Source of the DNA: an uncultured Bacilli bacterium
GTDB lineage: Bacteria; Bacillota_I; Bacilli_A; RFN20; CAG-288
Direction: 5' to 3'
DNA length: 64,000 nucleotides
Assembly: GCA_944349335.1 (NCBI GenBank)
Contig: CALVMW010000001.1
Coordinates: 1 to 64,000 of the forward strand
The translations under genes and the position numbers were made by a program. This document shows positions 1-64,000 of this stretch, one piece after another (position 1 is the first letter of the stretch; each line of letters opens with the position of its first letter). The notes under the pieces were generated by a model. It worked only from the letters and a program-made list of their open reading frames with translations. It was not told where the DNA came from and did no database searches.

Positions 1-67
1 TCCCGAACTCGGAAGTTAAGCGCCGCGGCGGCGACAATACCTTTATGGGACGATAGCTTCTCGCCGC
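1..67 (+). rRNA. rrf: 5S ribosomal RNA, 3' part
   Basis: The window opens inside a 5S rRNA gene. The stretch CCCGAACTCGGAAGTTAAGC near positions 2-21 is the conserved loop B/helix III region of bacterial 5S rRNA, and the end GGGACGATAGCTTCTCGCCGC fits the 3' strand of helices IV/V and I. The 5' half lies outside. The RNA probably ends near position 67, directly before a T tract. GCGGCGA (27-33) could also pair with TCGCCGC (61-67), so the T tract may end transcription with an rRNA-derived hairpin. It is presumably the end of an rRNA operon. The exact 3' end is approximate. Confidence 0.9.
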
Positions 68-97
68 TTTTTTTGTGTCCTTTATTTAAATTTGTGG

Positions 98-126
98 TTG
101 AAAATTTTATTTCTTTCCTGTATAAT
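98..126 (+). promoter_or_regulatory. sigma-A type promoter of rplU operon
   Basis: TTGAAA (98-103), a 17-nt spacer and a perfect TATAAT (121-126). Transcription should start near 132-134, which places the L21 leader at the 5' end of the transcript. This is among the best promoter matches in the window. Confidence 0.85.
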
Positions 127-132
127 TGTTAT

Positions 133-235
133 GTTGTATGGCCTCCAGAGCCTGCAACCGCTTAGAGATGGTATCTAACTCCCGAATGGGGACCATAATA
201 GCGAGTAATCAAACATCAGAAAAGGAGGCAAATTA
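133..235 (+). promoter_or_regulatory. L21 ribosomal protein leader (rplU 5' UTR)
   Basis: About 100 nt of noncoding leader lie between the promoter and rplU. It contains short paired elements: GGC/GCC flanking CTCCAGA (140-152), and TGGT...ACCA enclosing CCC/GGG (169-195). It ends in the Shine-Dalgarno AAAGGAGG (221-228). Position, length and downstream gene fit the L21 leader family known upstream of rplU in Firmicutes, thought to mediate ribosomal-protein feedback. Assignment rests on context and visible helices; a covariance-model search was not possible. Confidence 0.7.
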
Positions 236-547
236 ATGTACGCAATCATTACTACTGGTGGTAAGCAGCTTAAAGCTGTTGTTGGCGAAACTCTCTTCGT
301 TGAGAAATTAGATGCTAAAGTTGATGATGAGGTTACTTTCGACAAGGTTCTTTACGTCGAAGGTGAGAAAGTCATCGTCGGTAAACCTTACATCGAAGGT
401 GCTATCGTCAAAGGTAAAGTCGTTAAGAATGGACTTAAGGATAAGATCCATGTCCTTCGTTACAAAGCTAAGAGCAATCTTCGCGTTCGTCGTGGACATC
501 GTCAACCTTACACTGCTGTAACTATTGAAGCAATCAGTTTAGCTTAA
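236..547 (+). CDS. rplU: 50S ribosomal protein L21
   Basis: Large-subunit ribosomal protein L21, a 23S rRNA-binding component of the 50S particle. The 103-residue product has the family's normal length, the N-terminal MYAIITTGGKQ signature and the C-terminal basic segment HVLRYKAKSNLRVRRGHRQP that contacts rRNA. A strong Shine-Dalgarno (AAAGGAGG, 221-228) supports the ATG at 236. It is first in the rplU-prp-rpmA set, a highly conserved order in Firmicutes, preceded by its own promoter and leader. Nothing is unusual about the gene. Confidence 0.98.
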   Translation: MYAIITTGGKQLKAVVGETLFVEKLDAKVDDEVTFDKVLYVEGEKVIVGKPYIEGAIVKGKVVKNGLKDKIHVLRYKAKSNLRVRRGHRQPYTAVTIEAISLA

Positions 548-549
548 GG

Positions 550-855
550 ATGATAATTGTCGAGCTCCTCTATTCTCAGGATAAACTTATTTCGTTATCT
601 ATTGATGGTCATGCGTCGAATCTTATTTGTGCGGGAGTCTCCTCATGTTTTGTAGGAGCTATGAACGCCATTAAAGAGATCGATAAGTTCACAATAGACT
701 TTCATTCGGGATTTGGTCATCTTGTTATGAATGAGGAATGTTCTTTGCATGATAAGATTGTGTTGGAAACGCTTGTCGTGCAGCTATATACAATAGCAGA
801 TGCTTACAAAGATGAATGTAAGATTCAGGTTTCCAGGAAAGAAGGGAAAAAATGA
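550..855 (+). CDS. prp: Ribosomal-processing cysteine protease Prp
   Basis: Prp (YsxB family) removes the N-terminal extension of ribosomal protein L27 in Firmicutes. The 101-residue protein lies between rplU and rpmA, the standard place. The catalytic pair is readable as His21 (in DGHAS) and Cys27 (in ICAGVSS). In well-studied Prp proteins the two residues are about 12 apart, with a longer loop between them; here they are only 6 apart, so the loop is shortened. The start lies 2 nt after the rplU stop with no good independent Shine-Dalgarno, suggesting translational coupling. Its stop overlaps the rpmA start (ATGA). The downstream L27 carries the matching cleavage motif, so the protease is probably active. 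Confidence 0.9.
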
Positions 856-1151
856 AATTAAGATTTACTCTCGATATTCAGCTCTTTGCTTCTCATAAAG
901 GTGTCGCTTCCACAAAAAATGGTCGTGATTCAGCTGCTAAAAGATTAGGCGCAAAGTTATGCGATGGCCAGTTTGCTCACAGCGGTTCAATCATCTACCG
1001 CCAGAGAGGCACAAAGATTCATGCTGGTCTTAACGTCAAAAGAGCTGGTAATGACACACTCTTCGCTATTTGCGACGGATATGTCAAATATGAAAGATTA
1101 GATAGACATCGCAAAAAGGTTTCTGTCTATCCAGCTAAAGTTGAAGCTTAA
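852..1151 (+). CDS. rpmA: 50S ribosomal protein L27, with cleavable N-terminal extension
   Basis: L27 sits near the peptidyl transferase centre, and its N-terminal tail reaches the tRNA 3' ends. The 99-residue product begins with a short extension ending in IQLFA before [14 protein letters not shown], the mature L27 start. This LQxFA-like motif is the known cleavage signal for Prp in Firmicutes; removal at or next to the F-A junction is needed to expose the functional tail. The start overlaps the prp stop (ATGA), with AAGAAGGG upstream as Shine-Dalgarno. A terminator follows at 1177-1203. Substrate and protease are therefore encoded side by side. Confidence 0.98.
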
Positions 1152-1176
1152 GCTGAATGATATCGTATTATGAATG

Positions 1177-1203
1177 AGGCTTCTTAGGAAGCCTTATTTT
1201 TTT
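1177..1203 (+). terminator. Rho-independent terminator after rpmA
   Basis: AGGCTTC (1177-1183), loop TTAG, GAAGCCT (1188-1194), then TATTTTTTT. This is a 7-bp perfect stem with a T tract. The T tract runs directly into the Shine-Dalgarno of obg, so obg depends on read-through or on a promoter overlapping the rpmA end (weak candidate TTGAAG 1141-1146 / TATTAT 1166-1171, spacer 19). Confidence 0.85.
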
Positions 1204-1213
1204 GGAGGTAATT

Positions 1214-2491
1214 GTGTTCGATAAGGTCAAAATTAAAATCGCTTCTGGTAAAGGCGGAGACGGTGCTATTTCTTTTAGAAGAGAAAAAAGTACAGCTAAA
1301 GGTGGCCCCTATGGTGGCGATGGTGGAAAAGGTGGAAGCGTCTATCTAGTTGCAGATAGAAATATGGAATCTTTTGTTTCCTATCGCTTTAAAAATAACT
1401 TTAGAGCCGAGGACGGAGAGAATGGTAAAACTAAGCTTTGTTCTGGAAAAGATGGTAAAGATCTTATTTTATATGTACCTCTTGGAACGATGGTTTTAGA
1501 CGAAGAAGGACACCTTCTTTTTGATATGGTAGAAGATCAGAGGAAAGTCTGTATCTGTAAAGGTGGTAGAGGTGGAAGAGGTAATGCTTCTTTTAAGAGT
1601 TCAACTCTTCGTACTCCTAAAATTGCTGAGAATGGTCATGAAGGCGAAACTAAAGTTGTCTATTTTGAACTTAAGACTATCGCTGATGTCGGCTTAGTCG
1701 GTTTTCCTAACGCTGGTAAGTCGACTATATTATCCTCTTTAACTAATGCTCGCCCTCTTATAGCTGCTTATCCTTTTTCGACAACTGATCCGATGACAGG
1801 TGTCTCTATTTTAGATGATGGAAATAGGTTAGTTATCGCTGATATTCCTGGTCTTATAGAAGGTGCGAGTCAAGGTCGAGGAATGGGCATAACTTTTTTA
1901 CGTCACATCGAAAGATGTTCTGTTTTACTTCATTGTATTTCTAGTGTCGATTCTCCTTCTTTAAATTTAGAAGAGGATTTTTCAAAAGTTATGCAAGAGT
2001 TAAATGAGTATTCTTCTAAGCTCGATGAAAAGAAGATGATCATCTGCATAACAAAGATGGATTTAGTTACTGATAGAACTGAGATAGATCAATTCATCGA
2101 TAGGATGAAAGATAAGTATGAGATAGTCGAAGTTTCAGCCTTAGAAAAGAATGGCTTAGATAAATTAAAAGAAGTTTTAGCTAAAGCTGTTGAAGAAGAA
2201 AGTAGTAAAGTTAAGGTTGATGAAGAAGAAAAGATCTATTCTTATATCGATGAAGATAATAAGAAGATTCCTAAGTATGAAATTATAAAAGAAGGAGATC
2301 ATACTTATCGAATTATTGGAAGTAGAGTAATAAAGACTAAGAGGCTTATCAATCTTTCAACCGATGAGGGTTTAGATAAACTTTTAAGATATCTTAATCG
2401 TATTGGAATCGATGAGAGATTAATAGAAGCTGGAGCTATAAATGGAGATACAGTCATCCTAGATGATTTTGAATTCACATTTAATTATTGA
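1214..2491 (+). CDS. obgE: GTPase Obg (CgtA), ribosome assembly
   Basis: Obg is an essential GTPase that binds the 50S subunit and links ribosome maturation to growth and stringent control. Domains in order: glycine-rich OBG fold (about 1-158, with repeated GG segments such as KGGPYGGDGGKGG), G domain with P-loop GFPNAGKST and DIPGLIEGA, then a C-terminal OCT domain (about 345-425). GTG at 1214 is the best start: GGAGGT (1204-1209) just upstream is its Shine-Dalgarno, and the product then begins MFDKVKIKI like other Obg proteins. An earlier in-frame TTG at 1202 would place that Shine-Dalgarno inside the gene. The 425-residue length is normal. Confidence 0.97.
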   Translation: MFDKVKIKIASGKGGDGAISFRREKSTAKGGPYGGDGGKGGSVYLVADRNMESFVSYRFKNNFRAEDGENGKTKLCSGKDGKDLILYVPLGTMVLDEEGHLLFDMVEDQRKVCICKGGRGGRGNASFKSSTLRTPKIAENGHEGETKVVYFELKTIADVGLVGFPNAGKSTILSSLTNARPLIAAYPFSTTDPMTGVSILDDGNRLVIADIPGLIEGASQGRGMGITFLRHIERCSVLLHCISSVDSPSLNLEEDFSKVMQELNEYSSKLDEKKMIICITKMDLVTDRTEIDQFIDRMKDKYEIVEVSALEKNGLDKLKEVLAKAVEEESSKVKVDEEEKIYSYIDEDNKKIPKYEIIKEGDHTYRIIGSRVIKTKRLINLSTDEGLDKLLRYLNRIGIDERLIEAGAINGDTVILDDFEFTFNY

Positions 2492-2502
2492 CGTCTTATA
2501 CT
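2474..2502 (+). promoter_or_regulatory. Candidate promoter for ruvAB with very short leader
   Basis: TTCACA (2474-2479), 17-nt spacer, TATACT (2497-2502). The start point would fall near 2509, only about 8 nt before the ruvA ATG at 2517, and no Shine-Dalgarno is visible there. The -35 lies inside the 3' end of obg. A TTGACG at 2488-2493 has no well-spaced -10 partner. Confidence 0.45.
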
Positions 2503-2516
2503 AAATAATAGTATCT

Positions 2517-3083
2517 ATGTATTTTTATTTTCATGGCTTAATTGCGATGCATACTAAGAAGAGCATCGTCATCGAATGTAATGGTGTCGGATATGAGGTT
2601 ATTGTCTCTCATCCAGAAGATTTTCCTATCGGGGAAAATATGTTTGTTTTTACATGCATGATAACTAGTGAAAATAGTTCGACATTATACGGATTTAAAA
2701 CACTAGAAGAGAAAGGACTTTTCGATTCTCTTTTAAAAGTCTCAGGAATCGGACCAAAAATTGCTTTATCGATACTTTCTTCATCTTCTATTTCTAGACT
2801 TAAAAAAGCGATTGAAGAAAGCGATAGTAAATATTTGATGTCACTTCCTGGTATCGGTAAAAAGAATGCTTCACAGATCATACTAGATCTAAAAGGCTAT
2901 TTAGAAAAAGAGAGCGAAATCTCTTTACTTGACGATGATAAGAATCATCTTGTTTATGAAGGTTTAAAATCATTAGGTTTTAAAGATAAAGATATCTATC
3001 GTGTTTTAAATGAGATAGAAGATAGAAATACTTTGAGTGCGGAAGAGATCATCAGTGAATGCTTGAAGAGGCTTAGTAGATGA
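2517..3083 (+). CDS. ruvA: Holliday junction branch migration protein RuvA
   Basis: RuvA binds four-way DNA junctions as a tetramer and loads the RuvB motor. The 188-residue product shows the N-terminal OB fold (VIECNGVGYEV), two helix-hairpin-helix motifs (VSGIGPKIALSIL and LPGIGKKNASQII) and the C-terminal RuvB-binding helices (about 140-188). The start MYFYFHG aligns with the usual RuvA N-terminus although no Shine-Dalgarno precedes it. The stop overlaps the ruvB start (ATGA), so the two are translationally coupled, as expected for partners in one complex. Confidence 0.96.
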   Translation: MYFYFHGLIAMHTKKSIVIECNGVGYEVIVSHPEDFPIGENMFVFTCMITSENSSTLYGFKTLEEKGLFDSLLKVSGIGPKIALSILSSSSISRLKKAIEESDSKYLMSLPGIGKKNASQIILDLKGYLEKESEISLLDDDKNHLVYEGLKSLGFKDKDIYRVLNEIEDRNTLSAEEIISECLKRLSR

Positions 3084-4102
3084 GCGAAGAAAAAAGTGTC
3101 TCACTGATAAAGGATATGATTACGAAGGATGAAAATGAGGTGTCATTACGTCCTTCATCTTTTGATGATTATATCGGTCAAGATGAAGTAAAAAAAGAAT
3201 TAGAAATAGCTATTCATGCTGCTAAAAAAAGAGAAGAAGCTCTTGATCATACTCTTTTTTATGGCCCACCTGGCTTAGGTAAAACAACCTTAGCTAACAT
3301 TATCGCTCACGAGATGAATAGTGAGATAAAAACGACGAATGGTTCTTCTCTAACAAAGACCGGTGATCTAGCTAGCATATTATCTGTTTTAAAGCCAGGC
3401 GATGTTCTATTCATCGATGAGATTCATCGCTTGCCGAGTGTCGTTCAAGAGGTACTATATGGAGCGATGGAAGACTTTACTCTTTCGATCATCGTCGGTA
3501 AAGGTGTTGATGCTCGCGCTTTAAATATTCCTTTACCACCATTTACTTTGGTTGGGGCGACAACTAATTCGGGTTCTCTTTCAGCTCCTTTACGCGATCG
3601 ATTTGGTATTTTACTATCATTAAATTATTATTCAGTTGAAGAGTTACTTCAGATTATTCTTCGAACTTCAATCTCCCTTCACTTTCCGATAGCTTTAGAT
3701 GCTGCTTATCAATTAGCTTTAAGAGGTAGAGGAACTCCAAGAATTGCTAATCGTTTGTATAGACGTGTTAGAGACTATGCTACTTATGAAGGGAAAGAGG
3801 TGATCGACACTGATTCAGCTATAAAAGCGCTCGACTTTATGAAGATAGATTCATTAGGTTTAGATTCAACTGATCGAAAACTTCTCTCTTGTCTTATCTA
3901 TCGCTATGAAGGAAAACCTGTCGGTCTCTCTTCTTTAGCCTCAGCTACAGGAGAGAGTGTTGAGAATATTGCTGATGTCTACGAACCTTATCTTGTTAAA
4001 ATCGGCTTAGTTGATCGAACACCTAAAGGGAGAATTCCCACAAAAAAAGCTTATGATCATTTAAATGCTGTTATGCGCGATAAAAAGTTTTATAATATAT
4101 AG
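3080..4102 (+). CDS. ruvB: Holliday junction branch migration ATPase RuvB
   Basis: RuvB is the hexameric AAA+ motor that drives branch migration with RuvA. The 340-residue protein has Walker A GPPGLGKTT, Walker B LFIDEIH, sensor 1 TLVGATTNSGSLSAPLRDRFG and a C-terminal winged helix ending in the GRIPT segment typical of the family. Length and motif spacing are normal. No ruvC is in the window, as expected for Bacilli, which use RecU. The start overlaps the ruvA stop. Confidence 0.98.
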   Translation: MSEEKSVSLIKDMITKDENEVSLRPSSFDDYIGQDEVKKELEIAIHAAKKREEALDHTLFYGPPGLGKTTLANIIAHEMNSEIKTTNGSSLTKTGDLASILSVLKPGDVLFIDEIHRLPSVVQEVLYGAMEDFTLSIIVGKGVDARALNIPLPPFTLVGATTNSGSLSAPLRDRFGILLSLNYYSVEELLQIILRTSISLHFPIALDAAYQLALRGRGTPRIANRLYRRVRDYATYEGKEVIDTDSAIKALDFMKIDSLGLDSTDRKLLSCLIYRYEGKPVGLSSLASATGESVENIADVYEPYLVKIGLVDRTPKGRIPTKKAYDHLNAVMRDKKFYNI

Positions 4103-4120
4103 GTTATATCCAATAAAGCA

Positions 4121-4149
4121 TTGAAAAAAAGCTAGTGCTTTGATAAATT
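4121..4149 (+). promoter_or_regulatory. Weak candidate promoter for secDF
   Basis: TTGAAA (4121-4126), 17-nt spacer, TAAATT (4144-4149) in the 88-nt gap between ruvB and secDF. The -10 is poor. A loose AAAGCA/TGCTTT pairing also spans this gap, but it has no T tract and is not called a terminator. Confidence 0.3.
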
Positions 4150-4190
4150 ATTCAAGTATTATTTTGCTTGTGTTATTCTAGGAGGTATAT

Positions 4191-6938
4191 ATGCGCCGTA
4201 TCTTTGCCTACTTGGTGATGATGGTTACGATGGTTGGTGTCATCATCTTCAATATTCAATCGACCTTAGATTTTAAAAATGATGCGATGGAGTTTGGTAA
4301 CGCGACTGAACTTGTATATAAATTGGATAAGAGAGACGTCTCTAATTATAGTGGCGATAACTATCCGACCACTGTCGGTGAAGGCACTTTAGATTTAGCT
4401 GATATCGATATCGAAAGTGAAGTTATGTCACGTTTAGACGACGCTGGCGTCAGAAATGCTGAGGTTGAAGTTGTTCAAGGTGATATCGATAACCAAGGCT
4501 ATGAACTTAGAGTTACACTCTCTCCTTTATCGACTACTGAATTAAATAATGTTAAGAGAATCATCTCTTTCACTGGCTCACTTTCTATTTCCACTATTTA
4601 TGATGATTATACAATGTATGAAGAAAGAGGCGAGTTTTTTAACACAGATGGTGATATCGCTTCTTTGATTTATCAAGGAACTGACCCTTATCCTGTCATC
4701 AATGTTGGAACTGCTACTGACTTTGAAACGATGCAGGAGCAAGCTTCTCAAGCTGCTGAAAACCACGGTGAAGGTAATACCGGTAATACTTCTGAAGATG
4801 ATCAATTAAATGATACTGATGAATCAAATTCTGGCAACCTTCTTTACGTTTGGATGAATAAAACAACTGAAGATACTTACGAAAAAGCTTTCGGTGTAGA
4901 TGATACCCCTCAGATTCAATCTGTTCATGATAAAGTCGTCGCTATCTTAGATGTCAGTAATTATGACTCTCAAAACGGCTATATTACTGTCACTTCTGAT
5001 GTTGACGATTCTGCTTTTACTATCTCTACTGCTCGCGCTTTAGTCGCTGCTTTAAATTCTGAAGATTACGGTTTTGATATCACTTTCCTTTATCAAAATT
5101 CTGTTCCTGCCGCTTTTGGTTCTTCTGCTTTAGATTATACATATATTGCTTATGGCATCACTTTACTTGTCGTCGCTATCTTATTGATTCTTATCTATGG
5201 CGTCAGCGGCGTGACTTCTACTGTCACTATGCTCTCTTCGACTTTTATATCTTTCCTTCTTGCGATGTTGCTCGGTTTTGAATTCTCAGTCGCTGCTTTA
5301 GGCGGTTTAATTGTCGTCATTGCTCTTTCTGTTTTCCTCAGCGCTAATTATTTCAATCATGTTAAGAAAGAGATATTTAATGGAAAATCTTTAGAAAAAG
5401 CTAATAGAGAAGGCTATCATAAATCTTTCTTCCTCTCTTTAGATGTCGCTATTATCAGCTTAGTTGTCTCTCTCTTTGGTTTCCTTCTTGCGACCGGTTC
5501 CTTCCAGACTTTCTTCGGTGTCATCATGATCGGAACCATCGTCACCTTCTTAGTTACTAATTATCTTAATAAATGGGCTACTTACTGGTTGACTAAAGAT
5601 TCTAATAAAGATATGATTCCTTTCTTTGCTCTCTTTAAGAAAAAGGAAAAAGAAGAAAAGAAAGAACCTTATTCTTTCTTGAAAAAGGGTAAGAAGAACA
5701 TTTTAATGCCAATAATCGGTGGATTTTCCATCGCTTTACTCGCTATCAGCTTACCTTTAACTTATTATTTTGCTCCTGGACAGAATCCGACCTTCTTTAA
5801 TAACTCTGGTGCGTTTGAAGACGGATATACCTTAACTATATCTTATAGAATGGATTCTCAATCATATAGCCAATTAGAAACTACTGAAAATTTCTTACAG
5901 TATATTGTAAATATCGGTCTTGATCGTCCTGATGATTTTACTGACGATACTTATGAAGCTATCTCTAGCGAGGATAATATTGAAGCGACAAACCCGTATT
6001 ACTTCATTTATTATCCTGAGAGTGCTAGCGTTAATGTTGTTGAAGCTATCGATGAAGATGAAACAACCTACTATATGACTTACTTCTCAGTTGATGTAGA
6101 TAGAAATTTAACTGATATGGAGTTAGCTAGTGGTAGAACAACTACTAATTTAATTGAAGAAACTATCTTAAATGGTTCAGTTGAAGTCGACGATGTATTT
6201 ATCCATCCCGGAAGTGATTCTCACTTTGTCTATGATAGCTTAGCTGTCGGTTCTTATTTAGTTACACCTACTAATATCAATCATACTTATGAGAACTTCT
6301 TCTTACTTACATTCATCATCTCTATCTTCGCTGCTATTTATGCCTTAGTTAGACATGGTATCTTAGTCTCCTTAACGGAATTAGTTGCTGGTAGTGCTTA
6401 TGCTGCCTTATTAGTCGGTTTATTATCTGCTACAAGAGTCCCCTTCAATTCATACTCTGCTTTCGGTATTATGATATCTTTAATCTTTGTCTTATTTGCT
6501 ATCTTTGCTTTAGTAAGCGGCAACAAAGATATCTTAAAAGAAAGAAAGCTCCGTAGAACTGATAATAATGATATCCGCTTAGAAATTGCCAATAATGTTG
6601 CTAAAGCTAATGTTCCTGCTGTCTTATTAACCTTGGCTTCTGCTTTTGTTTTATCTCTCTCCTTCTTTGTTATCTCTTCCTCCTTATATTCATTATCTTT
6701 GATTACTATCGTCTCTTTAGCCTTATCATTGTTATTTATCTTCTTTGTCATTCTTCCTCTTTATTATTTCTTTGCTTGCCATATTAATTTTAAAAAGTTA
6801 CATAATTATATGGAGAAGAGAAAAGAAAAGAATGCTGCTGAGAAGAAAGAAAAAGTTCAGAATACCGGTATTGTCTATGTTGATGATGATATGCCTCATG
6901 AGACGATTATTCCTGGCTTAAATGAATTTAGACGCTGA
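4191..6938 (+). CDS. secDF: Fused protein translocase subunit SecDF
   Basis: SecDF is an accessory membrane component of the Sec translocon that uses the ion gradient to help pull proteins out. The 915-residue product has a first membrane helix (about 5-22), a large external P1-type domain, a first block of membrane helices starting near 315, then a second half with another helix (about 505-525), an external domain and a final helix block to about residue 870, followed by a charged tail. It is longer than the roughly 740 residues of Bacillus SecDF. Extra length includes a Gly/Asn/Asp-rich linker (183-216), a lysine/glutamate-rich linker between the halves (about 480-505) and the tail. Shine-Dalgarno AGGAGGT supports the start. 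It overlaps recJ by one base. Confidence 0.9.
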   Translation: MRRIFAYLVMMVTMVGVIIFNIQSTLDFKNDAMEFGNATELVYKLDKRDVSNYSGDNYPTTVGEGTLDLADIDIESEVMSRLDDAGVRNAEVEVVQGDIDNQGYELRVTLSPLSTTELNNVKRIISFTGSLSISTIYDDYTMYEERGEFFNTDGDIASLIYQGTDPYPVINVGTATDFETMQEQASQAAENHGEGNTGNTSEDDQLNDTDESNSGNLLYVWMNKTTEDTYEKAFGVDDTPQIQSVHDKVVAILDVSNYDSQNGYITVTSDVDDSAFTISTARALVAALNSEDYGFDITFLYQNSVPAAFGSSALDYTYIAYGITLLVVAILLILIYGVSGVTSTVTMLSSTFISFLLAMLLGFEFSVAALGGLIVVIALSVFLSANYFNHVKKEIFNGKSLEKANREGYHKSFFLSLDVAIISLVVSLFGFLLATGSFQTFFGVIMIGTIVTFLVTNYLNKWATYWLTKDSNKDMIPFFALFKKKEKEEKKEPYSFLKKGKKNILMPIIGGFSIALLAISLPLTYYFAPGQNPTFFNNSGAFEDGYTLTISYRMDSQSYSQLETTENFLQYIVNIGLDRPDDFTDDTYEAISSEDNIEATNPYYFIYYPESASVNVVEAIDEDETTYYMTYFSVDVDRNLTDMELASGRTTTNLIEETILNGSVEVDDVFIHPGSDSHFVYDSLAVGSYLVTPTNINHTYENFFLLTFIISIFAAIYALVRHGILVSLTELVAGSAYAALLVGLLSATRVPFNSYSAFGIMISLIFVLFAIFALVSGNKDILKERKLRRTDNNDIRLEIANNVAKANVPAVLLTLASAFVLSLSFFVISSSLYSLSLITIVSLALSLLFIFFVILPLYYFFACHINFKKLHNYMEKRKEKNAAEKKEKVQNTGIVYVDDDMPHETIIPGLNEFRR

Positions 6939-8482
6939 TGTCCTTCTTAGATAGATTATTAGAGCATTATCAAATTAATATTAAAGACCTCGACCAACGT
7001 AAAAAGTCGAGGTCTTTTACTGATTTAGTAAGACCAGAATGCTCTTCATATTTTGCTTTACTGAGAAACATTAAGGCAGCTATTTACGAAAAAGCTAAGA
7101 TTGTCATCTATGGAGATTATGATGTCGATGGTATTTCTTCCACGGTTATCCTAGTCAAAGCTTTTAATAAACTTGGAATAAAGGTAGGTTATTTTATTCC
7201 ATCAAGATATATTGAAGGTTATGGACTAAATAAAAAAAGGATCGATGATTTTTATAACAAAGGTTATAACTATATCATAACTGTCGATAATGGCATAGTA
7301 TGTAATGAAGAGATTGATTACGCTCATTCTCTATCGATGAAAGTCTTAGTTATCGATCATCATAATCGCGGTGAAAAATGTCATGCAGATGCGGTTTTTC
7401 ATTTCGATGATTTCCTTGATTATAATTGTTCCGCTGCCTCTCTTGCTTATTTTGTATATTGTGGTCTAGTTGGTAAAGATGACGAGTATTGTGCCTTTCT
7501 AGCTGGCCTTGCAGTTTATTCTGACGTCATGCCTCTTGTTAATAATAATCTTACTTTTTTGAAGTTAGCTAAGGATTTTTATAATAAGAGACATTATCCT
7601 AACATCTCTTCTTTCTTGCCATATAATGCTGAATATAGTGACTTTTCTTATAAACTTATCCCTTCTTTAAATGCGGTTGGTAGAATCATGAAAGATCAAT
7701 TAGCTACTAATCGCGTAGCTCGTTTCCTTTTAGAAGAAAAGAAAGATCAAAGTTTATCTTCTTATATAATGGCATGTAATCTTGAGAAGAAGAGAATCAT
7801 TTCCTTACTAGATATCGATGAAAAGAATAGTTTTGAAAGCGAATATTCATTTTCGACGATGACATCTATCGATGAAGGACTAACTTCTCTATTAGCAAAT
7901 CGCCTCTTAAGAGAAAAAGAAAAAGCGACTCTTGTTTGTACAGAGAGTAAGGAAGATGAATTAGTCGGTTCATTAAGATCATTTAAGAATATAGACTTAC
8001 TACCTTTTTTAGAAAATGAAAAAAAGATTACTATCAAATCTGGTGGTCATAAACAGGCCTGTGGAGTAACTATAAAAAAGAAAGATTATTATCGTTTTGT
8101 CACTGATTTTGCTTCGTATTGTAATAAGATGGCGATGAATAATAAAACAGGTTCAGATTATATAACGATCGATTTATCTTCTTTAAATAAAGAAAATTAT
8201 GAGATTTTAAAAAGCTTTGAGCCATTTGGTAATTCTTTTGAAGAACCAAAGTTTTTGATTCACGTAGATAAAGATGAATTAGTTAGCAGCAAAAACAATA
8301 AAGCAATCTTTGCATATAGTGAAAATAAAGAAGGAAGAGTGATAATATTTAAAAATTCTGAAGATATTCTTCAAGAGCGATATACAAGTTTTGATCTTAT
8401 CGGTGAGTTTACAAAATCTATATTTAATAATACAGTCACTTATGATTTAAAAGTTGAAAAAATAATTCCTTATTGTGATTAA
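6938..8482 (+). CDS. recJ: RecJ-type single-stranded DNA exonuclease (DHH family)
   Basis: RecJ degrades single-stranded DNA 5' to 3' in recombination and mismatch repair. DHH-family motifs are intact: DYDVDG (motif I, metal ligands), VDNGI, VIDHHN (the DHH motif) and AVYSDVMPL. The DHHA1 domain carries SGGHKQACG, a variant of GGHxxAxG. At 514 residues it is shorter than Bacillus RecJ (about 785) because the long C-terminal extension is missing; this resembles the minimal RecJ core. The ATG shares a base with the secDF stop (TGATG). A 12-bp perfect hairpin with a T run lies at codons 16-27, inside this gene. Confidence 0.9.
   Translation: MSFLDRLLEHYQINIKDLDQRKKSRSFTDLVRPECSSYFALLRNIKAAIYEKAKIVIYGDYDVDGISSTVILVKAFNKLGIKVGYFIPSRYIEGYGLNKKRIDDFYNKGYNYIITVDNGIVCNEEIDYAHSLSMKVLVIDHHNRGEKCHADAVFHFDDFLDYNCSAASLAYFVYCGLVGKDDEYCAFLAGLAVYSDVMPLVNNNLTFLKLAKDFYNKRHYPNISSFLPYNAEYSDFSYKLIPSLNAVGRIMKDQLATNRVARFLLEEKKDQSLSSYIMACNLEKKRIISLLDIDEKNSFESEYSFSTMTSIDEGLTSLLANRLLREKEKATLVCTESKEDELVGSLRSFKNIDLLPFLENEKKITIKSGGHKQACGVTIKKKDYYRFVTDFASYCNKMAMNNKTGSDYITIDLSSLNKENYEILKSFEPFGNSFEEPKFLIHVDKDELVSSKNNKAIFAYSENKEGRVIIFKNSEDILQERYTSFDLIGEFTKSIFNNTVTYDLKVEKIIPYCD
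6983..7018 (+). promoter_or_regulatory. Terminator-like hairpin inside the recJ coding region
   Basis: AAAGACCTCGAC (6983-6994), an 11-nt loop and GTCGAGGTCTTT (7006-7017) form a perfect 12-bp stem ending in TTTT. It starts 45 nt downstream of the recJ start codon. Such a structure could end most secDF transcripts or attenuate recJ. Function is inferred from structure only. Confidence 0.55.
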
Positions 8483-8572
8483 GTTCTCTCTTCTTCCCAA
8501 TAAAATCTAATCTTTAATGTGAGTATTTTCAAATAGTAAAAATATGATTAAAGTCTTCTTGGAGGGAGCAAT

Positions 8573-8875
8573 ATGTGGTACCAAGAAGATTATGTAAGAG
8601 AGTTAAAAGAGGAATGTAAAAAGAGGATTGACGCTGCAGATTATCTTCTTAATAAGTCGATCGCAGTCATCGAGGATGAAAACTCACTTCGTCCGCTCTT
8701 TGCCTTTATTTTTAAAGAAGAAAAATATTATTTTGCAATCTATTACAAGTATCCAGATCATAAGAGATTATTCGTATCAGATTTATATAATGAATATGAT
8801 AAATGTCAACATGATGCCAGTGAATACTTACGTTATTATGCCCTTTTTATCTTTTCAAGTCGCAATGAATGTTGA
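8573..8875 (+). CDS. Hypothetical 100-residue protein
   Basis: I do not recognise this protein. It is 100 residues, acidic-to-neutral and rich in Tyr, Lys, Glu and Asp, with no signal peptide, membrane segment or cysteine cluster. The start is well supported by GGAGGGAG (8561-8568), spaced normally from the ATG. It stands alone between recJ and ftsQ, with an AT-rich terminator-like hairpin over its stop codon. Predicted alternation of helix and strand (EEKYYFAIYYK, KRLFVSDLYN) suggests a small globular cytoplasmic domain. An overlapping reading frame in +1 phase is less likely because it lacks a Shine-Dalgarno. Confidence 0.7.
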   Translation: MWYQEDYVRELKEECKKRIDAADYLLNKSIAVIEDENSLRPLFAFIFKEEKYYFAIYYKYPDHKRLFVSDLYNEYDKCQHDASEYLRYYALFIFSSRNEC

Positions 8876-8910
8876 TAATAAATAATTATTCTTTATTATC
8901 AAATATTTTT
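8872..8910 (+). terminator. AT-rich terminator candidate before ftsQ
   Basis: TTGATAATAAA (8872-8882) and TTTATTATCAA (8892-8902) form an 11-bp perfect stem with a 9-nt loop, followed by ATATTTTT. The stem is nearly all A-T, so strength is uncertain. The same sequence lies just upstream of the presumed ftsQ promoter. Confidence 0.5.
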
Positions 8911-8944
8911 AAGTTAAAATATATTGTGTTGAGGAGAATGTTAC

Positions 8945-9868
8945 TTGGCAGCAAACAAATTACCCGATTCCCGATACACAGAGACGAGTGAAAACTACCT
9001 TTCTGTTGATGAAAAGCTAAAAAAGAGAAAGATTCAGAACCGGACGCTGAAAATTATCTTTGGTAGCATTTTATCGATAGTTTTGGTTTGGCTTGTCTGT
9101 TACTTTTCTCTCGATGCTTTTAAAGTCAAAAGTTTAAGAATCGACGGGTTAAGAAATTTGACAGCTGAAGAATTTTCAACGATCTGTCAACTCGATGAGA
9201 ACGCTTCTCTACTTTATTTTGATGGCTTAGAGGTAGAGAAGAATGCCATAAGCCAATCTTCAGGCCTCATTTTGCAAGCCGATTTTAATTATTCACCTTT
9301 CGGTGGTGAGTGCTTTGTTACTGAAGATTATCCTTTAGCTTCTTATCATGACGAGATCTTTTACTCTTCTTTGCGTAGTAGTGATGAGGTAAATAGTGAT
9401 TTAGCTTCTCTCCCTTTTGATGAAGGTCAGATAGAAACCTTACAAGAAAAGCTAGATGCTGAAAGAGAAACTTCTTCAACCATCTCTCTACACTTTCCTC
9501 TAACGATGAGTCAGAGCGACATCGATGTTGCTTTGAGCAATGATAATCGCCTGGCTTTAGCTTCAATCAGCTCACTAGATTATGAGTATGTACAATATGT
9601 AGAACACGTTCAGTTTAAATCGACAGACTTTTCTACTTTTGATGCTTGCTTATATAATCAAAAAAGAGCTGAAAGATATATTCTAGAGAACGTGGATATA
9701 GTGACACTCAATCTTCTTTTTGAAGAGAATTCACTATATTCTCTCGGTGTCTCAAGCGAAGATATGAATGAGACGACTTATAACTTCTTAGATGGAGGGA
9801 AGGTTCAAGCTTATTTATTTAAAGTTGAAGTAGCTGATGACGGCTATATTCAAATAATACAGTCGTGA
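8945..9868 (+). CDS. ftsQ: Cell division protein FtsQ/DivIB-like
   Basis: FtsQ/DivIB is a bitopic septal protein that joins the FtsB/FtsL complex. The 307-residue product has a short cytoplasmic segment, one membrane helix (about 38-57), then a POTRA-like domain starting FKVKSLRIDGLRNLTAEEF, the classic FtsQ entry strand and helix, and a beta domain. Sequence beyond the POTRA domain is poorly conserved. It is followed 16 nt later by ftsA and then ftsZ, the standard order. The start is TTG with AGGAGA (8932-8937) 7 nt upstream; a nearby ATG is out of frame. TATATT (8920-8925) may be the -10 box, 19 nt before the start. Confidence 0.75.
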   Translation: MAANKLPDSRYTETSENYLSVDEKLKKRKIQNRTLKIIFGSILSIVLVWLVCYFSLDAFKVKSLRIDGLRNLTAEEFSTICQLDENASLLYFDGLEVEKNAISQSSGLILQADFNYSPFGGECFVTEDYPLASYHDEIFYSSLRSSDEVNSDLASLPFDEGQIETLQEKLDAERETSSTISLHFPLTMSQSDIDVALSNDNRLALASISSLDYEYVQYVEHVQFKSTDFSTFDACLYNQKRAERYILENVDIVTLNLLFEENSLYSLGVSSEDMNETTYNFLDGGKVQAYLFKVEVADDGYIQIIQS

Positions 9869-9884
9869 CCTTCAGGAGGTAAAA

Positions 9885-11027
9885 ATGGCAAATTATGTGA
9901 CGGCGATCGAACTATCTAGTTCAGGTATAAAGTTAGTGGTCGGTTATGTTTATCAAGATAAAGTTTATGTTATGCATGCTTCTGAAGGGGAACCTCTCTC
10001 GGTTGATAAAGAAGATTTAATCAATCAAAGTGAGGCTGAAAAATCTCTTTCTTCATTATTAGCAGAAGCAAGGAGAGTTATCGGCAATGACTTAGGTTCC
10101 TTTATCGCTTTACTACCGCCTGATGGTTTTAGAATGAAGGAAGACACAGAATCGACTATGACTGTCTCTTCCGATTCTAAGATTGTTCAACTCGATTATG
10201 CTAACTGCATCTCGATGATTAAAAAGGCAGTTAAAGAAGAAGGCTCAGAAGTTATTTATTGTGATCCTTTACATTTCGAAACTGACTCAAATGAATCGAT
10301 GGCTTTCCCTTTAGGTGAAACATCCGATAAAATTTATGTTACAGCCGATGCTCACCTTTTACCTAAGTCTCGCTATAATCGCTATATTCAGATCTTGCGC
10401 GATTTAGATGTTTTCCCTTATCTAACTTTGCTTAGTCCTTTAGGTGGCCTTACGTTTATTAAATCAACAAATCCTCCAAAGGAATATATCTCTCTTGATA
10501 TTGAAAGAGATTATTCATACATCACCCATATCAGAAATAACCATATGGTTGATTCTGGTCGAATTCCTTTTGGCATCGATAACGGAAATAAAAATGTTTC
10601 AATCATGCTTTCTACTACTTTGGATAGGGCGAGTGAACTTAGACATCTTTTTGGCTTCGTTGCTAAGAAAGAATGTATATCTAATCCAGTTCCGGAAGTG
10701 GCTGATGCTGAGGAACTTTATAATACATTTAGAGAATCTTTTTCACCTATTATTGAAGGAGTCGAAACCTTTATTAAAGGTAAAGCGATATCTGAAGGTG
10801 CTCCGATCGTTCTCTATGGTTTAGCTAAAGATGAAGAAGGATTAGACGCCTACTTAAAGAGTTCATTAAATCGTGCTATTTATACGATTAAAAATACAAT
10901 TATAGGTGCGAGGAAACAGAGTTATATCAATTGTTTAGGTGGTATAATCTGTTCTTATTATCCGTTCCAGACACCAGCTAGTGATGTTAAAAGAGATATA
11001 AAAACAAATAGTTTTGGAAGAAATTAA
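9885..11027 (+). CDS. ftsA: FtsA-like cell division protein, divergent
   Basis: FtsA is an actin-like protein that tethers FtsZ to the membrane. This 380-residue protein sits between ftsQ and ftsZ and starts with an actin-like strand (AIELSSSGIKLVVG, residues 7-20). ATP-binding motifs are eroded: phosphate 1 has Glu instead of Asp, phosphate 2 (usually DIGGGTT) reads DIERDYSY (about 205-212), and the adenosine motif GG is GL. A clear C-terminal amphipathic membrane-targeting helix is not obvious. The Shine-Dalgarno AGGAGGT is strong. Call rests on gene order and fold-level resemblance; nucleotide binding is doubtful. Confidence 0.75.
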   Translation: MANYVTAIELSSSGIKLVVGYVYQDKVYVMHASEGEPLSVDKEDLINQSEAEKSLSSLLAEARRVIGNDLGSFIALLPPDGFRMKEDTESTMTVSSDSKIVQLDYANCISMIKKAVKEEGSEVIYCDPLHFETDSNESMAFPLGETSDKIYVTADAHLLPKSRYNRYIQILRDLDVFPYLTLLSPLGGLTFIKSTNPPKEYISLDIERDYSYITHIRNNHMVDSGRIPFGIDNGNKNVSIMLSTTLDRASELRHLFGFVAKKECISNPVPEVADAEELYNTFRESFSPIIEGVETFIKGKAISEGAPIVLYGLAKDEEGLDAYLKSSLNRAIYTIKNTIIGARKQSYINCLGGIICSYYPFQTPASDVKRDIKTNSFGRN

Positions 11028-11046
11028 ATAAAGGAGAAATACTAAA

Positions 11047-12246
11047 ATGGAAGAGGAAAATAAAGAGATGCGTCCTTTATTCGATGAAGAAGGACTTCAA
11101 ACTAACGCTAAGATTAAAGTTATCGGTTGCGGTGGCGGCGGTTCTAATGCCGTCAATCAGATGATTCAAGACAAAAATGAAGATGTTGAATACTGGGTTT
11201 TTAATACCGATTGTCAAGCTTTAGCTAATTCAAATTGCGAAAATAAGCTCATATTAGGCCGCAATGTTACAAGAGGCTTAGGTGCTGGTGGTAAACCTGA
11301 ACTTGGTAAGCAAGCAGCTATGGATTCTTATGATGATATTAAGCTTGTTGTTAAGAATGCCGATATGGTCTTCATCGCTTGCGGTGAGGGCGGTGGTACA
11401 GGTACAGGTTCCGCTCCAGTTGTTGCTAAAGCTGCTAGAGAAGAAGGTTGCTTAGTTTTAGCTATCGTTACTCGTCCTTTCACTTTTGAAGGTAAGAATC
11501 GTTCTTTAAATGCTTTAGAAGGTATCAATGAGCTTATGAAGAACGTCGATGCTTTGATCGTCGTCTCAAATGATAAGTTGATGCTCAACAATGGTAATAT
11601 GCGTATTGTTGACGCTTTCGCTATCTCAGATAAAATCTTAGCTAGCTCTGTCAGCACAGTCACTGATTTAATCTTGCTCCACGGTATTATTAATCTTGAC
11701 TTCGCTGATGTTAAGACTACTTTATCAGGAAAAGGTCTCGCTTTGATCGGTATCGGTTATGGTGAAGGTGAAGATAAGGCCATTATGGCTGCTACTAATG
11801 CCATCAACTCCCCGTTACTTGAAGCTTCAATTCAAGGTAGTAGATCGATGATCATCAATATCACTATCGGTGATGATACTACTTTAGATGATGCTCAGTA
11901 TGCTGTCAGTTATATTACTGAAGCTGCTGGCGGTGATTCACAAAATGATGTCAATATTATTTTTGGTGTTCAACAGAGCGACTCTATGCATGGAAAGATG
12001 AAAGTCGCTATCATCGCTACTGATTTTACTAAAGAGATTGATCTTTCTAAGACTGGTGTCGCTTTCCCTAAATTCACTGGTGATAAAAAAGCTCCTATTA
12101 AAGAAGCTAAACCTTTAAGTGAAGGCGAGTCAAAAGCTGAGAAAGAAATCAAAACCCGCCGTGAAGAGGGTGTCTTACCTGATTATTTAAGACATTTCAT
12201 TGAAGAACAAAAAGCTCGTAAGGCTGAAAACGAAAAGAAGGACTAA
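11047..12246 (+). CDS. ftsZ: Cell division GTPase FtsZ
   Basis: FtsZ is the tubulin-like GTPase that forms the division ring. The 399-residue product has the nucleotide-binding GCGGGGSNAVN segment, the tubulin signature GGGTGTGSAPVVA, the T7 synergy loop NLDFADVK, and a C-terminal linker ending in LPDYLRHFIEEQ, which resembles the conserved tail peptide that binds FtsA. GTPase motifs look intact, unlike those of the neighbouring FtsA. Shine-Dalgarno AAAGGAG precedes the ATG. The pheS start follows one base after the stop. Confidence 0.98.
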   Translation: MEEENKEMRPLFDEEGLQTNAKIKVIGCGGGGSNAVNQMIQDKNEDVEYWVFNTDCQALANSNCENKLILGRNVTRGLGAGGKPELGKQAAMDSYDDIKLVVKNADMVFIACGEGGGTGTGSAPVVAKAAREEGCLVLAIVTRPFTFEGKNRSLNALEGINELMKNVDALIVVSNDKLMLNNGNMRIVDAFAISDKILASSVSTVTDLILLHGIINLDFADVKTTLSGKGLALIGIGYGEGEDKAIMAATNAINSPLLEASIQGSRSMIINITIGDDTTLDDAQYAVSYITEAAGGDSQNDVNIIFGVQQSDSMHGKMKVAIIATDFTKEIDLSKTGVAFPKFTGDKKAPIKEAKPLSEGESKAEKEIKTRREEGVLPDYLRHFIEEQKARKAENEKKD

Positions 12247-12247
12247 G

Positions 12248-13294
12248 ATGAACTTAGAACAATTATCTCAGGCTATTGAAGAAGAAAGAAAAGTTTGTCT
12301 TGAAGAGATTAAAGAAGTCGATAATATTGATAAGCTTAACCTATTTAAAGGCAAACATATCGGTAAAAAGTCATTGTTGACTGAACTTTTCGCTTCGATG
12401 CGCAACGTCGATGCTAATGATAAGAAAGAATATGGAAAAATGTTGACTTCTTTTAGAGAAGAAGTTAATAGTTTGTTTGTAAATAAAGAAAAAGAATTAG
12501 CTGATAAAAAACTTTTAGAAAAGATCAATAACGAAAAAGTTGATATAACTTTACCTCCTTACTCTCTCCCTTTAGGTTCTTATCATCCTTTAACTTTAAT
12601 TACGGAAGAGATGGTCTCTTTCTTTAAAGGGCTCGGCTTTGAAGTTGCAAGCGGTCCTGAAGTTGAGACAGAAAGAAATAATTTTGAATTAGTCAATATT
12701 CCCTCAGATCACCCCTCAAGAGATATGCAAGATTCTTTTGTTGTGGATAAGGGAATAGTTTTACGCTCACATACTTCGGCTGTTCAATCTCGCGTGATGC
12801 AATCCGCTAATGGTCAATCTCCTATCAAGATTATCTGTCCTGGTAAAGTCTATAGACGCGATAGCGATGCTACTCATTCTCATCAATTTGAACAGATGGA
12901 AGGATTAGTCATCTCTAGTGATGCTACTTTTGCTAATCTTTTAGAACTGCTTACTAAAGTTTTACGTCACTTGTTTGGTGAAAAAAGAGAAGTTCGTTTT
13001 CGTCCATCCTATTTTCCATTTACTGAACCTTCAATCGAAGCTGATATCTCCTGCTTTGAATGTAATGGTAAAGGATGTTCTCTTTGTAAACATACTGGTT
13101 GGATCGAAATATTAGGTGCCGGTATGGTTCATCCTAATGTTTTAAGATTGAACGGCTATGATGATAATAAAGTTCAAGGATTTGCTTTTGGCATAGGCAT
13201 CGATAGAGTTGCGATGCTCAAATATGGCATAGATGATATTAAGCGCTTCTATCTTGATGATGTGAGATTCTTGCGCCAATTTAAGAAGGAGTAG
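12248..13294 (+). CDS. pheS: Phenylalanyl-tRNA synthetase alpha subunit
   Basis: Catalytic subunit of the (alpha-beta)2 PheRS. The 348-residue product has an N-terminal coiled coil (about 1-85) that binds tRNA and class II motifs, including the motif 2 region GKVYRRDSDATHSHQFEQ and motif 3 GFAFGIGIDRVAML. A CxxCxxxxCxxC cluster (FECNGKGCSLCKH) is present. ATG at 12248 follows the ftsZ stop by one base and has AAGAAGG upstream; an earlier in-frame ATG lies within ftsZ and is unlikely. Co-transcription with ftsZ is probable. No T-box leader is present. Confidence 0.97.
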   Translation: MNLEQLSQAIEEERKVCLEEIKEVDNIDKLNLFKGKHIGKKSLLTELFASMRNVDANDKKEYGKMLTSFREEVNSLFVNKEKELADKKLLEKINNEKVDITLPPYSLPLGSYHPLTLITEEMVSFFKGLGFEVASGPEVETERNNFELVNIPSDHPSRDMQDSFVVDKGIVLRSHTSAVQSRVMQSANGQSPIKIICPGKVYRRDSDATHSHQFEQMEGLVISSDATFANLLELLTKVLRHLFGEKREVRFRPSYFPFTEPSIEADISCFECNGKGCSLCKHTGWIEILGAGMVHPNVLRLNGYDDNKVQGFAFGIGIDRVAMLKYGIDDIKRFYLDDVRFLRQFKKE

Positions 13295-13296
13295 TT

Positions 13297-15669
13297 ATGT
13301 TATTTTCCTATAATTTACTTTCTGAGATCATCGATTTAAAGAATATTGACGTATCTACTTTAACTGAAAGATTGACTTTTTCAGGCTTTGAAGTTGAAGA
13401 TGTCTTAAAGATGGCTAGTGGCGATAAATTAGTTATCGGACAAATTATTGAATGTAAGAAACATCCTGATAGTGATCATCTTCATCTCTTAAAAGTTGAT
13501 TGTGGTGAAGAAGGAATATTACCTATAGTTTGTGGAGCCCCTAATGCCCGAGTTGGCTTAAAAGTGATCGTCGCTTTAGTCGGTTGTAATTTGCCAGCTT
13601 TAAACATTGTAATTAAGGAAAGTGAAATCCGCGGTTATGATTCTAAAGGTATGTGTTGCTCTTTAGTTGAACTTGGTGTCAATAAAGAATTTTTAACTGA
13701 AAAGCAGCTCAATGGTATTGAAGAATTACCTGAGGATGCCCCGATAGGCGAAAGAGATGTTCTCAGTTATTTAAAATTAGATGATACTATTTTAGATATT
13801 AATGTTTTGCCTAATCGACCCGACTGCCTTTCTTATTTAGGTATGGCTAGAGAGATCGCTGGTCTTTTTAATCTTGAATCTCCTAGTGTTCCTAAAGTTT
13901 TATCTAATGATTTACCTTCTATAGTAGCGGTCGGTTCTAATACTGCTCACTGTGTCCGCTTTGATATTCTTTCTATTCGTGATGCAGTCAGCGTAAAAAA
14001 TACTCCCTTAAAGATTCGCAATTTCCTTGAAGCCTCAGGAGTAAGATCTATCTCTCCTTTAGTTGATTTAGGTAATTTTACAATGCTTCTTTCTGGTCAA
14101 CCTATAAATGTTTATGATGCTGATAAAAACCCCTTCGGTAAATATATTGTTAGAGATGATTACGAAGGTGAATTTATCGCTTTCGATAATAAAAAATATG
14201 AGTTAAAAAAAGGTGATTTAGTTGTCTCAGATGGTGAGAGAAACCTTTGTTTAGCTGGTATTATGGCTTCTATTGATGCCCCTGTAAAAGAAAATACGAC
14301 CAAGGTGGACATCGAGTTTGCTATCTTTGACCATGTTTCTATTCGTCACACTTCTTCCCGCTTAGGATTAACTTCCTTTTCTCAACAGCTCTTTTCTAAA
14401 GAGCGCAACCCTCTTTTGGTTAATGAAAGCATCGACATTCTTTTATCTTTGCTCCCTTATTTTTTAGAGTCATATACTATTACTTCTTATTCATCCTATG
14501 ATGGTTTTAAACAGGAGAGAGTGAGAATACCTTTTTCACTTGAAAAATTGAATAAACGTCTAGGTTCTAGTTATACTGAGGATGAAGTTAAGAAAGTTTT
14601 TTCCTCTTATAGATTTGATTATGATGGTCATAGTGTATTACCTCCTATCGATAGAGTCGATATTTTGGAGCAGTGCGACTTAGATGAAGAGATCTTCCGC
14701 TATTATGATGCTAGTAAGGTTACACCTAGCATCGCTAATTTCCCTATATCGATTCCTAGTGACGATAGTAGAAGAGAGAATCTTAATATTATCCGCTCGA
14801 TGTTAGTTTGCCGCGGTCTATCTGAATGTATATCATACACACTATTGAGCAAGGAAGAAGATCGTTCATTTAGAGTTTTTGATAATGATGAATCTTACAG
14901 AGTACTAAATCCGATGACTAATATTCATGAGTATGTTAGAAGTGATATTTTATCTTCGATGTATTCATTAATCGAATATAATAAGAGAAATCAAAATAAC
15001 GATTTAGCACTTTTTGAAATTTCTGATGTCGATACTAAAAAAGGTGTCAAGACTTATTTATCTATCGGCTTATCGGATGATTTAAAGATGATGGATCAAG
15101 CTAAAGCTCACTCTTATTCTTTCTTCGATATAAAAGGACACATCTTATCAATCCTTGAAAAACTTAATATTAATCCTTCTCGTTATCGTTTAGTTCCTTC
15201 TAGCAATAATTCTTTCCATCCATATCAAAGTGCAGATTTATATATTGGAAAAGATTTAGTTGCTACCTTTGGTAAGATACATCCGAGCATCTCTAGTGAT
15301 AATATTTACTTAGCTGAGATAAATTTAGGTTATTTACTTGATTTAAAGGGAATGAAAACTAAATTTGTCGCTTACTCAACTTTCCCTATCGTTAAACGCG
15401 ACTTATCATTTAAACTCTATAATGGAGTAACATATGAAGCTATTAAAAAGTCGATAATGAAAATAAAGGATGAAAGTATTATCGATGTTCATCTCTTTGA
15501 TTACTTTAGAGATAAAAAGACTAATAGCGATTATATCGGTATAACAATTTATTTAGGTTCAGATAAGAAAACTTTGAAAGATGAAGAGATAAATGCTTCT
15601 ATTGAAAAAGTTATTCTTGCTGTTAAAGGTGACTTAGGATTAGTTTTAAAAGGACAAGATGATGAATAG
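13297..15669 (+). CDS. pheT: Phenylalanyl-tRNA synthetase beta subunit
   Basis: Beta subunit of PheRS, with editing and tRNA-binding domains. The 790-residue protein has an EMAP-like tRNA-binding domain (about 40-150), the B3/4 editing region (about 210-380), the B5 DNA-binding-like fold, the pseudo-catalytic core, and the C-terminal ferredoxin anticodon-binding domain (about 695-790, starting FVAYSTFPIVKRDLSF). Length is typical. The gene lies 2 nt after pheS with AAGAAGGAG as Shine-Dalgarno, and its last codons overlap thyX. Confidence 0.97.
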   Translation: MLFSYNLLSEIIDLKNIDVSTLTERLTFSGFEVEDVLKMASGDKLVIGQIIECKKHPDSDHLHLLKVDCGEEGILPIVCGAPNARVGLKVIVALVGCNLPALNIVIKESEIRGYDSKGMCCSLVELGVNKEFLTEKQLNGIEELPEDAPIGERDVLSYLKLDDTILDINVLPNRPDCLSYLGMAREIAGLFNLESPSVPKVLSNDLPSIVAVGSNTAHCVRFDILSIRDAVSVKNTPLKIRNFLEASGVRSISPLVDLGNFTMLLSGQPINVYDADKNPFGKYIVRDDYEGEFIAFDNKKYELKKGDLVVSDGERNLCLAGIMASIDAPVKENTTKVDIEFAIFDHVSIRHTSSRLGLTSFSQQLFSKERNPLLVNESIDILLSLLPYFLESYTITSYSSYDGFKQERVRIPFSLEKLNKRLGSSYTEDEVKKVFSSYRFDYDGHSVLPPIDRVDILEQCDLDEEIFRYYDASKVTPSIANFPISIPSDDSRRENLNIIRSMLVCRGLSECISYTLLSKEEDRSFRVFDNDESYRVLNPMTNIHEYVRSDILSSMYSLIEYNKRNQNNDLALFEISDVDTKKGVKTYLSIGLSDDLKMMDQAKAHSYSFFDIKGHILSILEKLNINPSRYRLVPSSNNSFHPYQSADLYIGKDLVATFGKIHPSISSDNIYLAEINLGYLLDLKGMKTKFVAYSTFPIVKRDLSFKLYNGVTYEAIKKSIMKIKDESIIDVHLFDYFRDKKTNSDYIGITIYLGSDKKTLKDEEINASIEKVILAVKGDLGLVLKGQDDE

Positions 15670-16513
15670 AAATTATATTCTTATCGATGATAGTATCGAA
15701 CGTGTAACAATCCCTGACTTTTTTGACAGGATTGCTTATATTGCCCATAATTGTTATCAAGTTGAAACTAAAGAGCATGATAAAAATATTGCCTTTATCA
15801 TGAGACTGATAAACAATGGGCACTTAGCTATGATGGAGCATTATAGGTTCGTTATAAAAGTTGATAAAGAATATTATGATGAAGTTTTTTCAATCGGTGA
15901 TCCTTTTTTAACTTTAAAGAAGATTGATGATGAGTATTATATCTCTTATTCTGTCCGTCCTTTGATCGAACATAGAAACGATGAAAGATATTATAAACTT
16001 ATTTTGTCTTTACCAGCCGATGTAAAAAAAGAGATTTTTTCAATAGATGATTTATCTTTATATCCTCTAATTGATGATTTAAAAGGTGGAGACGAGTTAT
16101 TCTATTATACTTATCATCTTATTACTGATAGAGGTGTAACTCATGAAATAGTCCGTCATCGTCTTTGTTCTTTCGCTCAAGAGTCTACTCGCTATTGTAA
16201 CTATACCAAAAATAAGTTTTCTAACTCCTTAACTTTTATAAAGCCTATTGATTATGAAGAAAAAAAAGAAATCTACGATAATTATTATCATGTTTGTACA
16301 GAAACATATTTTGATTTAATCGAAAGCGGTTCAGCTCCAGAGATTGCAAGAAGTGTTCTTCCTAACTCCTTAAAGGCTTCGATAATGGTTACTTGTTCTA
16401 TAAAAGAATGGAAGTATATATTTGATTTACGTACTTCAACTCATGCCCACCCTGATATTCGCAGAGTTATGAATAAAGTTCGTGATGACATGAGTAAAAG
16501 AGGTTTAATATGA
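15662..16513 (+). CDS. thyX: Flavin-dependent thymidylate synthase ThyX
   Basis: ThyX makes dTMP from dUMP using FAD, NADPH and methylenetetrahydrofolate. The signature RHRLCSFAQES fits the ThyX motif RHR-x7-S, followed by RYCNYT. The protein is about 283 residues, somewhat longer than many ThyX. Two consecutive ATGs (15659, 15662) are possible; AAAAGGA (15648-15654) has better spacing to 15662. The start overlaps the end of pheT. Presence of ThyX, which regenerates tetrahydrofolate directly, fits organisms with reduced folate metabolism. No thyA is in this window. Confidence 0.95.
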   Translation: MNRNYILIDDSIERVTIPDFFDRIAYIAHNCYQVETKEHDKNIAFIMRLINNGHLAMMEHYRFVIKVDKEYYDEVFSIGDPFLTLKKIDDEYYISYSVRPLIEHRNDERYYKLILSLPADVKKEIFSIDDLSLYPLIDDLKGGDELFYYTYHLITDRGVTHEIVRHRLCSFAQESTRYCNYTKNKFSNSLTFIKPIDYEEKKEIYDNYYHVCTETYFDLIESGSAPEIARSVLPNSLKASIMVTCSIKEWKYIFDLRTSTHAHPDIRRVMNKVRDDMSKRGLI

Positions 16514-16983
16514 AAAAGCTTGACCATATCTACATCGATCCCATAAATCTTCTTCATAAAAAAGATGGCGATGTTTTACCTGTTGAATTTACTGATAAAG
16601 ATCTCTCCATCTTAAAAGGTGTTAATAAGGTCGAGGCTGAAATTGATGTACATATTTCTGGTGCTTCTCCAATATATGAATTATCGATCTATCTCGATGG
16701 TAAATTTATTTTTTCTGATGGAAGAATTGAAGAATTTAGTGATGATTGTGATTGCATAATCAATGAAGAAGATCCATCAGCGAGCGATATAAATTGTGAT
16801 AAAAATAGGTTATACGATTTGAAACCTGTCGCTTTAGCTCTATTATATGACGCTTATAATTCTATGATGGAGAATAGCGAGTCTATTATTACTGATGATT
16901 ATATTCTTGTAAGTGAAGAAGAGCATCAAAAGAGAAAGAGTGACTTATTTGCTGAATATAATAAGCTTCATGAGGATAAGTGA
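16510..16983 (+). CDS. YceD/DUF177-like protein (tentative)
   Basis: A 157-residue acidic protein whose layout resembles the YceD (DUF177) family: an N-terminal segment, a central antiparallel part (KVEAEIDVHISGASPIYELS), cysteine pairs around residues 79-81 and 97, and LKPVALALLYDAYN, similar to the DL-x-P helix of that family. YceD is normally encoded before rpmF (L32) and linked to 23S rRNA accumulation. Here no rpmF follows; a terminator comes instead. The similarity is weak and the call is tentative. Start ATGA overlaps the thyX stop. Confidence 0.45.
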   Translation: MKKLDHIYIDPINLLHKKDGDVLPVEFTDKDLSILKGVNKVEAEIDVHISGASPIYELSIYLDGKFIFSDGRIEEFSDDCDCIINEEDPSASDINCDKNRLYDLKPVALALLYDAYNSMMENSESIITDDYILVSEEEHQKRKSDLFAEYNKLHEDK

Positions 16984-17010
16984 TTTCTTTTAATAAATAG
17001 TCCGTTTATT

Positions 17011-17035
17011 AGAGAGGTCAATCCTCTCTTTTTTT
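17011..17035 (+). terminator. Terminator of ftsQAZ-pheST-thyX run
   Basis: AGAGAGG (17011-17017), loop TCAAT, CCTCTCT (17023-17029), then TTTTTT. Strong intrinsic terminator ending the plus-strand run that starts at ftsQ. Confidence 0.92.
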
Positions 17036-17210
17036 GTGGCTTTATGGATTTTTATAAAAAATATTATAATCTTTATTTTTATGTATTAAAAATGTGATTT
17101 TAAAATAACATTTTATTTCATAAATCATTTATTTATCGATATAAATAATGATAGCAACTTTAATTATTAAAGATAATAGTTAATATACTGATTCTTAAAT
17201 AAATTATGTA
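17036..17210. other. AT-rich noncoding spacer before mraZ
   Basis: About 175 nt of very A+T-rich DNA with stop codons in all frames. It contains a weak imperfect fold, AAAATGT (17089-17095) with ACATTTT (17108-17114). No gene, tRNA or convincing promoter was seen before the mraZ operator region. Confidence 0.6.
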
Positions 17211-17269
17211 AAATGGTAAAAAGATTGCTTAAAGTGGTAATGTGGTGTATAATTATGGGCGAAAGTGGT
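17211..17269 (+). promoter_or_regulatory. mraZ promoter with phased MraZ-box-like repeats
   Basis: TTGCTT (17225-17230), 17-nt spacer, TATAAT (17248-17253); start point near 17260. Around it lie TGG-containing boxes: AAATGGT (17211), AAAGTGGT (17231), TGTGG (17241), ATGGG (17255), AAAGTGGT (17262). The TGG cores at 17214, 17235, 17256 and 17266 are 21, 21 and 10 bp apart, that is, on one helix face. The AAAGTGG form matches the MraZ box described in Mollicutes (AAAGTG[T/G]). Autoregulation by MraZ is the likely role. Confidence 0.75.
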
Positions 17270-17275
17270 AGATAT

Positions 17276-17710
17276 ATGTTTTACGGACAGAAAGAAGTAG
17301 TTATCGACGAAAAAGCTCGTTTGATGCTACCATCAAGTTATCGCGATGGATTTAAAGATAATATCTGTTATCTTTCACTAGGTCTAGATAACTGCCTTGA
17401 AGTATATCCTCAGAGCGTCTACGAAAAAAAAGTAGAGAAGATTACTTCACTAAATGATTTTGATCCTTCTGCACGTAAAGTTAAAAGAACATTTTTATCT
17501 AATACTTTCGAGGTAAATATCGACTCTCATCATAGAATTTTACTTCCTAAAAATTTGATGGTGAAAGTTGGTATTAAGCGTCAAGTTATCGTCGTGGGTA
17601 TGTTTGATCGTCTAGAGATATGGGATTATGACAGATTCCAAGAAGAGTCTTTAGAAGAAGAAAAAAGCTTTGCTGACGATTCGATGAAATTGGTTCAAAA
17701 TGAAAAATGA
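17276..17710 (+). CDS. mraZ: Transcriptional regulator MraZ
   Basis: MraZ is a double-AbrB-fold DNA-binding protein that controls the division gene cluster. The product from ATG 17276 is 144 residues, the normal length, and begins MFYGQKEVVIDEKARLMLPS, matching the usual MF-x-G start. The two AbrB/SpoVT half-repeats are visible (DEKARLMLPSSYR, about 10-22, and DSHHRILLPKNL). In-frame starts further upstream would lie at or before the promoter TATAAT and are rejected. AAAGTGGTAG just upstream is both an operator-like box and the only, weak, Shine-Dalgarno. The stop overlaps rsmH by 11 nt. Confidence 0.92.
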   Translation: MFYGQKEVVIDEKARLMLPSSYRDGFKDNICYLSLGLDNCLEVYPQSVYEKKVEKITSLNDFDPSARKVKRTFLSNTFEVNIDSHHRILLPKNLMVKVGIKRQVIVVGMFDRLEIWDYDRFQEESLEEEKSFADDSMKLVQNEK

Positions 17711-18653
17711 GTTTGATTTTCATCAGCCAGTATTGCTAGAGGAAGTTCTTTCATTTGTAGATCACAAAAAATGTACATTTATTGATCTGACATTAGGAAG
17801 AGCCGGACACTCCCTCGAGATTCTAAAAAAGATTTCAGAAGGATCTTGTTATGTCGGTGTCGATTACGATCAAAAGGCTATCGATTACTCTTCAAAATTA
17901 CTTGAAAGCTACTCTTCAAAATGCTCTTTAAATTTTATTCATTCCTCTTATGCTAATGCCTTTAGTAAGATTTATGAGCTCGGTATTAAGAGCGCTGATT
18001 ACATTTTAATGGATATCGGTGTCTCTTCACCACAATTCGATGATCCTGAACGTGGTTTCTCCTATCGCTATAATGCTTATTTAGATATGAGAATGGATCA
18101 AAGGCAGGAAAAAACAGCGAGTATAGTTGTTAACACATATTCTGCTGATGAACTTGAAGAGGTGTTTACTAAAACCCAGTGCCCATGTGCGAGAAGAGTT
18201 GCTAGACGCATAGTCGAGGAGAGAGGAAAAAAGGAGATTAAAGAAACCTTTGAACTTGTAGACATCATTCGTTCTGCACTTCCTTTTCATGAGTTAAACA
18301 AAAAAGGACATCCAGCTAAACAATTTTTCTTAGCTTTGCGTTATGAAGTTAATAATGAGTTAAAAGAGCTAGAAAAGGGTTTAGAAGAAAGCCTTGATTT
18401 TCTTTCTTTGAATGGTAGACTTATCGTTATTTCCTTTAATTATCAGGAAGATAAAATTGTTAAAGAACACTTTAATAGGAGAGCTAAAAAAACTCCTATC
18501 GATAAGAGAATACCAGTTATTGAGGAAGAAAAGTTATCTTATTTAAATCTTACAAAAAAGCCTATTGTTCCATCTGAAGAAGAATTAGAGAGGAATAATA
18601 GAGCTAAATCCGCCATTATGCGCGTGATAGAAAGGATAGATGATGAAAGATAG
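17700..18653 (+). CDS. rsmH: 16S rRNA (cytosine1402-N4)-methyltransferase RsmH (MraW)
   Basis: RsmH methylates N4 of C1402 in the 16S rRNA decoding centre using SAM. The 317-residue product begins FHQPVLLEEVLSF, the family N-terminus, with a SAM-binding region IDLTLGRAGHS (usually D-x-T-x-G-x-GGH-S; here RA replaces one Gly) and conserved MDIGVSSPQFD and RYEVNNEL segments. It overlaps the mraZ end and the downstream small gene. The order mraZ-rsmH-ftsL is classic for the start of the dcw cluster. Confidence 0.96.
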   Translation: MKNEFDFHQPVLLEEVLSFVDHKKCTFIDLTLGRAGHSLEILKKISEGSCYVGVDYDQKAIDYSSKLLESYSSKCSLNFIHSSYANAFSKIYELGIKSADYILMDIGVSSPQFDDPERGFSYRYNAYLDMRMDQRQEKTASIVVNTYSADELEEVFTKTQCPCARRVARRIVEERGKKEIKETFELVDIIRSALPFHELNKKGHPAKQFFLALRYEVNNELKELEKGLEESLDFLSLNGRLIVISFNYQEDKIVKEHFNRRAKKTPIDKRIPVIEEEKLSYLNLTKKPIVPSEEELERNNRAKSAIMRVIERIDDER

Positions 18654-18846
18654 ATTGACTAAATCTAACTGCAAAAAAGCAAACCATCGTTTAAAAAGAG
18701 CGGCTTTAGTCATCTTTTCCTTTTGCGTGACACTTGGAATTGTTTCACTTTCAATAATGCTGACAAAAGAAGAAAATCCAATTTTAACTGAGTTTAAAGG
18801 GCCTGTACAGATCGAGTACGTCCGTGTTCAAAATGATAAAATCTGA
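18643..18846 (+). CDS. Small membrane protein in ftsL position
   Basis: A 67-residue protein with a basic N-terminus (about 1-20), one membrane helix (about 21-43) and a short external tail. Position right after rsmH is where ftsL sits in Bacilli. However, it lacks the long external coiled coil of FtsL (about 50-60 residues), so it is either a truncated FtsL or an unrelated protein. ATG at 18643 has AAAGGA 6 nt upstream; ATG 18640 is possible but poorly spaced. No penicillin-binding protein or mur genes follow; a terminator ends the run. Confidence 0.6.
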   Translation: MKDRLTKSNCKKANHRLKRAALVIFSFCVTLGIVSLSIMLTKEENPILTEFKGPVQIEYVRVQNDKI

Positions 18847-18899
18847 TCACAGTAGATCGTGTGATAAAACCTCCTTTCATTCAAGATAAACTTGAAAAC

Positions 18900-18930
18900 A
18901 AAAAAGACCAGTTCAGCCCTGGTCTTTTTT
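18900..18930. terminator. Bidirectional terminator between ftsL-like gene and thrS
   Basis: AAAAAAGACCAG (18900-18911), loop TTCAGCC, CTGGTCTTTTTT (18919-18930). The 12-bp symmetric stem with A and T tracts serves both the plus-strand mraZ run and the minus-strand pyk-ROK-thrS run. Confidence 0.95.
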
Positions 18931-18946
18931 GATAGTTTAATTCTTT

Positions 18947-20884
18947 TTAGTCTTCGTAGGAACGAGTAAGATGTTTTTCTTTAATGTCAGCTAGGATGAG
19001 TTTTACAAACTGTTCTCTACTTATCATCTTAGTTCTCTTTTCACCATGGATACGATAAGTGACGAGATCTTCTTCATATTCTTTCTTACCGATAACTAGA
19101 GTGTAGGAGACCTTCATCTGTTGTGAGTCATGGATACGATAGGAGAGATTTTCATTACGCGAATCAACTTTTACTCTTATACCTAACTCTTTAAGTTCAG
19201 CACAGAGTTTTTCTGAATATTTTAATTGGCTTTCATCATTAGTAGCGACAGGTAAGATTCTTACTTGTTCAGGTGCTAACCAAGTAGGGAAGGAACCTTT
19301 GAAGTTTTCAGTGATAATACCGACGAATCTTTCGATAGAACCGAAGATCGCACGATGGAGCATAACAGGTTCTTTCTTGTTGCCATCTTTATCAACATAA
19401 GTGAGACCGAAACGATGAGGAAGTTGCATATCTAATTGGATAGTACCACACTGCCAGACACGATTAAGAGAATCACGGAATTTAAAGTCAAGTTTAGGTC
19501 CATAGAATGCACCATCACCTTCATTGATTTGATAAGGAATATTGTTTTCTTCTAAGCAAGTCTTGAGTTCTTTTTCAGCTTTATTCCAAGTTGAAATTTT
19601 ACCGACATACTTATCTAAAGGGCGGGTAGAAAGTTCGATATGGTAATCAAGACCAAAGATCTTATAAACATTATCAAAAATCTTAAGCAAACGGCGGACT
19701 TCTTCTTCAATTTGATCATAGGCGATGAAGATATGAGCATCATCTTGAGTGAAGCAACGGACACGGAAAAGACCGTTTAAAGCACCGCTCGCTTCATGAC
19801 GATGAACTAAACCTAATTCCGCAAATCTTAAAGGTAAATCACGATAAGAATGGAGAGAATTTTGATAGCACAAGATTGCGCCAGGGCAATTCATCGGTTT
19901 GATAGCGAAAGGCTTTCCGTCTATCTTTGTGATGTACATGTTTTTCTTGTACTCTCTCCAGTGACCGCTAGTTTCCCAAAGTTCACGAGAAAGAATCTCA
20001 GGAGTCTTAACGACATCATAGCCAGTTTCCATCATAAGATTCCACCAGAACTCTTCAAGTTCATGACGTAAAATCATTCCGTTAGGAAGCCAGAAGGGGA
20101 AACCAGGACCATAATCAGAAATCATAAATAACTGCATATCACGACCTATCTTCTTATGATCTCTTTCTTTTCTTTCTTCTAAAATCTGAAGGTAATCTTG
20201 AAGATCTTTTTCAGAGAAGAATGCAGTACCATAGATACGGGTCATCGTATCGTTATTTTTATCACCTTTAAAGTAGCAAGCTGAAAGTGACATCAATTTA
20301 ACAGCTTTAATATCACCTGTTGAAGCCATATGAGGACCTAAACAAAGATCAGCAAAATCGCCCTGACGATAAATAGTTAATTTCTTTCCATCATCAGAAA
20401 GCTCATCGATATGGATAAGCTTATATTTTTGATCTTTAAATATTTCTTTGGCTTCTTCTTTGCTTACATGGATGCGTTCAATCTTTTGATTCTCTTTGAT
20501 AATCTTCTTCATCTCTTCTTCAATTCTTGGAAGATCAGTTGTTTCTGAGATAGGAGAAGAGAAACGAATATCATAGAAGAAACCTTCTTCAGTAGAAGGT
20601 CCGTAACCAAATTGAGCATCGGGATAAAGATGTTTAACTGCTTCAGCTAAAAGGTGAGCAGCTGAATGCCTTAATACAGGTAAAGCTTTTTCATCTTTTT
20701 TTGTGATGATAGTAAGCTTGGCATTGTCAGGTAATATTTCATCTTTATCAAAATATTCATCATTAACAATGGCACAGATCATATTGTTGGCTAAAGAGAG
20801 TGAAATCTTCTTTGCAGCATCTAATGCCGTACTTTCGTCATTTAATTCCAAAATGGAGTTATCAGGTAGAATTATTTTTTTCAT
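18947..20884 (-). CDS. thrS: Threonyl-tRNA synthetase
   Basis: Class II synthetase that charges tRNA-Thr. The 645-residue protein has all usual parts: N-terminal TGS domain (about 1-60), editing domain with RHSAAHLLAEA and the downstream ACYFKGD Cys segment (about 75-230), catalytic core (about 240-535; MNCPGAI, RHEASGALNGLFRVR, FTQDDAHIF) and C-terminal anticodon-binding domain. It is the last gene of the pyk-ROK-thrS run, 11 nt after the ROK gene, so no room exists for a T-box leader. Confidence 0.98.
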   Translation of the reverse strand: MKKIILPDNSILELNDESTALDAAKKISLSLANNMICAIVNDEYFDKDEILPDNAKLTIITKKDEKALPVLRHSAAHLLAEAVKHLYPDAQFGYGPSTEEGFFYDIRFSSPISETTDLPRIEEEMKKIIKENQKIERIHVSKEEAKEIFKDQKYKLIHIDELSDDGKKLTIYRQGDFADLCLGPHMASTGDIKAVKLMSLSACYFKGDKNNDTMTRIYGTAFFSEKDLQDYLQILEERKERDHKKIGRDMQLFMISDYGPGFPFWLPNGMILRHELEEFWWNLMMETGYDVVKTPEILSRELWETSGHWREYKKNMYITKIDGKPFAIKPMNCPGAILCYQNSLHSYRDLPLRFAELGLVHRHEASGALNGLFRVRCFTQDDAHIFIAYDQIEEEVRRLLKIFDNVYKIFGLDYHIELSTRPLDKYVGKISTWNKAEKELKTCLEENNIPYQINEGDGAFYGPKLDFKFRDSLNRVWQCGTIQLDMQLPHRFGLTYVDKDGNKKEPVMLHRAIFGSIERFVGIITENFKGSFPTWLAPEQVRILPVATNDESQLKYSEKLCAELKELGIRVKVDSRNENLSYRIHDSQQMKVSYTLVIGKKEYEEDLVTYRIHGEKRTKMISREQFVKLILADIKEKHLTRSYED

Positions 20885-20895
20885 GATTGTATTTT

Positions 20896-21771
20896 TTATT
20901 TTTCGAGCTCGTATAATGCGAGACTTGCAGCACCAGCTAAGCCGACATCTTGCTTATAAGCAGCATCATTTAAGATGATAGGATTAAGATGCCAGTAGCT
21001 GATCTGTTCATTAGCTAACCTTTCTAAATCATTCTTAAAAACATCTTTAGATTTCCAAGCACCACCAGAGATAGCGTATGATTCAAGATTAAAGAGAAGT
21101 TGAAGATTGCTGAAGAACGTAGCTAAAAGGTGAATCCAAATATCATAGATTCGCATCGCATCTTTATCCTTTTTGCGGCAAAGATCAAAGAAAGCGGCGG
21201 CGTTTTCAACTTCTAAACCTTCAAGATGACATAATCTTTTAATACCGTTACCAGAGCAAAGGTACTCAGTCTCATATCTCTCACCTTTATAGTAGAGAGC
21301 TAGTCTTCCGCCTTCCATCGGTAAGTCAAGCATCTCACCATTAGTGACAATACCTAAACCGATACCAGATGAAATAGTAATAAAAGCTGAATCCTTATTT
21401 CCTTTATTAGCGCCAAAACGATATTCAACATAAGCAGAACAATTACCATCGTTAGCGATACGGATAGCTTTACCAGGATATTTTTCTTTGAAGAGAGAAT
21501 AGAAGTCATATCCATTTTCAAGTTCAAGATTTCCGCAGCGACCAACTTTATTATGGTAAACGATACCGCAGATAGACATACCTATAGCATCAAATGATAA
21601 AGAGCATTCTTTTTGGCATTCATCGATAAGTTCAACGATAGTATCAAAAAGTTTTTTTCCATCTCCATGAACTGTCGGAACTCTTTTAACAGCATGAATA
21701 TTAAGATTTTCGTCTAAAATAGCGACGCGGAGATTAGTACCTCCGCAGTCGATAGAAACTACATTTTTCAT
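20896..21771 (-). CDS. ROK-family sugar kinase
   Basis: A 291-residue ROK (repressor, ORF, kinase) family protein, probably phosphorylating glucose or a related hexose. The N-terminal phosphate loop reads DCGGTNLRVAI and a second conserved patch is SSGIGLGIVTNGE. The zinc-binding CxCGxxGC signature of most ROK glucokinases is not complete: the region reads YLCSGNGIKRL with a single Cys. No N-terminal helix-turn-helix is present, so it is a kinase, not a repressor. It lies 2 nt after pyk in the same orientation, consistent with a glycolytic role; sugar specificity is unknown. Confidence 0.82.
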   Translation of the reverse strand: MKNVVSIDCGGTNLRVAILDENLNIHAVKRVPTVHGDGKKLFDTIVELIDECQKECSLSFDAIGMSICGIVYHNKVGRCGNLELENGYDFYSLFKEKYPGKAIRIANDGNCSAYVEYRFGANKGNKDSAFITISSGIGLGIVTNGEMLDLPMEGGRLALYYKGERYETEYLCSGNGIKRLCHLEGLEVENAAAFFDLCRKKDKDAMRIYDIWIHLLATFFSNLQLLFNLESYAISGGAWKSKDVFKNDLERLANEQISYWHLNPIILNDAAYKQDVGLAGAASLALYELEK

Positions 21772-21773
21772 AA

Positions 21774-23237
21774 TTAATCTGTTTCAGTAGCATCGTTATC
21801 ATTGATAGATAAGACCTTGATAAAGTTAGTTTTACCGGCGCCGACAGGAGTACCACCAGTAAGGATAATCTTTGAACCCTTTTCAATATTGTAATCTTTA
21901 GCGATCTTTAAAGCTAAAACTTCCATCTCTTCAACAAATTGCGGGACCTTCTTAACAAGATAAGGATAATCAGCATAATAGAGCATGGAGTGAGCTAAGA
22001 CATCGCGATCAGAAGAGACGACAAAGACAGGGCAAGTAGGACGTGTCTTAGAGATGCGGATAGCTGTTGAACCAGAGACAGAGAAGCAGACGATGAGCTT
22101 AGCGTTAACTAAGATAGCAGTATCAGCGACAGAAGCAGAGATAGCGTCACTAGTACTCTTGCCAGAAGATTCAAAAGCTAAGTGAGAAGCAGCTTCATAA
22201 TTGAAGTGTTCTTCCATAGTCTTAGCGATACGAGCCTGCATTGAAACAGCTTCAACAGGATAGTCACCATTAGCAGATTCGCCAGAGAGCATAACTGAAT
22301 CAGTACCTTCATCAATCGACCAAGCGACGTCGCTAACTTCAGCACGGGTCGGATAAGGATTACGGATCATACTATCGAGCATCTGAGTAGCAGTGATGAC
22401 AGGTTTTCCTAACTTACGGCACTCTTGAATGATATATCTCTGATAAACAGGAACCATTTCCGGAGGAATTTCAATACCTAAATCACCACGGGCGATCATG
22501 ATACCATCAGACTCACGGATGATAGCATCGAGATTTTCAATAGCTTCAGTATTCTCAACTTTTGAGAAAATCATGATATTATCGCCGCCATGTTCATGGA
22601 ACAAAGCTCTAATTTCCTTAATATCTTGAACATTACGAACAAAGGAAGCTGAGCAAAGATCGACGTGGTTTTGGCAACCGAAGATAAGGTCAGCGCGATC
22701 CTGGGGTGAAAGATAATCCATAGATAAGTGAGCGCCAGGACAATTGACACCTCTCTTGTCGTTGCAGGTGTGAGTATTTAAGGCACGGACAATAAGTTCA
22801 TGTTTTTCCTCATCTTTATCAATAACTTCAAATTCGAGGTTACCATCGTCTAAACGGATGTGAGAAGAGATATTTGCATCATCGTAAAGCTTAGTATAGG
22901 TGACACCGAAAGCTTTGTTGTTACCGACCTTTTCTGTTCCCATATAGATACGGCAAATATCGCCTTCAGTAAAAGTGGCCTTACCACCTTCAAATTTACC
23001 AGTACGAATTTCAGGTCCTTTTGTATCAAGGCAGATAGGAATAATAATATTTTCTTCCTCTTCAATCTCTCTTAGAGTGTTAATCTTTGCTAATTGTTCA
23101 GCATGATCACCATGTGAGAAATTTAGACGCATACAAGTCATACCAGCGCCGAGAAGCTTTTTAAGCATCTCTTTCTTCTGGGATGCAGGACCGATAGTAC
23201 AGACAATCTTCGTTTTTTTGTCAATTCTGTAGTTCAT
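21774..23237 (-). CDS. pyk: Pyruvate kinase
   Basis: Glycolytic enzyme converting phosphoenolpyruvate and ADP to pyruvate and ATP. The 487-residue product has the N-terminal TKIVCTIGPAS and NFSHGDH segments, the active-site lysine region IMIFSKVENTEAI, IARGDLGIEIP, and the ATQMLDSMIRNPYPTRAEVSDVA motif split over a standard TIM barrel with an inserted B domain, then a C-terminal regulatory domain. It lacks the extra PEP-utilising C-terminal domain of Bacillus enzymes. Shine-Dalgarno GAAGGAGAG is clear. First gene of the pyk-ROK-thrS run. Confidence 0.98.
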   Translation of the reverse strand: MNYRIDKKTKIVCTIGPASQKKEMLKKLLGAGMTCMRLNFSHGDHAEQLAKINTLREIEEEENIIIPICLDTKGPEIRTGKFEGGKATFTEGDICRIYMGTEKVGNNKAFGVTYTKLYDDANISSHIRLDDGNLEFEVIDKDEEKHELIVRALNTHTCNDKRGVNCPGAHLSMDYLSPQDRADLIFGCQNHVDLCSASFVRNVQDIKEIRALFHEHGGDNIMIFSKVENTEAIENLDAIIRESDGIMIARGDLGIEIPPEMVPVYQRYIIQECRKLGKPVITATQMLDSMIRNPYPTRAEVSDVAWSIDEGTDSVMLSGESANGDYPVEAVSMQARIAKTMEEHFNYEAASHLAFESSGKSTSDAISASVADTAILVNAKLIVCFSVSGSTAIRISKTRPTCPVFVVSSDRDVLAHSMLYYADYPYLVKKVPQFVEEMEVLALKIAKDYNIEKGSKIILTGGTPVGAGKTNFIKVLSINDNDATETD

Positions 23238-23306
23238 GTTTCTCTCCTTCTTTCAGTACAGAACATAGTTCCACTTCATATAAGTGATGTAAAAACAACT
23301 CTAAAT

Positions 23307-23335
23307 ATTTTAATATTTCTTACATATAAAAGCAA
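23307..23335 (-). promoter_or_regulatory. Candidate promoter for pyk-ROK-thrS
   Basis: On the minus strand TTGCTT (23335-23330), 17-nt spacer, TAAAAT (23312-23307); the leader would be about 63 nt. Within it lies the inverted repeat CACTT-CATAT-AAGTG (23272-23286), which could be an operator; this is speculative. Confidence 0.5.
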
Positions 23336-23449
23336 TTTTATAAAAGAAAAATATCAAGTCATTTTTCATCTTTATCTAGATGGTATTAAATAAAAAGGTT
23401 TATGTTATCATATATAAATACTGAAAGGATAAAAAGGTAAAAAATTGAT

Positions 23450-24634
23450 ATGAGATTTCTTGATAATGACTCTAGTTACTCCCTCGTAGCAGATTTTAAT
23501 CTCAGTATGAATGATGAAGAAGTTTTATTGCTTCTCTATTTGCCGATGATGGGTGGTAAAGCCTATTCTCTTTATCGCTATTTTTTATCTTCGAGTCTAT
23601 TAAAAGAAGAAGAATATTCTTTTTTAACAATAGACCTTCTTTCGGATTTAGATTATGATCAAGAAACCTTTTTAGATTCACTTCGTCGACTTGAAGCTTT
23701 AGGTTTGATCGAAACTTTTTATCGTCAAGCAAGCCAAAATAAAGATAGTCATTATATATATAAGCTTTTCCCGCCTGCCACTCCTCGAAAATTCTTCGAT
23801 GATATTATCTTATCATCCCTTTTAAAGAAGATGGTCGGCGAAAAGAGGATGGCACGCTTAAAAATGATCTTTTTAAAAGCTAAGGATAAAAAACCTAAAG
23901 GTTATAGCGAATTAACTTCTTCTTTTAAAGAGGTATTTTCTTTAGAAGATATCGAAAAAGAAGAAGATAGTGAAATGATAAAAGATAAGAATTATAAAGC
24001 GATTGCGGAGATCGATTTAGCTACTTTAAAGAAAGCTTTAAAAGATAGGAAAATACCTTTATCAATATTTAGTAAAAATATAAAAGATGTCAGAGATTTA
24101 ATCGCATTATACATGATTCCTTTAAATGAAGGAGTGGAAATTATTGAAAAAAACATTGATAGTGCCGGTGTTTTTTATTTCGAGGAATTTAAAAAGGATA
24201 TTCGTTCGTATCGTTCATATTTAAGGGATGATAATAAAAAAGATGATAATTATAAAGGCGGTAAATTCTATCAGATATTGACTACTATCTCTCCAGAACA
24301 ATATCTCTCTATTAGACTTAATGCTAAAGCTCCCGCATACATGTTAGATGAAATTGAAAAGATTAAAAAGGAAACTGGATTACCAAATGCTTTAATCAAC
24401 GTTGTTTTAGATTACTCATTTAGAAAGACTGATAATCGTTTTGTAGAATTGTATATAGAGAAGGTTGCTTATTCTATTCTTTCCAATAATATAACTTCAC
24501 CATATGAAGCGATGACTTTCTTAAATGAACAGGATTATCGTATGAAAAATGAAAAGAAAGTAAAGGTAGATAATAAAGGCGAGGAGAAAGATGATATCGA
24601 TGTAAAGTCTCTCCTTGATAAGGTGATATCATGA
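23450..24634 (+). CDS. dnaB: Replication initiation protein DnaB (Bacilli type)
   Basis: DnaB of Bacilli (not the helicase) works with DnaD and DnaI to load the replicative helicase at oriC. The 394-residue product begins with a winged-helix-like domain (about 1-110) containing LLLYLPMMGGKAYSLYRYF, matching the family's ply-x-x-hiG-x-x-A-x-x-LY pattern, and ends with a DnaD/DnaB C-terminal domain (about 285-360: LPNALINVVLDYSFRKTDNR). The tail is charged. A candidate extended -10 (TGTTATCAT, 23403-23411) precedes it. The stop overlaps the dnaI start (ATGA). This dnaB-dnaI pair is typical of Bacilli. Confidence 0.85.
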   Translation: MRFLDNDSSYSLVADFNLSMNDEEVLLLLYLPMMGGKAYSLYRYFLSSSLLKEEEYSFLTIDLLSDLDYDQETFLDSLRRLEALGLIETFYRQASQNKDSHYIYKLFPPATPRKFFDDIILSSLLKKMVGEKRMARLKMIFLKAKDKKPKGYSELTSSFKEVFSLEDIEKEEDSEMIKDKNYKAIAEIDLATLKKALKDRKIPLSIFSKNIKDVRDLIALYMIPLNEGVEIIEKNIDSAGVFYFEEFKKDIRSYRSYLRDDNKKDDNYKGGKFYQILTTISPEQYLSIRLNAKAPAYMLDEIEKIKKETGLPNALINVVLDYSFRKTDNRFVELYIEKVAYSILSNNITSPYEAMTFLNEQDYRMKNEKKVKVDNKGEEKDDIDVKSLLDKVIS

Positions 24635-25587
24635 GCGATAACTTTAGCATTCATAAGATTACTTTTAATAAGAAGATTGAGTTAGATAGTGAATCATCAA
24701 ATCGTTTTGAAACTCAAGTAAAGGAGTTATTAAAAAAGTATCCATTAGCAAATAGAGCTATAAAAGACCTTTTGAAAACTGAAAAAACATTTAATAACTC
24801 ACTCGGTTATATATATGAATTTTTAGAAGATTATGCTATTTGTAATTCTTGTGAAAATAAATTAAATCTGTGCCCTAAAAAGAGAGTGGGTTTTAAATAT
24901 GAGCCTTATTATGATGAATATCAAGATATTATTCGCTTAAATGTCACTCCTTGTGTTCATTTAAAGTTAGTTGAAAGTATTTTAAAAAATATTGATCAAA
25001 GTTATGAGAATAAGAATTTAATTTATAAAGAAGGTATTTTATTTGCTAAAAGATTAAGAGAATATTCTAATAAATCTACTCTTTTAATTACCTTTAAAAA
25101 ATTTGTTAGAGATTTAAATTCTTTAAAAGAAAATAAAACTATTAAAGGTCAAGCACTTTTCTTTATCAACGGTGAAAAGATAGAACAATCATTTTCATAT
25201 TTTTTAGTTTACTATGCTGCCTCATTAGGAATTAAATCTTCGCTTATAACTTTTGTGGACTTCTTAAAAGATTTAAATAGTGAGAAATTTGAAGATCAAA
25301 ATTATATGAAAAGATATGTAGAGCATTTAAAATATTGTCCATTTACTATATTTGAGAATATTGATTGTTTCCCTACTATCAGTGATAAAACGATGATGAA
25401 TCATCTTATCCCTTTATTCCAATATCGTAAAAATAAAGGCTTACTTACTTATTGCACTTTATCAACTTCTTCTTCTCTTCTTACTATAGGTAAAAAGATA
25501 GGCCATTATAGTGAAACGGGTACAAAATTAGGTGAGATTTTTACTTCACTATTTGAAAAACAAAAGATAACAGACCTCGATATATAA
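24631..25587 (+). CDS. dnaI: DnaI-like helicase loader with lost P-loop
   Basis: DnaI is an AAA+ ATPase that loads the replicative helicase. The N-terminal zinc-binding domain is recognisable (Cys71, Cys74, Cys81, then Cys108/His110), and position after dnaB is standard. The C-terminal domain aligns by order with DnaI, but the Walker A segment reads NGEKIEQS (180-187) instead of GxxGxGKT, and Walker B reads FTIFENIDC (238-246) instead of LMLDDIG. ATP binding is therefore unlikely. The frame is intact over 318 residues, so this looks like a selected pseudo-ATPase, not a decaying gene. Start overlaps the dnaB stop. Confidence 0.78.
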   Translation: MSDNFSIHKITFNKKIELDSESSNRFETQVKELLKKYPLANRAIKDLLKTEKTFNNSLGYIYEFLEDYAICNSCENKLNLCPKKRVGFKYEPYYDEYQDIIRLNVTPCVHLKLVESILKNIDQSYENKNLIYKEGILFAKRLREYSNKSTLLITFKKFVRDLNSLKENKTIKGQALFFINGEKIEQSFSYFLVYYAASLGIKSSLITFVDFLKDLNSEKFEDQNYMKRYVEHLKYCPFTIFENIDCFPTISDKTMMNHLIPLFQYRKNKGLLTYCTLSTSSSLLTIGKKIGHYSETGTKLGEIFTSLFEKQKITDLDI

Positions 25588-25592
25588 AAAAA

Positions 25593-25625
25593 TACCTCTT
25601 AGAAATCAAATATTTCTAGGAGGTA
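25593..25625 (+). promoter_or_regulatory. Hairpin sequestering the Shine-Dalgarno of the C39/membrane gene
   Basis: Positions 25593-25606 pair with 25612-25625 in a 14-bp stem with one T-G wobble and a 5-nt loop (CAAAT). The right arm contains the whole Shine-Dalgarno AGGAGG (25618-25623) of the gene starting at 25629. The left arm (ACCTCTTAG) acts as an anti-Shine-Dalgarno. No T tract follows, so a terminator is unlikely. The structure should block ribosome access unless opened. Confidence 0.75.
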
Positions 25626-25628
25626 GTT

Positions 25629-26858
25629 ATGGTATATCAAAGCGATAAGAATCAATGTGGTAAAGCAGTAGTTAGAACTATTTTAGTTATTCATAATGAA
25701 GATGAAAATTTTCAAACATCTATACTAGAATCGGATTGCTCAAATTTTTTAGAGATAAGAGATGAATTAGAAAGAAATGGGCTTTTTTATTCTGGCTATG
25801 AAATTAAAAGGGTTGAGCTTATAGAAAAAAGAAAATTACCAGCCATCGCACAAATTAAAAACGGTGAAAAAGATCATTTTGTTGTCATAAAAAAGATAAC
25901 TAAGAAAAAAGTTAAAATATTTGACCCTGAATATGGCGACATCGATTTTAAACATGATGAATTTTTATCGATTTATAGTGGCAATATACTATTAAAAGAG
26001 CATGAAAGTGAAAAGAAAAAAGTTAAGAGATTATCCTTACTTAAAAGAAAAGAAAAATTATTGTATGGTTTAATCTTTTTAATTGAAACAATTTCTATGG
26101 CAGTATTTTTATTAACTTTAAATGAAAATATACCCTTATTTTCAATGATATCTTTATTTATGGCGATAATTGCTGTCTTTTTACAATTCATTTTAAACAC
26201 AAAAGTCAGGAAGAGGTTAAATAAAGAGATATTTATTCCTTACATGAATTTAACTAAAAATAAAGAGGATTTCTTTTCTCTTTCAAAAATTTTAGATCTT
26301 GAAGTTAAAAGATTTTCAAATATTGTTTCCTATAGTGTTTTACTATTGAACTTGCTATTTTTATTTACAGCCAATGGAATATACGTTTTTTTGATTGCAA
26401 TCGTCAGTTGTGTCTTAGTCCTTATCGAATTTATGACTAAAAAAGAAACTAATAAAGTTACTCGTTATTGTTCTATTAAAGAAGACACATATTTAAATAT
26501 GTTAAGTACTGATCCATTTAATGCTAGCAAGTATTTTATGCTCGCAAGTGAGAAGTCAAACAAACTGCTTTTAAATAAAGTGGTAATGACTATTTTTGAA
26601 ACAATTGTCTTAACTCTTTTTATTATCCTACAAATGTTTTTAGTCAACTCTTTCTCTATTGCCAATTTCCTCGTCCTTTTCTTTTTATCGTTTTCACTAA
26701 TTCGTGTCAGTAAGAGTGTTTTATCATCTTATTTAGATGAGAGTGAGGAAGTTAAAAAGATAAATTCACTTTCTTTTCCATTAGAGAAATTCTTTAGTAA
26801 TGATGCCCTTTTAAGTTATACTAATAATAGAGGTGGGCATTATGAAGAAAAAAAGTGA
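25629..26858 (+). CDS. C39-like peptidase fused to six-helix ABC-exporter-like membrane domain, no ATPase
   Basis: The 409-residue protein starts with a C39 cysteine peptidase domain (about 1-125): oxyanion Gln4, Cys10 in NQCGKA, His83 in DHFVV and Asp99 in FDPEYG, all in the order and spacing of bacteriocin-processing peptidases. Six membrane helices follow (about 144-164, 168-188, 231-247, 250-268, 318-338, 344-360), grouped as in an ABC exporter. The nucleotide-binding domain of peptidase-containing transporters is absent; only about 45 polar residues follow the last helix. No leader-peptide or bacteriocin gene is nearby. It sits in a core replication/translation cluster, in the place phoH often takes. 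Its Shine-Dalgarno is inside a hairpin. Confidence 0.7.
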   Translation: MVYQSDKNQCGKAVVRTILVIHNEDENFQTSILESDCSNFLEIRDELERNGLFYSGYEIKRVELIEKRKLPAIAQIKNGEKDHFVVIKKITKKKVKIFDPEYGDIDFKHDEFLSIYSGNILLKEHESEKKKVKRLSLLKRKEKLLYGLIFLIETISMAVFLLTLNENIPLFSMISLFMAIIAVFLQFILNTKVRKRLNKEIFIPYMNLTKNKEDFFSLSKILDLEVKRFSNIVSYSVLLLNLLFLFTANGIYVFLIAIVSCVLVLIEFMTKKETNKVTRYCSIKEDTYLNMLSTDPFNASKYFMLASEKSNKLLLNKVVMTIFETIVLTLFIILQMFLVNSFSIANFLVLFFLSFSLIRVSKSVLSSYLDESEEVKKINSLSFPLEKFFSNDALLSYTNNRGGHYEEKK

Positions 26859-27708
26859 GGTCACATTAGATTATTTAGATGAATGTCACTTAGATAAAAG
26901 TTTAGAGAAGATGTTTCTTTTAGTCGCTAGTGAGACTTTAGAAAGATTTTCTCTTGGCAAATGCACTATATCATTATCGTTGATCAGTGAAAATAAGATG
27001 CGAAATATGAATAAAAAGTATCGTAATATTGATAGAACGACTGATGTTCTATCTTTTGCTTACTTAGAAAATGATGATGAAATGAGCGATATTAAGGATC
27101 TTGGCTGTATTTTAATCGATCCTAAACGCGCCAAAAAACAAGCCGAAGAATTTTCTCATCCTTTTAAAAGAGAATTATCTTTTTTATTCATTCATGGTAT
27201 TCTTCATCTACTAGGTTATGATCATCAGAATGAGGAAGATAGTGAAAAGATGTTTGCACTCCAAAACGAAATCTTAAATAATTTAACTATCGATTTTTAT
27301 ACTGATCAAAAGAAATTAAAAAAAGAATTAAAAATCGCTCAATCGATGGCTATTACCCCTTATTCTCACTTTAATGTAGGTGCAGTATTGATCACAAAAA
27401 GCGGTGAATATATCCGTGGCTTTAATATTGAGAATTCTTCATATCCTGCGACTATATGTGCGGAAAGAGTAGCGATCTATTCAGCCTATTCTCGCGGTAA
27501 TAACAAAGATGACTTTGTCGCTATGGGCCTTATCACTTCTTCAAATGAAACTTCCACATGCTGCGGAGTTTGTCGACAAGTTATGATCGAATTATTACCA
27601 AGTTATATTCCTGTTTACATTTATAATGATAAAATGGATAAAATGCTGAGGCTCACTGTCAAAGATATGTTACCTTATGCGTTTACGGATGAAGATTTAA
27701 AGTCATGA
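26842..27708 (+). CDS. Fused endoribonuclease YbeY and cytidine deaminase
   Basis: A single 288-residue frame joins two enzymes usually encoded separately. Residues about 1-150 are YbeY, the metal-dependent endoribonuclease of rRNA maturation, with HGILHLLGYDH (H-x3-H-x5-H). Residues about 160-288 are cytidine deaminase, with the zinc motifs CAERVA and CCGVCRQ and the substrate loop FNIENSSYPATI. In Bacilli these genes are neighbours, ybeY-dgkA-cdd-era; here dgkA is missing and ybeY and cdd are joined. ATG 26842 has GAGGTGGG as Shine-Dalgarno; an upstream in-frame GTG would overlap it. The start overlaps the previous gene by 17 nt. Confidence 0.9.
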   Translation: MKKKSEVTLDYLDECHLDKSLEKMFLLVASETLERFSLGKCTISLSLISENKMRNMNKKYRNIDRTTDVLSFAYLENDDEMSDIKDLGCILIDPKRAKKQAEEFSHPFKRELSFLFIHGILHLLGYDHQNEEDSEKMFALQNEILNNLTIDFYTDQKKLKKELKIAQSMAITPYSHFNVGAVLITKSGEYIRGFNIENSSYPATICAERVAIYSAYSRGNNKDDFVAMGLITSSNETSTCCGVCRQVMIELLPSYIPVYIYNDKMDKMLRLTVKDMLPYAFTDEDLKS

Positions 27709-28580
27709 AAAAAGTAGGATATGTTTGCGTCTATGGACGCGCTAATGCTGGTAAGTCAACAATAATCAATGGTATTTTAGGTTACCAAATTCTTCCGGTT
27801 TCTTCTAAACCCCAGACAACTAGGGATCAGGTTCATATCATTTATAATGATGATGACTCGCAGATAATTTTTACTGATACTCCTGGTATTTTTAAACCTC
27901 ATGGACGTTTAGGTTCAGTTTTATTAAGAGAAGCTGAAAGTGCAAAAGAAGGTGTCGATTTAATAGTTTATGTTATCGATAGTTCATTGCCTCCTGACTT
28001 TAGTTTAATCGATAAATTAAATAAACTCGATATACCAATTATTTTAGCGTATAACAAAATAGATTTAGTTCGCGCTAATATAGGAGAAGAGAGATTATCA
28101 CGTTATCTTGACCATTTTGTAAAAAAACCTGAAGTTATCCACCTTGTTGCCAAAGAAAGATTTGGCTTGGATGATCTATTAAAGGCGATCAAAGCAAAAC
28201 TTCCTGAGGGTGATATCTATTATCCTTTAGATATTGTTACTGATAGACCTAAAGAATATATTATCGCCGAGTTTATTCGTGAGAAGTGCTTACGACTTTT
28301 AGAAAAAGAGATACCACATTCTATTTATGTCGATATTAAAGGTGTGACTGAAAAAGAAAATGATATGGAAGTTGTCGCTGATATAATTGTTGAAAAAGAA
28401 TCAGCAAAATCTATTGTTATCGGTGATAAAGGTAGAATGATAGCAAGAATTTCTCGCTATTCTGAAAAGAAAATATCTGATTACTTTGGAAAAAAAGTCT
28501 ATCTAGATTTGCATGTGAAGTGCATACCTGATTGGCGCAATTCATTAGTTTATCTGCGCCGTTTTGGCTTCGATGAATAA
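27705..28580 (+). CDS. era: GTPase Era
   Basis: Era binds the 3' end of 16S rRNA and checks 30S maturation. The 291-residue product has P-loop GRANAGKST, switch region TTRDQ, DTPGI, G4 NKID (YNKIDLV) and a C-terminal KH domain (about 205-290, with the IGDKGRMIARI loop). Length and architecture are normal. Its start overlaps the ybeY-cdd stop by 4 nt and its end overlaps recO, so it belongs to a tightly packed run. Confidence 0.98.
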   Translation: MKKVGYVCVYGRANAGKSTIINGILGYQILPVSSKPQTTRDQVHIIYNDDDSQIIFTDTPGIFKPHGRLGSVLLREAESAKEGVDLIVYVIDSSLPPDFSLIDKLNKLDIPIILAYNKIDLVRANIGEERLSRYLDHFVKKPEVIHLVAKERFGLDDLLKAIKAKLPEGDIYYPLDIVTDRPKEYIIAEFIREKCLRLLEKEIPHSIYVDIKGVTEKENDMEVVADIIVEKESAKSIVIGDKGRMIARISRYSEKKISDYFGKKVYLDLHVKCIPDWRNSLVYLRRFGFDE

Positions 28581-29295
28581 AGAGATTGAAAATTCTATAG
28601 CTTTAGTTTTAAAAGGGACTCCTTATTTAGAAGATTCGCTAATAGTATCTTTAGCTTTTTCAGATGGCGTTCATTCTTGTTATGTTCCACATGTATTTAA
28701 GTTAAAAAGTCCTCTAAAACCTCTTCTTTTTGCGGGATCTATCATAAATATCAGTTATGAAAAGAAAGAAGATTTTTTACTAGCTAAACAGGCTACTATC
28801 ATTTTTGATTCTTCAATGCTATATGGTGACAATAAAAAAATTGCTTTTTTATATTATTTGATTGAACTTTCTGACAAGTTATTTAATTATAGAAGCGATT
28901 ATCCTCTTGTTGAAGTAAGGATGATATTAGAGAGTATGAAGAAGGGAGCTGATGTTCTTTCTCTCTCGTTGTTACTGACAGGTTTATTCTATAAAAAGCT
29001 CGGTATCAAAATGATCACTGATAGGTGTATTAGGTGCTCTTCTACACATAACATTGTTTCATATTCGATAAAAGATGGTGGTTTTTTATGCGCCGATTGC
29101 TCATCAGAAAAATTTCCTGTCAATGCTCTTTATATCTTTAAATTTTCCTTTATGGATATCGATGAGAAAAGTTTAATAAAAGTTGTACCTAATTTAGAAG
29201 GTAAAAAAGTTTTAAAAGAGTTAGCTGATCATCTAGCTAATTATTTTGAATATGGACCTTTTAATACATTAACTCAGTTAATAAATTTATGTTAA
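28573..29295 (+). CDS. recO: DNA repair protein RecO
   Basis: RecO helps RecR load RecA on SSB-coated single-stranded DNA. The 240-residue product has an N-terminal OB fold (about 1-80), a helical middle, and a zinc-binding site made by CIRC (about 155) and CADC. ATG 28573 gives the product MNKEIENSIALVLKGTPY, fitting the family start; a TTG at 28564 is the alternative. No Shine-Dalgarno is visible; it overlaps era by 8 nt and is probably translated by coupling. Sequence is divergent but order after era is standard in Bacilli. Confidence 0.88.
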   Translation: MNKEIENSIALVLKGTPYLEDSLIVSLAFSDGVHSCYVPHVFKLKSPLKPLLFAGSIINISYEKKEDFLLAKQATIIFDSSMLYGDNKKIAFLYYLIELSDKLFNYRSDYPLVEVRMILESMKKGADVLSLSLLLTGLFYKKLGIKMITDRCIRCSSTHNIVSYSIKDGGFLCADCSSEKFPVNALYIFKFSFMDIDEKSLIKVVPNLEGKKVLKELADHLANYFEYGPFNTLTQLINLC

Positions 29296-29298
29296 AAT
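29269..29298 (+). promoter_or_regulatory. Weak candidate promoter for glyS
   Basis: TTAACT (29269-29274), 18-nt spacer, TAAAAT (29293-29298), overlapping the recO stop codon. The start point would be about 20 nt upstream of glyS. Modest match. Confidence 0.35.
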
Positions 29299-29325
29299 AG
29301 ATGGGCTAAAAATGAGGAGAAAATT

Positions 29326-30720
29326 ATGAGCGATAAAAAATATACTTTCGAAGAAATCGTCAATCACCTTGTCACTTCTGGATTTGTCTATAAAGGAAGT
29401 GAAATTTATGGTGGTCTTGCTAATTCTTGGGATTATGGTCCCTTAGGAACTTTATTAAAAAATCATGTTAAAGATGTTTTCCGCCATCATTTTATCCGCG
29501 GTATTGAATATAATGTTGAAATTGATCCCGCCATCATTATGAATCCTAAAGTTTGGGAAGCGACTGGTCATGTGGCTAATTTCCATGATCCTTTAGTAGA
29601 TTGTAAATATTGTCACTCCCGTTATCGCGCTGATGACTTGATTAAGGAGCAAAGAAAAGATCTTGATGTCGATAATATGAATCAGGATCAGATGAACGAA
29701 GTTTTAGCTTCTAAAACTATAAAATGTCCTAGCTGCGAACACACCGATTTTACTCCTATCCGTCAATTCCAGATGATGTTTAAAACTTTTATCGGTGTAA
29801 CTGAAGAAAAAACATCAACTGTCTATCTACGTCCTGAAACTGCTCAAGGTATTTTTGTTAATTTTAAAAATGTTTTAAGAACTACAAGACGCAAACTTCC
29901 TATCGGTATTGTTGACATCGGTAAATCATTCCGTAATGAAATTACTCCTGGAAATTTCACTTTCCGAACTCGTGAATTTGAGCAGATGGAAATTGAATTC
30001 TTCTTTAAGCCTGGAGAGGATATGAAGTGGTTTGAATTCTTTAAGGAAAACTGCAAAGAATTTGTGGAAAAACTTGGTTTAAAGGATGAAAAAGTCCGTT
30101 TCCGTGATCACGAAAAAGAAGAATTAGCTTTCTATTCTCAAGCTACTACTGATATTGAATATGATTTTCCCTCTATCGGTTGGGGTGAATTAATGGGTAT
30201 TGCCTGTCGTTCTGATTATGATTTAAAGCGCCATCAAGAAATGTCAAAAGTAGATTTAACTTATCTTGATCCGGAAACAAATGAAAGGTATATTCCTCAT
30301 GTTGTTGAACCTTCATTTGGTTTAGATCGCTTGATGCTCGCCTTACTTATGGATAGTTATGAAGTTGAAGAATTAGACAAAGGTGATAGCCGAATCGTTA
30401 TGCATTTAGCTTATGACCTCGCTCCATATACTTTATCTGTTATGCCTCTTTCCAATAAACTTAACGAGAAGGCCAAAGAAGTATTTGATATGCTCAGAGT
30501 CGATTATGATTGCATCTTTGATACGACTGGTTCTATCGGTAAAAGATATCGTCGTGAGGATGCTATCGGTACTCCTTTCTGCATCACATATGACTTTGAT
30601 TCATTAGAAGATCAATCTGTGACTATTCGTGAAAGAGATAGCATGGAGCAAAGAAGAGTAAAGATTTCTGAATTAAAAGAGACTATCGACTCTTTATTAA
30701 GGGCTAAGAAAACATATTGA
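29326..30720 (+). CDS. glyS: Glycyl-tRNA synthetase (alpha2 type)
   Basis: Single-chain dimeric glycyl-tRNA synthetase, a class II enzyme. The 464-residue product starts with the core motif 1 region (KGSEIYGGLANSWDYGPLG), has two CxxC pairs (CKYC, about 86-89, and CPSC, about 133-136) in the inserted zinc region, motif 2 (GKSFRNEITPGNFTFRTREF), motif 3 (EPSFGLDRLMLAL) and a C-terminal anticodon-binding domain. This is the GlyQS-independent type found in Mollicutes and some Bacilli. Shine-Dalgarno GAGGAG is clear. No T-box leader fits in the 30-nt gap. Confidence 0.97.
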   Translation: MSDKKYTFEEIVNHLVTSGFVYKGSEIYGGLANSWDYGPLGTLLKNHVKDVFRHHFIRGIEYNVEIDPAIIMNPKVWEATGHVANFHDPLVDCKYCHSRYRADDLIKEQRKDLDVDNMNQDQMNEVLASKTIKCPSCEHTDFTPIRQFQMMFKTFIGVTEEKTSTVYLRPETAQGIFVNFKNVLRTTRRKLPIGIVDIGKSFRNEITPGNFTFRTREFEQMEIEFFFKPGEDMKWFEFFKENCKEFVEKLGLKDEKVRFRDHEKEELAFYSQATTDIEYDFPSIGWGELMGIACRSDYDLKRHQEMSKVDLTYLDPETNERYIPHVVEPSFGLDRLMLALLMDSYEVEELDKGDSRIVMHLAYDLAPYTLSVMPLSNKLNEKAKEVFDMLRVDYDCIFDTTGSIGKRYRREDAIGTPFCITYDFDSLEDQSVTIRERDSMEQRRVKISELKETIDSLLRAKKTY

Positions 30721-32690
30721 TGAAAGAAAATACCTTTGCTGAAATTAATAAAAAAGCTGATATCGTTAAAGTTGTTTCTTATTATTTAGGGAATCTTGTT
30801 AAACATGGAAAAGAATATTTAGCAATTTGTCCGTTTCACCATGATACTCACCCTTCTATGCACGTCAATCCAGAAAAGAATATCTATAAATGTTTTTCCT
30901 GTGGTGAAGGCGGACAACCTATCACATTTGTCAAAAATTATGCCAAGCTAAGTTATACTGAGGCCTTAAAAAAGGTTTGTGAAATCTGCTCTATTCCTGT
31001 TCCTAAAGATTTACTTGAGAAAAAAATTGTTGATGAAAAATATTTAAAGTTTGAAAAGGAATTTCAAGCTTTAGATTTCCTGACTAAATATTATGAATTA
31101 GCTTTAAAATCAAAAGATGGTGAAGCTGCAAGAGAATACTTACATAGGCGCGGTTTAGATGATAAGACGATCGCTCACTTTAAATTAGGCTATTCTCCTA
31201 AAGATAAAAAAGCAGCTATTGCAAGTTTAAAACAGGCTGGTTTTACTATCGATGTTTTAGAGAAAGCGGGAATTCTTTCACCCTCCTCTTTAGAAGATCG
31301 TTATTCCTCACGATTGATGTTTCCAATTTCTGATCTGTCAGGGCATACTATCGCATATTCTGGTCGTGTTTTAACGGATGAGAAACCTAAGTATATCAAT
31401 TATCCGGAAACTTCACTTTTTAATAAAAGCCAGATTCTTTATCATATTGATGAAGCACTTAAAACTACAAAGGCTGATGGTTACCTTTATATTGTTGAAG
31501 GCTATATGGATGCTATCGCTCTTTATCGAGCAAAAATAAACTCTGTCGTTGCTTTAATGGGTACTGCTTTAACAGAAGAGCACGCTAGTTTATTTAAAAA
31601 GCTTAATGTTGAAATAAGGTTATTATTAGATAGCGATGAGCCTGGTCAACTAGGAATGGAAAGAGCTCTACCAATTTTAAATAAGCAGAATATTCGTGTT
31701 CGTTTTGTTAAACCATATCAAAAAGCTAAAGACTCGGATGAATATTTAAAATTATTTGGTGCTGATAAACTTGCTAAAAGAGTAAAAGCGACTTATGATC
31801 CATTTCTCTTCTTATTATTTAGAGCCTTAAAAGGTAGAAAAATTCTTATAAATAGTGATGAGATAAATAATTTTTTATCTCTTAGTCAACCATATTATGC
31901 AAAGTTAAGCTTAATTGAAAAGAATAAAGATGCTGAAATATTTGCTAAGATTTGTCAAATAAGTTCATTAGATGACGCTAAAAATATTTTAAATAATACT
32001 AAATCTACAATAGTTTCAACTTCCGATAATTATCCTGCAAAGTATCAAAAAACGAAGCTAGAGGAAATAATTGATTACGGTGTTAATCTTGTCGATGAGT
32101 ATCAAAAACCTCAGTTAGAGAAAACTTTAGTTGATAGAGGAATATCTATTTTTGAACTAGATAAAGATCATGCAAGTATGTTTAGAGATGAAATGTATGT
32201 CTTATTGATGATTCCTCGAGCTTCAGATGCTTATTTTTTATGGGTAAAGGAAAGAGGCTTTTTCTCGCATGTCGGGTTTGACAATTTTGTTAAATCGATA
32301 GGTAATTTTTATATTCATGATATGAAAAAGACTTCACTCAGTGATTCAGACTATGATGCTTTAAATAATATGTTAGCTCAAGAAGAAGTAAACTTTGACG
32401 ACGATGACGCCTTTGATTTAGACGGAATTGTTGAAGATGAAAAGATCGACGTCAATGATAGTGAAAGAGAATATCTTTTGGAAATATTAAATTTTTTAAA
32501 GAGATTCCCTGCTGAAAAATATGATGCAAAATATTTCCAAGGAAGGATAAAAGTTCTTGAAATTAAAAGAGAGCTTCTCGCTTTTATTGATGATATCAAA
32601 ATTAGAAAAAATGGTATTTATAGCGATGAAGATTTTGTTAAAAAAGTAAGATTAGAAAAGCGCTTAAAAGAAGCAAAATCAAGTTTATAA
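30720..32690 (+). CDS. dnaG: DNA primase DnaG
   Basis: DnaG synthesises RNA primers for replication. The 656-residue product has the N-terminal CHC2 zinc finger (CPFHHDTHPSMH then CFSCGEGG), the TOPRIM core (YIVEGYMDAIALYR, LLLDSDEPG) and a C-terminal helicase-interaction domain of weak conservation. An acidic stretch lies near residues 556-585. The ATG at 30720 overlaps the glyS stop (TGATG). Order glyS-dnaG-rpoD is the macromolecular synthesis arrangement of Bacilli. Confidence 0.96.
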   Translation: MKENTFAEINKKADIVKVVSYYLGNLVKHGKEYLAICPFHHDTHPSMHVNPEKNIYKCFSCGEGGQPITFVKNYAKLSYTEALKKVCEICSIPVPKDLLEKKIVDEKYLKFEKEFQALDFLTKYYELALKSKDGEAAREYLHRRGLDDKTIAHFKLGYSPKDKKAAIASLKQAGFTIDVLEKAGILSPSSLEDRYSSRLMFPISDLSGHTIAYSGRVLTDEKPKYINYPETSLFNKSQILYHIDEALKTTKADGYLYIVEGYMDAIALYRAKINSVVALMGTALTEEHASLFKKLNVEIRLLLDSDEPGQLGMERALPILNKQNIRVRFVKPYQKAKDSDEYLKLFGADKLAKRVKATYDPFLFLLFRALKGRKILINSDEINNFLSLSQPYYAKLSLIEKNKDAEIFAKICQISSLDDAKNILNNTKSTIVSTSDNYPAKYQKTKLEEIIDYGVNLVDEYQKPQLEKTLVDRGISIFELDKDHASMFRDEMYVLLMIPRASDAYFLWVKERGFFSHVGFDNFVKSIGNFYIHDMKKTSLSDSDYDALNNMLAQEEVNFDDDDAFDLDGIVEDEKIDVNDSEREYLLEILNFLKRFPAEKYDAKYFQGRIKVLEIKRELLAFIDDIKIRKNGIYSDEDFVKKVRLEKRLKEAKSSL

Positions 32691-32692
32691 AC

Positions 32693-32720
32693 TTGAAAAT
32701 AAGGTTTTTTTGTCTATAAT
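32693..32720 (+). promoter_or_regulatory. Strong promoter of rpoD
   Basis: TTGAAA (32693-32698), 16-nt spacer, perfect TATAAT (32715-32720). The start codon is 18 nt further down and the Shine-Dalgarno GGAGGT (32726-32731) lies at the predicted mRNA 5' end, giving a leader of only about 12 nt. Confidence 0.85.
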
Positions 32721-32738
32721 TTCATGGAGGTAATATAA

Positions 32739-34331
32739 ATGAGTGTAACTAAAACATCAAAGAGTAAGAAAACAAATATAAAAAAAGAAAAAGAAACTAA
32801 AAAATCTTCTGATAAAAAGATAGCTACACAGTCTAGTAAAAAGAGTAAAAGCGCCCCCAAAGAAGAAAAGAAAGATGTTTCTGTAAAGAAAACAGCTTCT
32901 AAAGCTAAATCACATAAGGAATCAGAAAAAACTGCTGTTAAATCTTCAAAAAAAGCTGAAATTAAAACTAATAAAAAGGTTTCAAATAAAGCAGCAGATA
33001 AAAAAGTTGTAAAAGCTGAGCCTAAGAAAACTGTGGAATCTAAAAAGGTAACTAAGAAGAGTAAAGAGGCTGAAAGTAAAAAAGCGACTGCTCCTAAATC
33101 TAAGAAAGTTGAAAAAGAAGTAGTCGAAGCTCTTGAAACGAAGGAAACTAAAAAGTCTAAGAAAAATAGTGTTCCTAAGACAGTCGGTGAATTAGCTTCT
33201 ACTACTTATAATTTGATGGGTTTAGATGATATTAAAGCTAAATTATTAGAAGATAGTAAAAGCGGAGTAAAAGTTACTACCGAGACTATTTCTCAGCTCA
33301 CTAAGCATTTATCATTATCAGATGATGATTTTGATGAACTTTTAGTTTATCTTCACGAGCATGATGTCATTGAGGATAATGACGATGATGTTTTGATCGA
33401 TGATCAAGATTCTGAAGTTGTCACAGATGATGACGATGACTTTGAAGATGAAGAGATAGTTGATTATACTGCAGCAACCGATATTAAAAATGCTGACCCT
33501 GTAAAACAATATCTTCATGCTATCGGTGCCTATCAAGTTTTAAAGGATAAGAATGAAGAGGTCGAATTAGCTAAAAGAATTAAAGAAGGTGATAGCGATG
33601 CTAAGGACGAACTTATCCAATGTAATTTAAAACTTGTTGTATCTATTGCAAAACATTATGTTAATCGCGGAATGGACTTTTTAGATCTTATTCAAGAAGG
33701 TAACCTCGGATTGATGAAAGCTGTCGATAAATTTGATTTTGAAAGAGGATTTAAATTTTCAACTTATGCCACTTGGTGGATTAGACAAGCTATCACTCGT
33801 GCTTTAGCTGACCAAGCAAGAACTATACGTATACCTGTTCACATGGTTGAAACTATCAATAAAATCACCCGTGCAAGCCGTAAACTTACTCAAGAATTAA
33901 ATAGAGACCCGACTGCTGAAGAGATCGCTGAAGAGTTAAAAAAGAGCTCAAATACTATTTTGACAGGTTCCAAGATTCGCGATATTCAACAGATGGCTTT
34001 AGACCCTCTTTCACTTGAGAAACCAGTTGGTGAAGAGGATGATTCACATATCGGTGACTTTGTTGTCGATAAAGATAATTTATCGCCTGTCGAATATGCT
34101 AATCAATCTATGCTCGCCGATAGGATCGATAAAGAATTATCCCAACTTACTGATCGTGAGGAAAGAGTTATCCGTTTACGTTACGGTTTAGATGATGGTA
34201 GAAATCATACTTTAGAAGAAGTTGGAAAAGAATTTAATGTTACTAGAGAACGTATTCGTCAGATTGAATCTAAAGCCATGTCTAAATTGCGTAAGAAGCA
34301 TAAGAAAGTATTATTTGAAGATTATTTATGA
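32739..34331 (+). CDS. rpoD: Primary sigma factor (sigma-A/RpoD) with lysine-rich N-terminal extension
   Basis: Primary sigma-70 factor directing RNA polymerase to -10/-35 promoters. Region 1.2 ([11 protein letters not shown]), region 2 ([23 protein letters not shown] split around the -10 recognition helix), region 3 and region 4 ([21 protein letters not shown]) are intact. The first about 145 residues are an unusual tail, roughly one third lysine with Ser, Ala and Glu, like histone H1 tails; then a region 1.1-like helical domain (about 148-210) and an acidic stretch (about 212-242). The 530-residue length is well above the about 370 of Bacillus SigA. Shine-Dalgarno GGAGGT supports the ATG. 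Confidence 0.96.
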
Positions 34332-34957
34332 GTAAGTTATCTTTTCGCTTAAACTATGCTCTATCTCTAAAAAAAGGTAATGTTTTTCTAGATGTCGGTT
34401 CTGATCATGCTCTTTTAGCTTTAGCCTTAGAAGAAGAAGGTAAAGTTTATGCGAGCGAAAATAAAATCGGTCCCTACTCGACTCTTGTAAATACTTTAAA
34501 GAGGAATGGTTCAAATGTCATTCCTCTTTTTCTTGATGGTATTAAAGATATTCCTGACGATATCGAATGTGTTTATATTCTCGGTATGGGTGGGAGAACG
34601 ATCGAAAAAATTTTAAAAGAAGGTGAAGAAAAATTAAAAAAGATAAAATATTTAATAATTTCTCCACAATCAGATTTTTATCTACCTATTACTTTTCTTT
34701 ATAATCACGGATTTATCGATGAAGAAGGGACATATATTTTTGAGAAACACTATTATCCAGTCTTGCGTTTTTCGCATTATGATAAAAGAATAGTTTATAA
34801 TGATGATGAGAGTAAATATTCGATCAGTGCGATCAAAAATCGCGATGGTGGTTTAAAAAATTTGCTCTTAACTAAACTTGCTCTTTTTGAAAAAATTGGT
34901 GAAGATAAAGAAAACGAAATATTAGAATTAAGAAGGTTATTAAAATTATGGAATTAG
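34328..34957 (+). CDS. trmK: tRNA (adenine22-N1)-methyltransferase TrmK
   Basis: SAM-dependent methyltransferase that modifies A22 of tRNAs. The 209-residue product has the SAM-binding [14 protein letters not shown] segment (about 19-32), ILGMGGRTI (about 83-91) and SPQSDF, all typical of TrmK (YqfN). Start overlaps the rpoD stop (ATGA), and order rpoD-trmK-nif3 matches Bacilli. It ends overlapping the next gene. Confidence 0.92.
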
Positions 34958-35718
34958 GGAAATTTATTAGAAGTCTAGGTAGAATTTATCCTAAAAGAAA
35001 CCAGGAAGAATGGGATTATTCTGGGTATCAAGCTGGTGAGAAGGACTTTAAAAGAGAAGTTAAGAAAGTTCTGCTCGTTTTAGATTTCTATGAAGATGTC
35101 GATAAAATAATTGCTCGTGAAAAACCTGATTTAGTTTTAACACATCATCCTTTTATCTTTGGAAGAAAAAAAGATGTTTTACTATCTGATGAAAAGAAGA
35201 AAGAACTATATGAAAAGGTGATGAACACTTACCCGTTTCCAATATATTCTTTTCATACTAATTATGATCGCTCTAATGGTGGTATGAACGATGTGATGAT
35301 AAAGATGTTAGGTATCGATGAGTATGAAGTAGCTAGTGATACTTATATGCGCTTTGGTAAGTATAAAGAACCTAAAAAAATAGAAGAAGTGATCGATATT
35401 ATAAAGAAAAACTTCAATTTAAATCATGTTTCTTATAATAAAGTTACTGAGAAAGTCAGATCTCTTGGTGTCATTGGTGGCTCTGGTTCTTCTTTCTTTT
35501 ATGAGGCATTAAAGTTAAATTTAGATTTATTTATTACTGGTGATTCATCTCATCATTCTCGTCTTGATATGAAAAGATATGGCCTAAATTTTATTGAGCT
35601 TCCTCATGAGTGTGAAGAACTTGCTTTCTTTATCGGGATGGAAAAAGCTATACGTTCTATTTCCTCCGATATTCAAATTAAAAGAGTGCCTTTACAAAAA
35701 AGTATGGAGATTATGTAA
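34948..35718 (+). CDS. Nif3-like dinuclear metal-binding protein (YqfO family)
   Basis: A 256-residue Nif3/GTP cyclohydrolase I type 2 family protein that forms metal-containing toroidal hexamers; its cellular role is not settled. Metal-ligand motifs are present: LTHHPFIFG, SFHTNYDRSNGGMND and TGDSSHH, plus HECEE near the C-terminus. The large central PII-like insert of B. subtilis YqfO is missing, so this is the short form. It overlaps trmK by 10 nt and the next gene by one base. Confidence 0.9.
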   Translation: MELGKFIRSLGRIYPKRNQEEWDYSGYQAGEKDFKREVKKVLLVLDFYEDVDKIIAREKPDLVLTHHPFIFGRKKDVLLSDEKKKELYEKVMNTYPFPIYSFHTNYDRSNGGMNDVMIKMLGIDEYEVASDTYMRFGKYKEPKKIEEVIDIIKKNFNLNHVSYNKVTEKVRSLGVIGGSGSSFFYEALKLNLDLFITGDSSHHSRLDMKRYGLNFIELPHECEELAFFIGMEKAIRSISSDIQIKRVPLQKSMEIM

Positions 35719-36533
35719 TGGAGAGTGAAAATAATATTTCTCAGTTTATAAGTGAACATCCAACATTAAGTAAGGAAGATACTTTAAATAAAATAAAAGA
35801 ATATCAACTAACTAAAGATATCAATATCCGTAATGAGATAGTAGAAGGTAATCTCGCTTTAGTTAAGATGGTTGTAAATGAATTAAGAAAAGATATTAAT
35901 CTTCCAGCAAATGATATGTTTTTAGAGGGCACACACGGTTTAATTAAAGCGTGTGATGAATTTGATCCTACTAGAGATATCTCTTTTTCAACGATGGCGA
36001 CAGTCTATATTAGAAATGCTATTTTGAGCTATCTCAGCACTACTTCACGCATGATTAAAATTCCTAATTATATAATTACTAAAATTAAAAAAATTGAAAA
36101 AGCTAAAGATGAATGGCTAAAAGAACATGGTAAAGCCCCTAATATTGAGGATATTTATACTAAATTAAACGGTGAATATAAAAAGGACGATATCGCTAAT
36201 GTTTTAAATTATGCAAACTCGGTTTTATCTCTAGATACAATCACGGAAAATCTTAACGAGAATGATAACAATAATACTGTTGACGATTATTTAAAGTCTG
36301 ATACTCCCTCACCCTCTGATATCGCTAAGCAAGAAGAGAAAGAAAAAGCTTTTGAACAATGTTTACTTTCTTTACCTGAAAGAGAAAGAGATATACTTTT
36401 ATCTCATAATATAGATGGCAGTAAGGTCACTTTAAAAGATTTAGCGGATAAGTATCATATTTCCATTGAAAGAGTAAGACAGATAGAAAGAAGTACGATT
36501 GAAAAAATTAAAGAACAATTATCAATTTACTGA
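35718..36533 (+). CDS. Second sigma-70 family factor (RpoD paralogue)
   Basis: A 271-residue sigma factor with regions 2, 3 and 4 but no N-terminal extension. Region 2 keeps the RpoD pattern (LPANDMFLEGTHGLIKACD versus [19 protein letters not shown]), but the -10 melting/recognition segment reads STMATVYIRNAILSYL instead of [12 protein letters not shown], losing aromatic residues that melt the -10. Region 4 has a helix-turn-helix LKDLADKYHISIERVRQIE. It follows nif3 by one shared base. It is likely an alternative sigma factor for an unknown regulon. Its end converges with ispH and overlaps it by 12 nt. Confidence 0.85.
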   Translation: MESENNISQFISEHPTLSKEDTLNKIKEYQLTKDINIRNEIVEGNLALVKMVVNELRKDINLPANDMFLEGTHGLIKACDEFDPTRDISFSTMATVYIRNAILSYLSTTSRMIKIPNYIITKIKKIEKAKDEWLKEHGKAPNIEDIYTKLNGEYKKDDIANVLNYANSVLSLDTITENLNENDNNNTVDDYLKSDTPSPSDIAKQEEKEKAFEQCLLSLPERERDILLSHNIDGSKVTLKDLADKYHISIERVRQIERSTIEKIKEQLSIY

Positions 36534-37343
36534 TAACTGATTATAGATATTTAATACTTTTTCCTTGCTAGCGCTTGTTGACGAAACTAAATAATAATCG
36601 TACCCTTCTTTTCTTATGGAGTCATCATACTCATTTATTATGAGAATTTGATGATTATTAAACCGTTTTTTAAGAGTATTATAAATTTCATTCGCATTTG
36701 AAGAAAGTTTATCACCTATAACAAGAATTAAAGAGTTATGTGGATCAGTATTTTCTAAAAATGTAATCGCTTCTTTTATTCGTTTTTTATAAAGAGGACA
36801 GATATCTAATGAATCGTATGAAATATTAAAAGTTTTTAAAATATTTTTTAAGGTGGAAAATTTATCTTCAGAAATAGTAGTTTGTGGAACTAAAAAGTAT
36901 GATTTGTTTTTATCTAAATCGCTTACTACTTTTTGATAATCATCATTTTGATCAATTAAAATAGATGTTGGAAAATTACTTAAAAAGCCTTTAGTTTCTT
37001 GATGGTCTTTTTTACCAAAATAAAGTATATTATTTTTATTTTTAAGAAATTCCAGACGTTTTTTAATTAAGGGACAGGTCGCATCAACTACTTTAAATCC
37101 TTTATTTAAAAAATATGCTTCCTCTTCTAAGGTATGTCCGTGCGCTGATAAAACAATAGTGCCTTCTTTTTCACCATTATAGATGGATGCTTTACATTCC
37201 TTCATTAAAACTTCATTTTCATAAATGTTATGAATCAAAGGATGAGTAAGAAAAAGCGGAAAAGATGCGCTAGCTTTTTTTAAGATTTTGATGGCTTCAT
37301 CAACTCCAAAACAAAATCCAAAATCAGAAATAATTTTAACCAT
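36522..37343 (-). CDS. ispH: 4-hydroxy-3-methylbut-2-enyl diphosphate reductase
   Basis: Last enzyme of the MEP isoprenoid pathway, an iron-sulfur protein making IPP and DMAPP from HMBPP. The 273-residue product has three conserved cysteines (GFCFGV at residue 11, DATCPL, DICPLYKKR), the AHG motif (LSAHGHT) and HPLIHN. It agrees with the ispG and dxs genes in the same window. The frame converges with and overlaps the sigma gene by 12 nt at the 3' ends, so no terminator separates them. Confidence 0.95.
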   Translation of the reverse strand: MVKIISDFGFCFGVDEAIKILKKASASFPLFLTHPLIHNIYENEVLMKECKASIYNGEKEGTIVLSAHGHTLEEEAYFLNKGFKVVDATCPLIKKRLEFLKNKNNILYFGKKDHQETKGFLSNFPTSILIDQNDDYQKVVSDLDKNKSYFLVPQTTISEDKFSTLKNILKTFNISYDSLDICPLYKKRIKEAITFLENTDPHNSLILVIGDKLSSNANEIYNTLKKRFNNHQILIINEYDDSIRKEGYDYYLVSSTSASKEKVLNIYNQLSVN

Positions 37344-37375
37344 AACAAAAGTTTACCATAGAATGGTTAAATAGA

Positions 37376-37384
37376 TGATATAAT
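37376..37384 (+). promoter_or_regulatory. Extended -10 promoter of apt-relA
   Basis: TGATATAAT: an extended TGn followed by a perfect TATAAT (37379-37384). No good -35 is visible, as expected for an extended -10. The start codon of apt lies 18 nt downstream. Confidence 0.75.
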
Positions 37385-37402
37385 TTATTGAGGGAAATAA
37401 AT

Positions 37403-37912
37403 ATGGATTATTCAAAATATATAGCTGTTACGCCTGACTTTCCAAAAAAGGGCATTTCATTTAAGGACATCTCACCATTATTAAGAGATAGTGAAGCTTT
37501 TCATTCTTGTATCGATGATATGGCTAAGTTAGCTAGTGAATTTAAACCTGACATCATCGTCGGACCTGAGTCTCGCGCTTTTATTTTTGGGGCTGCTTTA
37601 GCTTATAAGATGAATGTTGGATTTGTCATGGCTAGAAAAGGTGGAAAACTTCCAGGTGTTGTTTATCAGATCACCTATCAGTTAGAGTATGGAACAGCGA
37701 CGATCGCTATTCCTAAAGATTCTTTTAAACCGGGACAAAGAGTTCTTTTAGTTGACGATTTATTAGCTACTGGCGGTACTTTTGTCGCTTTAAAAGAACT
37801 AGTTCAGATGGCTAATGGAAATCCAGTCGGTTGCGTCACATTGATCGAGTTAAAAGATCTCGATGGTGAAAAGAATATCGGCTTAAAATGCTCTTCTCTT
37901 TTAAAACTTTAA
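37403..37912 (+). CDS. apt: Adenine phosphoribosyltransferase
   Basis: Salvages adenine to AMP with PRPP. The 169-residue product has the PRPP-binding motif VLLVDDLLATGGT (about 112-124) and FPKKGISFKDISPLL, the Apt N-terminal signature. ATG 37403 is supported by GAGGGA upstream and by the family N-terminus; an earlier in-frame start would lie at the predicted transcription start. The gene precedes relA by 1 nt, the same apt-rel order as in Bacilli. Confidence 0.96.
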   Translation: MDYSKYIAVTPDFPKKGISFKDISPLLRDSEAFHSCIDDMAKLASEFKPDIIVGPESRAFIFGAALAYKMNVGFVMARKGGKLPGVVYQITYQLEYGTATIAIPKDSFKPGQRVLLVDDLLATGGTFVALKELVQMANGNPVGCVTLIELKDLDGEKNIGLKCSSLLKL

Positions 37913-37913
37913 G

Positions 37914-40118
37914 ATGAAAGTAATAAATGAAGTCTATACTTTTGATCGCTTAAAAGAAGAATATTCGAAGTATATTAAAAATACTGACGATCAAAAACTT
38001 ATCGAAAATGCCTATATCTTTGCTAGAGATAGGCACGAAGGTCAAATGCGTAAATCTGGTGATCCATATATTACGCATTGTATTGCTGTCGGATATATTC
38101 TCGCTTCTTTAGGAGCAGGTCCGAAGACTATTTGTGCTGGCTTACTACACGACACGATTGAAGATACTGATACTACAAAGGAAGAAATAGCGACTAAGTT
38201 TGGTGATGACGTTGCTAATTTAGTAGAGGCATTAACTAAAGTTACGAGACTTTCTGATTATAAAAATGTCGAGTTTACTGCAGAAAATCACCGTAAAATT
38301 TTTGTTGCTATGGCTAAAGATGTAAGGGCGATTATCATCAAGTTAGCTGATAGGTTACACAATATGCGCACCTTGCAATACCAGCCAAGTGAAAAACAGA
38401 AGAGAATCGCTAAAGAAACTCTTGAAGTCTACGCTCCTATCGCTCATCGTCTAGGTATATTTTCGGTGCAGACGGAATTAGAAGATCTCTCACTATATTA
38501 TTTAGAGACTGAAAAATATTTAGCTATTGAAAAACATATTGAAACTCTTTATTCCGATGCTCAATCTTCTTTAGATTCGTTAAAGAATCAATTGATTTCA
38601 ATATTGACCCCTACTCATATACCCTTTAAAATTTCTGACCGCGTTAAATCTGTTTACTCAATCTATAAAAAGATGTATCAAAAACATTATAATTTTGATC
38701 AGATTTACGACATAATGGCTTTAAGAATAATCACCGAAAGTGAACAAAATTGCTATGAGATTCTCGGCTATGTTCACGCTACTTTTAAGCCTGTTCCTGG
38801 ACGATTTAAAGATTATATCGCTATGCCTAAAGCTAATCTTTATCAATCCCTTCATACAACTATTGTTACAGATAGTGGTAATTTTTTTGAGATACAGATA
38901 CGAACTGAAAAGATGGATGAATTAGCTGAATCTGGTGTTGCGGCACATTGGCGTTATAAAGAAGGATCAAGTTATGATCCGAAAAAAGAGCAAGTTGAAA
39001 TTGAAAACCAATTGCATTGGTTTAAAGATTTCGTTTTCACTTCTGATGAGGAGGAAGGGCAAAATAAGAGTGCTAAAGAATACATCGATGCTCTCTCTCA
39101 TGATATTTTTGAAGCTAATGTCTATGTTTTTACCCCTAAAGGAAATGTCATTTGTCTTCCTTCAGGTTCAACTCCGATAGATTTTGCTTATCGCATTCAT
39201 TCTGATATAGGTGACCATCTTTCTGGTGCGAGAGTTAATTCGTTATTAGTTCCTATCACTACTGCTTTAAAAACTGGCGATATTGTTGAAGTTATCACTT
39301 CTAAAAATGCTTCGCCTAATAGTGAATGGTTAAATATTGCTAAAACTAATTTTGCGAGAAACAAGATCAGAAAGTATTTAGTTAAATCTAATGCTGATTA
39401 CTCGAAGATAGAAGAAGTTAAAAAAGGTCGCAATTATCTTAGTGAATATATAAAAGAAAAGAAACTTAATACTGATATCAACAAATTATTATCAAAAAGA
39501 GTTTTAGATCAATTTAAATGTTCTACTTTAGATGATATTTTGTCTTTACTAGCTAATAGAACGATTTCTCCTGCTCAGATTATTGAAGCTAGCAATGTTC
39601 AAGTATCTCCTATCAGTGAGGAGAGCTTGACGAAAAAGATAAATTCTTCGAAGATAAAAAAGAATGTTTTAAATACCGTAGTTTTAGAGAATGGCGATCC
39701 TGTTTTAACTACTCTTGCTTCTTGCTGCATGCCTTTAAAAGGTGATGAGATTATCGGCTTTGTAACAACTGGGCAAGGAGTAAAAGTTCATAGGACAAAT
39801 TGTCCTAATATTAAAAAGCTTCAAGATACTTCAAGGCTTATTAATGTAAAATGGAATGAAAATGCTGTTTCACGTGAATACATAGTCGATTTAGCGATTC
39901 AAGCTAATGATAGAGAAGGTCTACTAATGGACTTATTAAATACGCTTAAAAATGCCAATGCTAAACTATATAACGTCAATGCAAAATATCATCCTTCTAA
40001 TAATACTACTACTATTTTAGTTTCTATAGCTTGCCGCGATTTAGAGAGTTTGAATCATTATTCTAATATCATTATGCAAGTTAAATCAATTTTCCAAATT
40101 GATAGAGTTATTCATTAG
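37914..40118 (+). CDS. relA: Bifunctional (p)ppGpp synthetase/hydrolase (Rel)
   Basis: Ribosome-associated stringent-response enzyme that makes and destroys (p)ppGpp. The 734-residue product has the HD hydrolase domain (about 45-200, HDTIEDTD), synthetase domain (about 225-345, YQSLHTTI and EIQIRTEKMDELAESG), TGS domain (about 390-450, VFTPKGNVICLPSGSTPIDFAY spread over a strand-turn) and a C-terminal ACT domain (about 650-734). Hydrolase residues appear intact, so it is a Rel-type bifunctional enzyme. No recJ or other neighbours intervene; hisS follows. Confidence 0.97.
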   Translation: MKVINEVYTFDRLKEEYSKYIKNTDDQKLIENAYIFARDRHEGQMRKSGDPYITHCIAVGYILASLGAGPKTICAGLLHDTIEDTDTTKEEIATKFGDDVANLVEALTKVTRLSDYKNVEFTAENHRKIFVAMAKDVRAIIIKLADRLHNMRTLQYQPSEKQKRIAKETLEVYAPIAHRLGIFSVQTELEDLSLYYLETEKYLAIEKHIETLYSDAQSSLDSLKNQLISILTPTHIPFKISDRVKSVYSIYKKMYQKHYNFDQIYDIMALRIITESEQNCYEILGYVHATFKPVPGRFKDYIAMPKANLYQSLHTTIVTDSGNFFEIQIRTEKMDELAESGVAAHWRYKEGSSYDPKKEQVEIENQLHWFKDFVFTSDEEEGQNKSAKEYIDALSHDIFEANVYVFTPKGNVICLPSGSTPIDFAYRIHSDIGDHLSGARVNSLLVPITTALKTGDIVEVITSKNASPNSEWLNIAKTNFARNKIRKYLVKSNADYSKIEEVKKGRNYLSEYIKEKKLNTDINKLLSKRVLDQFKCSTLDDILSLLANRTISPAQIIEASNVQVSPISEESLTKKINSSKIKKNVLNTVVLENGDPVLTTLASCCMPLKGDEIIGFVTTGQGVKVHRTNCPNIKKLQDTSRLINVKWNENAVSREYIVDLAIQANDREGLLMDLLNTLKNANAKLYNVNAKYHPSNNTTTILVSIACRDLESLNHYSNIIMQVKSIFQIDRVIH

Positions 40119-40125
40119 ATTATTG

Positions 40126-40131
40126 TAAAAT
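40126..40131 (+). promoter_or_regulatory. Candidate -10 box for hisS
   Basis: TAAAAT preceded by TG, 19 nt before the hisS ATG. No good -35 at 17 nt (TTGATA at 40099 is 21 nt away). The spacing to the start codon matches rpoD, apt, plsY, parE and deoB. Confidence 0.4.
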
Positions 40132-40150
40132 ATATGTTTGAGGTTTTGAT

Positions 40151-41395
40151 ATGAAAGAGATTATAAAACGCCCGCGTGGCACGATTGATTATTATGGTGA
40201 AAATGGAAATTTGCTCTCTTCAGTCATGAAAATATTGCTTAAAGAGAGCGAGTTATATGGTTGTGAATATTGTGAAGTTCCCCTCTTTGAAGAGACACGA
40301 TTATTCCATCGTTCTGTCGGTGAGGGTTCTGATATTGTTAGAAAAGAGACTTTTGACCTTGTAAAAAAGGGTGATAAAGATTATACCTTAAGACCTGAAT
40401 TTACTGCTTCGATCAATCGCATGGTCATCGAGAATAAGATTTGGTCAAGTCCCGATTTACCTTTGCGCTTTTCTTATTTCGGACCTGTTTTCCGCTATGA
40501 GAGACCGCAATCTGGTAGACTTAGACAATTCTATCAATATGGCTGTGAGTTTTTTGATAATAAGATCGATATCGATGCTTCACTCGATGCTATTTTATTA
40601 GCCATCACTTCAGCTGAAAAAGTTTTAAAACATGAAATAACTTTAAAAATCAACTATCTCGGTTCACTTTCTTCTCGTGAAAATTATAAAAAAGCACTCT
40701 ACGATTATTTTGCCCCGCAAATTTCTTCAATGTGTGAAGATTGTAAGGAAAGGTTAGTAAAAAATCCTCTTCGTATCCTTGATTGTAAGGTTGAAGAAGA
40801 TCAGAAGCTTTGCCTTAATGCTCCGAAGATAACTGATTATTTAATTGAGGAAGATAAAGAAGAGTTTAAAAATCTTTTATCAGCATTAGATAGTGCTAAT
40901 ATTAAATATGTCTTAGATCCTTCTTTAGTTAGAGGCTTAGATTACTATACTGGTGTGGTCTTTGAATTATATGATTCATTAGATTTCCCAGCGATCGGTG
41001 GTGGAGGAAAATACTCCTCTTTGATGTCTGATTTGGGAGGACCTGATTTTGAAGGTATCGGCTTCTCACTAGGTGTCGATAGGCTTTTGATGCGATTAAG
41101 CGATGATGAAAAAGCCAAATTAGTGGGTGAGGACCTCGATATTCTTTTTATCGATATGAAGAAAGATGGTAAAGCTTTATCTTTAGTTAATAATCTAAGA
41201 AAGGCTAATTATTCTTTGCGTATCGCTTCTCTTTCTCGTTCTTTAACCGGCGCTTTAAAAATGGCGGATAGATTACATGCTAAGTATGTCATCATCTATG
41301 AGGATGAAATAAAGGTAAAAGACTTAAAGACTAGAGAACAAAGAGTAGTCAATGAAGAAGATATTATTTCATATTTAGGAGAAAAAGATGCTTAG
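40151..41395 (+). CDS. hisS: Histidyl-tRNA synthetase
   Basis: Class II synthetase for tRNA-His. The 414-residue product has the start IKRPRGTIDYYGENG, motif 2 (FRYERPQSGRLRQFYQYG), the HisA motif LVRGLDYYTGVVFE and motif 3 (GIGFSLGVDRLLM), with a C-terminal anticodon-binding domain. Length is normal. A short GAGG precedes the ATG. It overlaps aspS by 8 nt, the hisS-aspS order conserved in Firmicutes. No T-box leader is present. Confidence 0.97.
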   Translation: MKEIIKRPRGTIDYYGENGNLLSSVMKILLKESELYGCEYCEVPLFEETRLFHRSVGEGSDIVRKETFDLVKKGDKDYTLRPEFTASINRMVIENKIWSSPDLPLRFSYFGPVFRYERPQSGRLRQFYQYGCEFFDNKIDIDASLDAILLAITSAEKVLKHEITLKINYLGSLSSRENYKKALYDYFAPQISSMCEDCKERLVKNPLRILDCKVEEDQKLCLNAPKITDYLIEEDKEEFKNLLSALDSANIKYVLDPSLVRGLDYYTGVVFELYDSLDFPAIGGGGKYSSLMSDLGGPDFEGIGFSLGVDRLLMRLSDDEKAKLVGEDLDILFIDMKKDGKALSLVNNLRKANYSLRIASLSRSLTGALKMADRLHAKYVIIYEDEIKVKDLKTREQRVVNEEDIISYLGEKDA

Positions 41396-43118
41396 AAATA
41401 TTACTTGTGGTGAACTTAGTATCAACGATGTTAATAAGGAAGTAGTTTTATGCGGTTGGGTTGATACTATTAGAGATTTAGGCGCTTTAGTTTTTATTGA
41501 TTTAAGAGATAAATATGGCATTACCCAACTTAATGTCGAACCTTCATTATTTAAGAAAGCTGACCTTCATCTAGAATATTGTATTCAAGCTAAGGGTATA
41601 GTTATAAAAAAAGAGGTCGAAAATAAAAATTTAAAAACAGGTGCCATTGAAGTCAAAGTTAGTGAAATTAAAGTTTTTTCAAAATCTGCTCCTACTCCTT
41701 TTGCAATTAAAGATGAATGCAATACGAGTGAAGATACTCGCTTAGTTTATCGTTATCTTGACTTAAGAAGACCTGTGATGCAGAAAAATCTTTATATCCG
41801 TTCACTTATTTCTCGCTATGCTCGTGAGTTTTTAGTCGCTAATGGTTTTATGGAGATTGATACGCCTACTTTGATACGTTCTACTCCTGAAGGTGCTAGA
41901 GATTATCTTGTTCCTTCACGTATACAGAAAGGTAAATTTTATGCTTTACCTCAATCCCCGCAACTTTATAAACAATTATTGATGATCGCTTCTTGTGATC
42001 GTTATTTCCAGTTAGCTCACTGCTATCGTGATGAAGATCAAAGAGCTGATAGACAACCTGAGTTTATGCAGATAGACTGCGAGATGTCCTTTGTCGAAAG
42101 AGAAGATGTTTTAAATATTATCGAAGGACTTTTAAAATACATCTTTAAAAATGCAATCGGTGTTACTCTTCCTGATTTTAAGAGGATAACTTATGCTGAT
42201 GCTATCTCTTTCTATGGCAGTGATAAGCCTGATATGCGATATGAGATGCTTATTCACGATGTTACTGATATTTTAGCTGATTCTGGCTTTAAAGCTTATG
42301 AAGGTAAGAAAGTTGAAGCGATAGTTATCAACGGATCAAGTAAATTGATCTCTAGAAAGAAGATGGAGGAAGATAATCTCCTCGCTAAAAAATTCCGCGT
42401 CTTTGGTGTTTCTCACCTTAAGATGGAAAATAATGCTTTAACAGGTTCTATTGTTAAAAATATCGATTCAGATAAGCTTAGTTTACTCATCGAAAAATTA
42501 TCTTTAAAGGATGGTGATGTTGTTATTATCTGCGCTGATAGTAATAAAGACAAAGCTTGCATCGCTTTAGGCGCACTTAGAACCCATTATGCTGAAGTCC
42601 TTAACCTTACTAAGAAAGATGATTATAAACCGCTTTTTGTTATTGATTGGCCGCTATTTGAAAGAGAAGATGATGGAACGATCGTCTCCTTATCTAATCC
42701 TTTTACAAGGCCGATTGATGAAGATCTTCATTATTTAGATACAGATCCAACAAAGATTAGGTCGACTTCTTATGATACTGTCTTAAATGGAGTTGAACTT
42801 TCTTCAGGTGCATTAAGAATCCATGATGGTGAAGTTCAAAAGAAAGTATTTGAATTATTAGGTTTGAGCGATGAAGATATTAAAGAGCGTTTTGGCTTCT
42901 TAGTTGAAGCTTTAAAGTATGGTACACCTCCAGAGGGTGGATTTGGTATCGGTGTTGAGAGATTAGCTATGGAACTTGCTAAGACTGACAATGTCAGAGA
43001 TGTTGTCGCTTTCCCGAAGAACTTAAAAGCTGTTGAACCGATGTCAATGTGCCCTAGTGAGGTCCCTAAGGAGGATACCGATATCCTCGGTTTAGAGATT
43101 AAACATGACGAAGAATAA
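41388..43118 (+). CDS. aspS: Aspartyl-tRNA synthetase
   Basis: Bacterial-type AspRS with three domains: N-terminal OB anticodon-binding domain (about 1-110), class II catalytic core (DTPTLIRSTPEGARDYLVPSR region, QSPQLYKQLLM, CYRDEDQRADRQPEF motif 2, and motif 3 GIGVERLAMEL) and the inserted GAD domain (about 290-400). The 576-residue length is typical. It overlaps hisS at its start and the helicase gene at its end. Confidence 0.97.
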   Translation: MLRNITCGELSINDVNKEVVLCGWVDTIRDLGALVFIDLRDKYGITQLNVEPSLFKKADLHLEYCIQAKGIVIKKEVENKNLKTGAIEVKVSEIKVFSKSAPTPFAIKDECNTSEDTRLVYRYLDLRRPVMQKNLYIRSLISRYAREFLVANGFMEIDTPTLIRSTPEGARDYLVPSRIQKGKFYALPQSPQLYKQLLMIASCDRYFQLAHCYRDEDQRADRQPEFMQIDCEMSFVEREDVLNIIEGLLKYIFKNAIGVTLPDFKRITYADAISFYGSDKPDMRYEMLIHDVTDILADSGFKAYEGKKVEAIVINGSSKLISRKKMEEDNLLAKKFRVFGVSHLKMENNALTGSIVKNIDSDKLSLLIEKLSLKDGDVVIICADSNKDKACIALGALRTHYAEVLNLTKKDDYKPLFVIDWPLFEREDDGTIVSLSNPFTRPIDEDLHYLDTDPTKIRSTSYDTVLNGVELSSGALRIHDGEVQKKVFELLGLSDEDIKERFGFLVEALKYGTPPEGGFGIGVERLAMELAKTDNVRDVVAFPKNLKAVEPMSMCPSEVPKEDTDILGLEIKHDEE

Positions 43119-44442
43119 ATTTTCATCCTTAAACTTAAAAAGTGAACTTGTTTCTTCTTTAGCAAAAGAAGGATATGAGTATTTAGCGAGCGTACAGCAA
43201 AAAACGATTCCGCTTCTTTTAAAATCTAACGCTTTAGTAGTTTCTCCAACTGGTTCAGGTAAGACTCTTGCCTATGTCGTTCCTATCCTTAATGATTTAG
43301 TAGTCGATGGAAAAGTTAAAGCTATTATTATTTCTCCGACTGTCCCGCTATTAAACCAGATTAAATCTGTCTTATTTAATCTTTTTGATGATTTAAATAT
43401 TGATAGATCTAATCTAAAGTTAGTTCTTTCTAAAAAGGACTTAACTCGCTCATCTCCCTCGATTGTTTTAACGACGATCGCTATGTATCCTCTTATTCTT
43501 TCAAAATATCCGACCGACAAATTGCAGAGAGTTATTATCGATGAAGGAGATATGATTCTTTTTGATGGTTTTGATGAATATATACCTTATCTAAAAAAAG
43601 CTATTGATAATTCTTTAGTTTCTATTTTTTCAGCTTCTCTAAAAGAGCAAGATATAAAAAATATCAAAAAGGTATTCCATATTGAAAATGTTATTTTTGA
43701 TAGGGAAAAGATAACTGCTAGTAATGTTTCCCATCATCTTGTTTTAAATAGAGTAAATGATTTATATCTTGGATTAAAGATTTTTCTTGATTCTTTAAAG
43801 CCCTATAAAACGATGATTTTTTCCTCAAGTAAGGATAGTATCAATGAAATTTATCACTCGATGAAAAAATATTATCCAGAGAGTCTACTTTTAACGGGTG
43901 ATCTTGATAAAAGAAAGATTAAAAACGTCGCTAAAGAATTTTCTACTTCTAGTATCCTTTTCTCTTCTGATTATGCTTCAAGAGGCTTAGATTTTAAAGA
44001 TGTAGATTGTGTTATTTCTCTTGATTTACCTAAAGATAGTTCTTATTATTTCCACAGAGCTGGTCGAACTGGTAGATTTGAAAATAAAGGTGATTCTTAT
44101 ATCTTCTATAAAGAGGATGATAAAGATCAGATCAACAGAATTAAAGAGCTGATTAAAAGAGGCGTTTCTTTTGATTCATATCTACTTAATAAAGATGGTT
44201 TAAAGGAAGCAAAAGAAAAGTATGAGTTTAGAAACCTCGGTCAAAAGGATCAATCTAATCCTAAATTACAAAAGCAAATTCGTCATGCGATCAATAAAGT
44301 AAAAACTAAAAAAGTTAAACCAAATTACAAAAAGAAGGTTAGAAAAGCTGTCGAGATCGTAAAAACTAAACATCGCAAAAAAGTTGTTTTAACAAATATT
44401 GCTAAAAAGGGTGGTAATGTTAAAGATTACCACGAAGATTAA
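43105..44442 (+). CDS. DEAD-box RNA helicase (DEGD variant)
   Basis: A 445-residue DEAD-box-type ATP-dependent RNA helicase. Visible motifs: Q-like QQKTIP, motif I SPTGSGKT, motif II IDEGDMIL (DEGD instead of DEAD), motif III FSAS, and motif VI HRAGRTGR. A lysine-rich tail (about 385-445) probably binds RNA. Likely role is ribosome assembly or mRNA turnover. It overlaps aspS by 14 nt and converges with ispG with a 4-nt overlap. Confidence 0.9.
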   Translation: MTKNKFSSLNLKSELVSSLAKEGYEYLASVQQKTIPLLLKSNALVVSPTGSGKTLAYVVPILNDLVVDGKVKAIIISPTVPLLNQIKSVLFNLFDDLNIDRSNLKLVLSKKDLTRSSPSIVLTTIAMYPLILSKYPTDKLQRVIIDEGDMILFDGFDEYIPYLKKAIDNSLVSIFSASLKEQDIKNIKKVFHIENVIFDREKITASNVSHHLVLNRVNDLYLGLKIFLDSLKPYKTMIFSSSKDSINEIYHSMKKYYPESLLLTGDLDKRKIKNVAKEFSTSSILFSSDYASRGLDFKDVDCVISLDLPKDSSYYFHRAGRTGRFENKGDSYIFYKEDDKDQINRIKELIKRGVSFDSYLLNKDGLKEAKEKYEFRNLGQKDQSNPKLQKQIRHAINKVKTKKVKPNYKKKVRKAVEIVKTKHRKKVVLTNIAKKGGNVKDYHED

Positions 44443-45470
44443 AAATCTTTTAAAAACTGATCTAAGAGGGAAAGAGCGTCATCTCTATTATATAGACCGA
44501 TGCTCTTTCCTTTTTTAAATGCGACATAAATATCTTTTTTACCAGAACCAGCTAAGCCAAAATCAGCATCTTTACCTTCACCGATACCATTGACAGGGCA
44601 GCCCATGATCGCTATTTTCACATCTTTAAAAACATAATCCAATTTATTTTGAACAACTCTTGCTAATTCTTTAACATCTACTTGTGTTCTTCCACATGTT
44701 GGACAGACGATCAAAGTGGGGAGATTAGGTCTTATCCCTGCTTCTTTAAGGAGAACTTTTAAGGCTCTAACTTCCTCTTTTCTCTCATCAGCTAATGAGA
44801 GACGAATAGTTGAACACATCCTATCTTTAATAAGTGGATACATAGCTATAGTCGAACGGATGACACCTGAAGTAGAAAAGCCAGACTCAGTTAATCCAAG
44901 ATGCAATGGATATGGATAACGAGCGTAAGCTTTTGTATATAAAGAGTAAGTTTTTTTAACATCGGAATTTTTTAAAGATAAGACAAGCTTATCAAATCCA
45001 AGTGACTTAAAAGAATCGATCATTTCATCTAAGGCTAGAAAATAAGCCTCTTCAAAATCAGCAGTCTTAGTTAAATATTTATTTAAAGATCCTGAGTTTA
45101 CTCCGATTCTAATAGGAATATCTTTTTCTTTTACTAAAGCGATAAATTCATTTAATAGAGAAGTCGAAGTATTACCAGGATTGATTCTTATTTTATCAGC
45201 ACCATTTTCAATAGCTAAAAAAGCTAATTTTAAATCAAAATGAATATCAGCTATGATAGGAATAGAGACTTTCTCTTTTATTTTTTTTAAACTTATAGCA
45301 TCTTCTTTATCAAGGATTGAAAAGCGCATCATGTCTAAGCCCATCTTTTCTAAATTATTCGTAAGCTTTATTGCATAGTTGACATCGCTTGTTTTTCTAT
45401 CTCCCATAGATTGAAGAAGAATAGATGAATCACCGATTAACTTATTACCTATATAAAAACATTTTTTCAT
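44439..45470 (-). CDS. ispG: 4-hydroxy-3-methylbut-2-en-1-yl diphosphate synthase
   Basis: MEP-pathway iron-sulfur enzyme (GcpE) converting MEcPP to HMBPP. The 343-residue product starts FYIGNKLIGDSSILLQSM, has the TIM-barrel-like N-terminal part with ADIHFD, and the Fe-S ligands CPTCGRT and MGCPVNGIGEGKDAD at the C-terminus. This is the short two-domain bacterial form. It lies alone on the minus strand, converging with the helicase gene. Confidence 0.96.
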   Translation of the reverse strand: MKKCFYIGNKLIGDSSILLQSMGDRKTSDVNYAIKLTNNLEKMGLDMMRFSILDKEDAISLKKIKEKVSIPIIADIHFDLKLAFLAIENGADKIRINPGNTSTSLLNEFIALVKEKDIPIRIGVNSGSLNKYLTKTADFEEAYFLALDEMIDSFKSLGFDKLVLSLKNSDVKKTYSLYTKAYARYPYPLHLGLTESGFSTSGVIRSTIAMYPLIKDRMCSTIRLSLADERKEEVRALKVLLKEAGIRPNLPTLIVCPTCGRTQVDVKELARVVQNKLDYVFKDVKIAIMGCPVNGIGEGKDADFGLAGSGKKDIYVAFKKGKSIGLYNRDDALSLLDQFLKDF

Positions 45471-45512
45471 AAAATAATTTTAACATATTATCGATAGTTA
45501 ATAATCTTTTTC

Positions 45513-45541
45513 TTGAAGAGAAGATAGTAAAACCATATAAT
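45513..45541 (+). promoter_or_regulatory. Promoter of rpmG-efp-yneF
   Basis: TTGAAG (45513-45518), 17-nt spacer, perfect TATAAT (45536-45541). The rpmG start codon is 29 nt downstream. Confidence 0.8.
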
Positions 45542-45570
45542 ATATAAGTTGTCTACAGGAGGTTTTAACT

Positions 45571-45729
45571 ATGGCAGAAAAAAGAGTAGATATCATTCTT
45601 CGCTGCTCAGAATGCAAGAATGAAAATTATATAACTACTAAGAACAAAAAATTGCATCCCGCTCGTTTCTCTACTAAGAAATATTGTCCGAAATGCAATA
45701 AAACAACTCTTCACGAAGAGAAGAAGTAA
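45571..45729 (+). CDS. rpmG: 50S ribosomal protein L33 (zinc-binding form)
   Basis: A 52-residue L33, a small protein near the E-site of the 50S subunit. It starts [12 protein letters not shown] and ends LHEEKK. Two CxxC pairs (Cys12/15 and Cys39/42) show the zinc-containing C+ form. AGGAGG (45557-45562) is a perfect Shine-Dalgarno. It opens an operon with efp 13 nt downstream and has its own good promoter. Confidence 0.97.
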
Positions 45730-45742
45730 GGAGAGGTGAAAA

Positions 45743-46312
45743 ATGGCTGATATGGTCGATGCCGGCGAACTTGGACCGGGTAAAGTATTCCTTTATAAAG
45801 GCGATCTTCTTTCAGTAGTTGATATTCAACATAACAAGACCGCTATGGCGAAAATGAAGCACAAGATCAAAGCTAAAAATCTCCGTTCTGGTGCTATCAT
45901 TGAACTCATGATTTTCTCTGGTGAAAAAGTTGAATTAGCTTACCTCGATAAGAAAATCATGCAATTCTTATACTCTGATGATTCTTTCGGTTATTTTATG
46001 GATAAAGAGACTTATGAACAAGTCGAATTACCGAAGGAAAGAATCACCTGGGAGCTTCAATTTTTAGCTCCAGAGTCTGATGTTACTATCACTTATTATC
46101 AGACTGAGATTTTGGGTATTCAACTTCCTTCTAAAGTCACTTTAACTATCGTTGATACTGATGATAATGCTATTGCTGGTGATACAGTTAATAAGGCTAG
46201 TAAAGATGCTGTTTGTGACACTGGACTTAAACTTAGAGTTCCTATGTTTGTTAAAAATGGCACAAAAATAATTGTTCGCACCGATACTGGTGAGTACGAT
46301 TCTAGGGCTTAA
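45743..46312 (+). CDS. efp: Translation elongation factor P
   Basis: EF-P relieves ribosome stalling at proline runs. The 189-residue product has the three beta-barrel domains of the family, with C-terminal OB signature (VPMFVKNGTKIIVRTDTGEY). In the domain I tip loop the usual KPGKGxA reads KTAMAKM (residues 32-38): the residue normally carrying the modification (Lys or Arg) is aligned with Met35 and the glycines are replaced. It may work unmodified or use a nearby lysine. Shine-Dalgarno GGAGAGG is clear. Confidence 0.95.
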   Translation: MADMVDAGELGPGKVFLYKGDLLSVVDIQHNKTAMAKMKHKIKAKNLRSGAIIELMIFSGEKVELAYLDKKIMQFLYSDDSFGYFMDKETYEQVELPKERITWELQFLAPESDVTITYYQTEILGIQLPSKVTLTIVDTDDNAIAGDTVNKASKDAVCDTGLKLRVPMFVKNGTKIIVRTDTGEYDSRA

Positions 46313-46314
46313 TG

Positions 46315-46551
46315 ATGGAAGGTTGGGCAGTTGCATTAATCGCTATCGCTTGTTTCTTAGTCGGTGCTGTCGGTGCTTTCTTTTTAGCCCGTTATCTCTT
46401 TAAAAAAGAGATGGAAAAACATCCTCCGATCGATGAAAACGTTATTAAAGCGATGTATCGTTCGATGGGACAAACTCCTTCACAAGCTCGTATAAATCAG
46501 ACGATGAGAGCTGTTAAAGAAGCCCAAAAGATGAGTAAAAATAAAAAGTGA
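46315..46551 (+). CDS. yneF: YneF-family (UPF0154) membrane protein
   Basis: A 78-residue protein with an N-terminal membrane helix (about 5-26) followed by the UPF0154 signature: KEMEKHPPIDENVIKAMYRSMGQTPSQ spans the conserved region (key residues PPI, MG-x-TPSQ). The family is widespread in Firmicutes and Mollicutes; function is unknown. Two ATGs (46312, 46315) are possible. The first overlaps the efp stop by one base. A strong bidirectional terminator covers its last codons. Confidence 0.92.
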   Translation: MEGWAVALIAIACFLVGAVGAFFLARYLFKKEMEKHPPIDENVIKAMYRSMGQTPSQARINQTMRAVKEAQKMSKNKK

Positions 46552-46569
46552 GCAATTAGCTCACTTTTT
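46543..46569. terminator. Bidirectional terminator between yneF and plsY
   Basis: AAAAAGTGAGC (46543-46553), loop AATTA, GCTCACTTTTT (46559-46569): a perfect 11-bp stem with T and A tracts. It includes the yneF stop codon and serves plsY on the other strand. Confidence 0.95.
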
Positions 46570-46583
46570 TTATTATTTAAATT

Positions 46584-47306
46584 TTATTTAAATTTAGTTT
46601 CAGGTTCTTCACCTCTTTCAAGCCTTTTGATATTTGATAAATGCCTCAAGACTATAAGAAGAGCGAGAAGGAAAATTGTTATTAAAGAGATATATGTTAA
46701 ATGTAGAAGTGAATTACTTGCAAAATACATACCTCCATTAAAACTATCGATATCAGGTAAAATAGTTAAATCAAGGATGACTGGAACTAAAAATAAGAGG
46801 ATGATAGAAGGGACTGCGATAACTGACGAAAGTGAAATCTTTTTAAATAGGGCAAAGAGTGTAAAGAAGATAACACAGCCTAAAACAAATATAATCGGTG
46901 AGATAAATAAAATATATCCGGCGAAACAAGAAACTGCTTTTCCACCTTTGAAATTGTAATATATCGGGAAAGAATGACCAAGGCATAAAAAGATAGCAGA
47001 TAAGGATATTGCAAGTTCTTTAAGATGAGGGAAAGTATAGATACTAGATAAGTTAGCATAGGTGAAAATTAAAAAGACGACTAGTGATAATATAAAACCT
47101 TTTAAGATATCGATTATGATCGTGATAATGCCAGCTTTTTTAGAAATAACTCTACCAACATTAGTACCGCCTGCATTATGTGAGCCATATTTACGAATAT
47201 CGATACCATAAATTTTGCCGATTATAAGGGAAGTAGAAAGTGACCCGAGCAGATATGAAACGATAATAATAGCCAGTAAAACTAAGATGAGATAAAAAAT
47301 GTCCAT
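46584..47306 (-). CDS. plsY: Acyl-phosphate glycerol-3-phosphate acyltransferase PlsY
   Basis: Membrane enzyme that starts phospholipid synthesis by acylating glycerol-3-phosphate from acyl-phosphate. The 240-residue product has about five to seven membrane helices and the conserved motifs SLSTSLIIGKIYGIDIRKYGSHNAG (read in two parts; key residues GS-x-N-x-G), GHSFPIYYNFKGGKAV and the third cytoplasmic patch. Slightly longer than usual (about 200). Shine-Dalgarno GGGAGG is at the predicted mRNA 5' end. It diverges from parE over an 84-nt shared promoter region. Confidence 0.94.
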   Translation of the reverse strand: MDIFYLILVLLAIIIVSYLLGSLSTSLIIGKIYGIDIRKYGSHNAGGTNVGRVISKKAGIITIIIDILKGFILSLVVFLIFTYANLSSIYTFPHLKELAISLSAIFLCLGHSFPIYYNFKGGKAVSCFAGYILFISPIIFVLGCVIFFTLFALFKKISLSSVIAVPSIILLFLVPVILDLTILPDIDSFNGGMYFASNSLLHLTYISLITIFLLALLIVLRHLSNIKRLERGEEPETKFK

Positions 47307-47325
47307 CTTTAATTCCTCCCGTTAA

Positions 47326-47354
47326 ATTATATCGATAATCGCTTTATGTTTAAA
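47326..47354 (-). promoter_or_regulatory. plsY promoter
   Basis: On the minus strand TTTAAA (47354-47349), 17-nt spacer, perfect TATAAT (47331-47326), 19 nt before the start codon. The -35/spacer DNA overlaps the presumed parE promoter on the other strand. Confidence 0.7.
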
Positions 47355-47371
47355 GGATTTTAAAGTAAAAT
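47343..47371 (+). promoter_or_regulatory. parE-parC candidate promoter
   Basis: TTTATG (47343-47348), 17-nt spacer, TAAAAT (47366-47371), 19 nt before the parE ATG. It overlaps the plsY promoter, so the two divergent genes may compete for polymerase. Confidence 0.5.
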
Positions 47372-47390
47372 AATAGATGAGGTGTTTTTT

Positions 47391-49337
47391 ATGGATAAGA
47401 ACTATAATGCGAGCAATCTTACAGTTTTGCACGGTCTAGAACCTGTTAGAGAAAGACCGGGTATGTATATCGGTTCAACTGACACTATCGGATTACATCA
47501 TCTTGTTTGGGAGATTGTCGATAATGCCGTTGACGAAGCTAATGAAGGTTATGGTAAGAATATATTTGTAACAATACATGATGATGGTTCACTTGAAGTT
47601 GTCGACCAGGGTAGAGGTATTCCTTACGATTATAATAGCAAAGAAAAATTAAATGGTTTTCAGATCGTTTATCAAACTCTACACGGAGGTGGTAAGTTTT
47701 CTGGAGCTTCAAATTATAAATTTGCTGGTGGTCTTCATGGCGTCGGTGCTTCAGTTACTAATGCTTTATCACGTTATATGGAGATTCATTCTTTTCGTGA
47801 TGGAACAGAACATTTTGGCCGTTTTGAGGATGGTGGCAAGAAGTTTTCTGGCGTGAAAGAGTTAGGCCAGACTACTAAAAGAGGAACTTCTGTCCGTTTT
47901 TATCCTGACGATAGAATTTTTTCTGATATCATCTTTAGCTATGATAGAATCGCTTCCCATTTAGATGATCAAGCTTGTCTTACTAAAGGTGTAACATTTC
48001 ATTTAGTTGATGAAAGAACTGGTCGAAAGCAAGATTTTTATTATAAAGATGGCTTATTAGAATATTTCCAGAGACACACAGCAAATCGCGAGTTATTATT
48101 TTCTCCTCTTCGCTTAGAAGGAACTTCTAGTGAAGGGATTAAAGTCGAATGTGTTTTAGGTTTTGTTAAAGATTATTATGATGAAAAAATAATTTCTTTT
48201 GCTAATGGTGTGAGAACTAGCGATGGTGGTTACCATGTAACTGGTTTAAAGAAAGCTTTAACAACTTCTTTTAACTCTTATGCTTTATCTCATTCATTAT
48301 TAAAAAAGGATGAATCTTTAGATGGTGATTGTTTAAGAGAAGGTTTGATTGCGATACTTTCTTGTTGGGTTCCTGAAAAATTCTTACAGTTTGAAGGACA
48401 GACTAAAGGTAAATTAGGAACTAAAGAGGCGACAAATGCCGTATTTTCTATCATCGATAAAACTTTATCTTATCATTTAGAAGAACATTCGATCGAAACT
48501 AATGCTGTTGTCAAAAAGACTTTAGATGAGATGCGCATCCGTCAAAAAGCTGAGAATGAGAAGAAAAAAGAAAGAGAATTATTAAAAAATAAGGCTTCAA
48601 GTTATACTATCTCGGATAAATTAACCCCTTGTTCTAGCAAAGATTATTCAAAGAATGAGCTATTTATCGTTGAAGGTAACTCAGCTGGTGGCTCTGCTAA
48701 AAACGGACGTAATCCTGTCTATCAAGCGATTTTAGCTCTGAGAGGTAAACCTAAAAATACCACTGAGATTGAAGATGATAAAGTATTGCTAGGCAATAAA
48801 GAGATAGCTACTTTAATTTATACGATCGGAGCTGGTTTTGATTCTGATTTTAAGATTAAAGATATACATTATAATAAAGTTATTATTATGACTGATGCTG
48901 ATGATGATGGTAGTCATATTCAGTCTCTTCTTTTAACATTCTTCTATAATCATATGAAACCACTTATTTTAGAAGGTCATGTCTATATCGCCTGTCCTCC
49001 TTTGTATCGTGTCTATAATGGTAAAGAAGAGATTTATTGTTATGATGATAAAGACTTAAAGGAAGCGAAAGAAAAGATCGGTAAAGGTTATCATATAAAC
49101 CGCTTTAAAGGTTTAGGTGAGATGAATTATGAACAATTAGCCTTGACGACTATGATGCCTTCTAATCGTAAACTTTTAAAAGTAGTTATCAATGATGACG
49201 AAGAGTGTAAGGAAAAAGTGAATATCTTCCTAGGGAAAGATTCAGATCGTAGAAAAGAGTGGATTGAAAATAATATCGACTTTACAACGAGCGATAATTT
49301 TATAGAAGAGGTGAAGAGTGAAAAAACAAAAGGTTGA
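47391..49337 (+). CDS. parE: DNA topoisomerase IV subunit B
   Basis: ATPase subunit of topoisomerase IV, which separates daughter chromosomes. The 648-residue product has the GHKL ATPase motifs (EIVDNAVDEA, DQGRGIP, GGLHGVGASVTNALS), transducer domain and TOPRIM (EGNSAGGSAK, TDADDDGSH). ParE is preferred over GyrB because of the partner gene, which is ParC-like and directly overlaps. ATG 47391 follows GAGGTG at 47379-47384; an in-frame GTG at 47382 would overlap that site. The stop overlaps parC by 20 nt. Confidence 0.93.
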   Translation: MDKNYNASNLTVLHGLEPVRERPGMYIGSTDTIGLHHLVWEIVDNAVDEANEGYGKNIFVTIHDDGSLEVVDQGRGIPYDYNSKEKLNGFQIVYQTLHGGGKFSGASNYKFAGGLHGVGASVTNALSRYMEIHSFRDGTEHFGRFEDGGKKFSGVKELGQTTKRGTSVRFYPDDRIFSDIIFSYDRIASHLDDQACLTKGVTFHLVDERTGRKQDFYYKDGLLEYFQRHTANRELLFSPLRLEGTSSEGIKVECVLGFVKDYYDEKIISFANGVRTSDGGYHVTGLKKALTTSFNSYALSHSLLKKDESLDGDCLREGLIAILSCWVPEKFLQFEGQTKGKLGTKEATNAVFSIIDKTLSYHLEEHSIETNAVVKKTLDEMRIRQKAENEKKKERELLKNKASSYTISDKLTPCSSKDYSKNELFIVEGNSAGGSAKNGRNPVYQAILALRGKPKNTTEIEDDKVLLGNKEIATLIYTIGAGFDSDFKIKDIHYNKVIIMTDADDDGSHIQSLLLTFFYNHMKPLILEGHVYIACPPLYRVYNGKEEIYCYDDKDLKEAKEKIGKGYHINRFKGLGEMNYEQLALTTMMPSNRKLLKVVINDDEECKEKVNIFLGKDSDRRKEWIENNIDFTTSDNFIEEVKSEKTKG

Positions 49338-51903
49338 GAATATTATCGAAAATATCGTCCCTCAAGACATGGATGAAGTCTTGATAGGGGCATTTAATCG
49401 TTACGCGAAGATCGTCATAACTGATAGAGCGATACCAGATTGTCGCGATGGCCTTAAGCCGGTTCAAAGACGTATCATTTATTCGATGTTTAAAAAAGGC
49501 TATCTATCTACAAAGCCGACAGTTAAATGTGCGACTATTGTTGGTGATATTATGGGTCATTATCACCCGCACGGCGATTCATCGATCTATGAGGCTTTAG
49601 TCCATTTATCACAGCCCTGGAAGTGTTCGGCTCCTTTAGTTTCTTTCCAAGGTAATAATGGTGGCTTAGATAACGATATGCCTGCTGATAAGCGTTATAC
49701 TGAAGCTAAACTTTCTCCTCTAGCTGACTATATGGTTAAAGATATAGAGAAGAATACAGTCACTATGGTTCCTACTTTCGATGATATGAATTTAGAACCG
49801 ACTGTTCTCCCTTCCCGCTTTCCTAATCTTTTAGTCAATGGTACACAAGGTATCGCTGTCGGTTCTTCTACTTGTATTCCTACTCATAATCTTTCTGAAG
49901 TTATCGAAGCGACTATTTATAGGATAAGTCATAAAAGAGCTAATCTTGACGACATGCTTAATTTCATCAAAGGACCTGATTTTCCAACCGGTGGCATAAT
50001 CGATGATAAAAAAGCTTTGCGCAAGATTTATGAAGAAGGTAAAGGTTCTTTTTATCTTTATGCTCACGCTTATATCGATGAAGAAAAGAATGCGATCATC
50101 ATTGATGAATTACCTTATGGTGTAATTAAAAAAGAGCTCGTGATGACGCTTAATAAGAGGAAAGAGAGCGATAATCTTAATAATATTGAGGAGATTTTAG
50201 ATGAATCTGCTAAAGGTTATGTTCGCATCTCAATCAATCTTAAACAAGGTTCAAGCGCTCAAGACCTCTTAAATTATTTACAACAGAAAGGGTTATTGAA
50301 AACAACTATCGCTTGTAATCTTCTCGCTATTTATAAAGGGCATCCCAAAACAATGTCCTTGCTCGAACTTATCGATGCCTATATCGAACATCAAAGAGAA
50401 GTAGAAAATAAAGCGACCTTATATGATCTTGACGTCGCTAAAAGAAGATTAGAGATAGTAGATGGCCTTCTTAAAGTCACCTCAATACTTGATGAAGTAA
50501 TTGCTAAAATTCGTAAATGCAACGGTAAAGAAAGCGTTAAAAAGATGTTGATGAGCGATTATAGTTTTACGGAAAATCAGAGTGAAGCTATCGCTATGTT
50601 ACCTCTTTATCGCTTATCAAATACCGATATTGTCGCTTTAGAGAATGAAAATAAAGAGTTATTAAAGAATATCGATCTTTATAATAGTTATCTATCTGAT
50701 CCTGATAAATTAGATCGTAAGATCATCTCTTCATTAAAAGAGATTGAAAAGAAGTTTTCTTCTCCTCGTAGAACTGTAATAACGGAAGAGAAACTAACTT
50801 TTTCTACTGTTGATCAAACTAAATTGATCGCCAAAGAAGACTGTGTTGTCTCCTTAACTTATGATGGCTATGCCAAAAGAACTTCTCCTAAATCGTATAA
50901 AGCCTTCGCTGATAGTGAAAGCTATACTCTCCCTAAAACCAAAGCTGGAGACCATGTTGTCTTTTTACATCAAGCCTCCACTCATGACTCTTTATTATTA
51001 TTTACTAATAAAGGTAATTATGCCTATTTACCCGTATATTTTTTACCGGATATCAAATGGAAAGAAGAAGGTAAGCATCTTAATAATTTGATAACCTTAA
51101 AGAATGACGAGAAGATTGTTCGCTGCTTCTTAGTAAATGATTTTAGGGATGATATTAATGTCGCTATCTTAACTTCTTCTAACAAGATTAAAAGAACTAA
51201 GTTAAGTGAGTTTAAACAGTCCACTTTAACTAAGAGAACCCTAAGATGCTGTAAGCTTATCAATGAGAAAGATTCACTTGTCGATGTCGCTTTTACTACC
51301 GGTAACTCTGACCTTATTGTTGTTGATAAGATGGGTAGAGCTTCTCGCTATAATGAAAATGAAGTTCCTTTAGTCTCTTTAACTGCTATCGGTGTTAAAG
51401 CTCTTGCTTCAAGCATAGATAATTCTCCTCTAGTTTCTTTGATCTCTTTAACTTCAAAAGAAGTTTCACTACTATTAGTTGTTTCAAATAGAAGAGCTTG
51501 TAGACTGATATCGACAGCGAAGATTCAATCTAGTGAAAGATTAGGTGCTAAGGTGAACTTAGTGAGAATATTCAAGAAAAATCCGATGAATATTATCTCT
51601 GTTAACAAGATTAAAAAGGATAAGAATACTCCTTCATTTGCTTCCGTTACTTCACAGGAAGAAAGAGCGAGCATCGATTTAGCTGACTTATCACCTATCG
51701 ATCTTAACTCAGAGATGCGCGAAAATATTCCTTTAGATAGTAAAAATGAAATCATCGGTGTTGATAATCTAGGTGAGATCATCGATGAATCTTTTGAGAG
51801 TGAAGCGAGCACAGTAAAAGTCAACAAAGTAAAAGCCAAGGTTGATAAAGCGGATACACAGCTTTCTTTATTCGATCTCTTTGAAAAAGAGAGAAATCAA
51901 TAA
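49318..51903 (+). CDS. parC: DNA topoisomerase IV subunit A
   Basis: DNA-cleaving subunit of topoisomerase IV. The 861-residue product has the winged-helix domain with the catalytic tyrosine in DKRYTEAKLS (about residue 124), the tower and coiled coil (about 350-480) and a C-terminal beta-pinwheel (about 500-780) without a clear GyrA box, supporting ParC over GyrA. An acidic tail follows. The start is GTG at 49318 with GAGGTGAA upstream, inside the end of parE. Confidence 0.93.
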   Translation: MKKQKVENIIENIVPQDMDEVLIGAFNRYAKIVITDRAIPDCRDGLKPVQRRIIYSMFKKGYLSTKPTVKCATIVGDIMGHYHPHGDSSIYEALVHLSQPWKCSAPLVSFQGNNGGLDNDMPADKRYTEAKLSPLADYMVKDIEKNTVTMVPTFDDMNLEPTVLPSRFPNLLVNGTQGIAVGSSTCIPTHNLSEVIEATIYRISHKRANLDDMLNFIKGPDFPTGGIIDDKKALRKIYEEGKGSFYLYAHAYIDEEKNAIIIDELPYGVIKKELVMTLNKRKESDNLNNIEEILDESAKGYVRISINLKQGSSAQDLLNYLQQKGLLKTTIACNLLAIYKGHPKTMSLLELIDAYIEHQREVENKATLYDLDVAKRRLEIVDGLLKVTSILDEVIAKIRKCNGKESVKKMLMSDYSFTENQSEAIAMLPLYRLSNTDIVALENENKELLKNIDLYNSYLSDPDKLDRKIISSLKEIEKKFSSPRRTVITEEKLTFSTVDQTKLIAKEDCVVSLTYDGYAKRTSPKSYKAFADSESYTLPKTKAGDHVVFLHQASTHDSLLLFTNKGNYAYLPVYFLPDIKWKEEGKHLNNLITLKNDEKIVRCFLVNDFRDDINVAILTSSNKIKRTKLSEFKQSTLTKRTLRCCKLINEKDSLVDVAFTTGNSDLIVVDKMGRASRYNENEVPLVSLTAIGVKALASSIDNSPLVSLISLTSKEVSLLLVVSNRRACRLISTAKIQSSERLGAKVNLVRIFKKNPMNIISVNKIKKDKNTPSFASVTSQEERASIDLADLSPIDLNSEMRENIPLDSKNEIIGVDNLGEIIDESFESEASTVKVNKVKAKVDKADTQLSLFDLFEKERNQ

Positions 51904-51909
51904 TATTTT

Positions 51910-51918
51910 TGATATACT
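51910..51918 (+). promoter_or_regulatory. Extended -10 promoter for leaderless yqeG
   Basis: TGATATACT: TGn plus TATACT (51913-51918). Transcription would begin about 51925, at or next to the yqeG ATG (51926). There is no Shine-Dalgarno. Confidence 0.5.
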
Positions 51919-51925
51919 TATAAAG

Positions 51926-52456
51926 ATGAAAAAAAACAAAAGTCAATTCTATGCTAAGAGCATCTATTCTATCGATTTAGCCTTTTACATCAAAGAGAGA
52001 GTTAAATATGTTATTATCGATATTGATAATACTCTCGATCCCTATTCTTCTTTATCTCCATCATTAAAAGCTCATAAGCTAATCAATAAACTTATGAAGA
52101 TCGGGTTAAAAGTCATCTTAATCTCTAATAACAGGCTTAAAAAAGTGTCTTCTTATGCTAAAGACTTAAATGTCCCTTATTTAGCTTCTAGCCATAAAAG
52201 AGCAGGTAATAAGATCAAAAACTATCTTGAACAAAATGGCATTAAGGTCAGTGATTGTCTTTTTATCGGTGATCAGGTCTTTACTGATTTAGCTTATATT
52301 AACCGGTTAGGTGGAAAAGGTGTTCTTGTTGATCCTCTTAGTAATGAAGATCATATCGTCACAAAGATTTTCCGTCCACTTGATAATTATTTAAGAAATA
52401 AGTGGAAGAATGAAGGCAGATTAGGACAGAAATGTCCAGAAAGGGAGGTAGTATAA
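51926..52456 (+). CDS. yqeG: YqeG-family HAD phosphatase
   Basis: A 176-residue HAD-superfamily protein of the YqeG type (phosphatidylglycerolphosphatase-like). HAD motifs are visible: motif I VIIDIDNTLD (around residues 29-38, nucleophile Asp), motif II ISNN, and motif IV FIGDQVFTDL. Position before yqeH is typical of Bacilli. ATG 51926 starts MKKNKSQFYAKSIYSID, fitting the family; a frame extending upstream overlaps parC and is rejected. No Shine-Dalgarno precedes the start; see the promoter entry. The stop overlaps yqeH by one base. Confidence 0.9.
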   Translation: MKKNKSQFYAKSIYSIDLAFYIKERVKYVIIDIDNTLDPYSSLSPSLKAHKLINKLMKIGLKVILISNNRLKKVSSYAKDLNVPYLASSHKRAGNKIKNYLEQNGIKVSDCLFIGDQVFTDLAYINRLGGKGVLVDPLSNEDHIVTKIFRPLDNYLRNKWKNEGRLGQKCPEREVV

Positions 52457-53607
52457 TGTTTAAAAAACCAAAAAGTAGTGGTGTCACTGCTGAGATCAGA
52501 GTCCGTCGTTGCTACGGTTGTGGTGCTATTTTGCAAGACCAAGATCCGGAGGAAGTCGGCTATATTCCCCCTGAAAAGTTTGCGACTGGCGAAGAAGCTT
52601 TATGCCAAAGATGCTATAAGCTTCGTCACTATTCAACCATGAAGAAGACTTCTTCTATCGATATTGACTATGCGACAATCTTAGCTGATGCCAAAGATAA
52701 TGAAGCTTTAGTTGTCTATGTTTTGAATGCTTTCTGTTTAACAAGTTCGCTTATCCCTTCGATCGGTAAATATCTATCTGATAACGTCCTTGTTGTTGTC
52801 AATAAGAGAGATATTTTACCCAAGAATTATTCTGAGGATTATATTAAAGCTTACGTAACAAAAGCCTTAGAAAAAGAAAAGATTAAACCTCTTGATATCA
52901 TCTTAACTTCTTCTGCTAAAGAATATAATATCGATGAGATAATCAAAGAGATCAAAGCTTATAGAAATGATAAGAGCGTCTATTTTATCGGTGCCTATCA
53001 AGTCGGTAAATCTTCCTTAATCAATTGCTTACTTCGCAAATATATCAACTCTACTGATAAGATGATCACAACTTCTCCCTATCCTGGTACAACTTTAGAT
53101 GTTATCTCAATTCCGATTGATGATAATTCCTACATTTATGATACTCCTGGTATTTATAATGAAAAATCAATCATCTCTTTTGTTGAGCCTGAACAAGTAA
53201 AATATATTATTCCTCGTTCAGAAATTAAGCCTGAAGTATACCAGACAAAAGATGGTCAATCCTTCCTTTTCTCTAATCTTGCGAGGATCGATATGCTCTC
53301 TGGAGAAAAGTGCGATATCACTGTCTATAAATCTAATGATATCACTATCGATAGATGTAAAACGCTAAAAGCTGACGCCTCTTTTAAGGAATTAGCTATG
53401 AATAAGGATGTTGTCCCTCATACAGACAAGGTTCAAGATATCGCTGATTTAGATCATTATGACTTCAAGGTTGAAAAAGAAGGTTTCTACCGCATCCGTA
53501 TCGTCGGCTTAGGCTTCATCGAATTTAAAGGTATCGATCAAGAGTTTAGAATATATGCTCCTAAAGGTGTGGAAATCTTTATGGAAGAGACTTCTATTGT
53601 TTTATGA
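52456..53607 (+). CDS. yqeH: Ribosome biogenesis GTPase YqeH
   Basis: Circularly permuted GTPase needed for 30S assembly. The N-terminal zinc finger is CYGCG...CQRCYKLRHY (about 18-60). GTPase motifs appear in permuted order, as normal for this family: G4 NKRD, G5 SSAK, then G1 GAYQVGKSS (usually NVGKS), then DTPGI. The 383-residue product ends with a basic C-terminal domain. ATG 52456 has GGGAGGTAG upstream; an earlier frame start lies inside yqeG. The next gene starts 4 nt before the end. Confidence 0.95.
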   Translation: MFKKPKSSGVTAEIRVRRCYGCGAILQDQDPEEVGYIPPEKFATGEEALCQRCYKLRHYSTMKKTSSIDIDYATILADAKDNEALVVYVLNAFCLTSSLIPSIGKYLSDNVLVVVNKRDILPKNYSEDYIKAYVTKALEKEKIKPLDIILTSSAKEYNIDEIIKEIKAYRNDKSVYFIGAYQVGKSSLINCLLRKYINSTDKMITTSPYPGTTLDVISIPIDDNSYIYDTPGIYNEKSIISFVEPEQVKYIIPRSEIKPEVYQTKDGQSFLFSNLARIDMLSGEKCDITVYKSNDITIDRCKTLKADASFKELAMNKDVVPHTDKVQDIADLDHYDFKVEKEGFYRIRIVGLGFIEFKGIDQEFRIYAPKGVEIFMEETSIVL

Positions 53608-54515
53608 CTCTAGTTTCTGCTTTTGATCCTATTGATATTGAAGATATAAAAGTAATTAAAAAGATACATAGATTAACAGGTAAAAAAGTATTTTTATCTC
53701 TACTTAAAGATGGAATAGCATCTTATAAATATAGATATGAGATGTTACAACAAGTAAAAGAAGATTTACCATATATTGAAATCGCTAGTAAAGATGAAAA
53801 ACTTCTTATCTATGATGAAAAGAAAAATGCTTATATTAAAGATGGAAGAGAATTTTATAAGCGTAAAATCAATAAAGAAGAAATCCGTAGAGGTAAAAAT
53901 ATGCATATACCTTCTAAGGTATTTACTTTTATCTGCACTAATAAAATTTACTTTGCGGATATTCTTTCATCATACTTAACAAATAGTCGTTACGAGCATT
54001 CTTGTAGAGTTGCTATCACTGCTTTTAATATTGCTAAAAATTATAGATTTGATAAGTATTTAGCATTGCAAGCTGGTTTATTCCATGATAGCGGCAGAAA
54101 TCTTAAAACAGATAAGCAGATCAGCATCTTAAAAAAGATGAATATTGATACATCGTTATTTCCACAGTATTCTTATCATCAATTTTCTTCTGCTTATCTT
54201 GCTAGACATAACTTTGGTATCGAGGATAAAAAGGTTTTAAATGCTATAAAATATCACTGCACAGGCTATAAGAAGATGAGCTTACTAGAAATGTGTATTT
54301 ATGTCAGTGATAAATGTGAGCCTGGTCGAAAATTTCCGACTGAAGAAGTCTATAATACTGCAAAAATAGATTTAGAAAAAGCCCTTATTATGACTTTAAA
54401 AGAACAGGTTGAAGTATATAAAAAATTGAATATTGATCCCTGTTCAAATCCTTATACTAAAGCGATGTATCAAAAATATATACCTGATTATTTTAAAGGA
54501 GGACAGGATGATTAA
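53604..54515 (+). CDS. Degenerate NadD-like domain fused to YqeK HD phosphohydrolase
   Basis: A 303-residue two-domain protein. The C-terminal part (about 120-303) is YqeK, an HD-domain hydrolase of diadenosine tetraphosphate, with RYEHSCRV (His132), HDSGR (161-165) and metal-ligand Asp near 285. The N-terminal part (about 1-118) looks like a shrunken NadD nucleotidyltransferase: AFDPIDIED (6-14) sits where NadD has GGSFDPxHxGH, RYEMLQQVKEDLPYIEI fits the helix-strand after it, and IRRGKNMHIPSKVFTFI fits the C-terminal IR-x(n)-VP-x-V-x-x-YI. The HxGH catalytic motif is missing, so NadD activity is improbable. NadD-YqeK fusions exist in Mollicutes; loss of the active site is the unusual part. 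Confidence 0.8.
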   Translation: MTLVSAFDPIDIEDIKVIKKIHRLTGKKVFLSLLKDGIASYKYRYEMLQQVKEDLPYIEIASKDEKLLIYDEKKNAYIKDGREFYKRKINKEEIRRGKNMHIPSKVFTFICTNKIYFADILSSYLTNSRYEHSCRVAITAFNIAKNYRFDKYLALQAGLFHDSGRNLKTDKQISILKKMNIDTSLFPQYSYHQFSSAYLARHNFGIEDKKVLNAIKYHCTGYKKMSLLEMCIYVSDKCEPGRKFPTEEVYNTAKIDLEKALIMTLKEQVEVYKKLNIDPCSNPYTKAMYQKYIPDYFKGGQDD

Positions 54516-54930
54516 AACTAAATCTTCTTTACAGATTGAAGATAAAGGAACGATTAAAGCAAAAAGAGTTTTAAATGTTGCAAGCGATTTATCGTGGAAT
54601 TATGGTGAAGATGTCATCGTCTATGATGTAAGAAATAAATCACCATTTATTTCATATTATATAGTCTGCTCAGCTTCTAACGATCATCGCTTACAATCTT
54701 TAGTATCTGTTGCTGAAGAAAGTCTATATGATAATTTTTTTGATCTTTCACATAAAGAAGGACGCAACGGCTCTACCTGGATATTGCTTGATGCCAAAGA
54801 AGTAGTTGTTCAATTATTTACTAAGTCTATGAGAGAAGAAGTAAAATTTGATGATTTATATTTAGATTGTCCTCATAAAAGAGTCGAAACTTTAGAAGAG
54901 CCTAATTATCCAAAGAGAAAAAGAGCATGA
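54508..54930 (+). CDS. rsfS: Ribosomal silencing factor RsfS
   Basis: RsfS binds L14 on the 50S subunit and blocks subunit joining in stationary phase. The 140-residue product has DVIVYDVRNKSPFISYYIVCSA and the conserved DLDYVVHLF-like segment EVVVQLFTKSMREEVKFDDLY. ATG 54508 has AAAGGAGGAC upstream; an earlier frame start inside the YqeK gene is rejected. It overlaps the YqeK stop by 8 nt. Order yqeK-rsfS is conserved. Confidence 0.93.
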   Translation: MIKTKSSLQIEDKGTIKAKRVLNVASDLSWNYGEDVIVYDVRNKSPFISYYIVCSASNDHRLQSLVSVAEESLYDNFFDLSHKEGRNGSTWILLDAKEVVVQLFTKSMREEVKFDDLYLDCPHKRVETLEEPNYPKRKRA

Positions 54931-55622
54931 ACATCTTATTATTAGTCGCCACAGATGAAGAGTTTGAAGCTACTAAAAAGCTTTATCCGTTCATTGAAAA
55001 AAGATTTGATGACTTAACTTATTATCTATATTCTAATAAAAATAATAATCTTATCTTTTTAAAAGGCGGAGTTGGAAAATCTAATATGGCTTATCGAATA
55101 GGTAAGATCAGTGCCTTATATCCTTTTAGTGAGAAAGATTTAATTATAAATACTGGACTGGCGGCTTCTTTAAATCCTAACTGTTCAGTTTACGATATCG
55201 TAATTGCCGATAAATGTGCATACTATGATGTAGATGTTACTTTAATTGATCACACCCAAATAGGTAAATTACCTGACCTTCCTTTATTTTTTGAAAGTGA
55301 GAATGAGCTTATAAATAAGTATGCAAAAGAGTTAAATTTTAAAGTTGGTCATATTGTTAGCGGTGATCGCTTCATTGCTAATGAAAATCTTCCAGAAAAC
55401 TTAGAACTCAATTTTGATAAACCTCTTGCGATTGATATGGAATCAGCTTGCGTAGCTCATATCGCTTATTTAATGAAAGTTCCATCTCTTATTATTCGTA
55501 CAATCTCTGATATCGCAATTGAAAGTATTAAAACTAACACTTATGAAATTGATATAAGTAAGAAATGCCAAGAGTTAGTTTTAAAAGTTAAAAATATAAT
55601 CGATGAGTATCTTAGTAAATAA
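54927..55622 (+). CDS. mtnN: 5'-methylthioadenosine/S-adenosylhomocysteine nucleosidase
   Basis: Cleaves MTA and SAH in the methionine salvage and methyl cycle. The 231-residue product has the N-terminal ATDEEFEA segment (general acid/base Glu), GGVGKSNMAYRIG, GDRFIAN and the catalytic patch DMESACVAH followed by RTISDIA (Asp). It is the last gene of the yqeG-mtnN run, followed by a terminator. Shift from RsfS to MtnN by a 4-nt overlap suggests co-transcription. Confidence 0.92.
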   Translation: MNILLLVATDEEFEATKKLYPFIEKRFDDLTYYLYSNKNNNLIFLKGGVGKSNMAYRIGKISALYPFSEKDLIINTGLAASLNPNCSVYDIVIADKCAYYDVDVTLIDHTQIGKLPDLPLFFESENELINKYAKELNFKVGHIVSGDRFIANENLPENLELNFDKPLAIDMESACVAHIAYLMKVPSLIIRTISDIAIESIKTNTYEIDISKKCQELVLKVKNIIDEYLSK

Positions 55623-55726
55623 ATAGTACTAATTATATACTAAAAGTAAATTAAAGCATTAAAGAAGCTGATTAGTATTATTATACCTAATATCTATTTA
55701 TATAATTTAGTACTAAAGTAGTATTA

Positions 55727-55754
55727 AATTATCATACACATATATATGATAATT
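55727..55754 (+). repeat. AT-rich inverted repeat
   Basis: AATTATCATA (55727-55736) and TATGATAATT (55745-55754) form a perfect 10-bp stem with an 8-nt loop. It lies immediately before the mtnN terminator and may stack on it. Confidence 0.6.
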
Positions 55755-55775
55755 AAGGGTAGAAATACCCTTTTT
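55755..55775 (+). terminator. Terminator after mtnN
   Basis: AAGGGTA, GAAA tetraloop, TACCCTT followed by TTT. The 7-bp stem with a stable tetraloop ends the long parE-to-mtnN plus-strand run. Confidence 0.8.
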
Positions 55776-56076
55776 AATATAGTTTACTAACTTCGTATAA
55801 TATTTATTATGTTAATAAAAATAATTAAATGAAAATGAATGTTGATTATAGTAGTATTATGGTACTAATTTAATACTATCAATACTGGTTATTTACCATT
55901 TTATTACTAGTATTTTCGATGGTATAAATATTATGTCAATTAGCAACTTGATTATGACTATATTAAATTAAATAGTATCTAAATAGTACTATTTTCTTAC
56001 TATAATAACTTTAGTTGTTTTATAGTACTAATATAATACTAATTGTTAATAGTTTTTATTTAGTACTACTTTAATA

Positions 56077-56856
56077 CTATTTATCTCTTTTATAGATTCC
56101 TAACTTTCTTTCGATTTTACCTTTAACTAAGTAGAGAACACCATCCATCAATAATGAAAGAATGATAACAAGTAAGACATAAGCCATCATCAGTTTAAAA
56201 TCAACATTACTATATGCTTGATAAATACTCATACCTAATCCAACCGTTGAAGAAGTATAGGAAAAAGTTTCTGCCATTATTTGGACTTTTAATCCTAACG
56301 ATAAGCTTTGAATTATACCTAATAAAATATAATTTAAGGATAAAGGCATTAAGATATTAGTTAAATTCGATATGTGATTTTTTCCTTTTAAGCGGATTAT
56401 CATTTCATATTGTTGATAATTTTTATTGATACCTTCTAATGTTGCTTGATAAATTATTGGAAATAGTATCATGAATACAACATATATAGATGCATTAGGA
56501 ACAAAAACGATCAATAATAAAATAATGGCAACTGTTGGAATAGCTTTTAAAACAGTGATCAATGGAGAAAGTATCTTTGCTATAGGGTTATAATAACCTG
56601 CTATTGTGCCTAATATAACTCCCCCTATAGTCGAAAAAATTAAAGCGATAAAAAGTCGTAATAAAGTATAACCGATAGCTGCATATGTAGTAGGATTTAT
56701 AAGTAATAAGAAAGCTTCACTTAAACACTGAAAAAACTCTGGGAGAAATAATTGATCAGTTGCAAAAGCGATAATCTCCCAAAGTAAAATCAGCAAAATA
56801 ATTCCTATGCCATATAAAACAAAGCGATTATTAAATATTTTTTTTAATTTATTCAT
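56077..56856 (-). CDS. ABC transporter permease, SsuC/TauC/nitrate type
   Basis: A 259-residue inner-membrane permease with six hydrophobic helices (first about 12-32). The EAA-like loop is visible in GINKNYQQYEMIIRLKGKN (around 145-163), with a conserved Gly. It matches the family importing sulfonates, nitrate, thiamine precursors and similar small solutes. It overlaps the lipoprotein gene by 4 nt. No ATPase gene is adjacent: downstream lies only the AGTACT-rich spacer. The ATPase must be encoded elsewhere or shared. Confidence 0.9.
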   Translation of the reverse strand: MNKLKKIFNNRFVLYGIGIILLILLWEIIAFATDQLFLPEFFQCLSEAFLLLINPTTYAAIGYTLLRLFIALIFSTIGGVILGTIAGYYNPIAKILSPLITVLKAIPTVAIILLLIVFVPNASIYVVFMILFPIIYQATLEGINKNYQQYEMIIRLKGKNHISNLTNILMPLSLNYILLGIIQSLSLGLKVQIMAETFSYTSSTVGLGMSIYQAYSNVDFKLMMAYVLLVIILSLLMDGVLYLVKGKIERKLGIYKRDK

Positions 56857-57908
56857 CCTTCAAAAGCTGCTTTAAAAGCTAAATCAGGAACTAAGCCTTG
56901 TCCGTAAGAAACTACATAATCATCAGGTGAGAATGTCTCATCAGTATCATTTCCAGTGCTAACAACATAAAGATTTCCGAAAGTGACCATCCTGACTAAT
57001 GAATAATTATCACCAGCTAATTTCATACCATTAACAGAGTCAAAGATAATGAAATCACTTTCAGCGGAAGCAAAAGCAGCTTGAACGGTTTGCGCAGAAC
57101 CTGTCACTAGATTATCACTTGAAGCAAAAGCAGTTAAAGCAGCAGAGGGAGCACCGGAAGGAGAAGTGACTGTAAATTCTAGTTCAGAAGTTGTTTCACT
57201 AGTTGAAGGATTGTAGTCAGTAGAATAATAAGTAGAGAATGGAGATGAAGAAAAATCAATTCCTAAAGGTTCATTGAAAATAGAAAATTCATCTTTACTA
57301 GGATTATCGTCTCTAGCGATAAATGCTAAGCCATTTGTCTCTTGAACACCTTTTAAAACGTTCGCATTAAAGCCAAAACGAGAGCTTTGAACACTGACGT
57401 CACTAGAGTAATTATTCATATTTGTTACTGCTTGGCTACCACCTGAGATTAGATCATCAATAGCAGCATCAAAAGTATTTAAAAACTTCTCAATACTTTC
57501 TTTTTTAGACTCGTCTTCTTCAAGTGATTTTTTAATAAATAATCCAGCTTGCGGAAAACCTTCAGTACTAAACTTCTTACCGAATTCTTGAGCAACATCA
57601 TATTTAATTGATAAGTCAGTCGCTTTTGATTCATTTATCATACTAGCATAAATAATAGGATATGAGGAAATAACGTAATCAACCTTAGTTCCTTCATGCA
57701 TTCCTAAGGTGAGAATAGGTCCGGTATCACCAACAGAAGAAACATAAGCGTCTATATATTCTTTAGTTTCATTTACAGTATCATCAAAGGAACTATCAGT
57801 TGATGAACTTGAAATATTAGAAGAAGAGACTAAAGAAGAAGTACCTTGACAGGAAAAAAGAATAGAAATTGTCAAAAAAGATAATAAAGTTAACGATATT
57901 TTTTTCAT
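56853..57908 (-). CDS. Substrate-binding lipoprotein, apparently circularly permuted
   Basis: A 351-residue lipoprotein for the adjacent permease, with signal peptide 1-19 and lipobox ILFSC (Cys20), then a Ser-rich linker. The two halves of the NitT/TauT-type fold appear in reversed order. Residues about 49-200 resemble the usual C-terminal half (GTKVDYVISSYPIIYAS like the G-x-x-D-x-x-V-x-x-x-P strand; EGFPQAGLFIKKSL; IEKFLNTFDAAI). Residues about 243-351 resemble the usual N-terminal half (TSPSGAPSAALTAF; ESDFIIFDSVNG; TFGNLYVVSTG; YVVSYGQGLVPDLAF). Start ATG 57908 gives a proper signal peptide; AAAGGA lies 12 nt upstream. Confidence 0.85.
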   Translation of the reverse strand: MKKISLTLLSFLTISILFSCQGTSSLVSSSNISSSSTDSSFDDTVNETKEYIDAYVSSVGDTGPILTLGMHEGTKVDYVISSYPIIYASMINESKATDLSIKYDVAQEFGKKFSTEGFPQAGLFIKKSLEEDESKKESIEKFLNTFDAAIDDLISGGSQAVTNMNNYSSDVSVQSSRFGFNANVLKGVQETNGLAFIARDDNPSKDEFSIFNEPLGIDFSSSPFSTYYSTDYNPSTSETTSELEFTVTSPSGAPSAALTAFASSDNLVTGSAQTVQAAFASAESDFIIFDSVNGMKLAGDNYSLVRMVTFGNLYVVSTGNDTDETFSPDDYVVSYGQGLVPDLAFKAAFEG

Positions 57909-57925
57909 AATAGTTATAAGTCCTT

Positions 57926-59113
57926 TCAATCGTTTATAAGTTCGCTGATCACTGAGCCGATCTCATTAGGTGAAGGAGTGATACCATAATTTTCTAATAT
58001 GGTTCTACCAATGTCAGCAAAAGTATCTCTCTCATTAAGCAACTTACCATTATTATAAGAAGTTGAGAAAGCTATAAGAGGAACTTTTTCTCTTGTATGG
58101 TCTGTTCCTGTATGAGTAGGATCATTACCATGGTCAGCAGTTATTAAAAGTAGGTCATCTTTGTTTAAGCAATTGATTAAGTCACATAATTGTGTATCGA
58201 AGGCTTCAATAGCATCTCCATAACCAAGAGGATTGCGGCGATGACCATATAATGAATCGAAATCAACTAAGTTTACAAAACAGAGACCAGTAAAATCTCT
58301 TTTAGCAATAGCGATAGTTTGATTCATTCCATCTTCATTTGAGGTAGTGTGAATAGATTCATCGATTCCAGTTCCATCGAAGATATCGTGAATTTTACCG
58401 ACACCTATAACCTTTTTGCCGGCTCTTTGTAAATCATTTAAAGCGATAGTACATCCGACTGGAAGAGCATAATCTCTTCTATCAGAGGTTCTAACAAAAT
58501 GATCTTTATCTTCACCGATGAAAGGTCTAGCGATAATTCGTCCAACCTTCCATTCTTTTTTCATTGTGATCCTTCTTGCAATTTCACAAATCTTATAAAG
58601 TTCATCTAAAGGAATAACAGCAGTATTAGCCGCAATCTGTAGAACAGAATCAGAGGATGTATAGACAATAATTGAGCCTTCTCTCATCGACTGTTCACCT
58701 AAATCATAGATGATCTGTGTACCACTAGCAGCGATATTTCCAATTATTTTACGTCCGCTTTCCTTTTCTAATTCATCAATTAATTCTTTAGGAAAACCAG
58801 TATCAGTAAAGGTAACTAATGGTTCTAAAGTCAATTTTCCCATCATTTCTTGATGACCGGTAAGTGTATCTTTTCCATTCGATTTTTCATTTAATTTCAT
58901 GGTGTAAGAGTGAGGATGAGAAACTTTTGAAGTTCCTAAAATATCCCCTAAATCTCCGATACCTAAATAATTCATGACCGGTACTTTAAGACCGCCCTTC
59001 TTTTCAGAAACATGGACCCAAGTATTAGTTCCGGCATCACCAAACTTATCAGCATCAGCCATCGCACCTATACCGACTGAATCCATCACTATCAAAAATA
59101 TACGTTTAAACAT
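57926..59113 (-). CDS. deoB: Phosphopentomutase
   Basis: DeoB interconverts ribose (or deoxyribose) 1-phosphate and 5-phosphate in nucleoside salvage. The 395-residue product is an alkaline-phosphatase-superfamily enzyme: metal-binding VMDSVGIGAM at the N-terminus, DAGTNTW with the phosphorylated Thr, and ITADHGNDPTHTGTDHTRE near the C-terminus with metal-ligand Asp and His residues. Length is normal. Shine-Dalgarno AGAGGT. A TATAAT is 18 nt upstream of the ATG. The lipoprotein and permease genes follow, suggesting the importer may bring in a nucleoside-related or unrelated solute. Confidence 0.97.
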   Translation of the reverse strand: MFKRIFLIVMDSVGIGAMADADKFGDAGTNTWVHVSEKKGGLKVPVMNYLGIGDLGDILGTSKVSHPHSYTMKLNEKSNGKDTLTGHQEMMGKLTLEPLVTFTDTGFPKELIDELEKESGRKIIGNIAASGTQIIYDLGEQSMREGSIIVYTSSDSVLQIAANTAVIPLDELYKICEIARRITMKKEWKVGRIIARPFIGEDKDHFVRTSDRRDYALPVGCTIALNDLQRAGKKVIGVGKIHDIFDGTGIDESIHTTSNEDGMNQTIAIAKRDFTGLCFVNLVDFDSLYGHRRNPLGYGDAIEAFDTQLCDLINCLNKDDLLLITADHGNDPTHTGTDHTREKVPLIAFSTSYNNGKLLNERDTFADIGRTILENYGITPSPNEIGSVISELIND

Positions 59114-59131
59114 ATTTTTTACCTCTAAATA

Positions 59132-59137
59132 ATTATA
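59132..59137 (-). promoter_or_regulatory. -10 box of deoB
   Basis: Perfect TATAAT on the minus strand, 18 nt before the deoB ATG. No good -35; a T tract fills the spacer. Confidence 0.55.
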
Positions 59138-59168
59138 CTAAAAAAAAATATTCGATGTTGCGATATGA

Positions 59169-60026
59169 TTATCTTTTCATCGCTTTATCATAGATTTCTC
59201 TTTCCTTTTTCTTACTGACATGAGTATATATCTCGGTAGTTTCTATATTTTTGTGACCTAATAGCGTCTGTACTTGTCTAAGATTAGCTCCATTTTCAAG
59301 CAAGTTTGTTGCAAAGGTATGACGGAATAAGTGTGGGTGAATATTTTTTTTGATACCTTTTTCTAAAGCATATTTTTTGATTTCTAAAAACAAATATTGA
59401 CGAGAAACTCTTTTACCATTTTGATGAACAAAAACAAACGGATTTACTATTTTTTCTCGCTGCTGTAAATAAAGTGTTAAATAGCTTGCTAATTCCTCAC
59501 TAAAAGGAACAATTCTCTCCTTACTTCCTTTACCTAATACTTTTAAATGTAAAGCTGTAAAATTGATGTCCTCTATTTTTAAATTACAAAGTTCAGATAC
59601 TCTTAATCCGCAATAATAACACATCTCGATCATGACTAAGTCAAGAAGACCCTTATAAGTCTTAATATCAGGAGCAGAAAATAAAAGACTAACTTCAGAT
59701 ATAGTTAATATATCAGGAAGTTTTCTTTCTTTTTTAGGGATTTTTATCTCAGAGATAACAATTGAAGTTTTATTTTCATTTTTTAAGAATTTTAAAAAGC
59801 TTTTAATCGCTGTCGACTTCCTAATCACAGAAGTCCTCTTATATTTTTTATCATTTAAATAAATTAAATACTCACTAAAATCTTCCAAAGTTACCTCTTT
59901 TTTATTTTTACTAGAAAAGTAATCAAAAAATTGTTGGAGATCTTTTTTATAAGCCTCAAGTGTTTTTTTACTATCCCCTTTTTCAGTCGCTAAGTAAATA
60001 AGAAAATTTTCAATTTCTTCATTCAT
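59169..60026 (-). CDS. xerD: Tyrosine recombinase of XerC/XerD type
   Basis: Site-specific recombinase that resolves chromosome dimers at dif with FtsK. The 285-residue product has the N-terminal SAM-like DNA-binding domain (about 1-85) and the catalytic domain with Arg in CGLRVSELCNL, the conserved Lys in GKGSKERIVP, HPHLFRHTFA, LGHKNIETTEIYTHV with the nucleophile Tyr. All five catalytic residues look present. It overlaps dinB by 8 nt. Whether it is XerC or XerD cannot be told from the sequence alone; it stands in a housekeeping repair run, not in a mobile element. Confidence 0.93.
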   Translation of the reverse strand: MNEEIENFLIYLATEKGDSKKTLEAYKKDLQQFFDYFSSKNKKEVTLEDFSEYLIYLNDKKYKRTSVIRKSTAIKSFLKFLKNENKTSIVISEIKIPKKERKLPDILTISEVSLLFSAPDIKTYKGLLDLVMIEMCYYCGLRVSELCNLKIEDINFTALHLKVLGKGSKERIVPFSEELASYLTLYLQQREKIVNPFVFVHQNGKRVSRQYLFLEIKKYALEKGIKKNIHPHLFRHTFATNLLENGANLRQVQTLLGHKNIETTEIYTHVSKKKEREIYDKAMKR

Positions 60027-61038
60027 CTTCTATTTTTTCAGCTCCAACTCCGATTAATCTTAACGGCTTATGATCATAAAATTCCTCAAATAATTTAGAG
60101 ACAACTAAAAATATTTCGCTTTCATCTGATGTTGATTTAATAGTTTGTCTTTTACTTCTTGTACTAAAATTGTTATCTCTTAATTTAATCGAAATTGAGG
60201 TAGCTTTCTTTCTCTTCTTTTTAAGCTCTTTAACTAGTTCAACTACACAATATTTAAAATCTTCAATCAGTTCATCTTCATTAGAGACGTCAAAAGATAA
60301 AGTCCTTTCAACTGAGATCGATTTAGGATCTCTATAATCGCTATCAACTATATTATCTCCATAACCATTAGCATGAGCTTGATGATAAGTAAAACTTTTC
60401 CCAAGTAGCCTTTTCATTCTTTCATCATCAGTTTTAGCTAGATCACCGATAGTATTTATACCTAACTCCACTAATCGAGGTGCAGATTTTTTTCCGATTC
60501 CATACATTTTTTCAATTTTGATCGGCCACAAAATTTCCGGTATATCTTTTTTCATTATAATAGTGATACCTAATGGTTTTTTATAATCAGAAGCCATCTT
60601 CGCTAAAAATTTTGTTTCACCTAAACCTATAGAACATTTTAATTGGCAAGTTTTATATAGATTTAATTGCAAATCAAATAAATAATCGTAATAAGGTTCT
60701 TTTATTTGATCAGTCATATCGATATAACATTCATCAATAGACGCTTGTTGAATAATAGGATAGCGTTCTCTTAAATAGGAAAAAAAGCGTTCAGAAAGAA
60801 GCTTATAATAAGAATAATGTACATCAATAATTATTAAATCAGGACATTTTATTAAAGCCTCAGAAGTACTCATTCCAGAGTAAACACCGGCTTTTCTAGC
60901 TTCATAGGATGAAGTAGAAATAACTCCGCGATTATGGTCAGAACCGATAGCGATAGCTTTATTAGCTAACTTCGGATTTAATAAAACTTCAGCCTGAGCA
61001 AAAAAGGCATTTAAATCGATATGTACAATTTTTTTCAT
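60019..61038 (-). CDS. dinB: DNA polymerase IV (Y family)
   Basis: Error-prone translesion polymerase. The 339-residue product has the catalytic motifs HIDLNAFFAQAE and ASIDECYIDMT, with the metal-binding acidic residues, a helix-hairpin-helix MYGIGKKSAPRLVELG and a little-finger domain (about 230-335). A clear beta-clamp-binding tail is not obvious. It overlaps recN by 4 nt and xerD by 8 nt, forming the recN-dinB-xerD run. Confidence 0.95.
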   Translation of the reverse strand: MKKIVHIDLNAFFAQAEVLLNPKLANKAIAIGSDHNRGVISTSSYEARKAGVYSGMSTSEALIKCPDLIIIDVHYSYYKLLSERFFSYLRERYPIIQQASIDECYIDMTDQIKEPYYDYLFDLQLNLYKTCQLKCSIGLGETKFLAKMASDYKKPLGITIIMKKDIPEILWPIKIEKMYGIGKKSAPRLVELGINTIGDLAKTDDERMKRLLGKSFTYHQAHANGYGDNIVDSDYRDPKSISVERTLSFDVSNEDELIEDFKYCVVELVKELKKKRKKATSISIKLRDNNFSTRSKRQTIKSTSDESEIFLVVSKLFEEFYDHKPLRLIGVGAEKIEDE

Positions 61039-62672
61039 CGATATTCTCGGATCAGATTTTTCGCTTGCTCAATTGAGGATTCTGTCACTTCAGAACTTGA
61101 AAGCATCTTAGCAACTTCGCTAATAAAAGCTTCCTCATCTAATTTACTGACCGTCGTCAAGGTTTTATCTGAGATGACGACTTTTTTAACTAGTAACGAT
61201 TCTTTTGAACTTGCTACAACTTGCGGTAAGTGACTGATGACAATAACCTGTGATAAAGAAGATATCGCTAAAATCTTTCTTGCCATTAAGGTTGCGATAC
61301 GCCCAGAGACACCAGTATCGATCTCATCAAAAATAATTGTCGGAGTAGGTGATATCTTATTCAAAACAACCTTTAAAGAGAGCATTAAACGCGAATTTTC
61401 TCCACCGCTGATAGCTTTTTTTATCTCTTGATAAGGTAAGCCAGGATTTAGTCTTACTAAGAAACTGATCTCATCGATACCATTACTATTTAATTCACAT
61501 TCATTAAAGTCAATTAAAAAATCAGCTTCTAATGCTAAATCTTTCATCTCAAAAGAGATCATTTGCGCTAATTCTTCGGCTTTCTTTTTACGAATTATAG
61601 AAATGGATTTAGCTAAACTTAAAGCTTCACTCTTTAAGTTTTTAATCTTCTTATCTAAGTCTTCTAAAATCATTTGATAATGGTCAGCTTGGTCAATTTT
61701 AGCTTTAAAGCTAGCTAAAGCATCAAGTATTTCTTTAGTAGTCCTACCATATTTCATCTGTAAACTCTTTAAGGAATATAGTCTTGAGTTTATATAATCT
61801 AATCGGCCTTTATCAAAATCGAGCGATTGATAATGATTATCAAGTTCGGTAAATTTATCTTCAAATTCTTCTAAAGATTGTAAACAAGCTGACACTTCAT
61901 TTTTTAGTGAACTATTTTCAAGGCCGCGCATTTCTTTTCGTAAACTAGCTAAGATATCAAAAAGAGAAATCTCGCCATTATTGATAGTTTTTTGTATTTC
62001 ATTATAGGCTTCTTCAATCTTCTCATAGTCATGCATCGCTTTATATTCTTCTTCAAGTTCTTCGATTTCATTTTCTTTTAAATGATATTTTTCAATCTCT
62101 TGAATCTGATAATTTAAGTAATCTAAATCGATGAAGCGGTTATCCTCTTTAACACGATTTAACTCTTTTTTACTTTCTAAAAGATCATGATAAGTATCTT
62201 GGTATTGTTTCAATAAATCATGCAATTCAACTATCGCAAACTTATCAAGATAAGATAGCTGCTTTTCACTATTTAAAAGAAGAGAATTCTCACCTTGAGA
62301 ATGAATATCAACTAATGCTCGAAAGAGGTTTTTACACTCAGATAAGGTTACAATATTACCATTGATATAAGTGGTGGAGGAATTTTTAGTGACCTTTCTT
62401 TTTATAATGATTCTATCATCCATCAAATAGGAGAAGACTTCATCACTAGCAGCTTCATTAACATAGGAAAAAACGCCTGTTATAACTAACGGTTTATCTT
62501 CTTCACGCAGTAAAGTTTTGTCAGCTTTTCCACCCAGTAATAAATTTAAAGCAGTGATAATTAAAGATTTACCAGCACCGGTCTCACCTACTAAAGAAAT
62601 ATAATTTGAAGTAAATTCAATATCACTATTTTCGATAGTCGCTAAGTTAGTAATCGTCAATTCTTCGAGCAT
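61035..62672 (-). CDS. recN: DNA repair protein RecN
   Basis: SMC-like ATPase for double-strand break repair. The 545-residue product has Walker A VGETGAGKSLI (about 29-39), a long coiled coil (about 140-380), signature SGGENSRLMLSL, Walker B TIIFDEIDTGVSG and HLPQVVASS. Length is normal. It overlaps dxs by 16 nt at its start and dinB at its end. Confidence 0.97.
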   Translation of the reverse strand: MLEELTITNLATIENSDIEFTSNYISLVGETGAGKSLIITALNLLLGGKADKTLLREEDKPLVITGVFSYVNEAASDEVFSYLMDDRIIIKRKVTKNSSTTYINGNIVTLSECKNLFRALVDIHSQGENSLLLNSEKQLSYLDKFAIVELHDLLKQYQDTYHDLLESKKELNRVKEDNRFIDLDYLNYQIQEIEKYHLKENEIEELEEEYKAMHDYEKIEEAYNEIQKTINNGEISLFDILASLRKEMRGLENSSLKNEVSACLQSLEEFEDKFTELDNHYQSLDFDKGRLDYINSRLYSLKSLQMKYGRTTKEILDALASFKAKIDQADHYQMILEDLDKKIKNLKSEALSLAKSISIIRKKKAEELAQMISFEMKDLALEADFLIDFNECELNSNGIDEISFLVRLNPGLPYQEIKKAISGGENSRLMLSLKVVLNKISPTPTIIFDEIDTGVSGRIATLMARKILAISSLSQVIVISHLPQVVASSKESLLVKKVVISDKTLTTVSKLDEEAFISEVAKMLSSSEVTESSIEQAKNLIREYR

Positions 62673-64000
62673 ATTTCCTCCTCGATCATTTTATATACGC
62701 TATCTACATCCATCTTATAATATTCTAAAAGTTTCTCATTCGAACCGTAAGTATAAAAATCAACAGCAAAAGAATAATAGTGAACCTTTATTTTTAGATT
62801 ATTACGAGCTACATATTGAAGAATCAAGGAGCAGGTTCCTTCTTTTGTTGAACAGGCATCATAAATAAATATCTCATCTTTATTCCTAAGTAGTTCTTGT
62901 AACACTTCATCTTTAGGTAATAGATCAGTTAAGATGACAGAATTAAAATTTAACTTCTTAGCTAACTTATATCCTAATGGACCTATACCTATAAATAATT
63001 TGGTTGATTGTGAGTTATTTATTATCGCTTTTTCTTTGTCATAAGAGATTATATCAGCTTTAATAGCTTCTTCTTTAGGTATTCTAAAAAAGATTGAACC
63101 CTGACTAGTAAAAAATAATTCTTCAGCTAGATAATTAAATGATATTTCATCATATGGCATAAATATTTGGGTATTAGGAATCGTTTTTAAAAAGCTAACA
63201 TCATATAAACCATGATGAGAAGGACCATCTTCATTAGCTAATCCGGCTCTTTCCACAAAGATAAAAGAATCGCTTTTATTTCTAATTAAATCTTCGAATA
63301 TTTGATCGTAACTTCTTTGCATAAAAGTAGAATATATATCTAAAATCGGATGAAGACCTTTAAGAGAAATACCAGTGATAAAACTAAAAGCGTGTTCTTC
63401 ACTTATACCGACATCGATACATCTATTTGGATATTGCGCAAAAAGTGAATTTAGCTTAGAACCATATTTCATCGCTGGCGTTAAAAGGATAGTTTTATTA
63501 TCTTCCTTCATTTTTCGCGCTAAAAAATCAACTTTAAGATCAGTAAATGAGGTAGTAGAACTTTTAAGATTAACACCGTGATATAAACCGATCTCATCTT
63601 CCATAGCCAGAGGATAACCGCAACCTTTTATCGTCAAAACATGGATGATTAAAGGAGAAGAAGTAAAAGATTTAGCTTTATTAAATGCAAGATTTAAAGC
63701 ACGAAAATCATGTCCATCAAAAGGACCCATATACTTTATTCCCATCGTTTCAAAAATAGTCGGTTTTAAAACGATAGAACGAATATAGTCTTTAATCTTC
63801 TTAAGTCCCCAGTAGATTTTTTTTCTAATTTTACCACCATTTAAACTCCTGGAAAAGAAAGCGGAAGTTTTAAAATAAAATGAGGAATTTCTCAATTTAA
63901 CAAATGAATTATGCATGAAAGAAACATCTTTAGAAATGCCCATGCCATTATCATTTAAAATAACTATCAAATTAGTCTCTTTATCAGTAGCTAATAGAGA
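62657..64000 (-). CDS. dxs: 1-deoxy-D-xylulose-5-phosphate synthase, C-terminal part (5' end outside window)
   Basis: DXS makes DXP from pyruvate and glyceraldehyde-3-phosphate, the first step of the MEP pathway, with TPP. About 447 codons are present; the frame is open to the window edge. Motifs: ILNDNGMGIS (TPP/metal region), GPFDGHD, SEEHAFSFITG (catalytic Glu region, usually EQHAVTFA), ERAGLANEDGPSHHGLYD (usually DRAGLVGADGPTHxG). The family's first about 170 residues lie upstream. No frameshift is seen. Its end overlaps recN. Confidence 0.95.
   Translation of the reverse strand, partial: SLLATDKETNLIVILNDNGMGISKDVSFMHNSFVKLRNSSFYFKTSAFFSRSLNGGKIRKKIYWGLKKIKDYIRSIVLKPTIFETMGIKYMGPFDGHDFRALNLAFNKAKSFTSSPLIIHVLTIKGCGYPLAMEDEIGLYHGVNLKSSTTSFTDLKVDFLARKMKEDNKTILLTPAMKYGSKLNSLFAQYPNRCIDVGISEEHAFSFITGISLKGLHPILDIYSTFMQRSYDQIFEDLIRNKSDSFIFVERAGLANEDGPSHHGLYDVSFLKTIPNTQIFMPYDEISFNYLAEELFFTSQGSIFFRIPKEEAIKADIISYDKEKAIINNSQSTKLFIGIGPLGYKLAKKLNFNSVILTDLLPKDEVLQELLRNKDEIFIYDACSTKEGTCSLILQYVARNNLKIKVHYYSFAVDFYTYGSNEKLLEYYKMDVDSVYKMIEEEICSKN

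Follow-up and report, generated by a model that had tools for sequence, protein, structure and literature searches.

A DnaI helicase loader homologue without ATPase motifs in a family of uncultured Bacilli

The window analysed here, a stretch of 64,000 nucleotides from the genome of an uncultured Bacilli bacterium, encodes a homologue of the helicase loader DnaI in which the catalytic motifs of the AAA+ domain have been replaced, and Walker A is absent from every readable DnaI gene of the family to which this bacterium belongs. The protein is probably the only DnaI recognisable in that family and now a pseudo-ATPase, confined to docking and delivering the helicase without an ATP switch. Helicase binding and loading are its putative functions, and ATP-independent delivery by the DnaI of this family, as we infer it, agrees with published in vitro work.

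Results

Full-length homology to DnaI

The ORF coordinates bear out what the original prediction had read from the window, namely that the gene (Table 1) holds the dnaI position after dnaB, with 318 open codons and the usual ATGA overlap, in which the dnaI start codon sits within the stop codon of the dnaB-like frame. The upstream product is DnaB-like according to NCBIfam NF053829 (9.4e-42, below the curated cut-off) and PF07261 (1.1e-5, above the cut-off), and in 67 of the 69 loci the dnaI start lies close to the end of a same-strand frame, counted whether or not it was recognised as DnaB. Directly behind dnaI, at 25629-26858 (+), stands a gene with a C39 peptidase domain (PF03412, 7.4e-18) and a hydrophobic remainder, in which no ABC ATPase domain was found; genes like it stand behind dnaI in many loci of the family. 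The frame at 26833-27708 (+), a single one of 291 residues, we take by its motifs to be YbeY-like and then cytidine deaminase-like, possibly a fusion.

Taken alone, the window DnaI has no useful match in Pfam, NCBIfam or the PDB sequence set, so that its identity had to be tested through relatives. Specifically, neither PF07319 (DnaI_N), which has no match anywhere in the window's genome, nor PF01695 recognises it. A profile restricted to Walker-less proteins of the family (A1, 17 members) matched Bacillus DnaI in 4m4w (4m4w_J; E 2.7e-20, positions 24-314). It also matched 2w58, the AAA+ domain of DnaI, at 5.3e-11 and 2k7r, its zinc domain, at 2.9e-6. An AlphaFold model computed on A1 (mean pLDDT 89.9, pTM 0.81) found DnaI chains as its best structural matches in Foldseek (2w58, E 2.5e-7), and VIA-align superposed it on 2w58 with Z 20.2 and rmsd 2.6 over 186/188 residues. 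These profile and structural matches make the window protein homologous to DnaI from end to end, and the proposal of a pseudo-AAA+ DnaI has good support from its fold, the profile, the synteny and the family-wide loss described below. An identity as the IS21 protein IstB was considered and rejected, given that the neighbours are dnaB and the C39-peptidase gene, with no istA, and that PF01695 does not match.

Alignment confirms that Walker A and Walker B have both been replaced: FINGEKIE takes the place of the relatives' GKPNTGKS, and FTIFENID that of VLVLDDLG (the NGEKIEQS originally named for Walker A is the FINGEKIE loop shifted by two residues). Also absent, as judged by eye, are sensor I, with no motif of the TSN/TSD type, and the arginine-finger segment, with no basic segment of the RxxQL type. 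A zinc-type site is predicted from four cysteines of the N-terminal domain, which are retained in the family rows of alignments A3 and A6. Of the Cys/His site first proposed, the cysteines therefore stood but the histidine did not, none being conserved in the lineage. The DnaI of one family genome, G018 (L013), has lost the zinc cysteines on top of Walker A and was for that reason omitted from A3.

Table 1. Features of the dnaB-dnaI locus in the window.
Feature	Position	Strand	Basis
dnaB co-loader gene, 394 aa, overlaps dnaI by ATGA	23450..24634	+	NF053829, PF07261
318-aa DnaI homologue, C-domain pseudo-AAA+	24631..25587	+	profile, fold model, gene order
N-terminal zinc-type helicase-binding domain (putative), residues 20-119	24688..24987	+	A1 profile positions 23-115 against 2k7r, E 2.9e-6
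Cysteines C71, C74, C81, C108	24841..24954 (codons 24841, 24850, 24871, 24952)	+	invariant in 18/18 A3 rows
C-terminal domain of AAA+ fold without catalytic motifs, residues 128-318	25012..25584	+	AlphaFold model; VIA-align Z 20.2 to DnaI 2w58
Former Walker A loop FINGEKIE (relatives GxxxxGK[ST]), residues 178-185	25162..25185	+	alignment
Former Walker B strand FTIFENID (relatives LxLDDxG)	25342..25365	+	alignment
Arg266	25426..25428	+	invariant in Walker-less and intact rows alike

Loss of Walker A across a family

Homologues were sought in 59 genomes, the window's own and 58 relatives. A protein search matched in 19 of them, and a profile search found a DnaI homologue in 20 of the 23 genomes of the window's family (f1). 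That profile search missed the Walker-less DnaI of G011, which lies behind dnaB (L290:2762-3718) and scores 57 bits against the family profile; in G007 and G016 (75% and 61% complete) neither dnaB nor dnaI was seen. In all, 69 DnaI proteins of the order were read and aligned. Within f1, Walker A is absent from 21 of 21 readable DnaI genes, drawn from four of the five genera, and this survey of relatives establishes that the loss is common to the whole family and not particular to the genome in which it was first noticed. Among other families of the order, Walker A is intact in every protein read of f2 (4/4), f3 (9/9), f4 (4/4) and f6 (1/1). In f8 it is lost in the three proteins read (G029 among them), with the Walker B aspartate kept in all three; in f5, 19 of the 30 read are intact (including G063), three have lost the motif (G026, G093 and G125) and eight (L124, L171, L178, L188, L189, L191, L194 and L195) carry arginine in place of the Walker A lysine (GR[ST]). 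These lysine-to-arginine proteins are possibly intermediate states. On a tree of helicase plus DnaA, f1 forms one clade (SH-aLRT 100) and the distribution of intact and non-intact loaders takes four changes, the rows labelled as lacking DnaI including genomes in which a DnaI was found but remained unread.

A DnaI match was present in all 132 genomes of the class outside the order, which include mycoplasma-like members with in-frame TGA that, together with the dnaB/dnaD/dnaI set, point to Bacilli as the class, and 77 of the 78 DnaI proteins read from them carry GxxxxGK[ST] and the Walker B aspartate. Set against the counts within the order, this proportion shows the P-loop to be seldom lost in the class as a whole, with the losses clustered in the window's order. 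The single exception, G207 (L370), belongs to another order of the class and represents an independent loss of the P-loop, which reads DEDSSRAT there in a DnaI that otherwise looks normal.

A fast-evolving domain under constraint

Rates were compared on one fixed topology for 29 genomes, each represented by a row for DnaA, for the helicase and for DnaI, four of 33 DnaA rows (G011, G016, G029 and G048) being omitted for want of an aligned DnaI row. Relative to DnaA, the subtree length of the N-domain is 2.85 in f1 against 2.00 in the rest, that of the C-domain is 3.48 against 1.62, and the C/N ratio is 1.22 against 0.81; by this comparison, the loss of the ATPase motifs went with an approximately twofold faster evolution of the C-domain. 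The pseudo-ATPase domain, though it changes at roughly double the rate seen in relatives, is still held by purifying selection. In the nearest pair, G004-G012, pN is 0.211 against a pS of 0.711, strong purifying selection on the C-domain as delimited by a split at 42% of codons, which is not the exact domain boundary. For G001-G010, dN is 0.68, dS 1.69 and dN/dS near 0.4, values that are rough because dS is near saturation in the pairs. The original prediction had named relatives with normal motifs, together with relaxed selection in this gene, as speaking against it: intact motifs are indeed found outside the family and the C-domain has accelerated, but the nearest pair is strongly constrained. 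A pseudogene was rejected, since none of the 21 family genes that could be read has an interrupted frame and pN lies far below pS in that pair.

The doubled rate of the C-domain and the dN/dS near 0.4 imply that part of its function may be fading. The best-surviving alternative to a docking and delivery factor is a protein reduced to an adaptor, still bound to the helicase, with loading passed to DnaB and DnaD or to a helicase that loads itself and the pseudo-AAA+ domain slowly decaying. Besides the longer C-domain subtree and the higher C/N ratio, this alternative would account for a low pairwise identity of the C-domain, 0.235 in f1 against 0.451 at a DnaA identity of 0.6-0.7 (44 pairs against only 3). 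We nevertheless think it unlikely, as the predicted fold is kept, the readable genes are all open and the two closest pairs preserve the C-domain better than the N-domain (identities of 0.721 versus 0.538 and 0.430 versus 0.403).

The pattern of replacement within the C-domain bears on a further alternative, that nucleotide is still bound through non-canonical residues and that ATP control has been altered, not lost. The retained AAA+ fold and the invariance of Arg266 in alignments A1, A2, A5 and A6 are what such binding would lead one to expect. However, the former P-loop varies in both length and sequence among f1 members, and in the window protein the Walker B acid, sensor I and the arginine-finger segment have gone as well, which makes this alternative improbable. 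Across the family, the first Walker B acid is D in four, E in four and another residue in 12 of 20 rows.

Search for another loader

A second, intact dnaI in the same genome had been named at the outset as the finding that would overturn the prediction. None was found in the window's own assembly (91.3% complete) with a profile of intact DnaI (A5) or with PF01695: A5 ranks the window dnaI first (2.0e-11) and DnaA next, followed by two weak P-loop matches, one of them a GTPase-like ORF of the window, and PF01695 matches DnaA only. Over the 23 family genomes, A5 returned the dnaB-linked genes, frames of the size and place of DnaA and IstB-type frames in G003, G013 and G020, and no second DnaI was recognised, a few weak P-loop frames being left unread. 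On this basis, a second intact DnaI was rejected as an explanation. Replacement by DciA was likewise rejected, since PF05258 matched in none of the 59 genomes, the window's own included, and in 7 of 14 control genomes.

Because the family genomes are 61-94% complete, an unseen loader could still exist, and a normal DnaI might be encoded elsewhere, in an unassembled part or by a phage or transposon gene, leaving the window copy as a relic or regulator. The incompleteness of the window's own assembly and the occurrence of IstB in some family genomes (adjoining istA in G003 and G013, and judged from the profile score alone in G006 and G020) lend this reading some room. Yet the Walker-less gene is present in 21 of 23 family genomes, the other two being those in which dnaB was not seen either, and the A5 search recognised no further DnaI; we give the reading a very low probability.

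The remaining initiation pathway

Apart from its loader, the window's genome retains the recognisable components of a pathway of the Bacillus subtilis type. A DnaB-type helicase is present in 58 of 59 genomes, the window's own encoding one on C1 at L296:3844-5307, and its Walker A is intact in 53 of 53 helicase rows (own row included); DnaD_N is found in 56 of 59, again including this genome, with some matches below the curated cut-off. The DnaA of the same genome has SKSGLGKT and LLVDDIQ, and GKT and the Walker B acids are kept in all 18 family genomes read, one of the genomes whose DnaA loci were fetched (G038) giving no DnaA match. General damage to AAA+ proteins was rejected on these DnaA and helicase counts. 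In all 18 family DnaA proteins read (L256 and others), the first glycine of the P-loop is replaced by serine.

The DnaB proteins of the family, that of the window among them, keep a charged linker followed by a short, helix-like C-terminal tail, as judged by eye (alignment A4 comprises 13 of the family's DnaB genes), and three of the four positions at which DnaI is reported to contact the DnaB tail have a hydrophobic consensus in the profile alignment to solved DnaI, also by eye. After a motif of the RxDYY type, the C-domain of the helicase contains a variable stretch of low complexity in f1, f5 and two f8 genomes. A link between this insert and loader erosion was considered; the insert is uneven in length and occurs beside intact loaders too. 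A new role for the protein, for instance as an inhibitor of the helicase or a checkpoint on it, would fit the fast divergence and the lost switch but is scarcely credible for the sole recognisable loader, encoded beside dnaB in an otherwise complete pathway in which no DciA was found.

Discussion

The purpose of ATP in DnaC and DnaI loaders is an open question, with delivery in its absence in vitro on one side and, on the other, ATPase motifs described as critical to the loader in Escherichia coli. In B. subtilis, the reported order of recruitment is DnaA, DnaD, DnaB, DnaI and helicase, and the DnaI C-domain is described as the docking site of the DnaB tail through hydrophobic contacts (PMC13326638). 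B. subtilis DnaI is reported to load helicase on single-stranded DNA without ATP, with a loader release of about 20% (PMC3791466). With Walker A and Walker B mutants of the Clostridioides difficile loader, helicase activity exceeded that obtained with the wild type; in the authors' suggestion, delivery does not call for the loader to bind or hydrolyse ATP, but binding or hydrolysis is partly responsible for locking (PMC5204125). By contrast, all DnaC ATPase mutants of E. coli are described as strongly compromised in activating unwinding when set against the wild type or the isolated helicase-binding domain (PMC8213410). Within the accessible parts of the open PMC literature, we recognised no report of a natural Walker-less DnaI or DnaC loader.

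Our results are most simply read as a family in which docking and delivery survive and the lock has been given up. Under this docking and delivery reading, the zinc domain would still grip the C-terminal ring of the helicase, the AAA+-shaped domain would serve as a docking body for the DnaB tail and perhaps also for DNA, and a relay of DnaA, DnaD, DnaB and DnaI would take the helicase to the origin. Hand-over would be driven by capture of single-stranded DNA, the ATPase of the helicase itself and primase, with no ATP switch in the loader; the part lost would be a lock or timer, and delivery would be retained. A natural loss of this kind suggests that helicase loading can dispense with its ATP step. 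For the broader proposition, that the whole family initiates replication with an ATP-free DnaI and that the loader ATPase is a dispensable lock and not the engine of loading, we see the chances as evenly balanced; it draws on the several occasions on which the ATPase has been lost or damaged in Bacilli (f1, f8, single f5 genomes and G207).

A natural clade without ATPase motifs, accompanied by close relatives that are intact and perhaps by half-way lysine-to-arginine forms, opens the question to comparative tests and to reconstitution. There is also a consequence for genomic surveys. Brezellec et al. surveyed DnaC and DnaI through PF01695 (PMC5109545), a model that misses the window DnaI and matched only two of the 19 members of alignment A2. 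Surveys based on PF01695 or PF07319 would score these bacteria as loader-free.

Compared with known systems, the window protein is closest to the DnaI of Bacillus, Geobacillus and Staphylococcus (2w58, 4m4w, 5he8 and 2k7r), with which it shares full-length homology, the zinc-type N-domain, the AAA+ fold and the linkage to dnaB, and from which it differs by the absence of Walker A, Walker B, sensor I and the arginine-finger segment and by escaping both Pfam models. The DnaI of G207 resembles it in having lost the P-loop but keeps the Walker B aspartate, a TSS resembling sensor I and, near the C-terminus, a basic segment, and the search gave a second match in G207. DciA, an ATP-independent loader, would be alike in working without loader ATP, but its fold differs from that of DnaI and it was found in none of the 59 genomes. 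Lambda P and other non-AAA+ phage loaders load helicase without a loader ATPase; they are not homologous, whereas in the window's family it is an AAA+ loader that has lost its ATPase. A functional parallel comes from the C. difficile loader CD3654, whose Walker A and Walker B mutants are likewise impaired in the use of ATP and are described as still delivering the helicase while no longer locking it (PMC5204125). Those are point mutants made in the laboratory; the state of the window's family is natural, complete and family-wide.

Follow-up and report, generated by a model that had tools for sequence, protein, structure and literature searches.

An ATPase-less C39 peptidase with an exporter-type membrane domain encoded in front of ybeY in uncultured Bacilli

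Introduction

What does a protein do that joins a peptidase to an exporter-type membrane domain and carries no motor? The question is raised by a gene, here called X, in a stretch of 64,000 nucleotides (the window) from an uncultured Bacilli bacterium of the GTDB order RFN20 (the order). A preliminary description of this DNA had presented the X product as a C39 peptidase joined to an exporter-like membrane domain without an ATPase, and had offered two options for it: a stand-alone membrane peptidase, or a transporter that uses a separate ATPase. For X and its homologues we computed the domain content, the conservation of the active site and of the locus, the ancestry, and the loss of the ATPase and of the loops on which it docks. 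The first option fits best, and X is probably an ATP-independent, membrane-tethered C39 cysteine endopeptidase, that is, a stand-alone membrane protease, as judged from sequence comparison and modeling. Four points go beyond the preliminary description: the descent of X from a PCAT at this locus, an ongoing erosion in sister families, an independent ATPase loss in mycoplasmas, and a hairpin over the ribosome-binding site.

Results

Domain architecture of X

Gene X is an ORF of 409 aa with an ATG start on the + strand (25,629–26,858), delimited as in the preliminary description and characterized by Pfam profiles, alignment, a structural model and a fold search. Residues 1–126 (25,629–26,006) constitute the C39 peptidase domain, identified by profile, conservation and a fold match to the peptidase domains of ComA and PCAT1: residues 2–126 match Pfam Peptidase_C39 (PF03412; E 7e-18) with 65.1 bits, well over the curated cut-off of 22. 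The catalytic Cys, His and Asp and the upstream Gln that had been read from the sequence as a C39 pattern are present as Cys10 (25,656–25,658), His83 (25,875–25,877), Asp99 (25,923–25,925) and Gln4 (25,638–25,640). No other C39 protein was found in the window genome.

The peptidase domain is followed by a six-helix membrane domain of the ABC-exporter type (residues 140–369; 26,046–26,735), for which the model and the fold search bear out the earlier assignment. A strict hydropathy scan detected five of the six helices. The AlphaFold model, built from 27 relatives (mean pLDDT 91), contains long helices at residues 140–163, 169–209, 212–248, 251–269/271–291, 296–339 and 344–369, and the top solved structure matching over the whole length is PCAT1 residues 12–483, which comprise the peptidase and membrane domains and exclude the ATPase (model residues 1–409, VIA Z 19.9, rmsd 7.1, 401 aligned; Foldseek E 2e-11). 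X thus has the C39 domain and the six-helix exporter domain that define the first part of a PCAT. It lacks the C-terminal ATP-binding domain with Walker motifs: about 40 residues remain after the last helix and Pfam ABC_tran finds no match in X, in line with the lack of Walker motifs noted in the preliminary description. That description had left room for a sequencing frameshift that hides an ATPase. This was excluded, since ybeY starts at 26,842 inside the end of X and the relatives listed are of like length (380–492 aa among the matches listed in the order-wide profile search). Self-cleavage at the ‘GG’ that several members of the genus carry in their C-terminal tails was considered and rejected, because in the window the codons for ‘RGG’ in the X tail are the Shine-Dalgarno sequence of ybeY-cdd (26,830–26,836).

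Distribution and conservation

By profile search, X-type homologues occur in 254 of the 279 genomes of the order (49 of 56 genera) and in 143 of its 150 good-quality genomes, so the expectation that relatives carry the gene holds. They are divergent, with identity to the window X down to 15–22% in other families. Used alone as query, the window protein matched 34 of 59 relatives; in the contig search it recovered no relative, and the genus alignment recovered eight loci. Eleven genomes of the order without a profile match were followed up: four have a short C39 protein before ybeY, six have no detectable ybeY either, and in one the contig stops within ybeY.

The four most conserved positions among 127 aligned members (including one duplicate pair, L108 and L120, which are the same gene) are those of the C39 active site; counted over the sequences aligned at each position, Gln4 is kept in 120/120, Cys10 in 125/125, His83 in 126/126 and Asp99 in 124/126; the two replacements of Asp99 are F (L020) and E (L025). 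Averaged over positions, the commonest residue reaches a frequency of 0.42 in the peptidase, compared with 0.31 in the membrane domain. X is under purifying selection, with computed dN/dS values of 0.06–0.23 where they could be estimated: 0.06 for the peptidase of the L003/L005 pair, in which the membrane domain is saturated, and 0.23 and 0.12 for the peptidase and membrane domain of L029/L030. Broken copies were seen as well, X being split by a frameshift in G011 (L127, 4000–5225) and lying in two frames in G254 (L079); judging from the copy in G011, some members may be able to do without the gene.

The X locus

Of 126 distinct members, 102 carry X directly upstream of ybeY, with the end of X between −120 and +200 bases from that gene. 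For 18 of the other 24, no ybeY was detected in the stretch examined, which includes contig ends and short loci, and the remaining six show a larger gap or overlap, caused in one case by a frameshift. The genes 5’ of X vary (dnaB-dnaI, dnaJ, deoC) and those 3’ of it are constant (ybeY-cdd-era-recO-glyS-dnaG). The dnaI-ybeY-era setting reported for the window is accordingly one in which X is conserved in relatives, though the upstream genes vary. Rare breaks of the X–ybeY link consist of large ORFs between the two genes in two f5 genomes (L138, 7489–9606; L143, 7980–9611).

In the window, the end of X is overlapped by ybeY-cdd (26,842–27,708, + strand), and era, the downstream neighbour kept across families, follows at 27,705–28,580 (+ strand). 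YbeY and cytidine deaminase are fused into a single ORF here, as in many members of the window's family; other families encode them separately. Upstream of X, the gene in the dnaI position (24,631–25,587, + strand) matches no Pfam family at E<0.1 and has no Walker A by pattern, nor do its counterparts in 13 relatives examined; a helicase loader lacking ATPase motifs would be odd.

The preliminary description had seen no bacteriocin-like peptide nearby, and a simple pattern search for double-glycine leader ORFs indeed gave no hit in the window. The bacteriocin-leader family TIGR01847 was silent in all 279 genomes of the order and equally silent in all 14 control genomes. Because X sits in a ribosome-maturation setting, processing of L27 was considered as its job and rejected, as the window has a Prp-like gene (550–855) before rpmA that makes this role unnecessary; the window L27 carries the usual ...LQLFA-type extension. 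The names Prp and L27 are assigned here from the sequences rather than by profile.

A leader hairpin over the ribosome-binding site

A hairpin with a 14 bp stem precedes X (25,593–25,625, + strand), and its 3’ arm includes the Shine-Dalgarno sequence of the gene (25,618–25,623). Its fold has −18.1 kcal/mol and a z-score of −5.4, and none of 200 shuffles was as good. When the 48 bases up to the start codon were tested in the same way, the leaders of 17 f1 members had a mean z of −3.85, with 16 of the 17 below −2, and the ribosome-binding site was at least 75% paired in 15 of them, their sequences being quite different. For the 83 members from other families the mean z was −1.93 (39 below −2), and for control starts in the same loci (ybeY, era, recO, glyS, dnaB, dnaI and pyk) the means ranged from −0.85 to +0.16. 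The start of X thus looks like a controlled step in the operon. Some members have a T-run after the stem, and the hairpin may also terminate upstream transcription.

X descends from a PCAT at the same locus

Outside the order, the profile matches are mostly proteins of 570–760 aa. PCATs of 615–687 aa stand directly before ybeY-(cdd)-era-recO-glyS in f20 (L087, L093) and in genomes that read TGA as Trp (L090, L091), and further such cases were found; we label the TGA-reading genomes mycoplasma-type from this code and from the NCBIfam profile NF045998 of the Mbov_0121 family. In f17 genomes, PCATs lie some kilobases away from ybeY and do not adjoin it. With full PCATs found before ybeY-era outside the order, X can be understood as a PCAT that lost its motor.

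The peptidase tree agrees with this descent. In a tree of 69 peptidase domains, built on 125 residues and of moderate support, the PCATs of the locus and X form one clade (bootstrap 92), apart from the bacteriocin-type and most f17 PCATs, and X groups with its reduced forms (bootstrap 90; see below); the f17 protein L095 joins X at 73. The shared locus and the clade at 92 support common descent of X with the ybeY-linked mycoplasma PCATs. A tree built from as many as five neighbouring genes, with support below 50 at several inner nodes, places the whole order except L123 in one group (f1/f3/f5 and f2/f4/f6/f7/f8). L123 (f4) is grouped with the outgroup f17 and f2 is split, both probably due to long branches. 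On the simplest history, the ATPase was lost once, at the base of the order. We file X as an ATPase-less PCAT derivative: it is a PCAT by descent and lacks two of the defining PCAT features, the ATPase and the coupling helices.

Deletion of the coupling loops

In type I ABC exporters, coupling helices on two intracellular loops contact the ATPase. These are the places where X would have to receive a separate ATPase if it were the peptidase and membrane half of a split PCAT, with the nucleotide-binding subunit encoded elsewhere. The exporter fold retained by its membrane domain and the 53 ABC ATPase hits in the window genome are in favor of such a split transporter. However, both coupling segments are deleted. 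Only remnants are left of intracellular loop 1 (residues 209–213; 26,253–26,267, + strand) and loop 2 (residues 292–296; 26,502–26,516, + strand), as delineated by alignments and by the model, which places a turn at residues 210–211. The HMMER alignment of X with PCAT1 has a 13-residue gap at loop 1, and in 112 of 115 X proteins, including that of the window, the loop-1 segment counts 1–9 residues and the loop-2 segment 0–9, against 15–17 and 14–21 in 18 PCATs.

The exceptions are three f8 proteins (L102, L103 and L105) with loops of 17 and 14–20 residues. They look like an earlier stage in which the ATPase was lost and the loops were kept, and an ATPase partner is possible there. In two other f8 loci (L110 and L111), an adjacent orphan ABC ATPase gene convergent with X came into question; its neighbours are an importer permease and a binding-protein-like gene, L112 lacks it, and we take it to belong to an importer.

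No ATPase gene recurs beside X across the loci compared. In the window genome, the ATPase ranking covered 30 of the 53 hits (23 being without a locus); the most PCAT-like of these 30 are fused exporters of 593–708 aa, the best free one ranks 13th, and no PCAT-like orphan stands out. Furthermore, f2 and f4 lose the membrane domain and retain the peptidase (see below). Since the loops are gone in the lineage of the window, recruitment of an ATPase is unlikely there, and the second option of the preliminary description, a transporter with a separate ATPase, appears improbable.

Further reduction in f2 and f4

In f2 and f4, the slot before ybeY holds proteins of only 132–176 aa (L120–L124), and two more short C39 proteins were found elsewhere (L117, L119). 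A single hydrophobic helix at the C-terminus is present in four of these seven proteins; the other three are without one. Of the five that were scanned with Pfam, four score above the C39 cut-off and L123 falls below it, and the model of L121 (pLDDT 79.5) matches the C39 domains of ComA, PCAT1 and HlyB. When all seven are aligned, no column is invariant except Met1 and the Cys, His and Asp of the active site; the active-site Gln is lost in f4. The proteins form an erosion series from the PCAT to a peptidase with six helices, to a peptidase with one helix, and to the peptidase alone, which suggests that the pump and, ultimately, the membrane domain are dispensable.

The same columns bear on whether X cleaves anything. 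X could be a non-proteolytic relic whose C39 domain merely binds a partner and which persists near ybeY by operon inertia. Inactive C39-like domains exist, as in HlyB, whose C39-like domain is without activity; passengers are possible in conserved operons, and frameshifted copies of X occur. A mere binding domain, however, would not need the catalytic residues, and Cys and His never vary among the aligned members and, with Asp, are the sole invariants besides Met1 in the reduced forms. The low dN/dS and the persistence of X beside ybeY while its upstream neighbours change also speak against a relic, and we regard this reading as unlikely.

Decay of the ATPase in mycoplasma-type PCATs

Sixteen mycoplasma-type PCATs were aligned, and nine of them keep Walker A, signature and Walker B. 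The other seven (L090, L091, L208, L209, L210, L212 and L219) lost all three motifs and keep the Gln, Cys, His and Asp of the peptidase; the His and Asp of L225 were left out of the count as a chance pattern match in an N-terminal extension. L090 and L091 give no ABC_tran match at E 1, and NF045998 still spans their length. In the peptidase tree the seven form one group (97) that also holds the fragmented L211, so the decay in mycoplasma-type PCATs counts as one further loss. The PCAT of L211 lies in several pieces in its genome (G404).

Seven of the nine genomes with an intact ATPase (L213–L218 and L220) encode a small membrane protein of about 125–135 aa between the PCAT and ybeY, with one helix and a probable beta domain. 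Next to the seven motif-less PCATs, this protein is absent and ybeY follows within about 25 bases. An export accessory may have been lost together with the pump, although the correlation is weak, coming from one lineage.

Discussion

Proposed function of X

In the mechanism that we propose, the ancestor of the order, of the mycoplasma-type genomes and of a third lineage (f20) would have carried a PCAT in front of ybeY-era; the ATPase would have been lost in the order, and the coupling loops deleted afterwards in the lineage of the window. The peptidase would lie on the cytoplasmic side, as the topology of PCAT1 implies, held by a membrane domain of the exporter type that may now be an anchor, a dimer scaffold or a docking groove. 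With Cys10, His83 and Asp99 together with Gln4, X would cleave a peptide or protein, cytosolic or membrane-delivered, in a reaction that uses no ATP and involves no export. C39 relatives cleave after Gly-Gly or Gly-Ala, and the cut made by X may perhaps fall at such a site. Both the cleavage and the side of the membrane are what we infer for X. Export through its membrane domain without an ATPase is conceivable and finds no support here. The evidence suggests that evolution has retained the cleavage function rather than export in this group of uncultured gut bacteria.

More tentatively, and with somewhat greater doubt than trust, we propose that the C39 proteins in front of ybeY-era in mycoplasmas and their relatives might be a housekeeping processing protease. 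Rather than a bacteriocin, its substrate would be a core protein of the cell, or else a membrane or secretion intermediate; the ancestral export function would have disappeared on at least two occasions, once when the order lost the ATPase domain and once when the ATPase motifs decayed in mycoplasmas, and expression would be controlled by the leader hairpin that hides the ribosome-binding site. If true, this reading would account for the orphan C39 protein retained in the minimal cell.

That protein is JCVI-syn3A gene 0401, which probably belongs to the Mbov_0121 family and which, as we presume, adjoins ybeY. If it does, the erosion series predicts that its Cys is more important than its Walker A. 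According to Breuer et al. 2019, 0401 contains a C39 domain, neither JCVI-syn3A nor other mycoplasmas have a known double-glycine peptide, and the gene is listed as removable from model and transposon data (PMC6609329); being reported as removable counts against a protease of the X type. The same source tentatively assumes a lipoyl-peptide role, with import and transamidation, for 0401 (PMC6609329). X could by analogy be a C39-type acyl or peptidyl transferase, acting in lipoyl transfer as proposed for 0401 or like the C39-like CtaG, whose structures are among the fold matches of the L121 model. X has no import machinery left, however, no test result ties it to lipoylated proteins, and the reduced forms keep only a generic C39 active site; we give a transferase very little credence next to the membrane protease.

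Comparison with known systems

Among the open-licence papers listed by the literature searches, no description of an ATPase-less PCAT or of a C39–ybeY link was found. Three known groups resemble X in part. First, the stand-alone C39 proteases FapD and FilB, of functional amyloid and pilus systems, have no ATPase, as X has none, and match X weakly by profile (27–30 bits, far under the curated cut-offs of 330 and 475 bits). Unlike X, they are without an exporter membrane domain, and their gene context is another one. Second, PCAT1 of Clostridium thermocellum (4RY2, 6V9Z) and the bacteriocin PCATs share with X the N-terminal C39 peptidase and the exporter membrane domain; X differs in having no ATPase, in the deletion of both coupling segments, and in that no double-glycine peptide adjoins it by the pattern search of the window. 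Third, the Mbov_0121-family mycoplasma peptidase ABC transporters (NF045998) occupy the same slot directly before ybeY(-cdd)-era and are sister to X in the peptidase tree. X matches this profile only partially (34.4 bits, below the curated cut-off of 500), and the locus PCATs themselves reach only 99–327 bits against the same cut-off. The Mbov_0121-type PCATs have 611–721 aa and an ATPase-shaped third domain, with motifs intact in nine of 16 and lost in seven, a domain that X is without. Together with them, X and its reduced forms make up a rare case of an ABC exporter dismantled stepwise at one fixed locus, and the series points to the protease, not the pump, as the selected part of the C39 protein of mycoplasmas and JCVI-syn3A.

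Follow-up and report, generated by a model that had tools for sequence, protein, structure and literature searches.

A substrate-binding lipoprotein with exchanged halves

The window analysed here, a stretch of 64,000 nucleotides from an uncultured Bacilli bacterium, encodes on its minus strand a substrate-binding protein (SBP) of 351 amino acids (56853..57908, with the stop codon at 56853-56855). A Shine-Dalgarno-like GAAAGGA (57921..57927, minus strand) lies before the ATG at 57908. The gene for an ABC permease (BPD_transp_1, NitT/TauT/SsuC-like; 56077..56856, minus strand; PF00528, 2e-11) overlaps the SBP stop codon in an ATGA, and its product resembles SaoP, NtrB, TauC and SsuC of NCBIfam, in all cases below the cut-offs. 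The upstream neighbour (57926..59113, minus strand), which we take from family knowledge to be phosphopentomutase-like, adjoins the SBP gene in both of the chain orders that occur among related genomes. Elsewhere in the window, a 915-residue open reading frame amid conserved genes (4191-6938) has no Pfam match at E<=1e-10.

The SBP begins with a lipoprotein signal peptide (57849..57908, minus strand, as are all parts of the protein) that carries the lipobox LFS-C20; signal peptide and lipobox Cys are also present in the complete proteins of congeners. After the lipobox comes the Ser-rich tether that the initial annotation had described; it spans residues 21-49 (57762..57848), with low pLDDT in the predicted structure and now joined to lobe II. 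Alignments equate the block that follows, residues 52-228 (57225..57755), with the C-terminal part of homologues of normal chain order, and the last block, residues 242-350 (56859..57185), with their N-terminal part. The two are connected by a linker of residues 229-241 (57186..57224), STDYNPSTSETTS, which leads from the old C-terminus to the old N-terminus. In the alignment it consists of the ancestral C-terminal end (..YY) and then a Ser/Thr-rich piece resembling the old tether.

The reference for these assignments is the normal-order homologue of a congener, G010 (L038:5912-6967). In BLASTP, residues 52-228 of the window protein match G010 residues 174-349 (59% identity, E 1e-71) and residues 242-350 match G010 residues 63-171 (67% identity, E 2e-39). 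Both matches fall on one G010 protein, in reversed order, and together cover nearly all of both proteins; the two termini of the window protein map to G010 residues 171 and 174, and no part of the normal chain is missing between the blocks. Profile A1, built from 20 normal-order homologues, likewise matches the window protein twice (profile positions 136-322 at residues 38-225 and 23-142 at residues 233-348), and a profile-profile comparison assigns the first permuted block to the C-terminal part of the normal profile at a probability of 100. Chance resemblance was rejected, since two very strong matches fall on one protein in swapped order. The window protein is thus confirmed as a circularly permuted substrate-binding lipoprotein of type II, NMT1/NitT/TauT-like.

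The initial annotation had proposed that the halves were swapped, and the two G010 matches and the double A1 match bear this out: one block finds one half of the homologues and of the profile, and the other block finds the other half. Its view that the chain ends right after the helix GLVPDLAFKA, and that the first block starts exactly where a normal chain continues, proved accurate. The motifs that it quoted are present, and only the span that it gave for the first block, residues 49-200, was slightly short, the alignment giving 52-228.

Predicted structure and fold searches

AlphaFold confidently predicts a two-lobed fold for the window protein (pLDDT 88, pTM 0.82), from an alignment that included half-fragments of normal homologues and therefore favours the normal fold; the G010 protein of normal order reaches similar values (pLDDT 86, pTM 0.79). 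The strands and helices of the window model follow one another as in the normal protein, but rotated, element for element. The G010 strand 176-178 becomes the first strand of the window protein (54-56), the G010 helix 161-169 becomes its last helix (340-349), and the new termini separate a helix from the strand that comes next in the normal order. We take the G010 segment at the cut to belong to lobe II, which presumably extends from the end of the long strands 123-138 to about the strand 243-248; the new termini are therefore placed in lobe II. This rotation agrees with the earlier suggestion that the termini had moved into lobe II. The further suggestion that the swap alters how the open/closed motion meets the permease is speculation.

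The assignment to type II holds for the normal-order orthologues. A Foldseek search with the normal-order model returned 508 PDB chains at E<=1e-3, the best being 3hn0 and others including PqqT, Thi5 and TauA; the best fold matches are thus type II proteins, and homology to type I sugar-binding proteins such as TpMglB-2 was not found. The nearest solved structure, 3hn0 (Parabacteroides distasonis BDI_1369, 'nitrate transport protein'), has the standard chain order and is matched by the normal homologues with an A1 profile E of 1e-9 and a fold E of 4.9e-12 at 16% identity. By sequence, no solved structure was reached other than through this profile of normal-order homologues. One or two of the 20 homologues match Pfam NMT1, VitK2_biosynth or the NCBIfam SsuA family weakly.

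The fold of the normal homologues is thus that of type II SBPs such as NMT1/THI5, TauA/SsuA, MqnA and PqqT, whereas the window protein, with its swapped chain order, matches no model of these. It gave nothing significant against Pfam, NCBIfam or, by phmmer, the PDB, and without a match it does not reach the curated family scores (PF09084, TIGR01728); these empty searches are consistent with its divergence and its chain order. Foldseek, a sequential search, found no PDB match for the permuted model at E<=1e-3 and matched parts only, as is expected of such a search when the chain order is changed.

Genomic context and orthology

In most species of the window genus, of both chain orders, the SBP gene stands between a deoB-like gene and the permease gene, within the series recN-dinB-xer-deoB-SBP-permease (the names recN, dinB, xer and deoB are presumed from family knowledge). 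The SBP is single copy in the window genome, and the flanking genes are the same in both orders. Permuted and normal genes are thus orthologues, not paralogues. As both orders occupy one locus, the swap must have taken place inside one gene, in place, with no other gene acquired.

In four species with the permuted order (G002, G003, G005 and G008; L036, L033, L035 and L044/L045), the SBP-permease pair does not follow deoB. The genes before the pair in G003 and G005 look like hydrogenase or pyruvate formate-lyase genes, so that the pair has moved as a unit.

Three permuted groups with three breakpoints

A search with the normal profile recovered the SBP gene in 225 of the 279 genomes of the order. 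Chain order was read in the genomes with two partial matches and in many with weak single matches, and at least 17 species have the permuted order: ten in the window genus, six in genus g25 and one (G206) in genus g49. This number is a lower bound, some weak matches cut by contig ends being unreadable. Within the window genus the gene occurs in 14 of 15 species. The swapped order that the initial annotation had suggested looking for in related genomes was found in ten of them, complete in nine, the window included (G000, G002, G003, G004, G005, G009, G011, G012 and G014), and the other four (G001, G006, G010 and G013) have the normal order. The tenth permuted gene, in G008, is in two pieces; as each stops at a contig end, it was rejected as a split gene, and so were G108, G234 and G074, where the parts lie at contig ends or on separate contigs.

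Compared with the window genus, the permuted proteins of g25 (G218, G221, G223, G228, G229 and G231), which start with FDYIFTAQPV or a similar sequence, are cut about 20 residues later, and the G206 protein, with YVVLFQQNQ at its start, is cut about 30 residues earlier. In profile coordinates the cuts lie at 145/146 in the window genus, at about 164/167-171 in g25 and at 113/117 in G206, all three in neighbouring loops in the first part of lobe II. Given the different genera and families, the different cuts and the normal-order relatives around each group, these represent three independent events. The permutation has therefore arisen independently, in the same gene, at least three times within the order. 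A class-wide search of 395 genomes with a permuted profile gave no further full-length permuted match among the matches listed; genes with other breakpoints may be hidden there as pairs of partial matches.

One permuted gene of g25, in G229 (L179:5094-5903), has an internal deletion and a frameshift, with the remainder in another frame, and is either a decayed gene or an assembly error.

Direction of change and a probable reversal

Readable genes outside the three groups are in normal order, and this order is therefore taken as ancestral. Within the window genus, the normal-order gene of G013 is sister to the permuted gene of G009 in the SBP tree (99/97), and the two species are also sisters in the marker and species trees (SH-aLRT 96 and 86). 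Grouping G013 with the other normal species is rejected by the SBP (p 0.018), by the markers (p 0.023) and by the C block alone (p 0.0006). Trees of the separate blocks place G013 with G009 for the C block (95/93), in agreement with the whole-protein tree, while the N block, at 110 columns, is too short and resolves the placement of G013 weakly. Exactly at the old breakpoint, G013 has a Ser/Gly tether-like linker, EGDSKAGDSTVAGDTG, that it alone carries among the normal homologues aligned. On this evidence we somewhat favour a reversal, in which the permuted gene of G013 would itself have been duplicated and cut back to the normal order. Alternatively, recombination with a normal allele may have replaced the N block of G013.

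The best trees place the remaining normal-order clade of the genus (G006, G001 and G010) inside it as well. A basal position for this clade is not rejected (p 0.075, 0.069 and 0.2), so that one gain and one reversal suffice in the window genus. For g25, the test likewise does not reject one gain with no reversal (p 0.08).

The strongest competitor to one gain with reversal is a series of repeated independent gains, up to four, within the window genus. Parsimony on the SBP tree counts four changes, and AU tests reject a single permuted clade in the genus (p 0.013 for the SBP; p 0.004 for the three marker proteins GyrA, AspS and PheT), G013 being one reason. Against this, all permuted genes of the genus have one breakpoint in common, whereas independent gains elsewhere differ in their cuts, and it is the nested normal gene of G013 that has a tether-like linker at its relatives' breakpoint. 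Repeated gains within the genus therefore seem unlikely, if still a serious contender.

The G013 assembly is one contig of 2.08 Mb (L043, L119/L121) with split reading frames in dinB and aspS, which suggests residual frameshift errors; the SBP gene is open.

Probable origin by duplication in place

The step from one order to the other is best seen at the DNA level between G206 and its normal-order sister G205. The two sequences are colinear on the promoter side, which includes the signal peptide, and on the permease side; only the two inner blocks, 72-73% identical, are exchanged. The joining peptide of G206, YYEK-RSVGTHAS-DISSLKIISP, is made up of the old C-terminal end, eight residues and the tail of the old tether; the counterparts in G205 are an end in YYK-stop and DINTLKIISP. 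To judge by their residues, the linkers of G206 and of the window genus look like remains of both old termini, as is expected if the gene had been duplicated.

Duplication is a described route to permuted proteins (PMC3320104), and we consider it most likely that the permutation arose in place by this route. The SBP gene would have been duplicated in tandem, after which the first copy would have lost its front half and the second copy its back half. No duplicated intermediate was found in the window genus or in g25, where it was sought. Two tandem normal-order SBP genes lie after deoB in two genomes of genus g2 (G021, L048:1791-3919; G020, L049:5944-8256), a duplication of the sort that could give rise to a permutation.

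The other standard route is fission followed by re-fusion of the half-genes in the other order (PMC3320104). It appears improbable here: in no genome examined do the halves stand as separate genes within a contig, the splits in G008, G108 and G234 being contig ends; each half of a lipoprotein would have needed a signal peptide of its own; and the linkers resemble leftovers of both old termini. Still less probable is a fusion of halves from two diverged paralogues that only mimics a permutation. The tandem paralogues of g2 could supply such fragments, yet both halves of the window protein are closest to the same single-copy G010 orthologue at the same locus, the window genome has no second copy, and between them the halves supply every element of one predicted fold, each a single time. 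Joining two identical tandem copies, on the other hand, would amount to the duplication route proposed here.

Constraint and predicted function

Rough dN/dS values, obtained with dS near saturation, are 0.10 (G012/G004) and 0.16 (G005/G002) for pairs of permuted genes and 0.16 for a pair in normal order; the permease gives 0.08. The permuted proteins share many invariant positions, including those of GFPQAG, P-GAP, FD and GNL. By these measures the permuted genes are under purifying selection, and this selection and the conserved synteny argue that the protein still works. That they might be decaying copies without function is suggested by the deletion and frameshift in G229, and is very hard to reconcile with the low dN/dS of the permuted pairs, the many invariant positions and the lipobox and adjacent permease that the complete genes retain. 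An artefact of assembly or gene calling has a negligible chance even though the permuted genomes are probably metagenome bins, some of them fragmented, as the permuted order is in frame in long contigs (875 kb for the window, 93 kb for G012/CASDVP010000008.1, 250 kb for G228 and 151 kb for G206) and recurs in many separate assemblies, where the junction is constant within each genus and constraint is strong.

An SBP and a permease gene without a nearby ATPase gene form an arrangement that is conserved across the order. No ABC ATPase reading frame with an LSGGQ motif was found in the SBP-permease loci examined. The window genome has 42 ABC ATPase domain matches elsewhere, none of them above the ntrCD cut-off and none a clear partner, and a shared ATPase is therefore assumed. 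As there is a single permease gene, the channel is presumed to be a homodimer. By analogy, the system probably serves ABC-type uptake of a solute. The window protein would fold as a usual two-lobed SBP whose chain starts and ends in lobe II, with the Ser/Thr-rich linker joining the old termini and the lipid tether attached to lobe II instead of lobe I. It would bind a small solute in its cleft and hand it to the adjacent permease homodimer, the ATPase being encoded elsewhere.

For the observed chain order, orthology by position, three breakpoints and constraint, our joint explanation, to which we assign a probability of roughly 0.8, is a functional, naturally permuted type II SBP that originated by duplication in place, with at least three gains and probably one reversal. 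We hypothesize that a pseudo-twofold SBP on a symmetric channel may tolerate its tether on either lobe. More tentatively, the SBP gene could be regarded as an evolutionary switch that has been flipped in place, three or more times away from the normal order and one or more times back to it; the repeated flips would then be explained by a two-lobed SBP working equally well on a symmetric homodimeric permease with the tether on either lobe. We hold this to be possible and rather doubtful. If true, it would mean that the order of the halves is nearly neutral and reversible.

Comparison with known permuted proteins

Most known cases of natural circular permutation are ancient differences that separate distant relatives, and their route and cost are therefore hard to test. 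Here, orthologues that are about 60-75% identical, with the same flanks and the same permease, occur in both orders, which provides a clean natural experiment on the re-wiring of a protein. The permutations of saposin/swaposin and of DNA methyltransferases are deep events between paralogues or families; unlike them, the swap described here separates orthologues of sister species with colinear flanks. Duplication is likewise the likely route in those two cases (PMC3320104).

TpMglB-2 (Tp0684) of Treponema pallidum, of 'type Ic / cluster Bc', is a circularly permuted, membrane-tethered SBP lipoprotein that still binds its ligand and closes, and its relatives are found mainly in treponemes and Gram-positive gut bacteria (PMC4990184). 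Its authors suggested that permutation and membrane anchoring might be connected (PMC4990184). TpMglB-2 and the window protein are both membrane-tethered lipoproteins of permuted topology; the former belongs to the type I sugar-binding proteins, and its permuted part is poorly conserved relative to the standard one (PMC4990184), whereas the latter is type II and NMT1-like. The window system also differs from TpMglB-2 in having close orthologues of both orders at one locus, three breakpoints and a probable reversal. A literature search of incomplete coverage returned no report of a permuted NMT1-type or type II protein of this kind, nor of recurrent or reversed permutation among orthologues. 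Permuted proteins like the window protein can be missed by sequential family and fold searches.
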